Virus record (IMG/VR): IMGVR_UViG_3300030001_000003
Span: 1-42,874 of that record
DNA length: 42,874 nt
Direction: 5' to 3' (one strand)
From: a virus
This document shows positions 1 through 42,874 of the stretch, piece by piece (positions within the stretch are counted from its first letter, which is position 1; each line of letters opens with the position of its first letter). Under the pieces are notes generated by a model that saw only the letters and a program-made list of their open reading frames with translations, searched no databases and was not told the DNA's origin. A program made the position numbers and the translations under genes.

Positions 1-127
1 GTCATGGTAACTTTGTTCTCAGCCACTTCAACACCTTCAACAGCCAAAACCTGATTCAAAAATGAAAAGTCTTTGTGCATTTTAATAGAGTTTTTAGGTG
101 AAATAATATTGATAATTTTTTGAATTA
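1..127. repeat. Left copy of 127-bp terminal direct repeat
   Basis: Bases 1-127 are identical to 42748-42874. Both copies lie in the same frame of the prohead protease gene, which becomes one uninterrupted 370-codon gene when the ends are joined. An exact 127-bp overlap is the signature of a circular contig from a k=127 assembly graph, so it is more likely an assembly overlap than a biological terminal repeat. The unique circle is then 42,747 bp. Confidence 0.95.
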
Positions 128-770
128 TAGTTTCTTCCTTTTCGGTTTCGTCAATTACTTCAACTACTGCCACCGGTACCGTGTAACCACCGGCAGTCAT
201 CATGGCCATTACTTCGTTAGAGATGGTTGATTTTTTGGAAGTAGCCGGGATAACTTCATCCACCAACCCGAATTCAACAGCCTGTTTAGCTGTGATCCAG
301 TTACCGGCAGTAATCAGTTCCATTACTTTGCTCATTTCCATACCCCGGTTCATGACGTACTCCTGGGCAACAATAAGCGTAGAAGCTTCAGCATCCCGTT
401 GCTTTGAAATAAGATTGTCAATAGCAGCCTGAATCTGATCAGCGTTAAGACTTCCCCAGGTCGGATCAACAGTGACCGAAGGTTTATGAACTAAATACAT
501 GGAATCTTCATAAATCTGAGTTTTTGCAGCCCCGTGTCCTATAATGGTGGAAGAGGAAGCATTGAAACCAAAGTACTGTATCGTTACATCACCACGATCG
601 GCAATGAATTTCTTTATTTGTAAGGCCTGATTCATGTCACCACCTAAGGAAGACATCTGTATAATGACAGGACCGGCACCAACCTGATCAAGCATATACT
701 TCACATAATCTTTAGAAATGTTCCATTCGGAAATACCACCGGTAATCTCAATGATTTTATCTTTTGCCAT
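1..770 (-). CDS. ClpP-like prohead maturation protease, N-terminal part (continues at the other end of the window)
   Basis: The frame opens at ATG 770 and runs off the left edge without a stop. Through the terminal repeat it continues at 42405-42874, giving a 370-aa protein. Residues about 1-175 have a ClpP/S14 fold pattern: the oxyanion-loop region MSSLGGD (39-45), a serine-rich nucleophile stretch FNASSSTIIG (69-78) and the catalytic histidine in VHKPS (94-98). The acidic residue usual near ITAGNW (153-158) is not obvious. The C-terminal part from about 230 is Ala/Thr/Glu-rich and probably coiled-coil, as expected for a scaffold domain fused to a capsid protease. It lies immediately upstream of the major capsid gene on the circle. 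The late-promoter motif at 791-826 ends 20 nt before the ATG. The head-assembly role is inferred from family and position. Confidence 0.88.
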   Translation of the reverse strand, partial: MAKDKIIEITGGISEWNISKDYVKYMLDQVGAGPVIIQMSSLGGDMNQALQIKKFIADRGDVTIQYFGFNASSSTIIGHGAAKTQIYEDSMYLVHKPSVTVDPTWGSLNADQIQAAIDNLISKQRDAEASTLIVAQEYVMNRGMEMSKVMELITAGNWITAKQAVEFGLVDEVIPATSKKSTISNEVMAMMTAGGYTVPVAVVEVIDETEKEETIIQKIINIISPKNSIKMHKDFSFLNQVLAVEGVEVAENKVTM

Positions 771-790
771 GGTTTTTAAATTAATTTCAG

Positions 791-826
791 CAAATGTAGG
801 GCACAAAAAAAACAGCAGAAAGGACA
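791..826 (-). promoter_or_regulatory. Late promoter-like motif, copy 1 (protease/capsid unit)
   Basis: On the minus strand this reads TGTCCTTTC, 19 nt, TACATTTG. It is one of six copies with exactly 19 nt between the boxes. The second box fits the Bacteroidales -7 element (TAnnTTTG). The first box takes the place of the usual -33 TTTG. It lies 20 nt upstream of the protease ATG and overlaps the preceding terminator. Confidence 0.75.
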
Positions 827-842
827 GAAGCCCCCTGCTGTT
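805..842 (-). terminator. Rho-independent terminator downstream of the 866-1342 gene
   Basis: On the minus strand an 8-bp stem (AACAGCAG / CTGCTGTT, arms 835-842 and 811-818) leads into a run of eight T (805-812). It sits just after the stop at 866 and separates the early and late blocks. The late-promoter TGTCC box lies in its loop, so promoter and terminator share DNA. Confidence 0.8.
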
Positions 843-865
843 AATTGATTTAAGCGTGTAATATA

Positions 866-1342
866 TTACAATTCGTCCATTTCTACCAGTGCAATGAATT
901 CGCACGGTGTGGTTTGTGCACCACTGAACATGAATTCTATCTGGTTTCTCGAATCCAATTGTCCGGAATTATCGGTTCGTGTAAATGCTAACTGGTTTTC
1001 TTCGGTCCCTGCCAACCGGATAAAGTCGTTATTATCCTGGAATAGAACAAACCAGTATTCTTCCGACTCCAGGCGAATAAGTTGTTGTTGGTTTAACGGG
1101 TTGGATTTGGGATTGATTCCCGAAATTTCAACCTTATATACACCCTTTTCAAATGGTTCACTAAACATGCCGGTATCATCCGTCAAGTAGATATCAATGA
1201 TATCATCCCGGTTGATTACTTCCAGGTAGTTCGATGAATTGGTATGATCGCGCCGGATACGTTTGTAAGAAAGTACCGGAATGGCAAACATCCGGGATAG
1301 TCCTCCCATGTTGCCCGTAAAGTCAAAATTCAACTGTTTCAT
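866..1342 (-). CDS. Putative virion (tail-associated) protein
   Basis: 158 aa from ATG 1342. The frame stays open further upstream, but this start gives a 20-bp overlap with the previous gene, which is more typical here. It is beta-rich without membrane segments. The second half (IRLAGTEENQLAF ... FMFSGAQTTPCEFIA) resembles small tail/virion proteins often encoded in Bacteroidales prophages; this is a recalled resemblance, not a search result. It is the last gene before the strong terminator at 805-842 and the late promoter of the protease unit. Confidence 0.6.
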   Translation of the reverse strand: MKQLNFDFTGNMGGLSRMFAIPVLSYKRIRRDHTNSSNYLEVINRDDIIDIYLTDDTGMFSEPFEKGVYKVEISGINPKSNPLNQQQLIRLESEEYWFVLFQDNNDFIRLAGTEENQLAFTRTDNSGQLDSRNQIEFMFSGAQTTPCEFIALVEMDEL

Positions 1343-1889
1343 ACGCTTTTTTAAATTGTTGTGATATTGTCCCGTTACCCGACAACTTCGCCAACGATAT
1401 TCTATCAATTAATAAAGAAATATTATTTAAAATCTCATTTTTACAAATAGTGAGATTGCGCTGGCAATCTTTGTTGATCGATTCACTTGGCCAAATATCT
1501 TCCGGAAAGTTATATGTGCTTTGAAAATAGCTGATAGAGTCAGTTTGTGACATTCCCAGAGACATACGGGTACTTATAATAACATACATGAATGTCTTTG
1601 CCCGGGCTTCCATTTGCCGGTTGAAGTCTACCATGTCCGTTTTAGTCAATTCCCATCCATACCGGTAAAAATCATCCCGGGTTATCTTCACTTCAACGAT
1701 ATCAGTGTACCTGATATGCTTGCAACCTTCCAACCTGGAATCATAGCGGGTGTTTTTGCGTTCAAGTTTCTTCCTTAAATCAGGATACACGGTTTTATCT
1801 TTCGTAAAATCGACCGGGCAACCGTAATTTAACTCCAAAAATCGTTTAACATATGGCTTGCATGGAATATTTATACTGAATTTGCTCAT
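1323..1889 (-). CDS. Hypothetical protein next to the iteron-like repeats
   Basis: 188 aa from ATG 1889. It is basic and alpha-helical, with a Tyr/Arg-rich middle (DFYRYGWEL around 93-101) and no signal peptide or membrane segment. I do not recognise a family. Its start lies 37 bp from the cgacctaca repeat field at 1927-2239, so the gene is transcribed away from the repeats. It could encode a protein that binds them, but no classical DNA-binding motif is evident. It overlaps the next gene by 20 bp. Confidence 0.65.
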   Translation of the reverse strand: MSKFSINIPCKPYVKRFLELNYGCPVDFTKDKTVYPDLRKKLERKNTRYDSRLEGCKHIRYTDIVEVKITRDDFYRYGWELTKTDMVDFNRQMEARAKTFMYVIISTRMSLGMSQTDSISYFQSTYNFPEDIWPSESINKDCQRNLTICKNEILNNISLLIDRISLAKLSGNGTISQQFKKAYETVEF

Positions 1890-1926
1890 AGAAAAAATAT
1901 TTTAGTGATTACAGATACGCTATTTT

Positions 1927-2239
1927 ACCGACCTACCGACCTACAGACCTACAACATCAGTTTTTTAAGAGCTAAATTACTAAAAATAAATAAGATAACA
2001 AAGTGTATGTAGTTAAAACACCGACCTACAAAGCCGTTTTTCGACCTACAAACCCCACATTTAACACTTTTCCGACCTACAACCTAAAAAACCACCGACC
2101 TACAACGACCTACAAAATCACTCCACCGACCTACAGCGACCTACATCCGAAAAATATACAAAACAATGATTACCACCTATATATAATATTATTTTATTGA
2201 AAAATATTATTAATGTAGGTCGGTAGGTCTGTAGGTCGC
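1927..2239. repeat. Iteron-like repeat field (CGACCTACA), candidate origin or protein-binding site
   Basis: A gene-free stretch carries about ten direct copies of (c)cgacctaca, at 1928, 1936, 1946 (partial), 2021, 2042, 2072, 2095, 2106, 2126 and 2137. Three inverted copies lie at 2214-2239 (tgtaggtcgg and neighbours). The copies are spaced irregularly in AT-rich DNA. This resembles iterons at replication origins or arrays of regulator sites. The spacing is too short and uneven for a CRISPR. The reading frames crossing it are simple products of the repeat. Confidence 0.75.
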
Positions 2240-2357
2240 TGTTTTTAAATTTATTTTCAAGTTTTATTTTAATGTTATTCTTAATAATTTAGGGGGTGCG
2301 GGGGATTTTGAACCCGAAATCTAAAAAGTAAAATGTATCGATCACTTCATTTTTGTA

Positions 2358-2387
2358 TAAAAAGAAAGCCGACCTTCCGGCCGGCTT
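2358..2387 (-). terminator. Terminator downstream of the 2448-2966 gene
   Basis: On the minus strand AAGCCG pairs with CGGCTT (arms 2382-2387 and 2366-2371) around a GC-rich loop and is followed by TTCTTTTTAT. It ends the leftward early operon before the repeat field. The rest of 2240-2447 shows nothing else recognisable. Confidence 0.7.
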
Positions 2388-2447
2388 GAATTAGTATTGG
2401 ATCTATAATTTATTGAAAAAAGAAATATTACTTTCGTATCTGAATGT

Positions 2448-2966
2448 TTATTTATACTGAAGTAATAATTCCTTTATTTCCTCAATAGGTAGCGCAATAT
2501 CTGTACAGGTTTCACTTTCCACCGGAAGATAAGCAAATGCTTCAGGGAATTGTTCCTTGATCCTTTTTGGAGTGGCCAGATTAAGAAGTGTAGATTCAAT
2601 TTTTCTAATGAGTATTTTTGATTCATCTTCTAATTTATTACGATCTAAACGTAGTGATTTAAACCACTCGTATTGCTCACTGGATATTTCAACAAATGTT
2701 CTGTATCCATCATTAGCCGGTACGTATTCAATATCTACAAATAGATCATGTAATGGTCCACAAGTAAAGCCCACATTATGTGCAGTTCTGATATAATCAG
2801 GAAATTTTGAATAAATTTCTAATATTCGTTTATCAACTGATTGAAAAGCTAATTCTGTTGCTTTATTTTTAATTTGATGATAAATTTCATCTGTTTTTTT
2901 ACCAATTGTAGCATTTACCATTTTACATGCTATATCTGTAGCCATTGTCTTCGAAATTCTTTTCAT
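2448..2966 (-). CDS. Hypothetical early phage protein
   Basis: 172 aa from ATG 2966. It is mostly alpha-helical and charged, with a short beta-rich middle (FVDIEYVPANDGYRTFVEIS, about 76-95). No membrane segment or catalytic motif is visible. It is the last gene of the leftward early block and is followed by the terminator at 2358-2387. I do not recognise the family; the composition is normal for a phage accessory protein. Confidence 0.65.
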   Translation of the reverse strand: MKRISKTMATDIACKMVNATIGKKTDEIYHQIKNKATELAFQSVDKRILEIYSKFPDYIRTAHNVGFTCGPLHDLFVDIEYVPANDGYRTFVEISSEQYEWFKSLRLDRNKLEDESKILIRKIESTLLNLATPKRIKEQFPEAFAYLPVESETCTDIALPIEEIKELLLQYK

Positions 2967-3012
2967 TTTGATTTGATTTTTATTGATTAATTATAAATAC
3001 TTGGTCTTTACA

Positions 3013-3040
3013 CCCCTTTAGGGGCTTGGGGTTCTTTCTT
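3013..3040 (-). repeat. CCCCTAAAGGGG repeat element, copy 1
   Basis: On the minus strand this reads AAGAACCCCAAGCCCCTAAAGGGG. It is one of six copies in the same orientation (others at 22846, 24045, 29133, 34155, 40796). It lies at the 3' end of the 3039-3203 gene. Confidence 0.85.
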
Positions 3041-3203
3041 AATTCATTACTTCCTGTAATCCTTCTACCTGGTATCGTTGGTCGTTCTCATAGCATTCCA
3101 TTGATTGTACCCCGTGCATGGTAATAAGTGCTTTCATTGTGATCATTTTACCGTCCGGATTTATAAACTCTTTTTGGTGAATAAAAATTAGTATATGTCC
3201 CAT
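3039..3203 (-). CDS. Small hypothetical protein (54 aa)
   Basis: An ATG at 3203 opens a 54-codon frame ending in TAA at 3039-3041. It begins one base after the stop of the preceding gene (3205), which supports translational coupling. The protein starts MGHILIFIHQKEF and ends QEVMN; it is a mixed alpha/beta sequence with no known motif. The repeat element at 3013-3040 begins at its stop codon. Confidence 0.6.
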   Translation of the reverse strand: MGHILIFIHQKEFINPDGKMITMKALITMHGVQSMECYENDQRYQVEGLQEVMN

Positions 3204-3204
3204 A

Positions 3205-3402
3205 TTAATAAGGTATTTCGTCTGTTGTTGCTGGTCGCAGCATTAATTCATAAATCTCATAATTACCAAGATCACCATCCGGTTGGCTCATTACATGCTC
3301 TAAAATGTTCTCCATGTCATCGGGGTCCTCAATTTCACCTTCAAAATAATGATCCAGTTCTTTAGCCTGAATATGGTGTATAAAATACTTTTGCTTTTTC
3401 AT
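3205..3402 (-). CDS. Small acidic hypothetical protein (65 aa)
   Basis: 65 aa, starting MKKQKYFIHHIQAKEL, with an acidic middle (GEIEDPDDMENILEH). Its start overlaps the methyltransferase stop by ATGA. It belongs to the tight SEC-C/ASCH/methyltransferase gene string and is followed one base later by the 54-aa gene. It has no recognisable domain. The acidity would suit a DNA mimic or small binding partner, but that is speculation. Confidence 0.6.
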   Translation of the reverse strand: MKKQKYFIHHIQAKELDHYFEGEIEDPDDMENILEHVMSQPDGDLGNYEIYELMLRPATTDEIPY

Positions 3403-4820
3403 GCTGTTTTATAGTTTAATTTATTTATTTGAGGTTTCATTGAACTTATTAGCACCTTAGCCATTCCAGATGGAACTGCATTACCAATCATTTTTGTAGC
3501 ATCTTTACGTGAATATCCTGTAAAGTATTCAGGAGGGAAACCCATTATTGGTCCAAGCTCTGAATATGGATTAAGAAATCTCATTTTAATATCGAAATCT
3601 TCAATACCTGGTATGTATGTAACTACGGCTTGTTTATTCTCTCCTGTCGTAATTGAATTTAATGGCTTGTCAATAGATTTATTTTGAGTTTCAGGATGAC
3701 CTGAGCTATTGAAATACGCTGAAATGAACTGCATTTTCTCTTGAGTTGTTATTGAACTTAGAGGTTCGTCAATCGATTGGTTATTATACTCCGGATGATT
3801 GTTACTATTATACTGCTTACTGATAAACTGAGCGGTAATAAGCTGTTTTGTTTCTCTGGTTAATTGAGGATTAAGAGGCTCATCAAGTAAATTATAATTA
3901 TCACAATGGCAATGATCCTGTATAAACTGCATCTTTTCTACTGTTATAAGTACTTTAGCTTCTACAGTACTTATAGTTGATAAAGGTTCATCCAATAAAT
4001 GACAGTTATGCCCTTGTCCATGATAAGTCATTAGCATATGTTTATGCATCTCCGGAGCATATCTCTTAATACCACCGGCTATTCTTCTCTGAGTATTTTT
4101 TGAAAGAGGTTTACGGTTCTGTTTCCTGATTTTTATATTGAATTGCCTTCCAAAAATTGAAATACCTTCATCTTTTAAATCTATAAAATCTCTGCAGGGA
4201 ACCCATTGTTGCATATTAAATGTTCCTTTTTCATTATTGCTTTGTTCCGGCCAGCATATTTCAACACCGGGTGCAGTAAAAATACCAAAGAACCTGAGTC
4301 TGCGAGTTGGACAATTATAATCGGCAGCATTTAAAATTCTATATTCGAAATTTGGATATCCAAGATCCTTAATAGCATTTCTCCACCTTTTGAATTCTTC
4401 ACCCTGTCTTGATTTAATTGGATTACCTTCTGAGTCAATTGGTGCCCACTTTAGGAATTCAGGTACATTCTCAATAAATATGACATAAGGATTAGCATGT
4501 ACTATATATCTCATTAATTCCCATCCAAGTGTATAGCTTCCTATATCCTTATTTCCACCTCCTTTAGCCTTGCTGTGCTGGGTACATTCTATTGAAGCCC
4601 AAACAATATCAACAGGATCAAGTTCCATTACATTTTGAGTTCTTATATCAGCCCGATAATGTTTCGTCTCCGGATGATTTTTTGCATTACACTCAATGGC
4701 TTTTTTATTGTGATTTAAAGCCCAAAGAACTTTTACTCCTTCAACTGATAATGCACCGGTACCAACGCCACCACCACCGGCGAATATATCTGCAAATGTT
4801 ACATCTTCTTCGAAATTCAT
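3399..4820 (-). CDS. C5-cytosine DNA methyltransferase
   Basis: 473 aa. Motif I (SAM binding) is FADIFAGGGGVGTG (9-22). The motif IV nucleophile loop is SIECTQHSKAKGG with Cys79; Glu replaces the more usual Pro before it. Motif VI is ENV (117-119), motif VIII is PTRRLRF (171-177), and motifs IX/X are in the C-terminus (MGFPPEY, IGNAVP at 445-450). The target-recognition region contains four degenerate repeats of 33-38 aa, each carrying D[EK]PL (277, 313, 351, 384) followed by a Thr/Ser-rich stretch. It probably methylates phage DNA against host restriction or alters host regulation. No cognate restriction enzyme is nearby, so it is an orphan enzyme. Specificity cannot be read from the sequence. 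Confidence 0.93.
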   Translation of the reverse strand: MNFEEDVTFADIFAGGGGVGTGALSVEGVKVLWALNHNKKAIECNAKNHPETKHYRADIRTQNVMELDPVDIVWASIECTQHSKAKGGGNKDIGSYTLGWELMRYIVHANPYVIFIENVPEFLKWAPIDSEGNPIKSRQGEEFKRWRNAIKDLGYPNFEYRILNAADYNCPTRRLRFFGIFTAPGVEICWPEQSNNEKGTFNMQQWVPCRDFIDLKDEGISIFGRQFNIKIRKQNRKPLSKNTQRRIAGGIKRYAPEMHKHMLMTYHGQGHNCHLLDEPLSTISTVEAKVLITVEKMQFIQDHCHCDNYNLLDEPLNPQLTRETKQLITAQFISKQYNSNNHPEYNNQSIDEPLSSITTQEKMQFISAYFNSSGHPETQNKSIDKPLNSITTGENKQAVVTYIPGIEDFDIKMRFLNPYSELGPIMGFPPEYFTGYSRKDATKMIGNAVPSGMAKVLISSMKPQINKLNYKTA

Positions 4821-5245
4821 AGTTTTTCAATTTTTAAATATTCTTCTTCAGTCATTGGATAATCCCAAAAGCTTAATTTCCCTTTTACATTCAATATCGG
4901 TTTTTTAAACAGTACCGGATTTCTCAATATCCAATGATAACATCCTTTTTCTGCCCATATTGAATCTGAACCTTTACCGGTTCTTTTAACTGAAATACAA
5001 TTCACAATTTCAACTGATCCGATAATTGCAGAAGCATGACAATGAACATGACTTGTTTTAGATTTTATTTCATCTAATTGCTCAGGAGTAAAGAACGTTG
5101 TAGGGTCATCATATTTAATCTTTCTTGCACTTGAATGAATTAAAACCCTTCCTCTGAATTTTGTATTCCAGGTTCTATTTTCAACCGGCTTAACTCCGGA
5201 ACAAATCAAATACGACCAGGGCTGTTTGACTGATAGTGTTTTCAT
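4817..5245 (-). CDS. ASCH-domain protein
   Basis: 142 aa, coupled to the methyltransferase by an ATGA overlap. The N-terminus [20 protein letters not shown] and the [11 protein letters not shown] segment (31-41) match the ASCH beta-barrel core, with the conserved Lys/Glu pair around GVKPVEN. ASCH proteins are RNA/nucleotide-binding, and some hydrolyse N4-acetylcytidine. Phages often carry them next to nucleic-acid modification genes. A role together with the cytosine methyltransferase in modified-base metabolism is possible but inferred only from the gene pairing. Confidence 0.8.
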
Positions 5246-5412
5246 GATTCCTCTTTATCTTTAGGATTATAATACTCCGTTTTTGATCCATGGCAGTGTT
5301 TCTGTTTTTTCCCTGATCCACATTCACAAGGTGAATTCCTGCTGACCTTTTTTGCAATGAGCGGATTTCCATCATTTAAAATCAATGATACTTTTCTTTT
5401 TTCGTGATTCAT
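5242..5412 (-). CDS. SEC-C zinc-motif mini-protein (56 aa)
   Basis: ATG 5412 to TGA 5242-5244, overlapping the ASCH start by ATGA. The protein carries a textbook SEC-C motif, [17 protein letters not shown] (26-42), in which three Cys and one His bind zinc, as at the SecA C-terminus where it contacts SecB or ribosomes. In stand-alone phage proteins the motif probably mediates binding to a protein or nucleic acid. Tight coupling to the ASCH and methyltransferase genes suggests they are co-translated. It is short, but the motif is unmistakable. Confidence 0.85.
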
Positions 5413-5440
5413 AAATTTGATTTACTTGATTTATAATTTA

Positions 5441-5866
5441 TTATCTTAAGTTTCTATTACATGAAGTTCCAGCCATGCAAACCTGATTCTGACAAAAAAA
5501 ATCAGCATCGCAATCCGTATTTATTATTTCTTTAGTATCCGGTATCATTGATATTCTATTTTTCTCTTCTATTAAAGCTTTTTTAAGTGCTGGAAGTAAC
5601 TTTTCCGAATACATATTAACTGCATGCTCTATTTGTTTAGTCCTAGGCATATTAAACATTCCTTGAATAATCTTATTCTTAAAATAATCAGTAGTAATTG
5701 AAAGAATAAATTCTTTAAAAGGCATACCTGTACTTCTCCAAGCATATGAAAAATTTCCGTAATCAGTAACTGATCCTAATAATCCATCACTGGTTAATAC
5801 TACCTGACCAAGCCACTGGCCATCTTCAGTACGTAAAGTGTAACTGTCTGTTTTAATTTCTTCCAT
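5441..5866 (-). CDS. Hypothetical early phage protein with Cys-rich tail
   Basis: 141 aa from ATG 5866. The N-terminal half (GSVTDYGNFSYAW ... FKEFILSITTDYFKNKI) resembles a small family found in early regions of many phages, with the pattern DYGN-x-Y-x-W and a later F(I/L)x-Y. The C-terminus (DCDADFFCQNQVCMAGTSC) has four or more cysteines that could bind a metal. It lies between the replication gene and the SEC-C gene. Function unknown. Confidence 0.65.
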   Translation of the reverse strand: MEEIKTDSYTLRTEDGQWLGQVVLTSDGLLGSVTDYGNFSYAWRSTGMPFKEFILSITTDYFKNKIIQGMFNMPRTKQIEHAVNMYSEKLLPALKKALIEEKNRISMIPDTKEIINTDCDADFFCQNQVCMAGTSCNRNLR

Positions 5867-5932
5867 AACATTGTTTGATTTAATTGATTTATATTTAAAT
5901 AGTAAATTGTAAATGAATAAATTGTAAATTTT

Positions 5933-8900
5933 TCAAAATGGTATATCATTTCCTTCCGGCACCTTTTCCCCTTTTGCATTCACTTCCACATTCCGCTCAA
6001 AGTCAACATCAATTAACCCTTTAAGAATGTTGTAATTAAACATATAAGCCGATGTGATACTGCTTTTTTGCTTCATTTTCATGCGGGCAAAATTGCTGAC
6101 GTTCACCGATTCACCATCCGGGGCCACAGTAGCATCATTCCCACTGATATCCATTTCAGCTTCCTCCCATTTAAACCTGCAGGAGTTGGTTAGTCCGATA
6201 TAGGCCTGATGACTTTCAAAGTATGATTTAAGCGACTGTCTGGATAAAGACTCATCTTTACCAATGGTGGACGAATAAAGCGAGTATACAGCCTCAAATG
6301 AGATATACAGTACTTTGGTGTCCAGCGGTAGATCTACTTCCTCAGTCTTTTTAGAACTCATCATCCGGGTTACACGGATTGACGGGTTAATCTTAATTTC
6401 ACGGCCAATTTTAATCTTATTGTGTGTAATCAGCGTGGATATTGTCTGGAAGTAAGTAGAAAGTTTATTGGTGCTGGATATCCGTTCCAATTGGTTCAAT
6501 ACTTTCTTTTCAGCTATCGGTGCAAATTCCAGGTAAGTAAATGGAAGTTTCAAATGCGGTGCATGTTCTTCCAGGAGCCGGCAGGTAGCAGTCATTAACG
6601 CACAGGCATTAATAATACGCGTCATACCTTCGGTATTGGTCACTGATATCCTCACGGATTCTTTCAGCTTCTTGGTTTCCTCACTCAGTATCGTCAGGTA
6701 TTTTTTTTCAAATATCGAACGCAATTCAAGTACCTGGAGTAATACGTTCGAAAGACCGGTCTTTTCATGGCCCTTTAATTTATCAAACAATTCAGTATCT
6801 TCCTCCGTGAAATCTCCCCCATTCCTATGAGGTACATCACACATAATACAACGGTTACTGAGTGCACCATCATCCTGCTGGGCAGCCTCCTGGCCTAATA
6901 ATATAATACTGGCATTAATGGCCGAGCTGTCAAGTTGTTTAGAGTTTACATCCTTCACTTTTATACGGCCTTCACCGTCGAGGGTTGCAGCCTTTAATCC
7001 CTGAAACTTGGATTTTGAAATGTCTCGGTCATTGTACTCTTCCATAACCACCGGCACATTGCGGATTGATTCCAGGATCATGGAGAACCCGGCATCCGAA
7101 CCAATATTTAAATTGAATGCCGGTGTGGTATCGGCCATGTACAGGTTACGGATACTTTCAGCTATCTGGCTCTTTCCTGAGCTGGTAGGACCTATAAAAA
7201 ACAATGCCGTGAAGTAACGCCTCATTTCAAAGATATAGTCCCTAAAAGCGCAGGTAATAGCGAATAATATCGCCCATTTTCCATTGTCACCGATATTGTA
7301 TACCCGGTTCATGAGTCCGCTCCAATCTTCGAAGCTGATTTGTTTTTCAATGGGGATATCACGGTACACCAGGTTACGCGCCTGGTTGAAAGTTGTATTC
7401 TCACCTTCCTCCGAAATACGGATCTTTGAGAATACCGGTGAGTAATAATTTTCTTCGTTATGGCTTACCAGTCCCAATTCGTCTACGGGTTCAATTTTAT
7501 ATTCATTATCTACTTTGTGGTAGATGGCATTACCAAAAGCAAAGAAACCTTTTGGGTGTTGTCCGAAGGTGCGGATAGCCCGGCAATACCGGAACCCGTA
7601 ACTCATGGTCATCCAAATACGCTTGTATTGGTCCATATTCCCGAAGAAATTGTAAGGCCCTTCATTCACCAGTTTTTCATGAACTTTCGGTAATCCTGCA
7701 AATACGCTTGATTTCCATTCCACATATCGATCTAACTTAGGATCTAAATGGCAAAGCTGGATAACACGCTTATTGTTGGCATCGTCATTCTCATTATCAT
7801 AAACATGGAGTAATGGTTTAATATAAAAATCGGTAATGCTGGAAAAACTTCCACCGGTTTGATTCCTGAACATGTAGCTGCAGAACCTTCCTTTTTTATC
7901 AGCCAATGGGTAGAATCCCCATCGTGTACAATTATCGGATAGTACCTTGTCATTCTGAATATAATCCGGAATAATCTCAGCATCGATATTCAGCGTGTCA
8001 CTCATCGCCCCCAGGCGTTGGTTATCGAGTAAAGTTTTATCTTTTTTCTTTGCCAGGAATGGTTTCAACACTTTATCCAGGGCAGTGACTTTAAGTCCTA
8101 ACTTTTTGGAATACTCATCAATCATTACTACCCTGACGGTAGCTTCAATATCTGATATTACTTCAGCACAACGGCCAATGATCTCACCTTTCTTTGATCC
8201 ATCAATAGTATTTGATAATATATCTTTATACTGATCGGTATAATAGTCACAAAAACTTTGTGAAATAGGTTTATCGTTTATCTCACAATCAACGGAGATA
8301 TCAAACCCGTTTTTGTGCATATTTTTCAATATTACCAATCCTTTTGGTTCTCCGGATTCTTCAGTAGGAGCAATATACTTACTATCCTTAACGGTTAGCT
8401 TGCTGATTTTAGACCTGAGCGACTGGACATCGGTCATTGTTGGAGTTCCAACTACCAATATCATCGGAGTTTCTGAAAAATCGTTGACAAAATCTTTCTG
8501 GTTAAATACAATCTCGCAATCCTGATCTTCATCAGCTTCCAATAATTCAACAGCATCCTCTATTCCGTAAAACCCATGTTTCCATTTATCAACCTTGAGT
8601 TCCTTAGTTGGTTTTATACGTTCTTTGATAATGGTACTGGTAGTTTCAAATGTCATGGCCAACCTGGTGGCATAACGTTCTCTCAGGTATTTATCAGGTA
8701 CCACCGAAACACATTCACAAATCAGATCCAGCAGCTGGGTATTTTCAAAGTCCGAAGCATCTGCCACTTTCTTTGCTTCAAAAAAGTAATCTATAAAATC
8801 AAGCTCCCTATTCCGGAGTAATATATTCAGATCCTGATTAATCGTTGCCTTTGCAAAGTCGTCAGGGTCCTTACCGTCCGGAAGAAGTATGGCCTTTACA

Positions 8901-9892
8901 TCAAACCCATGAGCCAGTAATGTTTTGGCATTTGATATACTGGCTTTCAGTCCCGCTGAATCGGGATCATACATCATCACCACTGTATTGGTGAACCTTT
9001 TCAATAGCCTGGCCTGTGCATCAGTCAACGCAGTTCCTGATCCTGCAATAACGTTATGTACTCCACGCTGAGCTACCGAAACCACATCAAACTGGCCTTC
9101 CAGTAAATAGACCTTATTTTGTTTTGAAATTGACTCCTTAGCCTGGAAAAGTCCGAACAATACCTGACCTTTATTAAATACCATAGTATCTCCTGAATTC
9201 AGGTATTTGGCAGCTTTGGCCGTATTATCCGTTATTCTTCCGGTGAAACCTACCGGCCGGCCGTAATTATCCAGGTATGGGAATGTGATACGCTGACGAA
9301 ATACATCGTATTGGAATTTCTTTTCGTCGCTAATGGCCGTCATTCCGGAAGCAAGTAATAGATCCAAGTTAAAACTACGTTTTGGAAAATCTCTCGTTAT
9401 CTGGTTATCTGACTGAGCATACCCTATTTGATAAAGTTCGCGTATTTCATCGTTGATTTGTCTTTCTATCCGGACATAATCATTGGCGTCCTTAAATGAT
9501 CTCAGGTTATCGGAAAATTGTTTATTACTTTCAGATAGTACCAGGTAAACCGATTCCCGTTGCCTTTCTTTAGCTATTTCTTCAGCTGTCTGAGGGAGTA
9601 CCGGCAATTCAATATGATACTGGTTTGCCAGTGACTTAACAGCTTCAATAAATGAAATATGTTCATTCTCTTTCACAAAATTGATCACGTCACCATGCGC
9701 ATTACATGCAAAGCACTTGTATATTCCCTTTTGGGGAGAAACGGTCAGTGATGGCGCCTTATCGCTGTGAAACGGGCATATGCCAATGTGATTTCTGCCA
9801 TGTTTATGAAGGGTTATTGATCTACCAATTACTTCAACTATATCAGCTCTATCTTTAACTTTAGTAATTATATCCTGTGAAATTTGACTCAT
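5933..9892 (-). CDS. DnaG-type primase fused to a helicase-like ATPase
   Basis: 1319 aa from the first ATG (9892); the frame extends upstream only with a TTG. Residues 39-63 are the CHC2 zinc finger (CPFH ... CFAC) and 195-220 the primase core. The TOPRIM domain (about 261-345) shows Glu265 in LLEGQFD, AGSGTALT and the DPDSAG metal-binding motif (309-314). A long linker follows. Near 890-1010 is a P-loop ATPase with Walker A GPTSSGKS (901-908) and a Walker-B-like VPVVMEEYND (946-955), of the type seen in phage/virus replicative helicases. The C-terminal 200 aa is probably a winged-helix or initiation region. One chain could prime and unwind, making this the central replication protein. Members with this fusion are unusually long. 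Confidence 0.9.
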   Translation of the reverse strand: MSQISQDIITKVKDRADIVEVIGRSITLHKHGRNHIGICPFHSDKAPSLTVSPQKGIYKCFACNAHGDVINFVKENEHISFIEAVKSLANQYHIELPVLPQTAEEIAKERQRESVYLVLSESNKQFSDNLRSFKDANDYVRIERQINDEIRELYQIGYAQSDNQITRDFPKRSFNLDLLLASGMTAISDEKKFQYDVFRQRITFPYLDNYGRPVGFTGRITDNTAKAAKYLNSGDTMVFNKGQVLFGLFQAKESISKQNKVYLLEGQFDVVSVAQRGVHNVIAGSGTALTDAQARLLKRFTNTVVMMYDPDSAGLKASISNAKTLLAHGFDVKAILLPDGKDPDDFAKATINQDLNILLRNRELDFIDYFFEAKKVADASDFENTQLLDLICECVSVVPDKYLRERYATRLAMTFETTSTIIKERIKPTKELKVDKWKHGFYGIEDAVELLEADEDQDCEIVFNQKDFVNDFSETPMILVVGTPTMTDVQSLRSKISKLTVKDSKYIAPTEESGEPKGLVILKNMHKNGFDISVDCEINDKPISQSFCDYYTDQYKDILSNTIDGSKKGEIIGRCAEVISDIEATVRVVMIDEYSKKLGLKVTALDKVLKPFLAKKKDKTLLDNQRLGAMSDTLNIDAEIIPDYIQNDKVLSDNCTRWGFYPLADKKGRFCSYMFRNQTGGSFSSITDFYIKPLLHVYDNENDDANNKRVIQLCHLDPKLDRYVEWKSSVFAGLPKVHEKLVNEGPYNFFGNMDQYKRIWMTMSYGFRYCRAIRTFGQHPKGFFAFGNAIYHKVDNEYKIEPVDELGLVSHNEENYYSPVFSKIRISEEGENTTFNQARNLVYRDIPIEKQISFEDWSGLMNRVYNIGDNGKWAILFAITCAFRDYIFEMRRYFTALFFIGPTSSGKSQIAESIRNLYMADTTPAFNLNIGSDAGFSMILESIRNVPVVMEEYNDRDISKSKFQGLKAATLDGEGRIKVKDVNSKQLDSSAINASIILLGQEAAQQDDGALSNRCIMCDVPHRNGGDFTEEDTELFDKLKGHEKTGLSNVLLQVLELRSIFEKKYLTILSEETKKLKESVRISVTNTEGMTRIINACALMTATCRLLEEHAPHLKLPFTYLEFAPIAEKKVLNQLERISSTNKLSTYFQTISTLITHNKIKIGREIKINPSIRVTRMMSSKKTEEVDLPLDTKVLYISFEAVYSLYSSTIGKDESLSRQSLKSYFESHQAYIGLTNSCRFKWEEAEMDISGNDATVAPDGESVNVSNFARMKMKQKSSITSAYMFNYNILKGLIDVDFERNVEVNAKGEKVPEGNDIPF

Positions 9893-9902
9893 AATATTAT
9901 TT

Positions 9903-10217
9903 TCAAGTAAATTGATACGTTTTGTTATTCCCGGTTCCAAATTTTTGAGGCCTTATTGTAGTTGTAAAAGGAAAATCATCCTTATTTACTTTATCCAATG
10001 CATCTTTAATTGGTTGCGCATTGGTAAAAAATTTACGTTCTACATTTTCATATTTTATTCTTACAACATACATGCCTTCACCGAATTTTGTTTTTACATC
10101 CGGTGAAAAATCAAGAATTTCTATTTCGCAATTTGTGACATCTGTTATTGATATTTGTTGTACCGGGAATATGTTTTTTTCATCAGGTTTTATTCCTAAA
10201 TCAGAAAATTTCTTCAT
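9903..10217 (-). CDS. Hypothetical beta-rich protein between the RT and primase-helicase
   Basis: 104 aa from ATG 10217 (MKKFSDLGIK). An upstream in-frame start at 10253 is possible but would overlap the reverse transcriptase by 53 bp instead of 17 bp. The sequence alternates strands and short helices (QQISITDV, YVVRIKYEN, FTTTIRPQKF). It has no four-helix pattern, so it does not look like the DGR accessory protein Avd. Its position 10 bp before the replication gene suggests a replication or ssDNA-related helper. Function unknown. Confidence 0.65.
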   Translation of the reverse strand: MKKFSDLGIKPDEKNIFPVQQISITDVTNCEIEILDFSPDVKTKFGEGMYVVRIKYENVERKFFTNAQPIKDALDKVNKDDFPFTTTIRPQKFGTGNNKTYQFT

Positions 10218-11187
10218 GTTTAAGTATCTTTTTTTGTAAGTGTTTAGAATCACAATGTTTGGCCCATCCTATGTGTGGTGCGATCAGCATTTTATATTGT
10301 TTCGGATCCAGTTCCTTCTTGTTTAGTTTTGCAGCTTTCCGACAGAACCGAACTTTAATTGATTTACGCATTAGTATATGCGTGTGTCTGAATATATATC
10401 CAACGAAATCAATCCCACGTGCTGAAACCGGAAATACCTGGTAATTGCGTTTTAATTTCAAGTTTAATTGATTTGTAAGGTAATCATCAATGTCAACCAA
10501 TAAATCGTGTAAATAAGGCTTATCTGCTGCCAGTATCACCACATCATCAGCGTATCGGTAGTAATACTTCACTTTCTTTATTTCCTTCATATAATGATCA
10601 AAATAACTCAGATAAAGATTTGCGAAAAATTGAGAAAGATAATTACCTATTGGAACACCAGGTGCACTTTCAATAATTTCATCAAGTAATTTTAAAATCC
10701 GTTTATCCTTTATCTTTTTTCTGATAATACACTTCAGTATTTCATGATCAATATTTGGGTAGAACTTCTTAATATCAAGTTTCAAACAAAAAGTAGTATT
10801 TTCGATATCGGTTAAATCACATTTCAAATCTTTTAAAACAGCATGGATCCCTTTACCTTTAATGCATGCATAACTGTGCGAAATAAAGACTGAAACCCAT
10901 ACAGGTTCTAAAATATTCATTATAGCATGATGTACTACCCGATCTCGAAACGGAAGTCTGAAAATTTCCCGTTCCTTTGGTTCGTAAATTTTAAAGATAC
11001 TGTATTCAGAAGTCTTATAAATTCCGGATATCAATTCGTCATACAAATGATTAATGTTTCGCTCAACATTTTTCTCAAAAATCTTCACACCATATTGCCC
11101 GGATTTACCTTTCCGGGCTTTCTGGTATGCAAGCATCAAATTATCTTTTGTTACTACCTTGTCAAATAAATCATTTATTCTTTTCAT
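10201..11187 (-). CDS. Reverse transcriptase of a diversity-generating retroelement
   Basis: 328 aa from ATG 11187; the open frame extends upstream through the template repeat only from a TTG. RT motifs are in order: RLPFRDRVVHHAI (77-89), LDIKKFYPNIDH (137-148), PIGNYLSQFFANLYL (179-193, the SQ motif typical of DGR enzymes), catalytic YADD (212-215) and a C-terminal GIDFVGY. It copies the template repeat RNA with errors at adenines, and the cDNA replaces variable repeats in the targets. The template repeat lies 103 bp upstream and two target genes lie beyond it. No maturase or nuclease domain is present, which argues against a group II intron. No Avd gene is visible. Confidence 0.93.
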   Translation of the reverse strand: MKRINDLFDKVVTKDNLMLAYQKARKGKSGQYGVKIFEKNVERNINHLYDELISGIYKTSEYSIFKIYEPKEREIFRLPFRDRVVHHAIMNILEPVWVSVFISHSYACIKGKGIHAVLKDLKCDLTDIENTTFCLKLDIKKFYPNIDHEILKCIIRKKIKDKRILKLLDEIIESAPGVPIGNYLSQFFANLYLSYFDHYMKEIKKVKYYYRYADDVVILAADKPYLHDLLVDIDDYLTNQLNLKLKRNYQVFPVSARGIDFVGYIFRHTHILMRKSIKVRFCRKAAKLNKKELDPKQYKMLIAPHIGWAKHCDSKHLQKKILKHEEIF

Positions 11188-11289
11188 ATGCCTGGATTTC
11201 AAAAATGGAGCTTTCTCGTTGGATACTAACACCAGTTGAAAAATTAGTCGTTTTTTGCTAAGAAGCAAGGCCTTTGTCTTTTTAATTAC

Positions 11290-11367
11290 CAGTTGGGAAC
11301 TGGAACCTGCATTCGAATTCGTATTATCGTAATTCGTATTGTTCAAACCGAACGCTGAAGCAGAACC
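11290..11367 (-). repeat. DGR template repeat (TR)
   Basis: This 78-bp segment aligns without gaps to the variable repeats at 11471-11548 and 11874-11951. In the sense strand it is rich in AAT/AAC codons (21 adenines) and would read GSASAFGLNNTNYD onwards. All 17 differences to the second repeat, and 11 of 12 internal differences to the first, are at template adenines. It lies between the stop of the nearer target and the RT, and is in the RT frame. Confidence 0.95.
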
Positions 11368-11392
11368 AGCGAAGACAAACAGCCCATAATTT

Positions 11393-11770
11393 TTATCCTA
11401 TCTGAATCTCTTTCCAGACATCCTTAAACTGAGTTGCTGAATACTCTGCCGTTTCTTCGTCAAAATTGACCAGACGGGAACCGGAACCCGCATGCGAATT
11501 CGTAATATCGTAGATCGTATGGCGCAAACCGAACGCCGAAGCAGACATTCTAAACCAAGCACGCCATTTTTTTTCTGACCAATTATCCCAATCCGGTTTT
11601 CTTCCTTCATTTAAAGCTTCAGTTATAACTATTCCATTGTATATATTTTCAAAATATGATTTTAGATCTTCAGGTAAATTCGAAAAATCAACAGTTGGTC
11701 TACCTGCTATTTGAAATGCTTCTTCTACTGTTACAGGTCTTTTTTTCTTCAATTCTTTTTCTTTTTTCAT
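11393..11770 (-). CDS. DGR target protein 1 (nearer the template)
   Basis: 125 aa. The N-terminal domain (about 15-65: VEEAFQIAGRPTVDF ... VITEALNEGRKPDW) is paralogous to the neighbouring target. The variable region spans about 75-100 (ASAFGL ... AGSGSRL), and a conserved helical tail follows (YSATQFKDVWKEI). Unlike classic C-type-lectin targets, the variable stretch is not at the very C-terminus. The pattern Y/W-x-x-F-x-x-(variable)-AGSGSRL-tail recalls a DGR target family common in Bacteroidales. It has no signal peptide, coiled coil or tail-fibre features, so it is probably not a tail adhesin. The ligand is unknown. Confidence 0.85.
   Translation of the reverse strand: MKKEKELKKKRPVTVEEAFQIAGRPTVDFSNLPEDLKSYFENIYNGIVITEALNEGRKPDWDNWSEKKWRAWFRMSASAFGLRHTIYDITNSHAGSGSRLVNFDEETAEYSATQFKDVWKEIQIG
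11471..11548 (-). repeat. DGR variable repeat 1 (VR1)
   Basis: Aligned to the template, 11 differences fall at template adenines (for example AAC to CGC, AAT to CAT, CAA to CGT). One is a T-to-C change inside an AAT codon (AAT to ATC). The first codon (ATG against GGT) appears to lie outside the exchanged segment. Fewer changes than in VR2 leave the template word GATxTTACGAATTCG largely intact. Confidence 0.92.
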
Positions 11771-11795
11771 TGTATTTATTTGTTAAAGTGAAATA

Positions 11796-12278
11796 TTAGA
11801 GTGATAACATGTCTCTGAACTCATTTTTAAATCTTTCTCCAATTATTTTGGCATTATCCGATTTTAGTACGCTCAGGCGGGAACCGGAACCCGCAGCCGA
11901 ACCCGCACTACCGAAATCCGCATCGTACAAACCGAACGCCGAAGCAGAACCATTATTCAAAAAATAAGGATAATGTCTGCGTTTGTCTTCGTTATAAATA
12001 TCAATTCTTTCACCTTCGTTGAATGCTTCTGTTACTACGAGGCATTTATACACTGATTTAAAGAAGTCACGTAAATCAGTTGGTACACAATTAAAGTCCG
12101 GTACTGAAGGTCGTCCTGTCTCAGTTATGGCATCTTCAATAGTGAATATCCGGTCTTCAACTGACGTTTTAAAAAAATCTTTTCCAAATGTGTCTTCAAG
12201 TAATTGCTTGAATTCAGGAGAGGCCGTTTTATACATGCTTCTTGCCTTACTTTCTTCTAACTGTACTGTCTTTTTCAT
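11796..12278 (-). CDS. DGR target protein 2 (distal)
   Basis: 160 aa. It has the same architecture as its neighbour: a helical N-terminus with DAITETGRPSVPDF and VVTEAFNEGERID, then YPYFLNNGSASAFGL, a variable stretch (YDADFGSAGSA) and AGSGSRL, and a helical tail (IIGERFKNEFRDML). It is 35 aa longer at the N-terminus. It sits 25 bp upstream of target 1 and was probably produced by tandem duplication. It is transcribed leftward with the template and RT. No export signal is seen. Recognition of a host or phage cytoplasmic partner is possible but not shown. Confidence 0.85.
   Translation of the reverse strand: MKKTVQLEESKARSMYKTASPEFKQLLEDTFGKDFFKTSVEDRIFTIEDAITETGRPSVPDFNCVPTDLRDFFKSVYKCLVVTEAFNEGERIDIYNEDKRRHYPYFLNNGSASAFGLYDADFGSAGSAAGSGSRLSVLKSDNAKIIGERFKNEFRDMLSL
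11874..11951 (-). repeat. DGR variable repeat 2 (VR2)
   Basis: There are 17 differences from the 78-bp template, all at template adenines (for example ACG to GCG, AAT to GGT, GAT to GGT, CAA to CGC). Every C, G and T of the template is preserved. This is direct sequence evidence for adenine-directed mutagenic retrohoming and shows the element has been active. Confidence 0.95.
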
Positions 12279-12307
12279 ATAATTTTTAAATTTAAATTGT
12301 ATATAAT

Positions 12308-12694
12308 TTATTCATTTTCAAACATTGTCATTTGACGTATTTCGTGTATGCCTTCCAATGTCACATCGAAATAATCAGCAATCCGTTTTAATTCTGCATC
12401 TTTAATAACTTCACTACCTTTATAAATCGACCAGTATCGTTTCTGTCCAATTTCAACATCATTAAAGAATGACCTAGTAGGAGTGAAGCATCCGACATCC
12501 TTAAATTTCTTTTTCAGTACCTGAAGTAATAAATTATCTTTCTGAACGCATAACCGTGGATCATTACGGTATCGGTGGATAAATAGGTTTAATGCACGTT
12601 CTGTCCTGCCCAGGTCCTTCGCTATCTGTGGAAGTGGCTTATCATGGTAATGCTTGAACAGGTATCTTTTTTGGGAAATGGACCAGGGTTTCAT
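12308..12694 (-). CDS. Putative DNA-binding protein (HTH/SANT-like N-terminus)
   Basis: 128 aa. The N-terminus KPWSISQKRYLFKHYHDKPL followed by QIAKDLGRTERAL (23-35) fits a Myb/SANT-like or resolvase-type HTH, with tryptophan then an IA-x-x-LGR recognition turn. The C-terminal part (DAELKRIADYFDVTLEGIHEI) looks like a second helical module. It lies just upstream of the DGR targets and may regulate the early operon. The start overlaps the preceding gene by 53 bp; no later Met preserves the HTH. Confidence 0.65.
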   Translation of the reverse strand: MKPWSISQKRYLFKHYHDKPLPQIAKDLGRTERALNLFIHRYRNDPRLCVQKDNLLLQVLKKKFKDVGCFTPTRSFFNDVEIGQKRYWSIYKGSEVIKDAELKRIADYFDVTLEGIHEIRQMTMFENE

Positions 12695-12974
12695 ATTTTG
12701 CGAATTTGTGGGTTATAATGGTATAATCAGTATTAAATTCATAACAGCATTCAGTTTCAGAGAAATAACAACAGGTAACTTTGATAAATAAATAATACAG
12801 GGATGGTTTCACCCATTTCTCAATTAGGAGCCGTTCTCCTATTTTCAATTCGTCAAGTAATTTATATACCTGGTGTTTGTACGTCCAGAACTTATCTTCT
12901 CCCATTTCAGCAATTGCTGTAAGTATCCAGGAGTCATCGGAAAGCGAACTTAATTTATGTTCGGATAGATTCAT
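12642..12974 (-). CDS. Hypothetical protein
   Basis: 110 aa from ATG 12974, with an acidic/helical N-terminus and a Cys/aromatic-rich middle (VTCCYFSETECCYEF). No family is recognised. Its last 17 codons overlap the next gene in another frame, which is unusual for this compact genome. It follows the zinc-ribbon micro-ORF by 7 bp, so it appears to belong to the same transcription unit. Confidence 0.5.
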   Translation of the reverse strand: MNLSEHKLSSLSDDSWILTAIAEMGEDKFWTYKHQVYKLLDELKIGERLLIEKWVKPSLYYLFIKVTCCYFSETECCYEFNTDYTIITHKFAKYETLVHFPKKIPVQALP

Positions 12975-12981
12975 AAGTAAA

Positions 12982-13101
12982 TTATTTTTGAAATGTAGTT
13001 ACTATTGTTGGCTTTCCACAAGATGGACAGCATATTGGGTTACAACGGGCGCAAAATATTTGTCCACAATGTGGGCATTCAATTTCAATGCAGTGATTCA
13101 T
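12982..13101 (-). CDS. Zinc-ribbon micro-protein (39 aa)
   Basis: ATG 13101 to TAA 12982. Cysteines are arranged as CPHC (9-12), CARC (17-20) and CCPSC (24-28), enough for two zinc knuckles in 39 residues. Spacing to the following gene is 7 bp and it overlaps the preceding micro-ORF by 17 bp. Cysteine pairing at this density is unlikely by chance. It may act as a small adaptor or anti-host-factor protein, but no function can be read directly. Confidence 0.6.
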   Translation of the reverse strand: MNHCIEIECPHCGQIFCARCNPICCPSCGKPTIVTTFQK

Positions 13102-13195
13102 TTGGAAATGTTATAACGAGAATGAGTAATGAAATAAATGCCAATGAGAATAGAATGAATAAGACGAAATTGAATGTAGAATGATTTTGTTTCAT
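13085..13195 (-). CDS. Single-pass membrane micro-protein (36 aa)
   Basis: ATG 13195 to TGA 13085. After a polar start (MKQNHSTFNF) there is one strong hydrophobic helix (about 11-29: VLFILFSLAFISLLILVIT) and a short polar tail. It starts one base after the preceding stop (13197). It probably resides in the inner membrane. Functions of such phage early peptides include exclusion and inhibition of host membrane proteins; none can be assigned here. Confidence 0.5.
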   Translation of the reverse strand: MKQNHSTFNFVLFILFSLAFISLLILVITFPNESLH

Positions 13196-13196
13196 A

Positions 13197-13331
13197 TTAT
13201 ATCAAATTAACTAATAAACAAATAATTATCATTGCAACGAAAGCCCAAAGAATTGAATTTGCAAGTCTTTCATCTTTCATATCATCTTCATGCTGTTTTA
13301 CGTTTTCGAAGTGTCGTTGATTCTTGTACAT
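13197..13331 (-). CDS. Membrane micro-protein (44 aa, or 27 aa from an internal Met)
   Basis: ATG 13331 gives 44 aa: a charged helix (QRHFENVKQHEDDMKDER) then a hydrophobic segment (SILWAFVAMIIICLLVNLI) running to the stop. The start overlaps the preceding gene by 44 bp. The internal ATG at 13280 would leave a 7-bp gap and give 27 aa. It is a tail-anchored topology, charged domain in the cytoplasm. It forms a tandem with the next membrane micro-ORF. Confidence 0.45.
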   Translation of the reverse strand: MYKNQRHFENVKQHEDDMKDERLANSILWAFVAMIIICLLVNLI

Positions 13332-13611
13332 GGGGTAGGGTTTTAATAAAATCAATAGAGGCTCTTATAATAGAAAGTTTTTCGTAGCAGTCAGTTTTTA
13401 GTAGCAGTAGAAATCCTTTTTCCTTACTGGAGTGAATACATGTGGCAGATTGAGTAGATTCTATTTTATCAGCAAGATGATAAATATCAAATGAGAATTC
13501 AGAATTTATAAACAGTTTCAAAATATCCGTATTACCGGTTACTTCAGCGATAGAAACAATTGTTGATGGGATGCTGATAATGGTAGAGTTAGAAGTATTA
13601 TTAATTTCCAT
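13288..13611 (-). CDS. Hypothetical early protein
   Basis: 107 aa from ATG 13611 (MEINNTSNSTI). It is a mixed alpha/beta sequence ending in a basic tail (TLRKRKTA), with no membrane segment or known motif. The same frame stays open upstream through 13612-13854 to the stop of the LuxR-HTH gene, but without any ATG, GTG or TTG, so the ATG given is the only plausible start. The inverted repeat at 13645-13726 sits in its leader. Confidence 0.55.
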   Translation of the reverse strand: MEINNTSNSTIISIPSTIVSIAEVTGNTDILKLFINSEFSFDIYHLADKIESTQSATCIHSSKEKGFLLLLKTDCYEKLSIIRASIDFIKTLPHVQESTTLRKRKTA

Positions 13612-13644
13612 ATATATAATTTTAAGTTGATTTAAAAATGTAAT

Positions 13645-13726
13645 AACTACCGGTACTAACTTTTTTCTTCTCTCATTGTGCTTCGAATGCCTTCTGAGTA
13701 GGATGGTACGATTAGTACCGGTAGTT
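13645..13726. repeat. 82-bp element bounded by a 15-bp perfect inverted repeat
   Basis: The sequence aactaccggtactaa (13645-13659) is exactly inverted at 13712-13726 (ttagtaccggtagtt), with 52 bp between. It lies in the 243-bp space between the LuxR-HTH gene and the next early gene. In leftward RNA it would form a long stem. It may be a structured leader, a paired operator or a small palindromic mobile remnant. No T-run follows, so it is not a terminator. Confidence 0.7.
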
Positions 13727-13854
13727 GGCCGTCCAGCGACAAGCCTATGATTGGTGTAGTGATTTTCAAAAAAATGAGAATGCCCAGAAAGATTACTATA
13801 TCCAACTATCTGATGATACTTGCTTCCGGTTTTCTCCTTTATTTCATTATAGAT

Positions 13855-14415
13855 CTATTTCAAGTTGTTTTTATTCCAGTAATCAATTAGCTGTGATGTC
13901 TTATGAAATCCAAACCGTACAAGCATATTCTGCCGGTGTTTTTTTACGGTATGTACCGATAAACATAATGAGTCAGCCACCGTTTGTTCATCAAGTCCAA
14001 GAACCAATAACCTCAATATGTTTATTTCAGCTTTACGAATGTTGGTTGACCGTACCGGATAACACGCTTCTTTCAGATTACATCCTTCGCATTCACCCCG
14101 CTGGGCGCAATAACAGTGTTCCATGTTTTGATTTCCGTTACTATCAATATCCATTTGATAGTCCGTCTGTCCGTAATGTAACTTGATCCACATCCGGGCT
14201 ATAAGAAATTCAAAATACATACGGTTCAAATTACTTTGCGCGTATCTTTTTTCAAGACATATTAATGCTTCCGGCCATTCTTCACTCAAATCTTCCAAAT
14301 GGGCAGTAATAATATGCCGGTGAGTCTGATTCAGGATATATGCCTTTTCTTCCATCTCGGTTACAAGTACTTCCCCTTTGTGATTTACCACATATTCAAT
14401 TTCGTATAATTTCAT
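13855..14415 (-). CDS. LuxR-type HTH protein with Cys cluster
   Basis: 186 aa. The C-terminal 55 residues match a LuxR/GerE HTH: AEINILRLLVLGLDEQTVAD then SLCLSVHTVKKHRQNMLVRF. In the middle, CYCAQRGECEGCNLKEACYP (about 99-118) has five or six cysteines that could hold zinc or an Fe-S cluster. No receiver domain is present. The start overlaps the upstream gene by ATGA. It is the second gene read leftward from the repressor switch region, so it probably controls early transcription. Similar proteins occur in Bacteroidales mobile elements. Confidence 0.75.
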   Translation of the reverse strand: MKLYEIEYVVNHKGEVLVTEMEEKAYILNQTHRHIITAHLEDLSEEWPEALICLEKRYAQSNLNRMYFEFLIARMWIKLHYGQTDYQMDIDSNGNQNMEHCYCAQRGECEGCNLKEACYPVRSTNIRKAEINILRLLVLGLDEQTVADSLCLSVHTVKKHRQNMLVRFGFHKTSQLIDYWNKNNLK

Positions 14416-14621
14416 CGGTCGTATGATTTACCGGTTATACGTTCCAATTCACGAAACTCAAGTTCTTTGAATGAATTGTCACGACACTTTGCATAGAAGG
14501 TTGTATATCCCATTCCATTGTCCATCATTGTATCCCGGATTGAATTCTTTGCTTCAGTATCAAGTGAATCGTAATACTCCTTAAAGAGTATTTTTTCTAT
14601 ATTTTCATCATTTGTTTTCAT
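14412..14621 (-). CDS. Small early gene opposite the repressor (Cro-position)
   Basis: 69 aa from ATG 14621 (MKTNDENIEKIL). The longer open frame upstream would translate the AT-rich promoter region into a hydrophobic leader and is rejected. The middle segment SIRDTMMDNGMGYTTFYAKC fits a degenerate HTH (turn at NGMGYTTF), and the tail (LERITGKSYD) is similar to phage regulators. It is divergent from the XRE repressor, the place where Cro-type genes sit. Role inferred from position. Confidence 0.6.
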   Translation of the reverse strand: MKTNDENIEKILFKEYYDSLDTEAKNSIRDTMMDNGMGYTTFYAKCRDNSFKELEFRELERITGKSYDR

Positions 14622-14740
14622 AAGTACAATAATAAGTGCTATTTTAGTACTGCAAATGTATATAATTATATTCATAAAGTATATACTTATATACGTTAAA
14701 AGTTTATGCATATATACCTTTTAACTATTTACAGTTATTT
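14622..14740. promoter_or_regulatory. Divergent regulatory region with palindromic operator candidates
   Basis: This very AT-rich 119-bp space separates the leftward early genes from the rightward repressor. It contains the perfect 12-bp palindrome aagtatatactt (14677-14688), preceded by gtatataatta and followed by related gcatatatacc (14707-14717). A further gtatatac core lies at 15156-15163, just after the repressor gene. These repeated tatata cores flanking the repressor are good operator candidates. Promoter boxes could not be fixed. Confidence 0.55.
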
Positions 14741-15151
14741 ATGAAATTTAGTAGCCTGAAATTTAGCAACTTAATTGAAGCAGAAAAAAAACGGAAAAGG
14801 ATAACCAATAACCAGGTTATGGCTATTGCGATGGGTATTTCTAAGCAGACTATCGAAAATGTGATGAATGGGATTACTGTTCCGTCAGTTGTTAAACTTT
14901 GTGAGATAGCAACGTACTTGAAAGTAGATATAAATGAGTTTTTTGAATATGATAAGGGGGAAATACAAAACAATATAGTGTCTTCACTTAATCCTGAATA
15001 TATGAAGGAAAAAGATGAAAATCCCTATAAACTGCTTTTCGAGATGCAAAAGCAAATTAATGATATAATAATTGAAAATGCAGACTTAAAAGTGGAAAAT
15101 GGACGTCTAAAAAACGGATATGCACCCGTCCAGGATGCGAACGCAGGATAA
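14741..15151 (+). CDS. XRE-family (CI-like) repressor
   Basis: 136 aa. Residues about 8-65 form an XRE HTH: NLIEAEKKRKRITNNQVMAI, then GISKQTIENVMNGITVPSVVKLCEIATYLKVDINEFF, with the recognition helix around SKQTIENVMNG. The C-terminal 60 aa is a probable coiled coil (LLFEMQKQINDII, ENADLKVENGRLK) that could dimerise, in place of a LexA-type peptidase. Without that peptidase, induction would not be by RecA-driven self-cleavage. It reads rightward next to the integrase and opposite the early genes, the usual lysogeny-switch layout. Confidence 0.82.
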   Translation: MKFSSLKFSNLIEAEKKRKRITNNQVMAIAMGISKQTIENVMNGITVPSVVKLCEIATYLKVDINEFFEYDKGEIQNNIVSSLNPEYMKEKDENPYKLLFEMQKQINDIIIENADLKVENGRLKNGYAPVQDANAG

Positions 15152-15172
15152 TAATGTATATACTTTATCCTG
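15144..15172. promoter_or_regulatory. Inverted repeat at the end of the repressor gene
   Basis: Arms caggata (15144-15150) and tatcctg (15166-15172) flank a loop that holds gtatatac. There is no T-run, so it is a weak terminator at best. The shared gtatatac core with 14677-14688 favours an operator. Confidence 0.35.
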
Positions 15173-15223
15173 TAATAAAAATTTTACTTATCATTCAAAT
15201 AGCATCGTAAAAATAAACCTCTT

Positions 15224-15412
15224 ATGAAAAAAGTATCCGGATCAGAAATTGAATTAATCAATGACAGCTTTCAGGAAGAATATGTCAAATTGACAAAGTT
15301 ATTATTTATTGGAAACGAGGTACGTGAAGTAGAAGAAAAGCAAATTAAAGTCATTGTCGATAAATGTATTATCGAACTGAAGCGATTCAATAAACTAACC
15401 ATTTTAAAATGA
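15224..15412 (+). CDS. Small helical protein between repressor and integrase
   Basis: 62 aa, starting MKKVSGSEIELINDSFQEEY, charged and almost entirely helical, ending ELKRFNKLTILK. It reads in the same direction as the repressor and integrase. Position suggests an integration/excision helper or small regulator, but it lacks a recognisable winged-helix excisionase motif. Function unknown. Confidence 0.5.
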   Translation: MKKVSGSEIELINDSFQEEYVKLTKLLFIGNEVREVEEKQIKVIVDKCIIELKRFNKLTILK

Positions 15413-15425
15413 TTTTTTTTGACTT

Positions 15426-15448
15426 GTACCGGGACAAATACGGGACAA
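15426..15448 (+). repeat. Integrase-region direct repeat, copy A
   Basis: This 23-bp sequence (gtaccgggacaaatacgggacaa in full; 20-base core accgggacaaatacgggaca) recurs at 15589-15611 with one mismatch. Each copy contains two cgggaca half-sites 12 bp apart. Placement in the gene-free DNA just upstream of the integrase fits arm-type integrase or excisionase sites of attP. Confidence 0.7.
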
Positions 15449-15588
15449 TACCATATAAAACCTTGAAAAACAACCGTTGATTATCAGCATACTTACAAAG
15501 TAGATTATAAGAAAAAGAATCTTGTCACCCCGACAAAAAAGTATATAACAAATTAATTTAAAGCAATTTACACCGCTTTATTAAAATA

Positions 15589-15611
15589 GTACCGGGACAC
15601 ATACGGGACAA
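15589..15611 (+). repeat. Integrase-region direct repeat, copy B
   Basis: Second copy, 163 bp after copy A, with one a/c mismatch. The 15413-15658 stretch between the small gene and the integrase holds both copies and AT-rich DNA. It is the best candidate for attP, though the crossover core cannot be identified without the host junctions. Confidence 0.7.
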
Positions 15612-15658
15612 CTCTTTTCTTCTAATCATTTTTACGTTATGCGTTGATAATCATTTCA

Positions 15659-16852
15659 ATGCATAATAAAAAAATGCCAACAACTTCCAAAAATCAAAAC
15701 AGTTCGCTCAAGGAGATACTTTCGTATTCTCCCCCAAAACTGCACACAGGTGTCGAATGGTACATTGGCTTTAATGCCTTCGATCCATCAAAAGGAGCCA
15801 TGCATCGCAAAAAAATAAAGTTAAATTTTATCGAAAAGATCGGAGAACGTCGTAAATATGCCGATGGATTGATAAAGAGGTTGAATGTAAAACTCGAAAA
15901 TGGTTGGAATCCATGGGTTGAAAGTGAAAATGGGAAAGCATACCATACTTTTGATGAAGTATGCGAACATTACAAAAAATATATTGAAAAATTACACCTT
16001 GATGGAGTTCACAGAAAAGATACGTATGTTTCTAATATGTCTTATATGAGGAATATCCAACAATTCAATAATCAACGAAAGAATAAGATCACCTATATTT
16101 ATCAGTTTGATGGGCTATTTATTGATGATATGTTAGAGTACATTTATATTGAAAGGGATAATTGTGCGCAAACCCGTAATAATTACCTTGGTTTTGCGCG
16201 AACGTTCAGTTCCTTCCTTGTGCAACACCGATATGTAAAAGTTAAACCATCAGAAGGGATGCCAATGATCAGCAAAAAGAAGATTAAGAAGCAAAGGATC
16301 ATCATTGCGGAGAAAGATATGATTAAGTTGAAAGAATACCTGGATCTAAAAAATAAAAACTACCTGTTAGCATCCTATTTACTTCATTACTGTTTTATAC
16401 GGCCAACTGAAATGAGCCAACTCAAGATTGAAAATATATCATTGATCAATCAGACATTATATATTGATGAAAGTATTTCAAAAAACCGTACTTCCGGAGT
16501 TATTACATTGCCGGCCAAAGTAATTCATTTAATGATTGAATTGAAATTATTCGATTACCCTGGTGACTATTACATTTTTTCAGATAAATGTAAACCAGGT
16601 AAAATAATGAAAAGTGAAAAACAATTCCGTGATTTTTGGCAGAACCATGTCCGTAAGGACTTGAAATTTACAAAATCATACAAATTCTATTCACTCAAAG
16701 ATACAGGAATTACCAATATGCTACGTAAAATGGATAAGATTAGTGTTCGGGACCAAGCACGACATGCCAGTATTCTAACTACCGATATGTATACGCCTCA
16801 TGACCTTCAAGAAGCAAATCATCTGATAATAAATCATGACGGTGATTTCTAA
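15659..16852 (+). CDS. int: Tyrosine recombinase (phage integrase)
   Basis: 397 aa from the first ATG; the frame extends upstream only with a TTG. It has an N-terminal SAM-like core-binding domain (about 95-205). The catalytic domain contains Arg in YCFIRPTEMSQLK, a beta-hairpin lysine region KNRTSGVITLP, YSLKDTGITNML (Asp in place of the first His), QARHASILTTDMYTP with the second His and the nucleophilic Tyr near the C-terminus. This pattern is usual for Bacteroidales mobile-element integrases. It supports a temperate life style with site-specific integration. It reads rightward, convergent with the tail-tip gene. Confidence 0.92.
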   Translation: MHNKKMPTTSKNQNSSLKEILSYSPPKLHTGVEWYIGFNAFDPSKGAMHRKKIKLNFIEKIGERRKYADGLIKRLNVKLENGWNPWVESENGKAYHTFDEVCEHYKKYIEKLHLDGVHRKDTYVSNMSYMRNIQQFNNQRKNKITYIYQFDGLFIDDMLEYIYIERDNCAQTRNNYLGFARTFSSFLVQHRYVKVKPSEGMPMISKKKIKKQRIIIAEKDMIKLKEYLDLKNKNYLLASYLLHYCFIRPTEMSQLKIENISLINQTLYIDESISKNRTSGVITLPAKVIHLMIELKLFDYPGDYYIFSDKCKPGKIMKSEKQFRDFWQNHVRKDLKFTKSYKFYSLKDTGITNMLRKMDKISVRDQARHASILTTDMYTPHDLQEANHLIINHDGDF

Positions 16853-16859
16853 AAAATAT

Positions 16860-16888
16860 ATGATGGCGAAGTTCTATTTCGCCATCAT
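16860..16888. terminator. Bidirectional terminator between integrase and tail genes
   Basis: An 11-bp perfect stem (atgatggcgaa / ttcgccatcat, arms 16860-16870 and 16878-16888) is followed rightward by ttatttaat and, on the other strand, by tatattttt. It sits between two convergent stop codons and can serve both. Confidence 0.85.
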
Positions 16889-18643
16889 TTATTTAATCAT
16901 CCTATAAAACGTTCCTTTTACAGTTGTTTGCTTCTCTGATTTTATCCTTTCAAACGTTATTGGCATATATTTTAGGTTATTGATGATAAATATATTATTT
17001 GCTCGGATATCAGGGCCATCGATCATGTAGAACGTATATTCTTTATCTGTATCTATAACATTTTGTATTTTATAGTCAGTTACGATTCCAAGCGGTCCTC
17101 TTAATCTCAAAGATTCTGGAGCTTGAAAGAATCCATTAGCATATGATGGTTCCATAATAATATCATTATGGGATAATGGATAATTAGTTTCTGTGACTTG
17201 TCCTATTGAATCGTAACTTTTACACAATCTGATTCTACCGGTATATAATGAAACTTCAATTATATTAATCCTGGAAACATCCTTTTCTCCTTTTTCGACT
17301 AAATCAATAAATCCAACCTCCGCCGGTATAAAGTAATCATTACTACTTAAAGGCATCTGATAAGACGCATTAGTAGTTCCAGATAATGCAGGTATTGTAA
17401 CATAATTTACAAACATTGCAGATGGACATAATTTAAGAGTAAGTATTTTATCTCGAGAATCACCGTATGGAGTAAATTTATTTATCAAACACATAATTGT
17501 AGTACCACTTTGTTCGGAAGTCAGTGGTATTTTCGGTGTTAAGCCACCAGAATTTCTCGAAAAATAATCGTAAGTAGTATCAATATTCCTGTATATCATT
17601 AATTTATTTTCATTAATAGAGCTTGGGAAAAATGGATTATGATATTCAATTAGTTTGCATTTATTTAAAATATCATCATTTAAATTATGGTATTTAAAAT
17701 AATCATTATCAGGAAAATCATATGCTACAGTAGTATAATCAAATCTTGAATTTTTAGGAGTCTGTGAAAAATCCCTCGTAAAGCTATCTAAAACTTTATT
17801 TATAATAACTTCCTTTTTATTTGAGATATTTGATTGAAGTCTTACTATTGATATTGATTTATCCACAGCATTCACATAAAACAAAACGTTAAAGAAACAT
17901 TCTATTGCATCAATAAATTCGGATATTGTCATGTCAGGTAGTACATCTGCATAGTTTAATGATTTCACCGAATTTACTAAAAACATTTTTTTTGCACGTG
18001 TATCTGATTCTAATATATTTGACTTAAGCGAATAACCCAATAACTCAGGAAGTCGGTTGATATAGTACAGTAAATAGGGTTGCATTACTATATCACCACT
18101 TATAGCGTTCATATCTAAGTTATAATCATTTGCAATTACGTTACCAAGTTTAACTGGTGTACAAACATAATTCTGCATCCAGGACGTATGAAAATAAAAC
18201 GGCGGTACCGGCGTATTTTCATATTTTCCATAACCAGGGTAATTCAACGATTGAAATGCTTTTCCAAAATCAATTGCAGTTTCAGTTCCCCACCCTTCCA
18301 GTTCCCATATTTTCTTTTCGTTTTTGGCAATATAATTCAGTTCTGAATTACCTGCCACAAACTGAAATATCACATCGATATCCGTATTAGTTGAAATAAT
18401 GATAGTACCGGAACGTGGAGAACCGTCAATTATCATCCGTGCCGGTGCCGTTTTGGTGATGGTTGCCAGATTAATCCGGTTCAGGAATCCAAAGACTATT
18501 GCATTTTGTGGATTACGAAGCGATAAGGTTATATCCAGGGTAAATTCACCGTTATTGGTGATCTCCGGATTTTCTTCTATCAGGGTAAATGAAAAATCAG
18601 AAGGAAGAACAACTTCCCGTTCGTTTACAAATAATTGTATCAT
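16889..18643 (-). CDS. Tail-tip/baseplate protein downstream of the tape measure
   Basis: 584 aa, coupled to the tape measure gene by ATGA. It is beta-rich, starting MIQLFVNEREVVLPSDFSFT. The N-terminal 100 aa resembles a distal-tail-like domain and a middle segment (MTISEFIDAIECFFNVLFYV, about 236-255) is helical. In siphoviruses the gene after the tape measure encodes a distal tail or tail-associated protein, which suits this one. It is the last gene of its unit, before the bidirectional terminator. Specific function not recognised. Confidence 0.7.
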   Translation of the reverse strand: MIQLFVNEREVVLPSDFSFTLIEENPEITNNGEFTLDITLSLRNPQNAIVFGFLNRINLATITKTAPARMIIDGSPRSGTIIISTNTDIDVIFQFVAGNSELNYIAKNEKKIWELEGWGTETAIDFGKAFQSLNYPGYGKYENTPVPPFYFHTSWMQNYVCTPVKLGNVIANDYNLDMNAISGDIVMQPYLLYYINRLPELLGYSLKSNILESDTRAKKMFLVNSVKSLNYADVLPDMTISEFIDAIECFFNVLFYVNAVDKSISIVRLQSNISNKKEVIINKVLDSFTRDFSQTPKNSRFDYTTVAYDFPDNDYFKYHNLNDDILNKCKLIEYHNPFFPSSINENKLMIYRNIDTTYDYFSRNSGGLTPKIPLTSEQSGTTIMCLINKFTPYGDSRDKILTLKLCPSAMFVNYVTIPALSGTTNASYQMPLSSNDYFIPAEVGFIDLVEKGEKDVSRINIIEVSLYTGRIRLCKSYDSIGQVTETNYPLSHNDIIMEPSYANGFFQAPESLRLRGPLGIVTDYKIQNVIDTDKEYTFYMIDGPDIRANNIFIINNLKYMPITFERIKSEKQTTVKGTFYRMIK

Positions 18644-21600
18644 CGTTTCCCGTTATTAACCAGTTTATTATAATCATCCAATTTTTTAGCGACCCCTTTT
18701 TCTCCAGATATCGTCAAGTTTGTTTCTATCCCGTTATCCAGATGATCATTTAGCCGGTTAACTGCCGAAACAACTGCCAACATATAATCTCCCGTTGAAG
18801 TTGGTTCATTTCCTTTACGTGAATTTGATCCGGTGGAAGTGGATATGCTATCCGAATACGTAGGTGACATGCGTAGGGCCTTTGATATCTGTTCTTTTGT
18901 GAGCGAGGAAACAGTACCGTTTTTCTGCGCTTCGTTGATTACATCAAACATTGGCCTTAGATTTGGATTCTGAACGGCCTCCATGGCACCAACAAACTCA
19001 CCTCCATGAACAATGCCCGTAGGGGTATACTTTCCTACATTAGGAGTAAAACCCGTTGTACCGGTCCATAGATTTTGTACTGCTGCCCTTTGTTGTACTG
19101 CAACCGCAATTTGTGCAGCCCCCATAACGCCCATCAATAAAGCCAACGGAATATTGGCACCAGCTTTGATTACCTGAAGCGCGGTTTCTGCAATGATCTT
19201 AGCAACATTAATCGCAAAATCAACATCGGCATACTTCTTTTTAATTGCTTTCTTTTCTTCCTCTATCTGGGTTTCAAGTTCTGTTGTATCCTGTCCGGCT
19301 GCTTTTGCTGCCTTTAGTTGCGCTGCATACTTATTATCCACCGACATTGTTTCAGCTTCCTGAAGGGATACTGACAGGTTTGAGGCGGCATTGGCAATAT
19401 CCGCTATGTCCTGTGCTAATTGTTCGGCTTTAGCCAGTTTAATTTTAGCAACATCAGTTTCATATCGTTTGATGGCTTTTTCTTTATTACCACCATTTTT
19501 AATAATCTCTGCAAGTTCTTTGGCATGAGCTTCTTTTAATACCTGCAGATCATCGTCAAACTCTTTTCGTTTATCCTTGAAAGTATTTATACCATACTTT
19601 TTTTCAATATCAACGATTGTTTTTTCAATTTCCTTTTTATCGGATATTCCTTTTTTAAGTATTTTCTTTTCTGCTTCGTGCTGTTCTTTTTGCGCTTCCT
19701 CTATTGCTTTATTGGATGCCAGAATAGCAGAAAGTTTTTCATCATCCGATTTAAACTGGAAGTCAAGTATATCACGTGCATGTTCCTGTGCAGCATCAAG
19801 CCTTGCATCGGCCAACGTTTTATCAAGTGCCAATATCGAATTATCATACTTATCCTGGGTAATGATTCCATTATCGAAGTTTTGATTTAATTCTTCACGC
19901 GTAAAATTATCAAAAATTACAATCGCATTTATTCGTTCATCCTGCAACGTTTTCAGCGATTTAAGTTTCAGTTTTTCCGCTTCGTCCTGTTGCTTCAAAT
20001 CAATGGTTGCAATCCTATCCTTTGCGTCCAGGTACTCTTTATCGCTGGTATTATAAAGATTTAGTTTCCATACTAACCCTTCACGTTCCACATTTATCAT
20101 ATTTTGATTATATACCTCCTCACTATCCAGATTATCCAAATGACGTTTTTTGAATTTAGTTTGTTCTTTTAATATCCATTTATCCATTTCGGCCAGTGAT
20201 TCTTTCTGAACATCTACATCACCTGAAGTATTTTTAGGTCCTGTTGTCGCTGGCTTACCGGTTATTTTAGCGGAATTTCTTAACCCTCCAAGTGCATTCG
20301 TATAGGCTACCGATTTTTTTACAGATAGAGTTAATGTATCAAGAAAGTCTTGTTTAGGTTTAATCACGGAAAACCAACCTGCATTATTTTGTTTATTTAA
20401 TGCAATTTCGGCTTGTAATTGCTTCATTGTTGCCTGATCTCTCTGATAAATACTTCTTTCTAAAGCTATTTTATCATTAATAAATTTAAGTTGGTCCTTT
20501 TGCGCAGGCATAAGCTTTTTCAATGATTCAATTCTTAACTTAGTACTTCGTTCTATAGAAGTCTCTTCGTTCTGTGCCGCGTTTTTAGTCAGAGTACTAA
20601 ATGCATTTAGCGCCTCGGTTCCAAATTGTATTATTCTTCTTGTAGCATTGGCAAGTGGACCTTTACCATCTTCCAGGGCTAACAGGAAAGCATCCCATGA
20701 CGACGACATATTATCCACATCTCCGGAAAGATTATCTGTAGCGATAAGCATTTGCTCCATGGCAACTCCGGTTCCGGTAACTTGTGTATTTAATTCTTCA
20801 AACCGTGTTTTATTTTGAAATAATATCTGGGCAAGTCCAAAAAATTCAGTACCAAATTTCTTTTGTAAAGCGATATTATCACCGGATATACTTTGGTTAT
20901 TATCAATAGCTTTATTCAAGTCAAAAAGTCCGTTGGTATAATTTTTTGTATCTCCCTGTAGTTTTACAAGTACCCCTTTAAATCCGGTACCGGCAGTTTC
21001 GGCTTTGATGCCTTTTTCGCCGAATAGTTCCATTACGGCTACCGTCTGTTCAAGAGTCATATTGGCCGATTTGGCAATGGTACCTACCTTACTTACTGAT
21101 TCTCCCAGGTAATCTACTTCAACGGCTCCAAACTTAGAACCTGCAGCCAGAACGTTGATAGTCCGGTCACTTTCCATAGCCGAAAGTCCAAACTGGTTCA
21201 TAATGGTAGTTACGGCCTTAGTAGACTCAGTAAGGTCCATACCCGTTGCCTTACTTAATGTCAATACCGATTGCGTAACATCCTTCAATGCACTTACATT
21301 ACTCAGTAACTCAGGCTTGGCACTACCTACCAGTTTCATAGCTGTTACAATTTCTACAGCCGATTTACCATATTCTTTTGCCAAATCGATAGCATGATTT
21401 TTAAGGTAATCAAGATCCTTTCCTGTAGCTCCAGTAAGGGCTGATAATTCGGAAACAGACTTGGCAAATTCCATGGAGTGCTTCACTAAAGCAACAAAGG
21501 CGGTACCCACTGTAGCAATCACGCCTAATCCAAGCATGAGTTTATTTTTAAAAAGCATCTCAATGCTATCACCAACTCCGGTTAATGAACGTCCGATCCA

Positions 21601-21891
21601 ACCCATTGCACCCGGAAGTTCAGACATCCTGTTCATAAAGCCATCAAGACCCTTAGTGGTATTGGCATATTGTGAAGCGACGTCAGCCAGTTTATCTTTA
21701 TGCTCGTTTAAAATCGACTTCAAATATCCTATCTTTTGCCCTTGTTTCACATAATCATCTGCACCAATAGTCATATTAGCCTGCTCATTGCTGAGTTTCC
21801 TCATTTCGCCAGTAATACCCTTCACAGAGTTCGTTACTTCAGATCCATCAATGAAAATAGAAATCCCTCTTTTTGCTATTTTATCAGCCAT
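18640..21891 (-). CDS. Tail tape measure protein
   Basis: 1083 aa. Residues about 130-330 match the TP901-type tape measure core (SALTGATGKDLDYLKNHAID, TLSKATGMDLTESTKAVTTI, GTGFKGVLVKLQ). Long charged coiled coils fill about 450-870 (repeated KK/EE-rich helices), and a hydrophobic stretch near 905-950 (AINVAKIIAETALQVIKAGA, PLALLMGVMGAAQIAVAV) may act as the membrane-interacting part. At about 0.15 nm per residue this length would set a tail of roughly 160 nm (inference). It indicates a long-tailed siphovirus-like particle. It is the second gene of the unit starting at the promoter 22416-22451. Confidence 0.93.
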   Translation of the reverse strand: MADKIAKRGISIFIDGSEVTNSVKGITGEMRKLSNEQANMTIGADDYVKQGQKIGYLKSILNEHKDKLADVASQYANTTKGLDGFMNRMSELPGAMGWIGRSLTGVGDSIEMLFKNKLMLGLGVIATVGTAFVALVKHSMEFAKSVSELSALTGATGKDLDYLKNHAIDLAKEYGKSAVEIVTAMKLVGSAKPELLSNVSALKDVTQSVLTLSKATGMDLTESTKAVTTIMNQFGLSAMESDRTINVLAAGSKFGAVEVDYLGESVSKVGTIAKSANMTLEQTVAVMELFGEKGIKAETAGTGFKGVLVKLQGDTKNYTNGLFDLNKAIDNNQSISGDNIALQKKFGTEFFGLAQILFQNKTRFEELNTQVTGTGVAMEQMLIATDNLSGDVDNMSSSWDAFLLALEDGKGPLANATRRIIQFGTEALNAFSTLTKNAAQNEETSIERSTKLRIESLKKLMPAQKDQLKFINDKIALERSIYQRDQATMKQLQAEIALNKQNNAGWFSVIKPKQDFLDTLTLSVKKSVAYTNALGGLRNSAKITGKPATTGPKNTSGDVDVQKESLAEMDKWILKEQTKFKKRHLDNLDSEEVYNQNMINVEREGLVWKLNLYNTSDKEYLDAKDRIATIDLKQQDEAEKLKLKSLKTLQDERINAIVIFDNFTREELNQNFDNGIITQDKYDNSILALDKTLADARLDAAQEHARDILDFQFKSDDEKLSAILASNKAIEEAQKEQHEAEKKILKKGISDKKEIEKTIVDIEKKYGINTFKDKRKEFDDDLQVLKEAHAKELAEIIKNGGNKEKAIKRYETDVAKIKLAKAEQLAQDIADIANAASNLSVSLQEAETMSVDNKYAAQLKAAKAAGQDTTELETQIEEEKKAIKKKYADVDFAINVAKIIAETALQVIKAGANIPLALLMGVMGAAQIAVAVQQRAAVQNLWTGTTGFTPNVGKYTPTGIVHGGEFVGAMEAVQNPNLRPMFDVINEAQKNGTVSSLTKEQISKALRMSPTYSDSISTSTGSNSRKGNEPTSTGDYMLAVVSAVNRLNDHLDNGIETNLTISGEKGVAKKLDDYNKLVNNGKR

Positions 21892-21892
21892 T

Positions 21893-22396
21893 TTATAGTT
21901 TTTTTGTTATGGTAGACTTTGACATTTTTTTGAGCAGTAACTTCATTATTTTATCACCATAATATTCCTGTGAAATATCGGCTAAATCATTAAATCCAAG
22001 TTTGATTTCAACGTCAAACCAGTCGTTTGGAGTTCGTCCAGCATGGTTTCCATAAACTATCCTCATCTTATTGATATCTCTCTTACTATCTCCTCTTTTA
22101 AGCATGCGTTGTTGTTCTGGGTTTGTAAGTCTTCGTCCTGCTATTAACTGACCACCAACACGTATATATCCACGACCTACACCATAATGAATATATACTC
22201 CATGTCTTTCAAAATTAAAAGTAATACGGTTAGCTTCACCATAAAAAAGGCTGACGCGTTGAGTTATTGACTTTCGTAATGCCCCAGATACTGACGGAGC
22301 ATTTGAAGCAACTCTCCTTTTAGTTGTAATACTCCAACCTTTAACTTTTTGGTTATAATCGTCAGTAGATATAAGTCTGGGTGTCTGATCATTCAT
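21893..22396 (-). CDS. Putative virion protein upstream of the tape measure
   Basis: 167 aa, basic, one base before the tape measure gene. It contains ERHGVYIHYGVGRGYIRVGG (about 63-82), VYGNHAGRTPNDWFD and a basic tail. The pattern ALRKSITQRV ... GVYIHYGVGRGY is reminiscent of HK97-gp10-like head-tail/tail-completion proteins, but that is a weak resemblance. It is the first gene after the late promoter motif at 22416-22451. Confidence 0.65.
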   Translation of the reverse strand: MNDQTPRLISTDDYNQKVKGWSITTKRRVASNAPSVSGALRKSITQRVSLFYGEANRITFNFERHGVYIHYGVGRGYIRVGGQLIAGRRLTNPEQQRMLKRGDSKRDINKMRIVYGNHAGRTPNDWFDVEIKLGFNDLADISQEYYGDKIMKLLLKKMSKSTITKKL

Positions 22397-22415
22397 AATT
22401 CTTATTTTGAGTATA

Positions 22416-22451
22416 CAAATTTCGTCATTAACCCAGGGCAGGAAAAGGACA
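22416..22451 (-). promoter_or_regulatory. Late promoter-like motif, copy 2 (tape measure unit)
   Basis: Minus strand: TGTCCTTTT, 19 nt, GAAATTTG. It lies 19 nt upstream of the ATG at 22396 and abuts the T-run of the preceding terminator. Confidence 0.78.
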
Positions 22452-22485
22452 AAAAAAATGCTCCGACCTTCACAGGCAGGAGCAT
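22451..22485 (-). terminator. Terminator after the 22530-22943 gene
   Basis: ATGCTCC pairs with GGAGCAT (arms 22479-22485 and 22458-22464), with extra pairs around a TGTGAA loop, followed by eight T. The loop and stem sequence closely match the terminator at 34182-34219, so the two may share descent. Confidence 0.85.
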
Positions 22486-22529
22486 CATAAATAAATCAAT
22501 TAAATCTAATACTATGAAAAAATCACGAA

Positions 22530-22943
22530 TCAAACATGTCGGGCAGTGTTATTAGTAGGTAGTATGTAGTATGTAGTCGGTAGTAGGTAATTGGTAGTTA
22601 TGAGCAAGTATGGCGTATAACTATAATTATGAGTATAGATTTTGATATTATTACTTACCGACACCTGTGCGTATATACCGGGATCTATTTTATTAAAAGG
22701 TTCTGGTTTAAATAGAATTCCTGTTATAAAGTTACCCGTGGTACCAACATCCACCGCTTTGAAATTTAAAACTACCTGAGCAGTCTCAAAATTAACGGCA
22801 TTGATAACCGGCATAACCTGATAAACATGTTCTACCTGAATACATCCCCCTTTAGGGGTTAGGGATTCTTTCCCAACATCGGAGGCTATTGCTAACGAAA
22901 ACGTCAGCGAGAATAGCGCAAGAAAAAAAATCAATCTTTTCAT
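22530..22943 (-). CDS. Secreted hypothetical protein
   Basis: 137 aa with a Sec signal peptide (KRLIFFLALFSLTFSLAIAS, 2-21; likely cleavage near ASD). The mature part is beta-rich (VLNFKAVDVGTTGNFITGI). The C-terminal 30 codons run through a GTAGTATGTAGT-type microsatellite (22555-22600), giving a Tyr/Thr/Leu-rich tail that may be a recent frame extension. A CCCCTAAAGGGG element lies in frame directly after the signal peptide. It is a single-gene unit between late promoter copy 3 and a strong terminator. Possibly a lysogenic or host-surface factor. Confidence 0.6.
   Translation of the reverse strand: MKRLIFFLALFSLTFSLAIASDVGKESLTPKGGCIQVEHVYQVMPVINAVNFETAQVVLNFKAVDVGTTGNFITGILFKPEPFNKIDPGIYAQVSVSNNIKIYTHNYSYTPYLLITTNYLLPTTYYILPTNNTARHV
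22846..22871 (-). repeat. CCCCTAAAGGGG repeat element, copy 2 (in coding sequence)
   Basis: Minus strand reads AAAGAATCCCTAACCCC followed by TAAAGGGGG. It encodes KESLTPKGG just after the signal peptide of the secreted protein. Confidence 0.85.
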
Positions 22944-22988
22944 AAATAATTTTTTTGTTGTGAATACTAATTGTTTTTAAATTGAATG

Positions 22989-23024
22989 CAAATATCTATT
23001 AAAAAATTTAGCAGATAAAGGACA
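22989..23024 (-). promoter_or_regulatory. Late promoter-like motif, copy 3
   Basis: Minus strand: TGTCCTTTA, 19 nt, GATATTTG. It ends 45 nt upstream of the ATG at 22943, the longest leader among the six. Confidence 0.68.
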
Positions 23025-23035
23025 TAAAATGATAA

Positions 23036-23590
23036 TCAGATAAATCTTCCTATAAACGGGATCTTCCTTAAAAAAAACATTCCTATCAGCCCAATAACGA
23101 TACCACTAATCAACCACTTCCACCAGTTACTCACCGGAGTTTCCTTTGATTCCGATTTACTTGTAAGAGTTGAATTTACTTTTTGAAGACTATCAACTTT
23201 AGATTGAAGTTCGCGGGTATAACCAACCTGCAAATTAAGTTTCTCAGTCAATCCCTCCTGTATCTGAATATCCTTTTCGTTAGATTCTTTTACTATCTTA
23301 GTAGTTTCACGAATTACCGGTGGTTTATTGGTTCCCGGGACAATCGGTTTTGTTGGATCGTAATCAGTTGTTTTAGTTTCAATAGTCTTATTCTTCTTTT
23401 CCGAAGAATCCGTTTTCTTATCCGAAGTTTTTAAAGACTGATCACTCACAGAACCGGTCTGTTTTTCGTCCAGCTTTTTTGATACTGAAGTATCTATTTT
23501 TACGGTTGAAGAAACATTTGACTTTTCAAGTTTTTTTGTTCCGGAACACGAACAAATAAAAACCAAAAGGATAAATAGTATTTTTTTCAT
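23036..23590 (-). CDS. Candidate unimolecular spanin (lipoprotein with C-terminal TM)
   Basis: 184 aa. It has an N-terminal lipoprotein signal (KKILFILLVFICSCSG, lipobox cysteine at about 13-15), a long Lys/Ser/Thr-rich and coiled-coil periplasmic segment (about 20-150, including LTEKLNLQVGYTRELQSKVD), and a C-terminal transmembrane helix (WLISGIVIGLIGMFFL, about 160-175) with a basic end. Lipid anchor plus C-terminal TM in one chain is the topology of u-spanins such as T1 gp11, which join outer and inner membranes for the last lysis step. The start overlaps the endolysin stop by ATGA, supporting the lysis role. Not proven by homology. Confidence 0.72.
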   Translation of the reverse strand: MKKILFILLVFICSCSGTKKLEKSNVSSTVKIDTSVSKKLDEKQTGSVSDQSLKTSDKKTDSSEKKNKTIETKTTDYDPTKPIVPGTNKPPVIRETTKIVKESNEKDIQIQEGLTEKLNLQVGYTRELQSKVDSLQKVNSTLTSKSESKETPVSNWWKWLISGIVIGLIGMFFLRKIPFIGRFI

Positions 23591-24153
23591 ATGTATCGAC
23601 TTACTTTATAGATTTGTGTTTTTAAACGTCTTTTCCTGTAACATCCTTCGCCTTCCCGGCTTCCTTGTGAGTTGGTATTGCCTTCAACTGTTATTGTCGT
23701 GGAAGAACCCGGAGGCCATTCGTCAATAAAAAAGGTATGTGCTATTCTTCCCTTATCAGCAAAGAATATTCCACCAACATCAGCCGTTTGAGGTATAAGG
23801 TTGTTTTTTTTACCTCTAAAATAGATCACATACTTTGATGTGAACCAATTCGGTGAATAACCCGAAACAATCGCTTTTATTCCTGCTTTTTTGAATGTCC
23901 AACAAACAAAAGCTGCACACCATGGTTGACCTCGCTTTAGATTACAGGATGCCAGGTATTCTTCTACCCTTTTCCCATCGTTATGCCCGGTAAGTTCTTT
24001 AGTCCCAACCTCAGCCGAATATATTCCCTGCACGGTCTTCATATCCCCTTTAGGGGCTTGGGGTTCTTTCTTTACGCTACCGTTTTGGCCATATAAGCCA
24101 ACAGAAAAGCAAGCGCAAAGAAAATAAAGTAAGCAAGTTTTTGTCGTTCCCAT
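23587..24153 (-). CDS. Exported CHAP-like endolysin
   Basis: 188 aa. A signal peptide (TCLLYFLCACFSVGLYGQ, 6-23) suggests Sec export rather than holin-dependent release. The catalytic part has QPWCAAFVCWTFKKAG with the nucleophile Cys (about 78), GRIAHTFFIDEW with the His (about 138) and VEGNTNSQGSREG, in the order typical of CHAP/NlpC-like cell-wall hydrolases. The start lies within the 3' end of the holin-like gene (82-bp overlap) and the end overlaps the spanin start. A CCCCTAAAGGGG element sits in frame after the signal peptide (KEPQAPKGD). Confidence 0.87.
   Translation of the reverse strand: MGTTKTCLLYFLCACFSVGLYGQNGSVKKEPQAPKGDMKTVQGIYSAEVGTKELTGHNDGKRVEEYLASCNLKRGQPWCAAFVCWTFKKAGIKAIVSGYSPNWFTSKYVIYFRGKKNNLIPQTADVGGIFFADKGRIAHTFFIDEWPPGSSTTITVEGNTNSQGSREGEGCYRKRRLKTQIYKVSRYI
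24045..24072 (-). repeat. CCCCTAAAGGGG repeat element, copy 3 (in coding sequence)
   Basis: Minus strand AAGAACCCCAAGCCCC followed by TAAAGGGG, almost identical to copy 1. It encodes KEPQAPKGD just after the endolysin signal peptide and ends at the holin stop codon. Confidence 0.87.
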
Positions 24154-24425
24154 GGTGTAATTTTTTCAAAATCGGTTTTCATTTCTGTTTGCAAATATCT
24201 GCGAATCCGTCCGAATACAATACCAAGCATTGCCCAGGCTACTGCTAAAAAAAGTACCAGTTGAATTGTTGATACAGGTATTATTTGAAATACGCCTGCA
24301 TCGAAAATTGCAGCCGTCGGATCAAGCCAACGCAAAAAAGGAATACTGAGAATAAAAATCAGAATTGCTGCTGGGATAGTCAGTAATTCATGATACTTTT
24401 TGAAAAATCGTTTTAATGCTTTCAT
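24072..24425 (-). CDS. Holin-like membrane protein (3 TM)
   Basis: 117 aa with three hydrophobic segments: about 14-34 (LLTIPAAILIFILSIPFLRW), 47-70 (STIQLVLFLAVAWAMLGIVF) and 97-114 (LAYFIFFALAFLLAYMAK), and a basic N-terminus (KALKRFFKK). Size and topology fit a class I holin. It directly precedes and overlaps the endolysin. It is coupled by ATGA to the upstream membrane-anchored gene. Family not recognised from sequence alone. Confidence 0.72.
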   Translation of the reverse strand: MKALKRFFKKYHELLTIPAAILIFILSIPFLRWLDPTAAIFDAGVFQIIPVSTIQLVLFLAVAWAMLGIVFGRIRRYLQTEMKTDFEKITPWERQKLAYFIFFALAFLLAYMAKTVA

Positions 24426-24805
24426 AATATTTTTATAAATGATGTAAATACTCTTTCACTTCCAACCCCAGCCAGGATCACGACTAAGGCAATCAGGGCA
24501 GCAATTAGTTTAAACATTTTAGGATTATCATTCAGAAAAATCAGGATCCGCAAACTGTCGAATTTCTTGTCAACATCTAACCGGCATAATTTACATGTTG
24601 AATCAATATGAGTTTTATTAACTTCTATTGCTTTCATGATTTCAGCATGATTCTCAGCAGTCTTGTTGTTGATGTCTTCAAATTTGCCATTGATACCCTC
24701 AAATGTCTTATCCAAAGCAATTGCCAATAATCGTAACGTTGTCGGAATCTCTCCGGTTTGCGTTCCTAAGGCAGTGACTGTCTGTTTTTCTAAATCTTCA
24801 CCCAT
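24422..24805 (-). CDS. Coiled-coil protein with C-terminal TM, lysis cassette
   Basis: 127 aa: an N-terminal helical region (TTLRLLAIALDKTFEGINGK), a coiled coil, a paired-cysteine CKLC (72-75), and one TM helix near the end (LIAALIALVVILAGVG, about 100-115). The topology resembles small phage proteins next to holins, possibly a holin partner or antiholin. It overlaps the holin-like gene by ATGA. Role inferred from position. Confidence 0.6.
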   Translation of the reverse strand: MGEDLEKQTVTALGTQTGEIPTTLRLLAIALDKTFEGINGKFEDINNKTAENHAEIMKAIEVNKTHIDSTCKLCRLDVDKKFDSLRILIFLNDNPKMFKLIAALIALVVILAGVGSERVFTSFIKIL

Positions 24806-24876
24806 TATTGTTTTATTTTTATAAGTTAGAAATTACTACAATTGGCAATGGTATATTCATGACTTATCTAATTTTA

Positions 24877-25083
24877 TTAATTTACCTGATAAAACATTAT
24901 ACTATCCTCCGCTTTATCACCACTGATCCCAATTGTTGAGATCTTACCCTTGAAATAGTTCTTAGGAGGTATCACGCCAAAGTTCTCCATAATCCCAATA
25001 GAACGGATTTTACTTTTTACTCTATTGACTGGGGGAATAGTCCCCATATCAAGGGTAATACCTATTGTATTAATTCGTATCAT
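24877..25083 (-). CDS. Small repetitive protein following the beta-helix gene
   Basis: 68 aa, coupled by ATGA to the upstream beta-helix protein. It consists of an internal repeat of about 24 residues: INTIGITLDMGTIPPVNRVK / IRSIGIMENFGVIPPKNYFK, then a partial ISTIGISGD. This is a short beta-repeat module, perhaps a tail-spike accessory or chaperone-like piece. No known family. About 70 bp of AT-rich spacer (24806-24876) follow with nothing recognisable. Confidence 0.55.
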   Translation of the reverse strand: MIRINTIGITLDMGTIPPVNRVKSKIRSIGIMENFGVIPPKNYFKGKISTIGISGDKAEDSIMFYQVN

Positions 25084-26801
25084 TGGTCGTATTCTACATT
25101 AAAGTGAGCATTTAATTCAAGTCGTAAAAACTTCAAAACAGGAGTTTTATAATAGTTACCCACTGTATCAGCAGAAAGCTGAACAAATTCTTGATCGGCA
25201 TTCGTAATTGCCCAATCATTGTAATAAGGGATCTTGTCTGTGAAGCCCTGTATGTCTGAAAATAATATTGGGGTATCAATTCTTTCTCCTGTTTTCCAGA
25301 ACAGCATTTTTACATCCCCAAATAAGGGACATGAAAATTTTGGAAATTCGGAAGGAGTATTTACATCATCGTAAGGGATTACCTCAATGCTTTCGAGGGG
25401 AGTAGCTAATATTTTACGGACAAATGTTCCACTGCCATCATTCAGTAAGCTAAAGTTAAGAACATCAGTTCCTGTTTTAAAAAAATAATCAGGCAGGTAC
25501 TGAGTTCCATTATAGATAGCAGCTGAATAGATATCCCGATTCAAATTACATACTTTGTATATCGTATTTGATTCTAAGACATCCGTTGGATAAGCAACTG
25601 CACCCATTAAATTTTGATGTTTTCCAAAATAGTAACCAAATGCGCTTCCATCATCTGACAGACAATTAACTCCATGAAACTTGACACCATTAGGAATACT
25701 AATTGTATTCGTGGTTCTTGCTCTATTCCACTTCTGACCCGTGCCGGTAGTAAATTCAATTGATTGAACCCCGTTTACTTGTTTAAAAGTTAGCAGAGTC
25801 CCTTGTTCGCCTGAATCAACTCCCGATTCATTTACATTGACAGGTTCACTCAAATCTGCATTATCGATTCTTGAAGCAGGTTTAAAACAACCCACGTAAC
25901 CACCTAAATCGGAAGCATAAAGAGCCTCGTTATTTGATGCCGGATTTAGTGAGTAGTCTAATACCTTTCCATCATTATCATCATATTTATTGAACACGTT
26001 CCCAGATGTACCCCCGTTACGTTCCTCCAATACTATTCGATTAGTTTCATTACCGAATGAGTCTTTAAATAGAATACCATCACATTGTTCTTGTGACATT
26101 CCGGCAGTAATAAAAGCATCTCTTAAAATTTGAATGTTGGCCTTCGAGTCATTTGTAAATACGGGATTTATAACAATATCATTAAATTTGAAAACGGCAG
26201 AGGAAAGAATTAGACAGTACTTATGAATAGCAGTTCCATTATTCCTTATGACGTTAAACTCATCAATAATTATATAATTCATCACAGTACCAGAACCGTA
26301 ACCATATTGAGTCGACTTATAATTACTTACAGTTATATTTCTCCAAATTCCCATATCTGTACAAGCGAGTAAACCCATACATAGGAAAAAACCGCTATTA
26401 CTATAATTATCAGTGCCGGTAAAATGAGACTTAATAATAATATTACCGATACAAGCTCCTCCCATTGGAGCAAGGTCTAATCCATCTATAGTTAAATTAA
26501 GAAGACTTTTTGAGGAAACAAAAGAGTTCAAAATAATAAGACTTTGGTTTTGGTCATCCCCAATAATTGGTTTTGTTGTTGAGAAGGCTTCATTAATTAC
26601 ACCTCTAAAAATAATATTGGATATACCACTTTTTTGATTCGCCTTAAAAGCAGATTTATACGGACATTCCCGCGTTCCATCACCTGTGAAATCATCACCT
26701 ACATACGTATGAACAAAAGCAGTATTAGAATTATCTATCACTGTAGTTGATTCAGTTCCGTCAGGATTGGGAAAGCATCTTATTTTGAATAGACTTGCCA
26801 T
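25080..26801 (-). CDS. Right-handed beta-helix tail protein (receptor-binding candidate)
   Basis: 573 aa. Residues about 30-75 (YVGDDFTGDGTRECPYKSAF ... IIFRGVINE) are typical of the start of pectate-lyase-like parallel beta-helices, with Asn/Ile-rich coils continuing to about 220. The C-terminal half is beta-rich and may bind the receptor. No catalytic residues can be singled out, so enzyme activity is unclear. It lies two genes after the tail fibre and is transcribed with it. The variable content (glycan depolymerase against pure adhesin) cannot be settled here. Confidence 0.72.
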   Translation of the reverse strand: MASLFKIRCFPNPDGTESTTVIDNSNTAFVHTYVGDDFTGDGTRECPYKSAFKANQKSGISNIIFRGVINEAFSTTKPIIGDDQNQSLIILNSFVSSKSLLNLTIDGLDLAPMGGACIGNIIIKSHFTGTDNYSNSGFFLCMGLLACTDMGIWRNITVSNYKSTQYGYGSGTVMNYIIIDEFNVIRNNGTAIHKYCLILSSAVFKFNDIVINPVFTNDSKANIQILRDAFITAGMSQEQCDGILFKDSFGNETNRIVLEERNGGTSGNVFNKYDDNDGKVLDYSLNPASNNEALYASDLGGYVGCFKPASRIDNADLSEPVNVNESGVDSGEQGTLLTFKQVNGVQSIEFTTGTGQKWNRARTTNTISIPNGVKFHGVNCLSDDGSAFGYYFGKHQNLMGAVAYPTDVLESNTIYKVCNLNRDIYSAAIYNGTQYLPDYFFKTGTDVLNFSLLNDGSGTFVRKILATPLESIEVIPYDDVNTPSEFPKFSCPLFGDVKMLFWKTGERIDTPILFSDIQGFTDKIPYYNDWAITNADQEFVQLSADTVGNYYKTPVLKFLRLELNAHFNVEYDQ

Positions 26802-26803
26802 GA

Positions 26804-27067
26804 TTAAACAGTTTTAATGATTAAATAAAAATCAGAACAAGCCCAATTACTTTGGTCAGGATAAATGTATATTGGTAATATGGTTATTGTGAAAGTTCCA
26901 ACTTTTACCGTATAGCTTTTAGGTCGTTTAAATTCATCAAGCATATCAGGTACAAACTTATCATTGATTAGTACATTTACATTATCATTGTACCAGACTT
27001 TAAATTCGGTTGTTTGTCCGGAAAGATTCTTACTTTCGTCGAACTTTATTTTTGAGGTTATATTCAT
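26804..27067 (-). CDS. Small beta-rich tail-region protein
   Basis: 87 aa in a beta-strand pattern (TEFKVWYNDNVNVLIND, YTVKVGTFTITILPIYIY), ending FYLIIKTV. It sits 2 bp from both neighbours, between the tail fibre and the beta-helix protein, so it is likely a tail-fibre-associated structural or chaperone protein. No family recognised. Confidence 0.6.
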   Translation of the reverse strand: MNITSKIKFDESKNLSGQTTEFKVWYNDNVNVLINDKFVPDMLDEFKRPKSYTVKVGTFTITILPIYIYPDQSNWACSDFYLIIKTV

Positions 27068-27069
27068 AA

Positions 27070-29067
27070 TCAGAATTCTATTATTGCATTAGCGTTATTG
27101 TATCCTGCTTTAATCATTAAATCGTTAATAATAATCTCCACTCCCGATTTAACTTCGACACCTACCAGCGTATCCTTATCGTAATCATTCGTTGCAATAT
27201 TAACTGATATATTCGAGCAGTTCGAACTCAGACGAACTGCTGTTATTGTCCGCTCGATAGTTGAAGCCGGATATATCGAAGGTAATACAGCACCATTTGC
27301 ACCCGATTTGAATGGACATAATGCCGGTGGTGGAAGTAAACTTACTTTTTCGGCCAGTTCATTGATTCCGCCAATAAGAGTCTGTGATATCGTATTCAAA
27401 GGGTTTTCTACGCTTGGTTGGATATCTTCTAATTCTGTTTTTTTCGCGTACAATGACAAGTCTGTCGTAGCTCCCACCTCTCTCAGCTTCACACCGTTCC
27501 ACATGTAATTAGACCCTTGACAAATATAAATAACCCCAGCCATAGGGGACGCTTCATCTTCCCAAACAAGTCCACCATCATCAATGATGTGGTATATTAA
27601 TTGTGTTTCAGAATTATAATAGTGGTCATGGATGCTTTCGATATCAGGAGCGGATGTGACTGATGTTAGATAAACCTTATCTGTTTTACCAGCCATCAGG
27701 TCGTTTATGTCTTTTTTTGAGGCACCGACAAGCACCATACCAACTCCATTGAACCGGTATATCTCGTTAGGTATAATCCCGTTTGTGTCCAGGTTAATAT
27801 ATACCTCTGCATTAAAGTTATCGTGTAACCACAAGGCTCCTACACGTTTGTTTAATTCCAAGGTTTCGGGATTATACCAAACATCGCCATCCAAAGCCTC
27901 TGCAAGTAACGTTTCTCCGGCAGGCCATGTCTGCCAAAAGTTTATTTTCTTTATTTCTTGTTTTGCGATATTGGATACCACATACCACAGTCCGTAATTA
28001 ACCGAGAATGTCAAAGTCAACACCTCGAATGGCTTTAGCTTTATTTCCGTAGCACCATCATCCCCGGCCACAACTCCGCGATGGACTATGCAGTTTGAGG
28101 TAGAATTAATATTCTTTATAGTTATAGTTTTAGCTGCACCCGGAGCGGGAACCTGGTTAGTAGTTCCGTTTGCAATAAAAAAAATGTCAAATCCTACCGT
28201 ATCAAGAGGTCCATTCGCGCTGACAAATGTCATTTTCGGTTTAATGTCTGCACCCAACTCTTTGAACTCAGGAAACGTAAATACGCCGGTTATATCATTG
28301 CATTCGCGTATGTAAATTTTATTATTCCAGATAACCATCTGTTTTAACATCGGGAAAATAAAACTACCAATATAGAACCCTTGTATTGCGCCTATAATCG
28401 AATAGTCACCAACAGCAAGAATAGAATCAAAATCAGCAAGCGTATTGGCTTCAACGGTCATAAGTCCGCTACCACCTCCTGAATCAACGCCTATCTCAAT
28501 AAGTGCCATTCCGTTCCATACATAATTACTGGCACCAAACATATACAAGTTCCCATTTGTAGGAGTTACCCCGGCATCCCAAGCCATTTCACCACCTTCG
28601 GAATCAAATAAAATTGTGCATATTTTATCTATTCCCGAATCGTAGTACTTTTGACCAAGTGTCAATGCACGTGGATCAGGGGCGCTGGTGATGGAAAGAA
28701 GAGTTGTGCGGTCGACTTTCCCTGCAATGGTATTGATAATTCCGGCAGTGACAGAATCATCTCTTTGCAGTTCGTTGTAAATTTCAATTAATGTGTCGAA
28801 TGCCTGGGGAACGCCATTCTTTAAATTATTAATGGCGGTGGTAATTGCTAAATTGCGTGCAGTTACTTCGGCTGAAATGGCGTTATTACGGGCAGATGTT
28901 TCGGCAGATATAGCGGTGCTAAATGAATTGTTAAGTATATTTCCTAAATCATTGAAGAAATTAATCACATCGATATACATCTGACCGATCCGCGTAGCCG
29001 AATTGTTTTCTTCTACGGTTTCGTTTTTGATTAGTCCGGCTTTCTGTAATATCTCTGTAAATGTCAT
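27070..29067 (-). CDS. Tail fibre with duplicated module
   Basis: 665 aa. The N-terminus is an Ala/Asn-rich coiled-coil stalk (AISAETSARNNAISAEVTAR, about 54-73) like many phage fibre shafts. A module of about 75 aa occurs twice: near 125-200 (SITSAPDP ... GQKYYDSGIDKICTILFD ... NYVWNGMALIEIG) and near 470-535 (SVTSAPDI ... HYYNSETQLIYHIIDD ... NYMWNGVKLREVG). Such repeats are common in Bacteroidales phage fibres and probably bind host surface structures. It is the first gene of the tail-fibre/lysis unit, 17 nt after late promoter copy 4. Confidence 0.8.
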   Translation of the reverse strand: MTFTEILQKAGLIKNETVEENNSATRIGQMYIDVINFFNDLGNILNNSFSTAISAETSARNNAISAEVTARNLAITTAINNLKNGVPQAFDTLIEIYNELQRDDSVTAGIINTIAGKVDRTTLLSITSAPDPRALTLGQKYYDSGIDKICTILFDSEGGEMAWDAGVTPTNGNLYMFGASNYVWNGMALIEIGVDSGGGSGLMTVEANTLADFDSILAVGDYSIIGAIQGFYIGSFIFPMLKQMVIWNNKIYIRECNDITGVFTFPEFKELGADIKPKMTFVSANGPLDTVGFDIFFIANGTTNQVPAPGAAKTITIKNINSTSNCIVHRGVVAGDDGATEIKLKPFEVLTLTFSVNYGLWYVVSNIAKQEIKKINFWQTWPAGETLLAEALDGDVWYNPETLELNKRVGALWLHDNFNAEVYINLDTNGIIPNEIYRFNGVGMVLVGASKKDINDLMAGKTDKVYLTSVTSAPDIESIHDHYYNSETQLIYHIIDDGGLVWEDEASPMAGVIYICQGSNYMWNGVKLREVGATTDLSLYAKKTELEDIQPSVENPLNTISQTLIGGINELAEKVSLLPPPALCPFKSGANGAVLPSIYPASTIERTITAVRLSSNCSNISVNIATNDYDKDTLVGVEVKSGVEIIINDLMIKAGYNNANAIIEF

Positions 29068-29084
29068 ATCCGTTATTTTTTATA

Positions 29085-29120
29085 CAAAATTATTCATTCT
29101 TATATTCCATAAAAAGGACA
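29085..29120 (-). promoter_or_regulatory. Late promoter-like motif, copy 4 (tail fibre/lysis unit)
   Basis: Minus strand: TGTCCTTTT, 19 nt, TAATTTTG. It lies 17 nt upstream of the tail fibre ATG. The CCCCTAAAGGGG element at 29133 is directly upstream. Confidence 0.75.
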
Positions 29121-29132
29121 AGTCTTTCTTAT

Positions 29133-29159
29133 CCCCCTTTAGGGGTTAGGGGTTCTTTA
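29133..29159 (-). repeat. CCCCTAAAGGGG repeat element, copy 4
   Basis: Minus strand TTAAAGAACCCCTAACCCC followed by TAAAGGGGG. It begins at the stop codon of the 29157-29663 gene and ends 12 nt before late promoter copy 4. Confidence 0.87.
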
Positions 29160-29663
29160 ATTAAACCTACCAACTTCAAGAGTTTCACTAAATGGCAATT
29201 CAAAATTAAACGACAGCAACGCACCGTACAGATTAATCGCTTTGTTTTCAATAAAATTCAGTTCAATATTTGATAGTACCATACATTTCAGGAATGGGTA
29301 TACGTTACGGTCTTTACGATCCGTTTTCATTTTCTTGATAAAATCTTCAGCAATGCGCTCCATGGAGTTCTTTACTTCCTGAATACGGATAAAATCACCG
29401 GTGTCGGACACACTGTCAATAAACATAATTTCAACATAGCGATTTTTAAGCGGGGAGTCCTGTTGTCCATTGTAGGATACGGTCAGTTTGTCCATTGCTA
29501 CGAGTGGGTAACAGATACTTTTCGATTCCTGCAGTTGTTGTTCGTCGTTTAGTTCAATAAAGTGCCGGTGGTCTTCATCGCCTGGCACATGAAGAATATC
29601 CACATGCTTTACACACAGGTTTGAAATATAGTCCGTAAAATCGGAAAGTTGGTTATTTACCAT
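29157..29663 (-). CDS. Tail-region structural protein
   Basis: 168 aa, mixed alpha/beta, starting MVNNQLSDFTDYISNLCVKH. The stretch GDEDHRHFIELNDEQQLQE and the later LNFIENKAINLYGALLSFNF fit a compact virion protein. It overlaps the upstream gene by 11 bp and ends at the repeat element before the tail-fibre promoter. I recall similar proteins in Bacteroidales prophage tail modules, but no specific role is known to me. Confidence 0.6.
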   Translation of the reverse strand: MVNNQLSDFTDYISNLCVKHVDILHVPGDEDHRHFIELNDEQQLQESKSICYPLVAMDKLTVSYNGQQDSPLKNRYVEIMFIDSVSDTGDFIRIQEVKNSMERIAEDFIKKMKTDRKDRNVYPFLKCMVLSNIELNFIENKAINLYGALLSFNFELPFSETLEVGRFN

Positions 29664-30441
29664 TTCGCTTGAATTCTTTTAGTCGTTTATTGATCGTTTT
29701 AAAAGCAAGTATACAACTCATTGCCTTGTATGAATCGTAGTTCAGGATATCATCACCCACCAGGCTGTCGAGTATTGAGTTCCAGTCAGGCCGTCCTGGT
29801 TTAGCAACTTTTCCAAAGTTTCTTTTACTTTGGGAAAGTTTCTCGTCTTCCGAATCCGATTTTTCAAAAATAAAACGGAAGGTCTTACTCAGCCAGTCTC
29901 GAAGGAAAACATAATTCAAAAAAATAGCGTACTGTGTTGCTTTATCCACTTGAAATGCAATATGTCTTACACGCCTTTCAAAATCAATCTCTGTTACCTT
30001 TTCATTTTTCTTCAGGTAGATGGCAGCCACCAACCGGCAAAGATTATCTTCTGTAGGTTCGTTGGCATAGTCAAAAAAGAAGGTATCAAACAGGCTAAAA
30101 TGCTCAAAGGTTACATCCCTTAATTTACCGGCCGGTGAAAGCAATTTTGTCCCCGGTATTTCTTCCATATAAAAGAAGTTCACCGTTCCGCTTGGTTTCG
30201 TGGCAAATCCGGCCAACTCAGTCAACCGGTATTGTTCGAATTTACTCATTCGTTTAACCAGGTTCTTTTTAATACCAAAATACCGGCTTATAAACTCAAC
30301 ATCTCCCAACGGTTTGATGTATATACCGGCACATGTAGCGAACTGGGCACAATTCAAGTCCTCCCAACGCTCCGGAACATTAATATCTACCTGTCGGTGT
30401 AGGTAGTGGAAACGTGTATATTCTATCCTAACATTTTTCAT
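29653..30441 (-). CDS. Hypothetical tail/head-tail protein
   Basis: 262 aa, starting MKNVRIEYTRFHYLHRQVDI, alpha-helical in the middle (FAGC-type aromatic-rich helices around 130-190: DTFFFDYANEPTEDNLCRLV, AIFLNYVFLRDWLSKTFRFI) and basic at the end. The Phe/Tyr-rich helical core resembles small tail-assembly or chaperone proteins, but it is unassigned. It lies between the 324-aa-type structural gene and the 168-aa gene in one unit. Confidence 0.55.
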   Translation of the reverse strand: MKNVRIEYTRFHYLHRQVDINVPERWEDLNCAQFATCAGIYIKPLGDVEFISRYFGIKKNLVKRMSKFEQYRLTELAGFATKPSGTVNFFYMEEIPGTKLLSPAGKLRDVTFEHFSLFDTFFFDYANEPTEDNLCRLVAAIYLKKNEKVTEIDFERRVRHIAFQVDKATQYAIFLNYVFLRDWLSKTFRFIFEKSDSEDEKLSQSKRNFGKVAKPGRPDWNSILDSLVGDDILNYDSYKAMSCILAFKTINKRLKEFKRNGK

Positions 30442-30445
30442 ATTA

Positions 30446-30522
30446 ATCTGTGTAAATCAGCGTAATCTGTGGACAATCTCTCTTTATTATCTGTGTAAAT
30501 CCTTTTTAAATCTGTGTAAATC
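30446..30522 (-). repeat. Three copies of a 13-bp repeat (atctgtgtaaatc)
   Basis: Exact copies lie at 30446-30458, 30489-30501 and 30510-30522, with a related aatctgtggacaatc between. Two inverted copies lie on the other side of the 30527-31477 gene (31542-31575). The gene is thus bracketed by inverted repeat clusters. Confidence 0.85.
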
Positions 30523-30526
30523 ATTT

Positions 30527-31477
30527 TTATGCCCAGAATGCTTTTTTATCGTTGTTGTCACGTTTAGGAATCTTTGATCCGGTACTACCAACATACTGGA
30601 AATCCTTTGTCAGCATCTTTTCAGCAATCTTCCAGTATGCCAGTGCATCCGCTTCGGCCATGGTTGCCTGACTGGTCATGCGTTCGTCCGGTACCAGGGA
30701 AGTATTCACAGCGTCGTCGGTATTCTTCAAAGTTTCGAAAAACAGACCTTTATCAGTCAGACTGCCTGTCTCACGCATAAGGCGGGAAACGGCGTAGAAT
30801 ACCACTACCGGAATCAACGTTTCACGAAGTTTCAGGTATTTTGCATCCGGAGTGTCACTGGATAGTGAAGTAATCATATCGGTATAGATCGTATTCATGC
30901 GCGGAGCAATCAGGGTATTAATCACGTTCCGGAAATGAGGACGAAGGCGTAGGAATATAATACGGCTTCCGGATATGTAGTAATAACCATCCACTTCAGC
31001 AGCTGATCGGACTATCTCTGTTTTGGCAGACGTATTTTTGTAATTGGTGAAAGTTGTTTTTTCGGATTCCAGGTAGGTAAGCATGTCATCAAGTGCAGCA
31101 AAGCCTTTTTCTTTCCATCCTTTTTTCAAGGCTTGTTCCTGGTATTTGTACGGAGTCTTAACGGAGTCTGATTCCTGACGTTTCGCCCCTGAGTCACCAA
31201 TGATCACCTGCATTTCGTCGTAATCATACCAGAACGCCAGCAATGCATTAGCACGCTGAGCCAGTTGCAGGAGCCGGAGTTGTGGAGCCGTGGCATCAGT
31301 GGCAGCATAATACGCTTCCAGGTCAGTTATTAATGCATCACCCAGCAACGTCCGCAAAAACATTTCGAATGCATTCCGGAGTGGTGCCTCCATGGTTGAA
31401 AACTTTAGCGCACGTGATACGCTGATATACGGCGCAATCTCGTTACTTGAATCCCATTTTTCTTTTGAAAATATCAT
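30527..31477 (-). CDS. Structural protein, head-tail connector candidate
   Basis: 316 aa from ATG 31477; an alternative start at 31501 would overlap the promoter motif, whose end at 31499 supports the later Met. It is helical: RALKFSTMEAPLRNAFEMFL, AQRANALLAFWYDYDEMQVI, LKLRETLIPVVVFYAVSRLM. It resembles a Bacteroidales-specific virion family in head-tail positions (recalled DUF6712-like pattern, not verified). It is preceded by late promoter copy 5 and flanked on both sides by gatttacacagat repeats. Confidence 0.62.
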   Translation of the reverse strand: MIFSKEKWDSSNEIAPYISVSRALKFSTMEAPLRNAFEMFLRTLLGDALITDLEAYYAATDATAPQLRLLQLAQRANALLAFWYDYDEMQVIIGDSGAKRQESDSVKTPYKYQEQALKKGWKEKGFAALDDMLTYLESEKTTFTNYKNTSAKTEIVRSAAEVDGYYYISGSRIIFLRLRPHFRNVINTLIAPRMNTIYTDMITSLSSDTPDAKYLKLRETLIPVVVFYAVSRLMRETGSLTDKGLFFETLKNTDDAVNTSLVPDERMTSQATMAEADALAYWKIAEKMLTKDFQYVGSTGSKIPKRDNNDKKAFWA

Positions 31478-31498
31478 GATCTTATAATTTTGATTGTA

Positions 31499-31534
31499 CA
31501 AATTTATAACTGATCACAACCTACTAAAAGGACA
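31499..31534 (-). promoter_or_regulatory. Late promoter-like motif, copy 5
   Basis: Minus strand: TGTCCTTTT, 19 nt, TAAATTTG. It lies 21 nt upstream of the ATG at 31477 and is the best-matching copy together with that at 37055. Confidence 0.8.
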
Positions 31535-31541
31535 TAAAAAG

Positions 31542-31575
31542 GATTTACACAGATTAGGGAGGGATTTACACAGAT
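31542..31575 (+). repeat. Two copies of the 13-bp repeat in inverted orientation
   Basis: gatttacacagat at 31542-31554 and 31563-31575, inverted relative to the three copies at 30446-30522. A related gatttacacaga is at 37099-37110, again just upstream of a late promoter. Confidence 0.85.
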
Positions 31576-31576
31576 A

Positions 31577-31609
31577 AGAAAAACCCCGGACTGGTTAGGT
31601 TCGGGGTTT
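31577..31609 (-). terminator. Terminator after the small-gene cluster
   Basis: An 8-bp stem (AAACCCCG / CGGGGTTT, arms 31602-31609 and 31581-31588) is followed on the minus strand by TTTTTCTT. It ends the unit containing the 31644-33294 small genes. Confidence 0.85.
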
Positions 31610-31643
31610 AAAAGTTTAGTTATTAATTAACTTATAGGTTTAC

Positions 31644-31838
31644 TTATTGTATTCGATAACCTAAATTAATTAGTGCATCTTCAACTGAAATATGAAGTTC
31701 AGCTGAAGTCTTTAAAATTTCAATTGTTTTATCAAATGACTTACATTTATCATATACGTCTTCTATAACTAAAAAATGAAATGAAGATGACATGCAAATT
31801 GCTTTCAATATATTTCTTTCGAGCAAGTTTAATTCCAT
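31644..31838 (-). CDS. Small hypothetical protein (64 aa)
   Basis: 64 aa from ATG 31838; an upstream GTG (31847) is possible. Helical, starting MELNLLERNILKAICMSSSF, with a Tyr-Asp-Lys-Cys stretch (DVYDKCKSF). It is the last gene of the small-gene cluster before the terminator. Function unknown. Confidence 0.5.
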   Translation of the reverse strand: MELNLLERNILKAICMSSSFHFLVIEDVYDKCKSFDKTIEILKTSAELHISVEDALINLGYRIQ

Positions 31839-31857
31839 AATAATCACATTAATTACA

Positions 31858-32157
31858 TTAATTACAGTTCAGACTATACATCACCCATAAAGGAACATGT
31901 TCAATAAACTCAATTTTAAACCCCATTTCAGCAAGGGTAAGATTTAGCGTTTTAGTCGAAAAATCGACCATCTCATGAAGTTCATACTGCAGTTCCATGG
32001 ATGTTTTGAATTCTTTTTGTTCGGTGGGTCCATTTGGAAGATAGTTAGCCAGGATAAAAGGTTTTAATGCTTGCCGTTCCTGTTTCTTAATCTTTTCAAG
32101 TTCATCCTCTTCCGGTTCCTGATCATCGGAACGGTCAAATCCTATTTTTTTACTCAT
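31858..32157 (-). CDS. Small hypothetical protein (99 aa)
   Basis: 99 aa with a very acidic, charged N-terminus (FDRSDDQEPEEDELEKIKKQ) and a helical/beta C-terminus (LAEMGFKIEFIEHVPLWVM). No motif recognised. It is spaced 11 bp from its upstream neighbour. The cluster lies between portal/lipoprotein genes and the connector gene, a place where phages often keep non-essential cargo genes. Confidence 0.55.
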   Translation of the reverse strand: MSKKIGFDRSDDQEPEEDELEKIKKQERQALKPFILANYLPNGPTEQKEFKTSMELQYELHEMVDFSTKTLNLTLAEMGFKIEFIEHVPLWVMYSLNCN

Positions 32158-32168
32158 AGTCTTAATTA

Positions 32169-32489
32169 TTACGGGATATCAATAAACTCAGCAATATCAT
32201 TTTTAAACCGGCAGAAAAGAATAACTTTTTGATCCTTATTCTTAATCATTACCTTCAACTCAGGATCAACAACAGAATCTTCCTGTTCATATGCATTTTT
32301 TAGTTTACAATATGTGACCATATTTTTTAAAAAAAATGTTTTACCCGCTTCATCTAACCGATTCCAGATTTCTTCTACTAACAGAACACTAAATTTTTCG
32401 GAAGTAACCTGCATTAAGTTTTTTGATATCAACTCTTCAGTTTCATGAATGAGTTTTGAAAAATGAGGTTTAATGGATTTTGTTTTCAT
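32169..32489 (-). CDS. Small hypothetical protein (106 aa)
   Basis: 106 aa from ATG 32489; the frame extends upstream only with a TTG. It is basic at the N-terminus, helical in the middle (FSVLLVEEIWNRLDEAGKTF), ending FCRFKNDIAEFIDIP. No domain is recognised. Part of the small-gene cluster. Confidence 0.5.
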   Translation of the reverse strand: MKTKSIKPHFSKLIHETEELISKNLMQVTSEKFSVLLVEEIWNRLDEAGKTFFLKNMVTYCKLKNAYEQEDSVVDPELKVMIKNKDQKVILFCRFKNDIAEFIDIP

Positions 32490-32522
32490 ATGTTTTGTTT
32501 TTCGATACAAATATAATAATTA

Positions 32523-32756
32523 TTATTTTATTGCTTCAGCTAAATCATTAAGAGCATCATTTAATTCGGAACTTGCAGTTTCTAAACACATAATTTCCCT
32601 TTCTAAATCATAACCTTTGTTTCCCAATATTTGAGTACGTGGAGGCATTTTTAAAAGGTTATTTTTTAATTCTTCTCTAATAGAATCAACAAGTTCAATA
32701 TTATTTTGTAATTCTAAAATCATTTTATTTATTATTCCCTTTTTAAATGTGTTCAT
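32523..32756 (-). CDS. Small coiled-coil protein (77 aa)
   Basis: 77 aa, nearly all helical with heptad-like leucines (ILELQNNIELVDSIREEL, CLETASSELNDALNDLAEAI). It overlaps the upstream gene by ATGA. Probably forms a homo- or hetero-oligomer with one of its neighbours. Function unknown. Confidence 0.5.
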   Translation of the reverse strand: MNTFKKGIINKMILELQNNIELVDSIREELKNNLLKMPPRTQILGNKGYDLEREIMCLETASSELNDALNDLAEAIK

Positions 32757-33043
32757 GATACATCTCCTTTTCTATCAATTTTACATTCTTTCAACAGTCC
32801 GTTCAATTCTTTCAAATCATCTTTCAACGATTTCACGTTAATGAGGTAATTGCTTATTTCTCTCATTTTTACGATATCATCAGTTACTACCTCTGTAAGG
32901 GCACCAACCAGATAATCATTCAATTCAAAAAGGCTTTCAATAGCCGAATCAACATGACTTTCATTCCCTTCTGAATAAGGTGCCATTTGTTTCAGGAAAT
33001 CAACTAATTTGTCAGTTACTTCCATTCCGTTGATGATTGTCAT
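32753..33043 (-). CDS. Small acidic helical protein (96 aa)
   Basis: 96 aa, acidic, helical (MTIINGMEVTDKLVDFLKQM, NVKSLKDDLKELNGLLKEC). Both ends overlap neighbouring genes by ATGA, so three genes (33294 to 32523) form a translationally coupled set. Size and coupling might suggest a toxin-antitoxin or decoy set, but no known family is seen. Confidence 0.5.
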   Translation of the reverse strand: MTIINGMEVTDKLVDFLKQMAPYSEGNESHVDSAIESLFELNDYLVGALTEVVTDDIVKMREISNYLINVKSLKDDLKELNGLLKECKIDRKGDVS

Positions 33044-33294
33044 ACTGCAAACCCTTCCGTAAAATCAATAGTTAAACTAAAATTATCGCATAGAAATGAT
33101 ACCGAGTTGTATTTTTCGGTGGTACGTTTCCGGAGGGTAATAGTTTCCCGTTTTTTAATTTCGCGTTTTGCTTCTAAATAAAATTCACGAAGTAGGTCCA
33201 GTGATGTTTCCTGACTGGCTTCTTTGGTAAGTTCTTCCGGTAGTTGTTTTACCGGACGGGCAGGACGAGTCCTACGGATGGTGGTTGTTGTCAT
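33040..33294 (-). CDS. Small basic protein (84 aa), first of the coupled set
   Basis: 84 aa from ATG 33294 (MTTTTIRRTRPARPVKQLPE). The frame extends to 33375, but that would run through the inverted repeat. The N-terminus is Arg/Pro-rich and probably disordered, the middle helical (LLREFYLEAKREIKKRETIT), the end beta-rich. Its start lies 3 nt from the 13-bp inverted repeat, which may control its translation. Confidence 0.5.
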   Translation of the reverse strand: MTTTTIRRTRPARPVKQLPEELTKEASQETSLDLLREFYLEAKREIKKRETITLRKRTTEKYNSVSFLCDNFSLTIDFTEGFAV

Positions 33295-33296
33295 TT

Positions 33297-33362
33297 GGGT
33301 TTGTTTGCATTTAATTATAGAGCACAAAAAAGCGATGCTCATATATCGCTGCAAACAAACCC
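33297..33362. repeat. Nested inverted repeats upstream of the small-gene cluster
   Basis: The 13-bp arm gggtttgtttgca (33297-33309) is exactly inverted at 33350-33362. Inside it, agcgat (33331-33336) pairs with atcgct (33345-33350). It directly precedes the ATG at 33294, so in leftward RNA it would place a large stem at the start region. A regulatory RNA structure or operator is likely. Confidence 0.7.
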
Positions 33363-33436
33363 AAGGGTATATCACCGCTCTTCACGGCCCGATATATGGC
33401 ATCGCCATATTTTCAATAAGATTAATTTTTTGGCAT

Positions 33437-33459
33437 AAAAAAACCACCTCGTTTGGTGG
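33437..33459 (-). terminator. Terminator after the lipoprotein gene
   Basis: CCACC pairs with GGTGG (33455-33459 / 33444-33448) with flanking pairs, and seven T follow on the minus strand. It separates the lipoprotein gene from the small-gene cluster. Confidence 0.75.
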
Positions 33460-33546
33460 GTATATTTATACCCTTGTATTTGTTTGCGGTGCAAATATCA
33501 GAATAGTTTTTTAATCCGCAATATAAAAATGAGATTATTTTTAAAA

Positions 33547-34062
33547 TTATTCAATTTCTGCTGAAATTATCTTTGAGTAATCCATATTAATTCGAAAAAA
33601 TGCTTTATGTAATTTAGGTTGTCCGTTTGTATTACATCTGAAATTATGAATTATAGCCCATCCAATCTGTTTTGGCTTAAAATTCTTTCTGAAGATTTCT
33701 TGTTTATCCATATATAGAATAATTGAATCTGCTAATTTTGTAGAAAAATCATAACGTTGAATTGGACTTCTGTTAGGATATGCAGTATCAGTAGCTACAG
33801 TATCAACAGCAACCTCTGTATAATCAGATCCGTATCTCCTTATTTCTAATTTTTTTGTTGAATCTTTTAATTGATTATATATTTTATCATCGTAATAAGT
33901 TGAAGAATCTGCAAAAATTTTTGAATATTCAACCGGATCATAACTTTTAAAATCATCTAAGTTTTTACTTAAATAATCTTTTACTAACTGCTTACATTTT
34001 TGTTCTTTAGAGCATGAATAAAATAACACAGCCATTACAGCCAGTAACATAGCTTTTTTCAT
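33547..34062 (-). CDS. Lipoprotein, possible lysogenic conversion or exclusion gene
   Basis: 171 aa. The N-terminus KKAMLLAVMAVLFYSCSKEQ is a lipoprotein signal (lipobox Cys near 17). The rest is polar with mixed helices/strands, containing SKIFADSSTYYDDKIYNQLK and FRCNTNGQPKLHKAFFRIN near the end. It is a single-gene unit bounded by the terminators at 33437 and 34182, the usual arrangement of a phage moron. A prophage-expressed surface lipoprotein that blocks superinfection is one possibility. The codon pattern is AT-rich. Confidence 0.65.
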   Translation of the reverse strand: MKKAMLLAVMAVLFYSCSKEQKCKQLVKDYLSKNLDDFKSYDPVEYSKIFADSSTYYDDKIYNQLKDSTKKLEIRRYGSDYTEVAVDTVATDTAYPNRSPIQRYDFSTKLADSIILYMDKQEIFRKNFKPKQIGWAIIHNFRCNTNGQPKLHKAFFRINMDYSKIISAEIE

Positions 34063-34154
34063 AACAATTTTAATTTAAATGGTTTGTACAAATTTTAAGT
34101 TACAAAGATATAAAAAACCACGATACAATAATACCGGGGCTTTCTTTTTTTACT

Positions 34155-34180
34155 CCCCTTTAGGGGTTCTTAGGGGTCAT
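34155..34180 (-). repeat. CCCCTAAAGGGG repeat element, copy 5
   Basis: Minus strand GACCCCTAAGAACCCC followed by TAAAGGGG, a rearranged variant. It lies between the terminator at 34182-34219 and the lipoprotein gene. Confidence 0.8.
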
Positions 34181-34181
34181 T

Positions 34182-34219
34182 AAAAAAATCCGCTCCGATC
34201 TTCACAGACCAGAACGGAT
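34182..34219 (-). terminator. Terminator after the portal gene
   Basis: A 13-bp stem including G-U pairs (ATCCGTTCTGGTC / GATCGGAGCGGAT) closes a TGTGAA loop and is followed by seven T. The stem and loop closely resemble the terminator at 22451-22485. Confidence 0.88.
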
Positions 34220-34313
34220 ATCAGAGTTCAAACCAAAAATTATGAAAGAAGAAATATCTGTTGTTTTAGAATCATATTAATCATTAAATCACATAAATCA
34301 TAGTTTAGACAAT

Positions 34314-35678
34314 TTACGCCAGGTTCTTTTTTGTTCCACTGCCCTTATCCAGCGTGGTCAGTATCGTATTTCTGTAACGTAGCGCACAATCGGGATATCC
34401 ATTGTACCTGATCATTACTTCAATCGGATCAAGGAAGTTCTGACGGTCCACCCAGGCGTTGGCAATGTTCACCAGAAATGCTTCACGGATATTACTCCCT
34501 CCCTGGTTACCGGCATACGTACCTCCCGGCATACCGGCGCCCAGTACATTGGGGTTAATCATCAGGGCAAACAGGATTTCAGAGTTCGCAGCTGCAGATG
34601 TCACCAGTTTGTCAGCATCCTTGCTGTTAGTATCAATCTTTGTAATGATCCATGCCTGTTCTACCTTTCCGGTGATATCGCTTTGTTCATAAGCGGTAAA
34701 CAGAGGTTTTTCGGCATTCTCAGCGCCCAGCAGGTTGGCTTCAATGTCATCCATGTACATACCAATTGCAGCCTCACGCTCTTTTGGTGAATCGAATAAT
34801 GTTTCAGGGAACTTTTTATCCCAGAACGAATATGGTATCTGGATATGAAATTTACAGGTTATCTGGTTCTTGTAGGCTTTTTGCAGGTACTTTGGCACCG
34901 ACTTGGCTATATCTATCCATCCAGCCAGAAAAGCGGAAAGCCACACAGGTTCTGAGTACGTATCGCGGTTACTCCAAGAGTCACGGATCATAAATACCGC
35001 GCTTTCTTTTCCTTTTCCTTCGAAGCGCCGAATATCCATATCCATTATCGGATCGTAGTCCAGCAATACATCAAAGGTTTTGAAATCGGTTGTACTGGGT
35101 GATTCTGGAAACTTACCTGATACCACACATTTTTCATTACCATTTGTATCACGTTCGCTGATCCGGAAGAAATAAGCATTCAACACGTTCAGGCCAACTA
35201 TTTGCGATCCGTCAACGTTCGGTATTAACTGAACCCCGGAGCATCCGAATTTAAAGTAATCACGCCCTGCCAGTTCGAAGTACCTGCGTATTTTAGGAGA
35301 AGAAAGGATCTGCTGTGGAATCGGATTTGGATATGGTATCAGTATTTCATTACCATCATCATCATATCCGGATACCTTGCAGGCATAGACCCCTTGTCCC
35401 AGGGTAAAGTTACGGATAAACTTCAACCCTGAATTCAGTACTGAAGTAGAGGTAATTATCTTATCAGCCCATTGAGGGAAGTCGTTCGCAACTCCCCAGC
35501 TGAGCAACCGTATCCCAGTCAGGGTGGTAAAGTCCTGGTCGAGTTTAGTATCAACCGTCTGGATCAGTTTCTTTTTTTCTTCTTTCGAAATTCCTTCAGG
35601 TCCTCCGGTAGTCGAAGCAAAAATATGATTCGAGGTAATGATAAGCGGAGCGCCTTTTTTGCTGAATAATATATCCAT
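34314..35678 (-). CDS. Portal protein
   Basis: 454 aa. The C-terminal half shows the portal signature LVTSAAANSEILFALMINPN followed by VLGAGMPGGTYAGNQGGSNI, similar to the FGVPP-x-x-LG...Y-x-N region of phage portals, and a helical WLSAFLAGWIDIAKSVPKYLQ segment. The N-terminus starts at a Met after the spacer, 4 bp from the preceding gene. It would form the dodecameric ring at the capsid vertex and bind terminase and connector proteins. It is separated from terminase by two genes. Confidence 0.85.
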   Translation of the reverse strand: MDILFSKKGAPLIITSNHIFASTTGGPEGISKEEKKKLIQTVDTKLDQDFTTLTGIRLLSWGVANDFPQWADKIITSTSVLNSGLKFIRNFTLGQGVYACKVSGYDDDGNEILIPYPNPIPQQILSSPKIRRYFELAGRDYFKFGCSGVQLIPNVDGSQIVGLNVLNAYFFRISERDTNGNEKCVVSGKFPESPSTTDFKTFDVLLDYDPIMDMDIRRFEGKGKESAVFMIRDSWSNRDTYSEPVWLSAFLAGWIDIAKSVPKYLQKAYKNQITCKFHIQIPYSFWDKKFPETLFDSPKEREAAIGMYMDDIEANLLGAENAEKPLFTAYEQSDITGKVEQAWIITKIDTNSKDADKLVTSAAANSEILFALMINPNVLGAGMPGGTYAGNQGGSNIREAFLVNIANAWVDRQNFLDPIEVMIRYNGYPDCALRYRNTILTTLDKGSGTKKNLA

Positions 35679-35682
35679 AGTT

Positions 35683-35967
35683 TTAAAGTATTACTTCCAT
35701 TTGGTTGTATTGTATAATCGCATCAATTCCGGCCGGATACACGTGATCAATCGGGTTACCGAATTCATCACAGGGTTGTATTCCCCGTTGCCGTGCATCC
35801 CTCATGTCGTACCGCAATCCACGGCAACAGGCAATCGGGAAAAAGTGTAACGCTCCGGACTTGGTTATAAACTTGACAGAGAATAACATCCGTTTTCCGT
35901 TTGGCAACCACTTGATGTCCAGTTCGCGGAGCATCATGTTACGTCGTATGTGTGTTGGCCGTGCCAT
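35683..35967 (-). CDS. Small structural protein before portal
   Basis: 94 aa from ATG 35967 (MARPTHIRRNMMLRELDIKW). The longer open frame upstream overlaps the 354-aa gene in another frame and is rejected. The protein is basic with two Cys (ACCRGLRYDMRDA), ending in DHVYPAGIDAIIQYNQMEVI. It lies between two virion genes with spacers of 1 and 4 bp. A specific role is unknown. Confidence 0.62.
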   Translation of the reverse strand: MARPTHIRRNMMLRELDIKWLPNGKRMLFSVKFITKSGALHFFPIACCRGLRYDMRDARQRGIQPCDEFGNPIDHVYPAGIDAIIQYNQMEVIL

Positions 35968-35968
35968 A

Positions 35969-37033
35969 TTAATTAAATGTTTCGTCAAACGTGGCATCGA
36001 ATACCCTAGGTTTCTTAAAGGCAGCGTATGTTGTCCTAAACTGGTTATTCGAAGCATACCGGTACGTGAAATTAAACGAGTGTAGTTCATCCCTCCGGCT
36101 TCCATTCGTGAAATCTTCCTCCAGGATAACGATCGGTTGAAATCCCTTAGCGTCGAGTATGGCCAGCTGGTCACTGTTTAATAAATCTTCCAGCGCTTCC
36201 ACTGCCTGAGCTGCAACATACCCGGTATTCACCGAGATCGAGTTTACCAGGTCACGGCTTATCTGAATTTGACTATTATTTTGTACCCCGAATGTACGTT
36301 CCCACTTACGGCTACTTTCTTCATCCCCGATACAGGTAAATGATTCCTGTGCACCAAAGCAATTTCGAAAAACAAAGGTTCGCTTTTGCGGGTAATTGCG
36401 CTGATCCATTGTAAACCGTATCATGCAATCGGTAGAAGTATACAGGTTATAATAGATCAGATCGGATACCGGGCATCCTGCCATCGTGGCAATCATTGCA
36501 GGTGAAACATTGATCCGGTACATCGAAGCAACATCCATCACCAACAGATCGAGCGTCACGGATACATCCTGATCAATTCCTTTCTTTGCAATATATACTT
36601 TCACGGTACCAGGACCATAAAAACTGACAAACTCAGTTCGTCCGGGACCGGTTATTTTCTTTGTCATGCGTGATAACGGAATAATCCGGAGCGTTGTCAC
36701 ATCCAGCGAACCCGAAAAATCAACAATTGATTGATAAAATGTTACATCCTTGGTAATGACCTGCACACCTTCTGTTAAAGATACACTAAATACTACGGAA
36801 TTCGATTCCACTCCATTGGTTAGCAGGAAGTCATTGTTTGTTTTCAGCAGCATGGCAAGCGTGCCCAGCTCATGAATGTAAATTTTGCCATCCGTATCGG
36901 GTGTATAGACTTCCGACAGCAACAAATTACCTACATGCATCACCGAAACAGCCACCGACCCGGTAACAGTATCCATAATGATATCACCATACTCAGCACT
37001 TAATCCGGAAACCGGAAATCTATTCTCAATCAT
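35969..37033 (-). CDS. Virion protein of unknown role (354 aa)
   Basis: 354 aa, beta-rich, with no signal peptide. The segment TKDVTFYQSIVDFSGSLDVT, later YNLYTSTDCMIRFTMDQRNY and the C-terminal ELHSFNFTYRYASNNQFRTT look like a virion protein and recall Bacteroidales prophage structural genes. It is the first gene of the portal unit, 21 nt from late promoter copy 6. It may be a head decoration, neck or tail protein. Confidence 0.65.
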   Translation of the reverse strand: MIENRFPVSGLSAEYGDIIMDTVTGSVAVSVMHVGNLLLSEVYTPDTDGKIYIHELGTLAMLLKTNNDFLLTNGVESNSVVFSVSLTEGVQVITKDVTFYQSIVDFSGSLDVTTLRIIPLSRMTKKITGPGRTEFVSFYGPGTVKVYIAKKGIDQDVSVTLDLLVMDVASMYRINVSPAMIATMAGCPVSDLIYYNLYTSTDCMIRFTMDQRNYPQKRTFVFRNCFGAQESFTCIGDEESSRKWERTFGVQNNSQIQISRDLVNSISVNTGYVAAQAVEALEDLLNSDQLAILDAKGFQPIVILEEDFTNGSRRDELHSFNFTYRYASNNQFRTTYAAFKKPRVFDATFDETFN

Positions 37034-37054
37034 ACTTTGATAGCTTTAACGATA

Positions 37055-37090
37055 CAAATTTATGATTGAACACCACCCTTTAAAAGGACA
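37055..37090 (-). promoter_or_regulatory. Late promoter-like motif, copy 6 (portal unit)
   Basis: Minus strand: TGTCCTTTT, 19 nt, TAAATTTG, followed by TATCG. It lies 21 nt upstream of ATG 37033. With the copy at 31499 it defines the consensus. Confidence 0.8.
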
Positions 37091-37407
37091 ATGAAAAGAT
37101 TTACACAGAAAGAAGAATTATTTACATAGATTACTAAAAAACTAAAAAACTTTAATATTTACGGAATTAATTAACAATTAAGGATTTAAATGTGTCAATT
37201 TGCCGGAAAGTTGAACGTTTGTTTGCCAGCAAAGGCCACCCCGCCCTATCCGCACGGTCACTAAAAACCGCACAATGTCAAGGAAATATGAATTTTAATA
37301 GTGGGTATAAAGTAGTAGTGATGATGTGATGTGATGTGATGATTGGTTGATGTGATGATACTGATCACCAATCAACTAATCAACCAATCAACTAATCAAC
37401 TAATTAA
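37091..37407. other. Gene-free region downstream of terminase with simple repeats
   Basis: This region contains a gatttacacaga repeat (37099-37110), a GC-richer patch (about 37215-37275), and a low-complexity block (37319-37410) with gtgat repeats and five units of an 8-bp repeat atcaacta or variants (37379-37410). An inverted repeat tgattggttgat / atcaaccaatca pairs 37340-37351 with 37379-37390. No gene or T-rich terminator is present. It may hold the packaging site (pac/cos) or be recombination scar tissue next to the hybrid terminase. Neither is proven. Confidence 0.6.
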
Positions 37408-39123
37408 CTAAAGACGTGGGTTAATGAATGCTGATCCTTTCTTCAGTTGATTGCCATACTTAGTCCATATGCGCTTATCAACGGCATCACTGAAGTGTGT
37501 TGCTTCTTCGGGTAGTACCGATGTGCGTGCTTCACTCTTCTTATCCTTCTCAAACAGTCCTGATGTCTTCTGTATTACGGCTGTGTTGTTCATTGATATA
37601 AGTGTGTACTTGCATCGTGTACCATTGAATCGCTTCTTAGGTAATGATGGGTCTGTTTCATTGAGCAGGTAGCGCCATAGCAGATACTTGTCATTGTGTG
37701 GTGGCTCTTTGCCCGGGTGCTTACGTATCTCTACCTTCCAATGGTTACGTTCAAGGCGTGATATGGCATGTTGGTTGTATGTCTTAGTTGAGTTAGCCAA
37801 TCGTATGTCACCATATGTATCAACAGTATAACGAACAACCTTCTTCTTATGATCACGATAGTAATCACAAAAGTTATCCATTAACGTATTGATCATGTTA
37901 TCATCATTGTTATCAGGCTTCACATAGAACTCATTGATATTGTTGTCTGTCTTAGTAATGAGTCCTGTTACAAAGTCATACATGCGTTCCTGACTTACTT
38001 CAATAAGACTTATCTTACTACCCCAGTCAGGTGTTATCTCAATAGGCTGGTTAGGATCACAATCAGCATCATACAATGAATGTCGTTTTTTTAGCACATC
38101 CCAGTCAAAATCGTTATTATCGGCCAATCCACGGATATAGTCATCATTATCGGCCTTGTAATAGACATGACGTTCGTCAATGGCATAATAGCAGTTAGTT
38201 ACCTTGTCAATATAATAGTTCAGCATTTCGATCATAAAGGTCGTGGTGTCCATCACTTGGTACATCTTGGTGATGTATGAAAATCCCAGGTTATGAACAT
38301 TGTCAAACGCATTGCTGAGCATGAACAAAACACCGTCTTTTGATACAAAAGGGGTGATTGTCTTACGTAAACGGGTTGCTTCGCGCCATAATTCAATGCA
38401 AAGCTTCTGATCTTTGTCGAGGTGTGCCTTTATAAGTTGAAGTTGAAGTCCGACAATTTTATTCCATATTTCAAAAATACGAATACCGGCTTCCTCATCA
38501 TAATAACTGCCGAATTCACTCATCCACTTATGTTCGGGAAGATATCCCATGGAACTGGTGAACGTAGATCCGTGATGTTTCAAAAGTGGATTCGGTGATT
38601 TGAATCCAAATATTTCCTCATTCCCACGATTTGTGGCAGCAGCTTCCTGATCGAATTTAATTTTATTGATGGTCAATGCCTCATCTGTGATATTATAATC
38701 GGCATTAGGTCCACGGGCACCGGCCATTTGGCTTAATAAATATAGGGCATGGCCATTTGAAAACGTGATCATGTTTTCGTAACTCATTACCCGTTCATGA
38801 GGTTCATAGAAATGTTCAGGCGGTTTCCGGCAAATCACATAGTCACCTGACTTAGTCCGTTCGTCGTATTTTTTATAACCAAGTTTTTCAAGGTATTTAA
38901 ATGAGGATGGAAGTGTTTTGGTGAGTGCCTGACCTAAAGTAAATTGTGTAACCGTTGTGATACCGCGGGGCATAATACGGACGTTCTCATCTATTTCAGC
39001 ACCATTGATAAACGATTTACCGGTTCCACGTCCCGCAAGCAACATTTTAAGTTTAGCTTGGAAGAGTTGAGCGGTAAGTTGGAATGAGTTAAGCGAGATG
39101 TTTTCTTCCCAGGTATTTTCCAT
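37408..39123 (-). CDS. terL: Terminase large subunit
   Basis: 571 aa. ATPase domain: Walker A LLAGRGTGKSF (28-38) and Walker B-like YNITDEA (143-149). Nuclease (RNase-H-like) domain: first Asp in EITPDWGSKI (362-371), second in YTVDTYGDIRL and third in THFSDAVDKRIW near the C-terminus. It translocates and cuts DNA at the portal. Codon use switches near base 38080 (residue about 350): upstream Lys is mainly AAA, downstream almost all AAG with many ACA/ATA codons. This suggests the nuclease half came from another source. It is coupled to the small-subunit gene by a 1-bp overlap. Confidence 0.9.
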   Translation of the reverse strand: MENTWEENISLNSFQLTAQLFQAKLKMLLAGRGTGKSFINGAEIDENVRIMPRGITTVTQFTLGQALTKTLPSSFKYLEKLGYKKYDERTKSGDYVICRKPPEHFYEPHERVMSYENMITFSNGHALYLLSQMAGARGPNADYNITDEALTINKIKFDQEAAATNRGNEEIFGFKSPNPLLKHHGSTFTSSMGYLPEHKWMSEFGSYYDEEAGIRIFEIWNKIVGLQLQLIKAHLDKDQKLCIELWREATRLRKTITPFVSKDGVLFMLSNAFDNVHNLGFSYITKMYQVMDTTTFMIEMLNYYIDKVTNCYYAIDERHVYYKADNDDYIRGLADNNDFDWDVLKKRHSLYDADCDPNQPIEITPDWGSKISLIEVSQERMYDFVTGLITKTDNNINEFYVKPDNNDDNMINTLMDNFCDYYRDHKKKVVRYTVDTYGDIRLANSTKTYNQHAISRLERNHWKVEIRKHPGKEPPHNDKYLLWRYLLNETDPSLPKKRFNGTRCKYTLISMNNTAVIQKTSGLFEKDKKSEARTSVLPEEATHFSDAVDKRIWTKYGNQLKKGSAFINPRL

Positions 39124-39719
39124 TATGTATTCAGTATTTCACAAATCTGATCATCTGTTTCGGTAGGTGCCACCATAGCTTCAACCAATGTGTGTATTTC
39201 GTCAGCCGACATTCCTTTAATCTTACTCATATCGATATTCACCGTATTTTGATTATTATTCAGCTGGATATAGAATACATTTTTCTCCATGCGTTTTGGG
39301 TCTTCGGATCCGACTACCTTTTCGCCAATGACATCCCTCAGGACTTTTTGTGCTGCAATACGTTCCTTATGCTTACCTAATAGTTTGCATGTCCGTATCG
39401 TATCTACAAGGTCCTTGATTTGCCATTGTTGCCAGTAGTCCCAGTCAAAATCATGTTTGCTTTTAAAAAGCTCCTGAGCAAGCTGTATGTCTTTTCGTGC
39501 CGTATTGCGTGAAATATTATATTTTGCCTGTAACCTTGGATATACACTGGCAGGGTGGAAACTATCCAGCATCTGTGAGGCTGAAACAATCCGGTTAAAC
39601 TGTTCGCGGTATGCTTCCGGAAGTGGTGAGTTATCCGGATCCAGGATATGTGCCAGGATCAATTCATGTCGCTGTTCGGCCAGTCCTTTTTTAGTCTGAT
39701 ATTTATCGATTTCATTCAT
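39123..39719 (-). CDS. terS: Putative terminase small subunit
   Basis: 198 aa from ATG 39719; TTG/GTG starts at 39767/39764 would add 16 residues. The HTH VYPRLQAKYNISRNTARKDI (about 64-83) is of the type that recognises DNA in small terminases. A helical domain follows. Its last base overlaps the large-subunit start. The position directly before terL makes the assignment likely; homology itself is weak. It may bind pac/cos. Confidence 0.75.
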   Translation of the reverse strand: MNEIDKYQTKKGLAEQRHELILAHILDPDNSPLPEAYREQFNRIVSASQMLDSFHPASVYPRLQAKYNISRNTARKDIQLAQELFKSKHDFDWDYWQQWQIKDLVDTIRTCKLLGKHKERIAAQKVLRDVIGEKVVGSEDPKRMEKNVFYIQLNNNQNTVNIDMSKIKGMSADEIHTLVEAMVAPTETDDQICEILNT

Positions 39720-39778
39720 TTGGTTACTGATTAAAGAACTTGTCTTAAAGTCGGACAATTTCACCAACGTATTATTAA

Positions 39779-39827
39779 AAAAAAAGAAGAAATAATCCGG
39801 ATCCTGTCACTCCGGATTATTTTTTCA
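39779..39827. terminator. Bidirectional terminator between the 282-aa gene and terS
   Basis: A 10-bp perfect stem (aataatccgg / ccggattatt; 39791-39800, 39812-39821) has T-rich flanks on both sides (minus strand TTTCTTCTTTTTTTTT). It lies between the 39836 stop and the terS start, so terS/terL must be read from another promoter or by read-through. Confidence 0.82.
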
Positions 39828-39835
39828 ATCAGGTA

Positions 39836-40684
39836 TTATTTCAGGTTAGCAATCTGCAATTCAATCTGTTCTTTTTCAGATTTCAATGTTTCAATGCGTT
39901 TAATCTGAAGAATACGTTTAGGACCTTCCGGCATGGGTTTCAATACACCATCTTTCGGTTTCTTTTCGTTCTGGTAGTTCAGTTTGTTTTCAGCCTTTGA
40001 AATTTTGATACGCCATCCGTCCGATTGCTTTTTCAGTCCGGGCAGATCGATAGCCAGGATAAAGGCAGTTTTTACAATTTTACCGGTTATTTCTTTTTCA
40101 ACTTCAACAGGTGGAGTGATTTTGGAAGGGTCAAAAGTTTCAGCGAATAATGTTGCTTCAGGAAGAGTTCCATCAGCCTTGTATGCTTCGTGTGCTTTCC
40201 ACAGGTCATCCATCCGGCGACTGCAGGCATCCATCACGAACATTAAACGTACACGTTCGGCTTTTACTTTTTTTGAATTGTCTTCACCCGTAGCCTTTAA
40301 AATTTGGTGCATGATACTACGACCTTTGTACAATGTGGAGAATTCAATCAGCAACGTTTTAATGATATCCGGATATTCTTCGTTCAGGATCTCTTTTTCA
40401 ATGTTACCAAGGAATTCGGTTTTTTCGGCTTCCGTTTTTTCAGGTTCAGCATCCTTGTGAATGTCCGATGCCGGGTTGGCATAATAACGCAGGTACAAAC
40501 GCAGTTCGTTTTCCAACTTTTTTGGAATATCCTGGCGTTTTTGGTTCGCTACAAAATTGGCACATACGTGAGGTTTATATCCGGTCTCTGCCAATATTTC
40601 AAGTCCGGCACTTAAATCCTTGCTTTTTGAATTTACCCAGGCTACAACTTTTTGTCGCACTTCGGGCGTGATGTTTACATCCAT
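39836..40684 (-). CDS. Coiled-coil hypothetical protein upstream of terminase
   Basis: 282 aa. The first half is helical (TPEVRQKVVAWVNSKSKDLS), the middle contains LFAETFDPSKITPPVEVEKE, and the C-terminal 60 aa is a charged coiled coil (RILQIKRIETLKSEKEQIEL). It is a single gene between terminators at 40755 and 39779, so it should have its own promoter in 40685-40754; no consensus late motif is seen there. A role in head assembly or packaging is inferred only from position. Confidence 0.6.
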   Translation of the reverse strand: MDVNITPEVRQKVVAWVNSKSKDLSAGLEILAETGYKPHVCANFVANQKRQDIPKKLENELRLYLRYYANPASDIHKDAEPEKTEAEKTEFLGNIEKEILNEEYPDIIKTLLIEFSTLYKGRSIMHQILKATGEDNSKKVKAERVRLMFVMDACSRRMDDLWKAHEAYKADGTLPEATLFAETFDPSKITPPVEVEKEITGKIVKTAFILAIDLPGLKKQSDGWRIKISKAENKLNYQNEKKPKDGVLKPMPEGPKRILQIKRIETLKSEKEQIELQIANLK

Positions 40685-40754
40685 ACATTTTTAAAATTAG
40701 GTGAATTTATAAAGTCATGCAAAGAACGTGCGGTTTTCCGTGCTAAAAAAGTAC

Positions 40755-40784
40755 AAAAAAAGTCCTGCATTATCTGCAGGACTT
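40755..40784 (-). terminator. Strong terminator after the 40819-41403 gene
   Basis: A 10-bp perfect stem (AAGTCCTGCA / TGCAGGACTT, arms 40775-40784 and 40760-40769) is followed by seven T on the minus strand. It ends the protease/capsid unit. Confidence 0.9.
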
Positions 40785-40795
40785 TCTTATCTTAT

Positions 40796-40821
40796 CCCCC
40801 TTTAGGGGTTATGGGTTCTTA
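40796..40821 (-). repeat. CCCCTAAAGGGG repeat element, copy 6
   Basis: Minus strand AAGAACCCATAACCCC followed by TAAAGGGGG. It starts at the stop codon of the 40819-41403 gene and lies just before the strong terminator. Confidence 0.85.
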
Positions 40822-41403
40822 GGGAACAATCACCAACATATCTTCCACATCACCTTCGTAAACGAATGCCTTTCGACGTTTGTATTTAAAGCTGATAGAT
40901 GTTTGGTTACGATCACCCGAAGTTGTTCCGGTCGTTGCACCATCACCACCGGTAACGAATGTACATCCACGGCGTTTGTCACCCATAAGGTACTGGTTTC
41001 CGTTTTCATCGGGAACGATAAAGAACATTTTACGTTCAATACCGGCATTCATAAATCCTAAAATCGTTTTGGTGATCTTAGCTTTAATCAGCGCCAGGGT
41101 ATATTCGAAATGTTCGCCATCAATTTCACCTACCGGTGCAATTTTCAGATTACCGGTTTCTTCAGTAAAATCCAACTTAAACGCACGGGTTCCGGTTTTC
41201 ATTACCAGGTCACCGGTTAAGGTAGCCGAAGCATCCATCGTGAGCGGAACGGTTACCTCACCGGCTACAACAGTTGCAGCGGGTTCGGCAGGCCATACGT
41301 CAACATCTTCCTGATATCCGTAGATCAACTGAGGTATAATCCCCGACATGTTACCACCATCAAGATTGTGGTCTATGTCTTGCAAAGAAATTTGTTTTTT
41401 CAT
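40819..41403 (-). CDS. Probable major tail tube or head-associated protein
   Basis: 194 aa, starting MKKQISLQDIDHNLDGGNMS. It is beta-rich with VPLTMDASATLTGDLVMKTG, a central helix (YTLALIKAKITKTILGFMNA), then a beta end (QTSISFKYKRRKAFVYEGDV). The fold pattern and the position right after the major capsid gene fit a tail tube or a second abundant virion protein. Sequence alone does not settle which. It is the last gene of the protease/capsid unit, followed by a repeat element and a strong terminator. Confidence 0.6.
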   Translation of the reverse strand: MKKQISLQDIDHNLDGGNMSGIIPQLIYGYQEDVDVWPAEPAATVVAGEVTVPLTMDASATLTGDLVMKTGTRAFKLDFTEETGNLKIAPVGEIDGEHFEYTLALIKAKITKTILGFMNAGIERKMFFIVPDENGNQYLMGDKRRGCTFVTGGDGATTGTTSGDRNQTSISFKYKRRKAFVYEGDVEDMLVIVP

Positions 41404-41432
41404 AACAATTTATTTTTTAAAGGATTATGCAA

Positions 41433-42374
41433 TTAAGCTCCTGCAGCAACGTTCGTCCAAACGAGTTCTTTAATTCCAAAGCCTAAGCCTTCGTACCAAT
41501 CGGTCATGATGTTTACACATCGTTTTGATTCTTCGATATTTACTTTCGAAGAGTTTTCACCCTTTTTGGTAATATGTAAGAAGTTCGATTTTGGAGTGAT
41601 CCAGATATCATCCGTTCCAATCATCGAAGGTAAACCAATAACAGCAGCAGGAGCAAAGTCCAGACGGTTATCGATCTTATTGGCACCATCAATGGTGTAG
41701 AATCCCAACGAACGTTTATCTTTCAAAAAGGCACGTGCCCATTTTGGAGACATAGCAACAACCATTTCCGTGTTTTGATACACTTCAGCGATTTGTTCGA
41801 AAGCAGCTTCGATCTGATCGTAAATAGTGGCAGCATCCAACGCAGTACCTGTCAACCGATTGATACCAACTTTTTCCAGAATGGATTTAAGTCCGTCCAT
41901 AGCAGTTCCGCTAACACCGGCAACACCGGCAGCAGGGGCAGCATATACACCTTTGTAATATTCATTCAATTCCATATCTTCAGCAATCTTGCCGTAAACG
42001 TGAGATTCAAGAATATAACGGATCAAAGGCCAATCCTTACGGGTCAAAGAATTCGAAGCAAGGAAACCAAGCCAGTTATCTTCAATGTCGTCAGGATACA
42101 CTTCCATATCAACTTTCATTTTGAACAGTTCGATAGGATTTGGAGTAAAAGTCACATCCCCTTTAGGAGTAAAGCTCTTTTGGAAACTTTGAACCAACGA
42201 AGTGATGGAGGATTTAGCCAATCGATAAACGGTATCATCCGTTTTAATCTCAGTAGCCAGTTTTGTGGTCTCACGACCGAATAACAACAGTCTTCTCAGG
42301 CGTTGTTCGTTCTGACCTCCGGCGATGTAATACGCTCCGTATTCAGATACAATGTCAGCTTTGTTAATTGCCAT
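41433..42374 (-). CDS. Major capsid protein (HK97-type, probable)
   Basis: 313 aa. It follows the protease-scaffold gene by 30 bp, the expected place. It has an N-terminal helical arm, the strand/helix pattern LFKMKVDMEVYPDDIEDNWLG, TEMVVAMSPKWARAFLKDKR (a common HK97-capsid stretch before the P-domain), and DIWITPKSNFLHITKKG near the end. These fit the HK97 fold of capsids processed by ClpP-like proteases. No decoration domain is visible. The next gene (194 aa) follows with a 29-bp spacer. Confidence 0.82.
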   Translation of the reverse strand: MAINKADIVSEYGAYYIAGGQNEQRLRRLLLFGRETTKLATEIKTDDTVYRLAKSSITSLVQSFQKSFTPKGDVTFTPNPIELFKMKVDMEVYPDDIEDNWLGFLASNSLTRKDWPLIRYILESHVYGKIAEDMELNEYYKGVYAAPAAGVAGVSGTAMDGLKSILEKVGINRLTGTALDAATIYDQIEAAFEQIAEVYQNTEMVVAMSPKWARAFLKDKRSLGFYTIDGANKIDNRLDFAPAAVIGLPSMIGTDDIWITPKSNFLHITKKGENSSKVNIEESKRCVNIMTDWYEGLGFGIKELVWTNVAAGA

Positions 42375-42404
42375 GGCAAATTTAAGTATTAAGGGTTAAG
42401 TAAA

Positions 42405-42874
42405 TTAAATCGATTTGTCAGCAGCCTGATTGTGAGGCAATGCGTTGATAGCATCCCAATCGGTTGTATCGGTAGGGGTATCGTTTTCACCTGATTTACC
42501 CTGAGGCTTTTCAGCAGTAACGGCAGGACGTGCAGCCAACTTTGCAGTAATAGCAGCAACTTTAGCTTCTACTGTTGTAGCAGCTTTTACAGTAACATCG
42601 ATAGCATCTATTTTGGTAGTTGCTTCAACAAGGGCAGTTTCGGCAGTTGCCTGAGCGGTAACGGCTGTTTCTTTTTCAGCGGTTAACGTGGCAATGGCTT
42701 CCGTTTTAGCTTTGAATTCGTTGTTGATCGAAGTCAGTTGTTCCAAAGTCATGGTAACTTTGTTCTCAGCCACTTCAACACCTTCAACAGCCAAAACCTG
42801 ATTCAAAAATGAAAAGTCTTTGTGCATTTTAATAGAGTTTTTAGGTGAAATAATATTGATAATTTTTTGAATTA
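42405..42874 (-). CDS. Protease-scaffold protein, C-terminal part (continues from base 770)
   Basis: This is the 3' part of the same gene as 1-770. The frame is open to the right edge; within the terminal repeat the codons match those near base 1-127. The stop is at 42405. Residues 231-370 of the joined protein start MHKDFSFLNQVLAVEGVEVA, then TLEQLTSINNEFKAKTEAIA and Ala/Thr/Glu-rich repeats (TAEKETAVTAQATAETALVE), with a polar end. This is typical of a phage scaffold with coiled coil, cut away by the protease. Treating it as a stand-alone 140-aa gene from the internal Met would be wrong or incomplete, though an internal start for a free scaffold is known in some phages. Confidence 0.85.
   Translation of the reverse strand, partial: IQKIINIISPKNSIKMHKDFSFLNQVLAVEGVEVAENKVTMTLEQLTSINNEFKAKTEAIATLTAEKETAVTAQATAETALVEATTKIDAIDVTVKAATTVEAKVAAITAKLAARPAVTAEKPQGKSGENDTPTDTTDWDAINALPHNQAADKSI
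42748..42874. repeat. Right copy of 127-bp terminal direct repeat
   Basis: Identical to bases 1-127; see the left copy. It lies within the protease-scaffold coding sequence, so joining the ends restores one gene. It marks the contig as circular. Confidence 0.95.

Follow-up and report, generated by a model that had tools for sequence, protein, structure and literature searches.

A DGR directed at a tandem pair of small, non-tail proteins of the PHROG 11581 family in a temperate phage and its relatives

Introduction

The window analysed here, which is the whole 42,874-base IMG/VR virus record of a temperate tailed phage, encodes a DGR with two targets, both of them small proteins that belong to PHROG 11581, a family without known function. 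We consider it slightly better than an even chance (about 0.55) that this DGR is dedicated to non-virion proteins, namely soluble, probably cytoplasmic, early variable binders in phage-host conflict. Tropism switching is the usual explanation for phage DGRs; if the reading proposed here is true, phages use DGRs against intracellular host defences too, and not against surface receptors alone. That a common type of DGR has small non-tail proteins as its only targets, and that their VRs turn over among near-identical phages, implies strong diversifying pressure beyond adsorption; were the ligand a host defence protein, this would represent a counter-defence system evolving by programmed hypermutation.

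Results

All components of the DGR lie on the minus strand. The reverse transcriptase (RT; 10201-11187, 328 aa) matches RVT_1 (E=1.8e-16) and phrog_1423 (E=2e-124), contains the motifs IGNYLSQ and YRYADD, and is approximately 36% identical to Brt of BPP-1; the ATG at 11187 is its likelier start, because an ORF starting with TTG and reaching to 11346 overlaps the TR. The TR (11288-11368, about 78-81 nt with 21 adenines) is the donor side of adenine-restricted differences in two repeats. VR1 (11469-11545) lies within the proximal target gene (target 1; 11393-11770, 125 aa) and VR2 (11874-11952) within the distal target gene (target 2; 11796-12278, 160 aa), the product of which has an additional N-terminal helical part. 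A complete DGR of RT, TR and two tandem targets had been claimed by the sequence-only reading, and each element was found where that reading had placed it.

VR2 differs from the TR at 17 positions over 79 nt, all of them TR adenines (hypergeometric p=7e-14), and VR1 at 12 positions over 77 nt, 11 of them TR adenines (hypergeometric p=5e-7), the sole exception being a T>C change; these recounts agree with the figures first reported, and when pooled 28 of 29 differences fall on TR adenines. No VR adenine stands at a differing position in either repeat, and so the direction of transfer, from TR to VR, is clear. The TR was also slid along both strands of the whole window, with the full 81 nt scored and the ends included; by this measure VR2 and VR1 have two and five non-adenine mismatches out of 60 respectively, the next best place has 29-30, and no further VR is present in the window. 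Translated in the VR frame, the TR is asparagine-rich (SASAFGLNNTNYDNTNSNAGSSSQL), as is usual for DGRs. Among the genes tested around the RT, none matched an Avd-type protein.

The two targets are homologous to one another (hhalign E=7e-55) and both match the PHROG 11581 profile (E=5e-9 and 1e-8), which bears out their earlier description as paralogues; 56 of 57 proximal-type sequences match the same PHROG. Searches of Pfam, NCBIfam and PDB profiles with the targets produced nothing usable, no tail family was matched, and the sole PADLOC match was not significant (E=0.03). The window's own targets gave no tblastn match in the phage collection, although a consensus-like relative did. AlphaFold2 models, built from 53 and 57 aligned sequences, are confidently helical in their N-terminal part and form further helices at the C-terminus (pLDDT 81 for target 1 and 84 for target 2), with a small VR region that is of low confidence and, in target 2, beta-rich. 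Foldseek matched neither target to a fold in the PDB, the VR loops of the models having pLDDT <50, and against BFVD the only matches above noise were uncharacterised phage proteins, several of them from crAss-like viruses. No match to an Ig-like or C-type lectin fold, for which a search had been suggested, was obtained, but the VR segment of approximately 33 aa is clearly akin to its counterpart in C-lectin-type tail targets (33 residues aligned, hhalign E=3e-8). We infer that the family presents a C-lectin-type VR hairpin on a different, helical scaffold.

On the minus strand the order, 5' to 3', is a possible HTH gene, target 2, target 1, TR, RT, a gene of 104 aa and a primase-like gene. The last of these (5933-9940) encodes a replication protein of 1335 aa with matches to Zn_ribbon_DnaG (E=9e-35), DNAG_N and Toprim, and the first (12308-12694), upstream of the targets, encodes a possible DNA-binding protein that matched HTH_23 at E=0.003, under the Pfam cut-off. 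The original placement of the targets between DNA-binding and replication genes holds in outline with two amendments: the DNA-binding label derives from a sub-threshold match, and the 104-aa gene (9903-10217) parts the primase-like gene from the RT. Elsewhere the window encodes a repressor-like gene (14741-15151) and an integrase (15644-16852), both on the plus strand, a tape measure on the minus strand (18640-21891), an endolysin and a possible head protein. A regulator-like protein at 13855-14415 (phrog_10300) matches CARF-type PADLOC models weakly (E=1e-4).

In related phages, the families found within three ORFs of the cassette are mainly DNA methyltransferase, helicase, primase, polymerase, exonuclease, recombinase and terminase families, and the 25 most frequent PHROGs listed for each side include no tail family. 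The targets had been described as lacking a signal peptide, a stalk and any link to the tail operon, and this description stands: a crude hydropathy test detected an N-terminal hydrophobic stretch in 0 of 121 family members, the genes sit in the early/replication block, and the family is not a tail family. Both family and position thus support the targets as non-tail proteins, in the window and in related phages, while their place in the operon suggests that they are early.

A scan of IMG/VR with the RT recovered 177 relatives, of which 80 were kept; in most of these 80 loci a search for repeats revealed TR/VR pairs. Target counts come from the 63 loci in which more than 1.3 kb precedes the RT. 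Small targets number two in 44 of these, three in nine and one in three (53 of 63 carry two or three), one large tail-type target (434-846 aa, with a TR of 111-116 nt) is present in six, and in one locus no target was detected. Where there are two targets, the usual order is a long target (~160 aa), a short target (~125 aa), TR and RT. The window's targets are hence not the exception that they were taken for: many relatives have a cassette with two targets, and for Quimbyvirus a non-structural DGR target within a defence island was published in 2021 (PMC8008677). Three side observations concern individual records. At L023:2580-3785 two nearly identical short targets accompany a third, longer one, and the short copies look identical outside the VR, suggesting a recent duplication. 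In the record of L062, a third small target (L116:3166-3477) with 11 adenine-only mismatches over 66 nt lies approximately 18 kb from its own cassette, showing that dedicated cassettes can have remote targets too. L008 and L009, the contigs whose RTs are most similar to that of the window (91%), break off some 300 bp upstream of this gene, where the TR and VRs are located, which is consistent with assembly failing at hypervariable repeats.

The gene that follows the RT belongs to PHROG 19665 in the window and in 42 of 52 such genes scanned; from its sequence associations, the protein is probably a DGR accessory factor, a candidate other than Avd. A profile of PHROG 19665 type matched at 74 of the 80 RT loci, including five of the six tail-type loci, but was built partly from those loci and is not independent of them. 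The PHROG count is independent, as is a fusion in the phage BT-TP2, where a PHROG 19665-like part forms the C-terminus of the RT protein (L091:40881-42251). LoVEphage encodes a PHROG 19665-like protein near its RT (L110:33988-34584).

Five contigs among the relatives (L063, L065, L066, L067 and L074) share more than 99% identity across 4-6 kb; the TR and the 180 nt upstream are identical throughout, and one VR or another differs by 11-13 bases. Between L065 and L066, one VR has 13 differences (13 at TR adenines), the next has 11 (nine at adenines) and the third is identical, while between L063 and L074 the third VR has 12 differences, all at TR adenines, and the second is identical. Since these near-identical relatives differ almost only at TR adenines within single VRs, the DGR is active in that group, and since the changes proceed VR by VR, each small target is rewritten on its own. 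Across ten VR comparisons from this and other groups of relatives, 108 of 113 differences lie at TR adenines; these comparisons are less biased than the tally over all scanned VRs (1996 of 2048 differences at adenines), which is biased by scoring and was not used as a test. Recent activity is thereby shown for the relatives; no near-identical copy of the window that includes its targets was found. The suggestion that the similarity of TR and VRs reflects a decayed or chance repeat, with no DGR, is refuted: the adenine restriction of VR2 alone contradicts it, as do the intact RT and the independent turnover of VRs among near-identical relatives, and we found nothing in its favour.

Ten loci in bacterial genomes, identified by a scan with a single protein, encode relatives; they belong to Bacteroidota, for example Elizabethkingia, Pedobacter, Chryseobacterium and Flavobacteriaceae, and a TR with two or three VRs was present in eight of the nine that were scanned. 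A cassette carried in bacterial genomes might supply the host with an immune receptor, the variable proteins of a prophage acting against other phages to the benefit of the cell, and DGR-based prokaryotic immunity has already been proposed (PMC10053308). We hold this to be very unlikely for the window, where the genes lie in the lytic early block away from the repressor, and where the targets have no effector domain and no significant PADLOC match. Furthermore, the crAss-like Buchavirus members that carry the family are not known to be lysogens.

PHROG 11581-like genes recur as the remote second target of DGRs that mutate tails. In five phage groups (BT-TP2, Versailles, LoVEphage, crAss-like Buchavirus and one IMG/VR phage, L024) a single TR serves both a tail-side gene and a distant gene of this kind, the family member lying far from the tail-side cassette. 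In BT-TP2, a phage of Bacteroides thetaiotaomicron, a 2262-aa gene ends in one VR and a small gene contains the other, with 14 and 13 adenine mismatches to the TR and no others; the small gene runs across the ends of the record, with HTH genes beside it and a primase-like gene downstream. In this record (L091, PQ571279.1) about 0.13 kb is repeated at both ends, inside the small target gene, which is therefore split and unannotated there; the repeat looks like an unresolved circular assembly overlap. In Versailles the tail VR has 12 adenine mismatches and one other, and the small-gene VR 15 and one, the small gene being situated between NinB and a replisome organizer. The 'tail protein' label of Versailles WAK79127 was set aside, given that it stems from an automatic HHpred hit, that NinB and the replisome organizer flank the gene and that the same TR has a separate tail target. 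LoVEphage shows 17 adenine mismatches and one other at the tail-side VR, and 19 and none in its small gene (L110:19869-20453), a member of the window's target family that stands beside methylases and a tRNA ligase. For the small VR of Buchavirus cr52_1, cr56_1 and cr60_1, adenine and other mismatches number 12/0, 16/0 and 14/2 over 63-65 nt, and the family member belongs to a block of small ORFs near sigma-W and tmRNA; the gene upstream of the small target in these three is similar in length to the distal target, yet is not a paralogue. The two VRs of L024 have 19/0 and 14/0 adenine/other mismatches, and its small gene occupies an SbcC-RecT-hydrolase-replisome block, the gene names being read from the sequences.

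Use of one TR for the family and for a tail-side target in five phage groups is what might be expected if the small targets were minor virion proteins, either parts of the tail tip or proteins that enter the cell with the DNA, and the system were an ordinary receptor-switching DGR with unusually small targets. The relationship of the VR segment to C-lectin tail targets points the same way, as does the finding that viral DGR targets are mostly tail proteins, in clades 1, 4 and 6 (Roux et al. 2021, PMC8144416). A virion role is nonetheless improbable: in the window and in the neighbourhoods of its relatives the targets are without stalk, signal or position in a tail block, the dual-target phages already possess a large, separate tail target, and ORF 84 of Quimbyvirus was likewise judged non-structural (PMC8008677).

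From the common TR it could also follow that the small protein and the tail adhesin bind the same surface ligand. The small protein might then bind the phage's own receptor class, or incoming tail proteins, within the infected or lysogenic cell and so block competitors, and the occurrence of the cassette in Elizabethkingia, Pedobacter and Flavobacteriaceae, probably as lysogens, would agree with such superinfection or receptor interference. We doubt this explanation, in that a protein with no export signal could reach receptors only before their export, the DGR has no tail target in the window and in most relatives, and the tail and small-protein VRs differ within a single genome (by 13 mismatches in BT-TP2). 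An intracellular role in conflict is favoured instead, on the grounds that in unrelated phages these genes are accompanied by genes for anti-restriction, recombination and replication, and that the dual-target phages already vary their tails separately.

Discussion

According to the mechanism that we propose, the RT, presumably assisted by the 104-aa accessory protein, would reverse-transcribe the TR RNA, inserting random bases opposite adenines, and the resulting cDNA would replace VR1 or VR2, each independently, through RNA-templated retrohoming of the kind known from BPP-1. The products would be two small, soluble, probably cytoplasmic paralogues, each consisting of a helical N-terminal scaffold and one C-terminal hypervariable hairpin of a type otherwise seen in C-lectin tail adhesins. 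Both would most likely be expressed at an early stage of lytic growth, together with the replication genes, and bind quickly changing proteins of the host (or of rival phages) as counter-defence or conflict factors. More tentatively, and at somewhat less than even odds, PHROG 11581 as a whole may be a dedicated, 'antibody-like' hypervariable binder of the infected cell, which shares the TR of the tail adhesin in some phages and, in the clade of the window, has its own DGR and works as an independently varying pair of paralogues. The family is represented in phages that were obtained from cultured Bacteroides and Phocaeicola by induction or isolation (BT-TP2, LoVEphage-like phages and Versailles); as the proteins are small and probably soluble, pull-downs and deletions are feasible, and the role of non-tail phage DGR targets becomes testable in cultivated phages.

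The DGR of BPP-1, which diversifies Mtd, resembles that of the window in its RT, its TR, the C-terminal position of the VR and its adenine-restricted change. It has, however, a single C-lectin tail target and an Avd gene before the TR; in the window, the targets are two small non-tail proteins and the RT is followed by a PHROG 19665 gene. Tentaclin phage DGRs (PMC10743442) also have two different targets each, but both carry C-lectin domains and have been discussed as receptor-binding proteins. The Bacuni phage DGR (PMC8143477) likewise has two targets, one of them distant from the RT; unlike those of the window, both are predicted to be fimbrial-tip-like adhesins, and Avd is present.

A close precedent is Quimbyvirus. 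Of its two VRs, one falls within a non-structural gene surrounded by defence-related genes (methylases, a mutY-like nuclease and a tRNA ligase), and a role in conflict was proposed (Benler et al. 2021, PMC8008677). In LoVEphage the neighbourhood matches, and the small gene belongs to the window's target family; we infer that this gene is ORF 84 of Benler et al. The Quimbyvirus/LoVEphage DGR differs from that of the window in having a tail-side target as well, a single remote target, a TR of about 113-118 nt and an RT reported as frameshifted, whereas in the window the small family alone is targeted, in tandem, from a 78-nt TR. In gut prophages of four species, a recent report describes a second VR that is distal from the RT and near counter-defence genes such as a methyltransferase (Nature 2025, PMC12629997); there, in contrast to the window, a tail target is present. 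Given Quimbyvirus and these distal VRs, a non-structural phage DGR target is not in itself new. In the open-licence literature that we searched, we came across neither a DGR type dedicated exclusively to proteins of this kind nor a report that the scattered distal targets form one family. What the present evidence adds to these known systems is a widespread DGR type devoted only to the PHROG 11581 family, and evidence that scattered second targets of tail-mutating DGRs are members of that same family.
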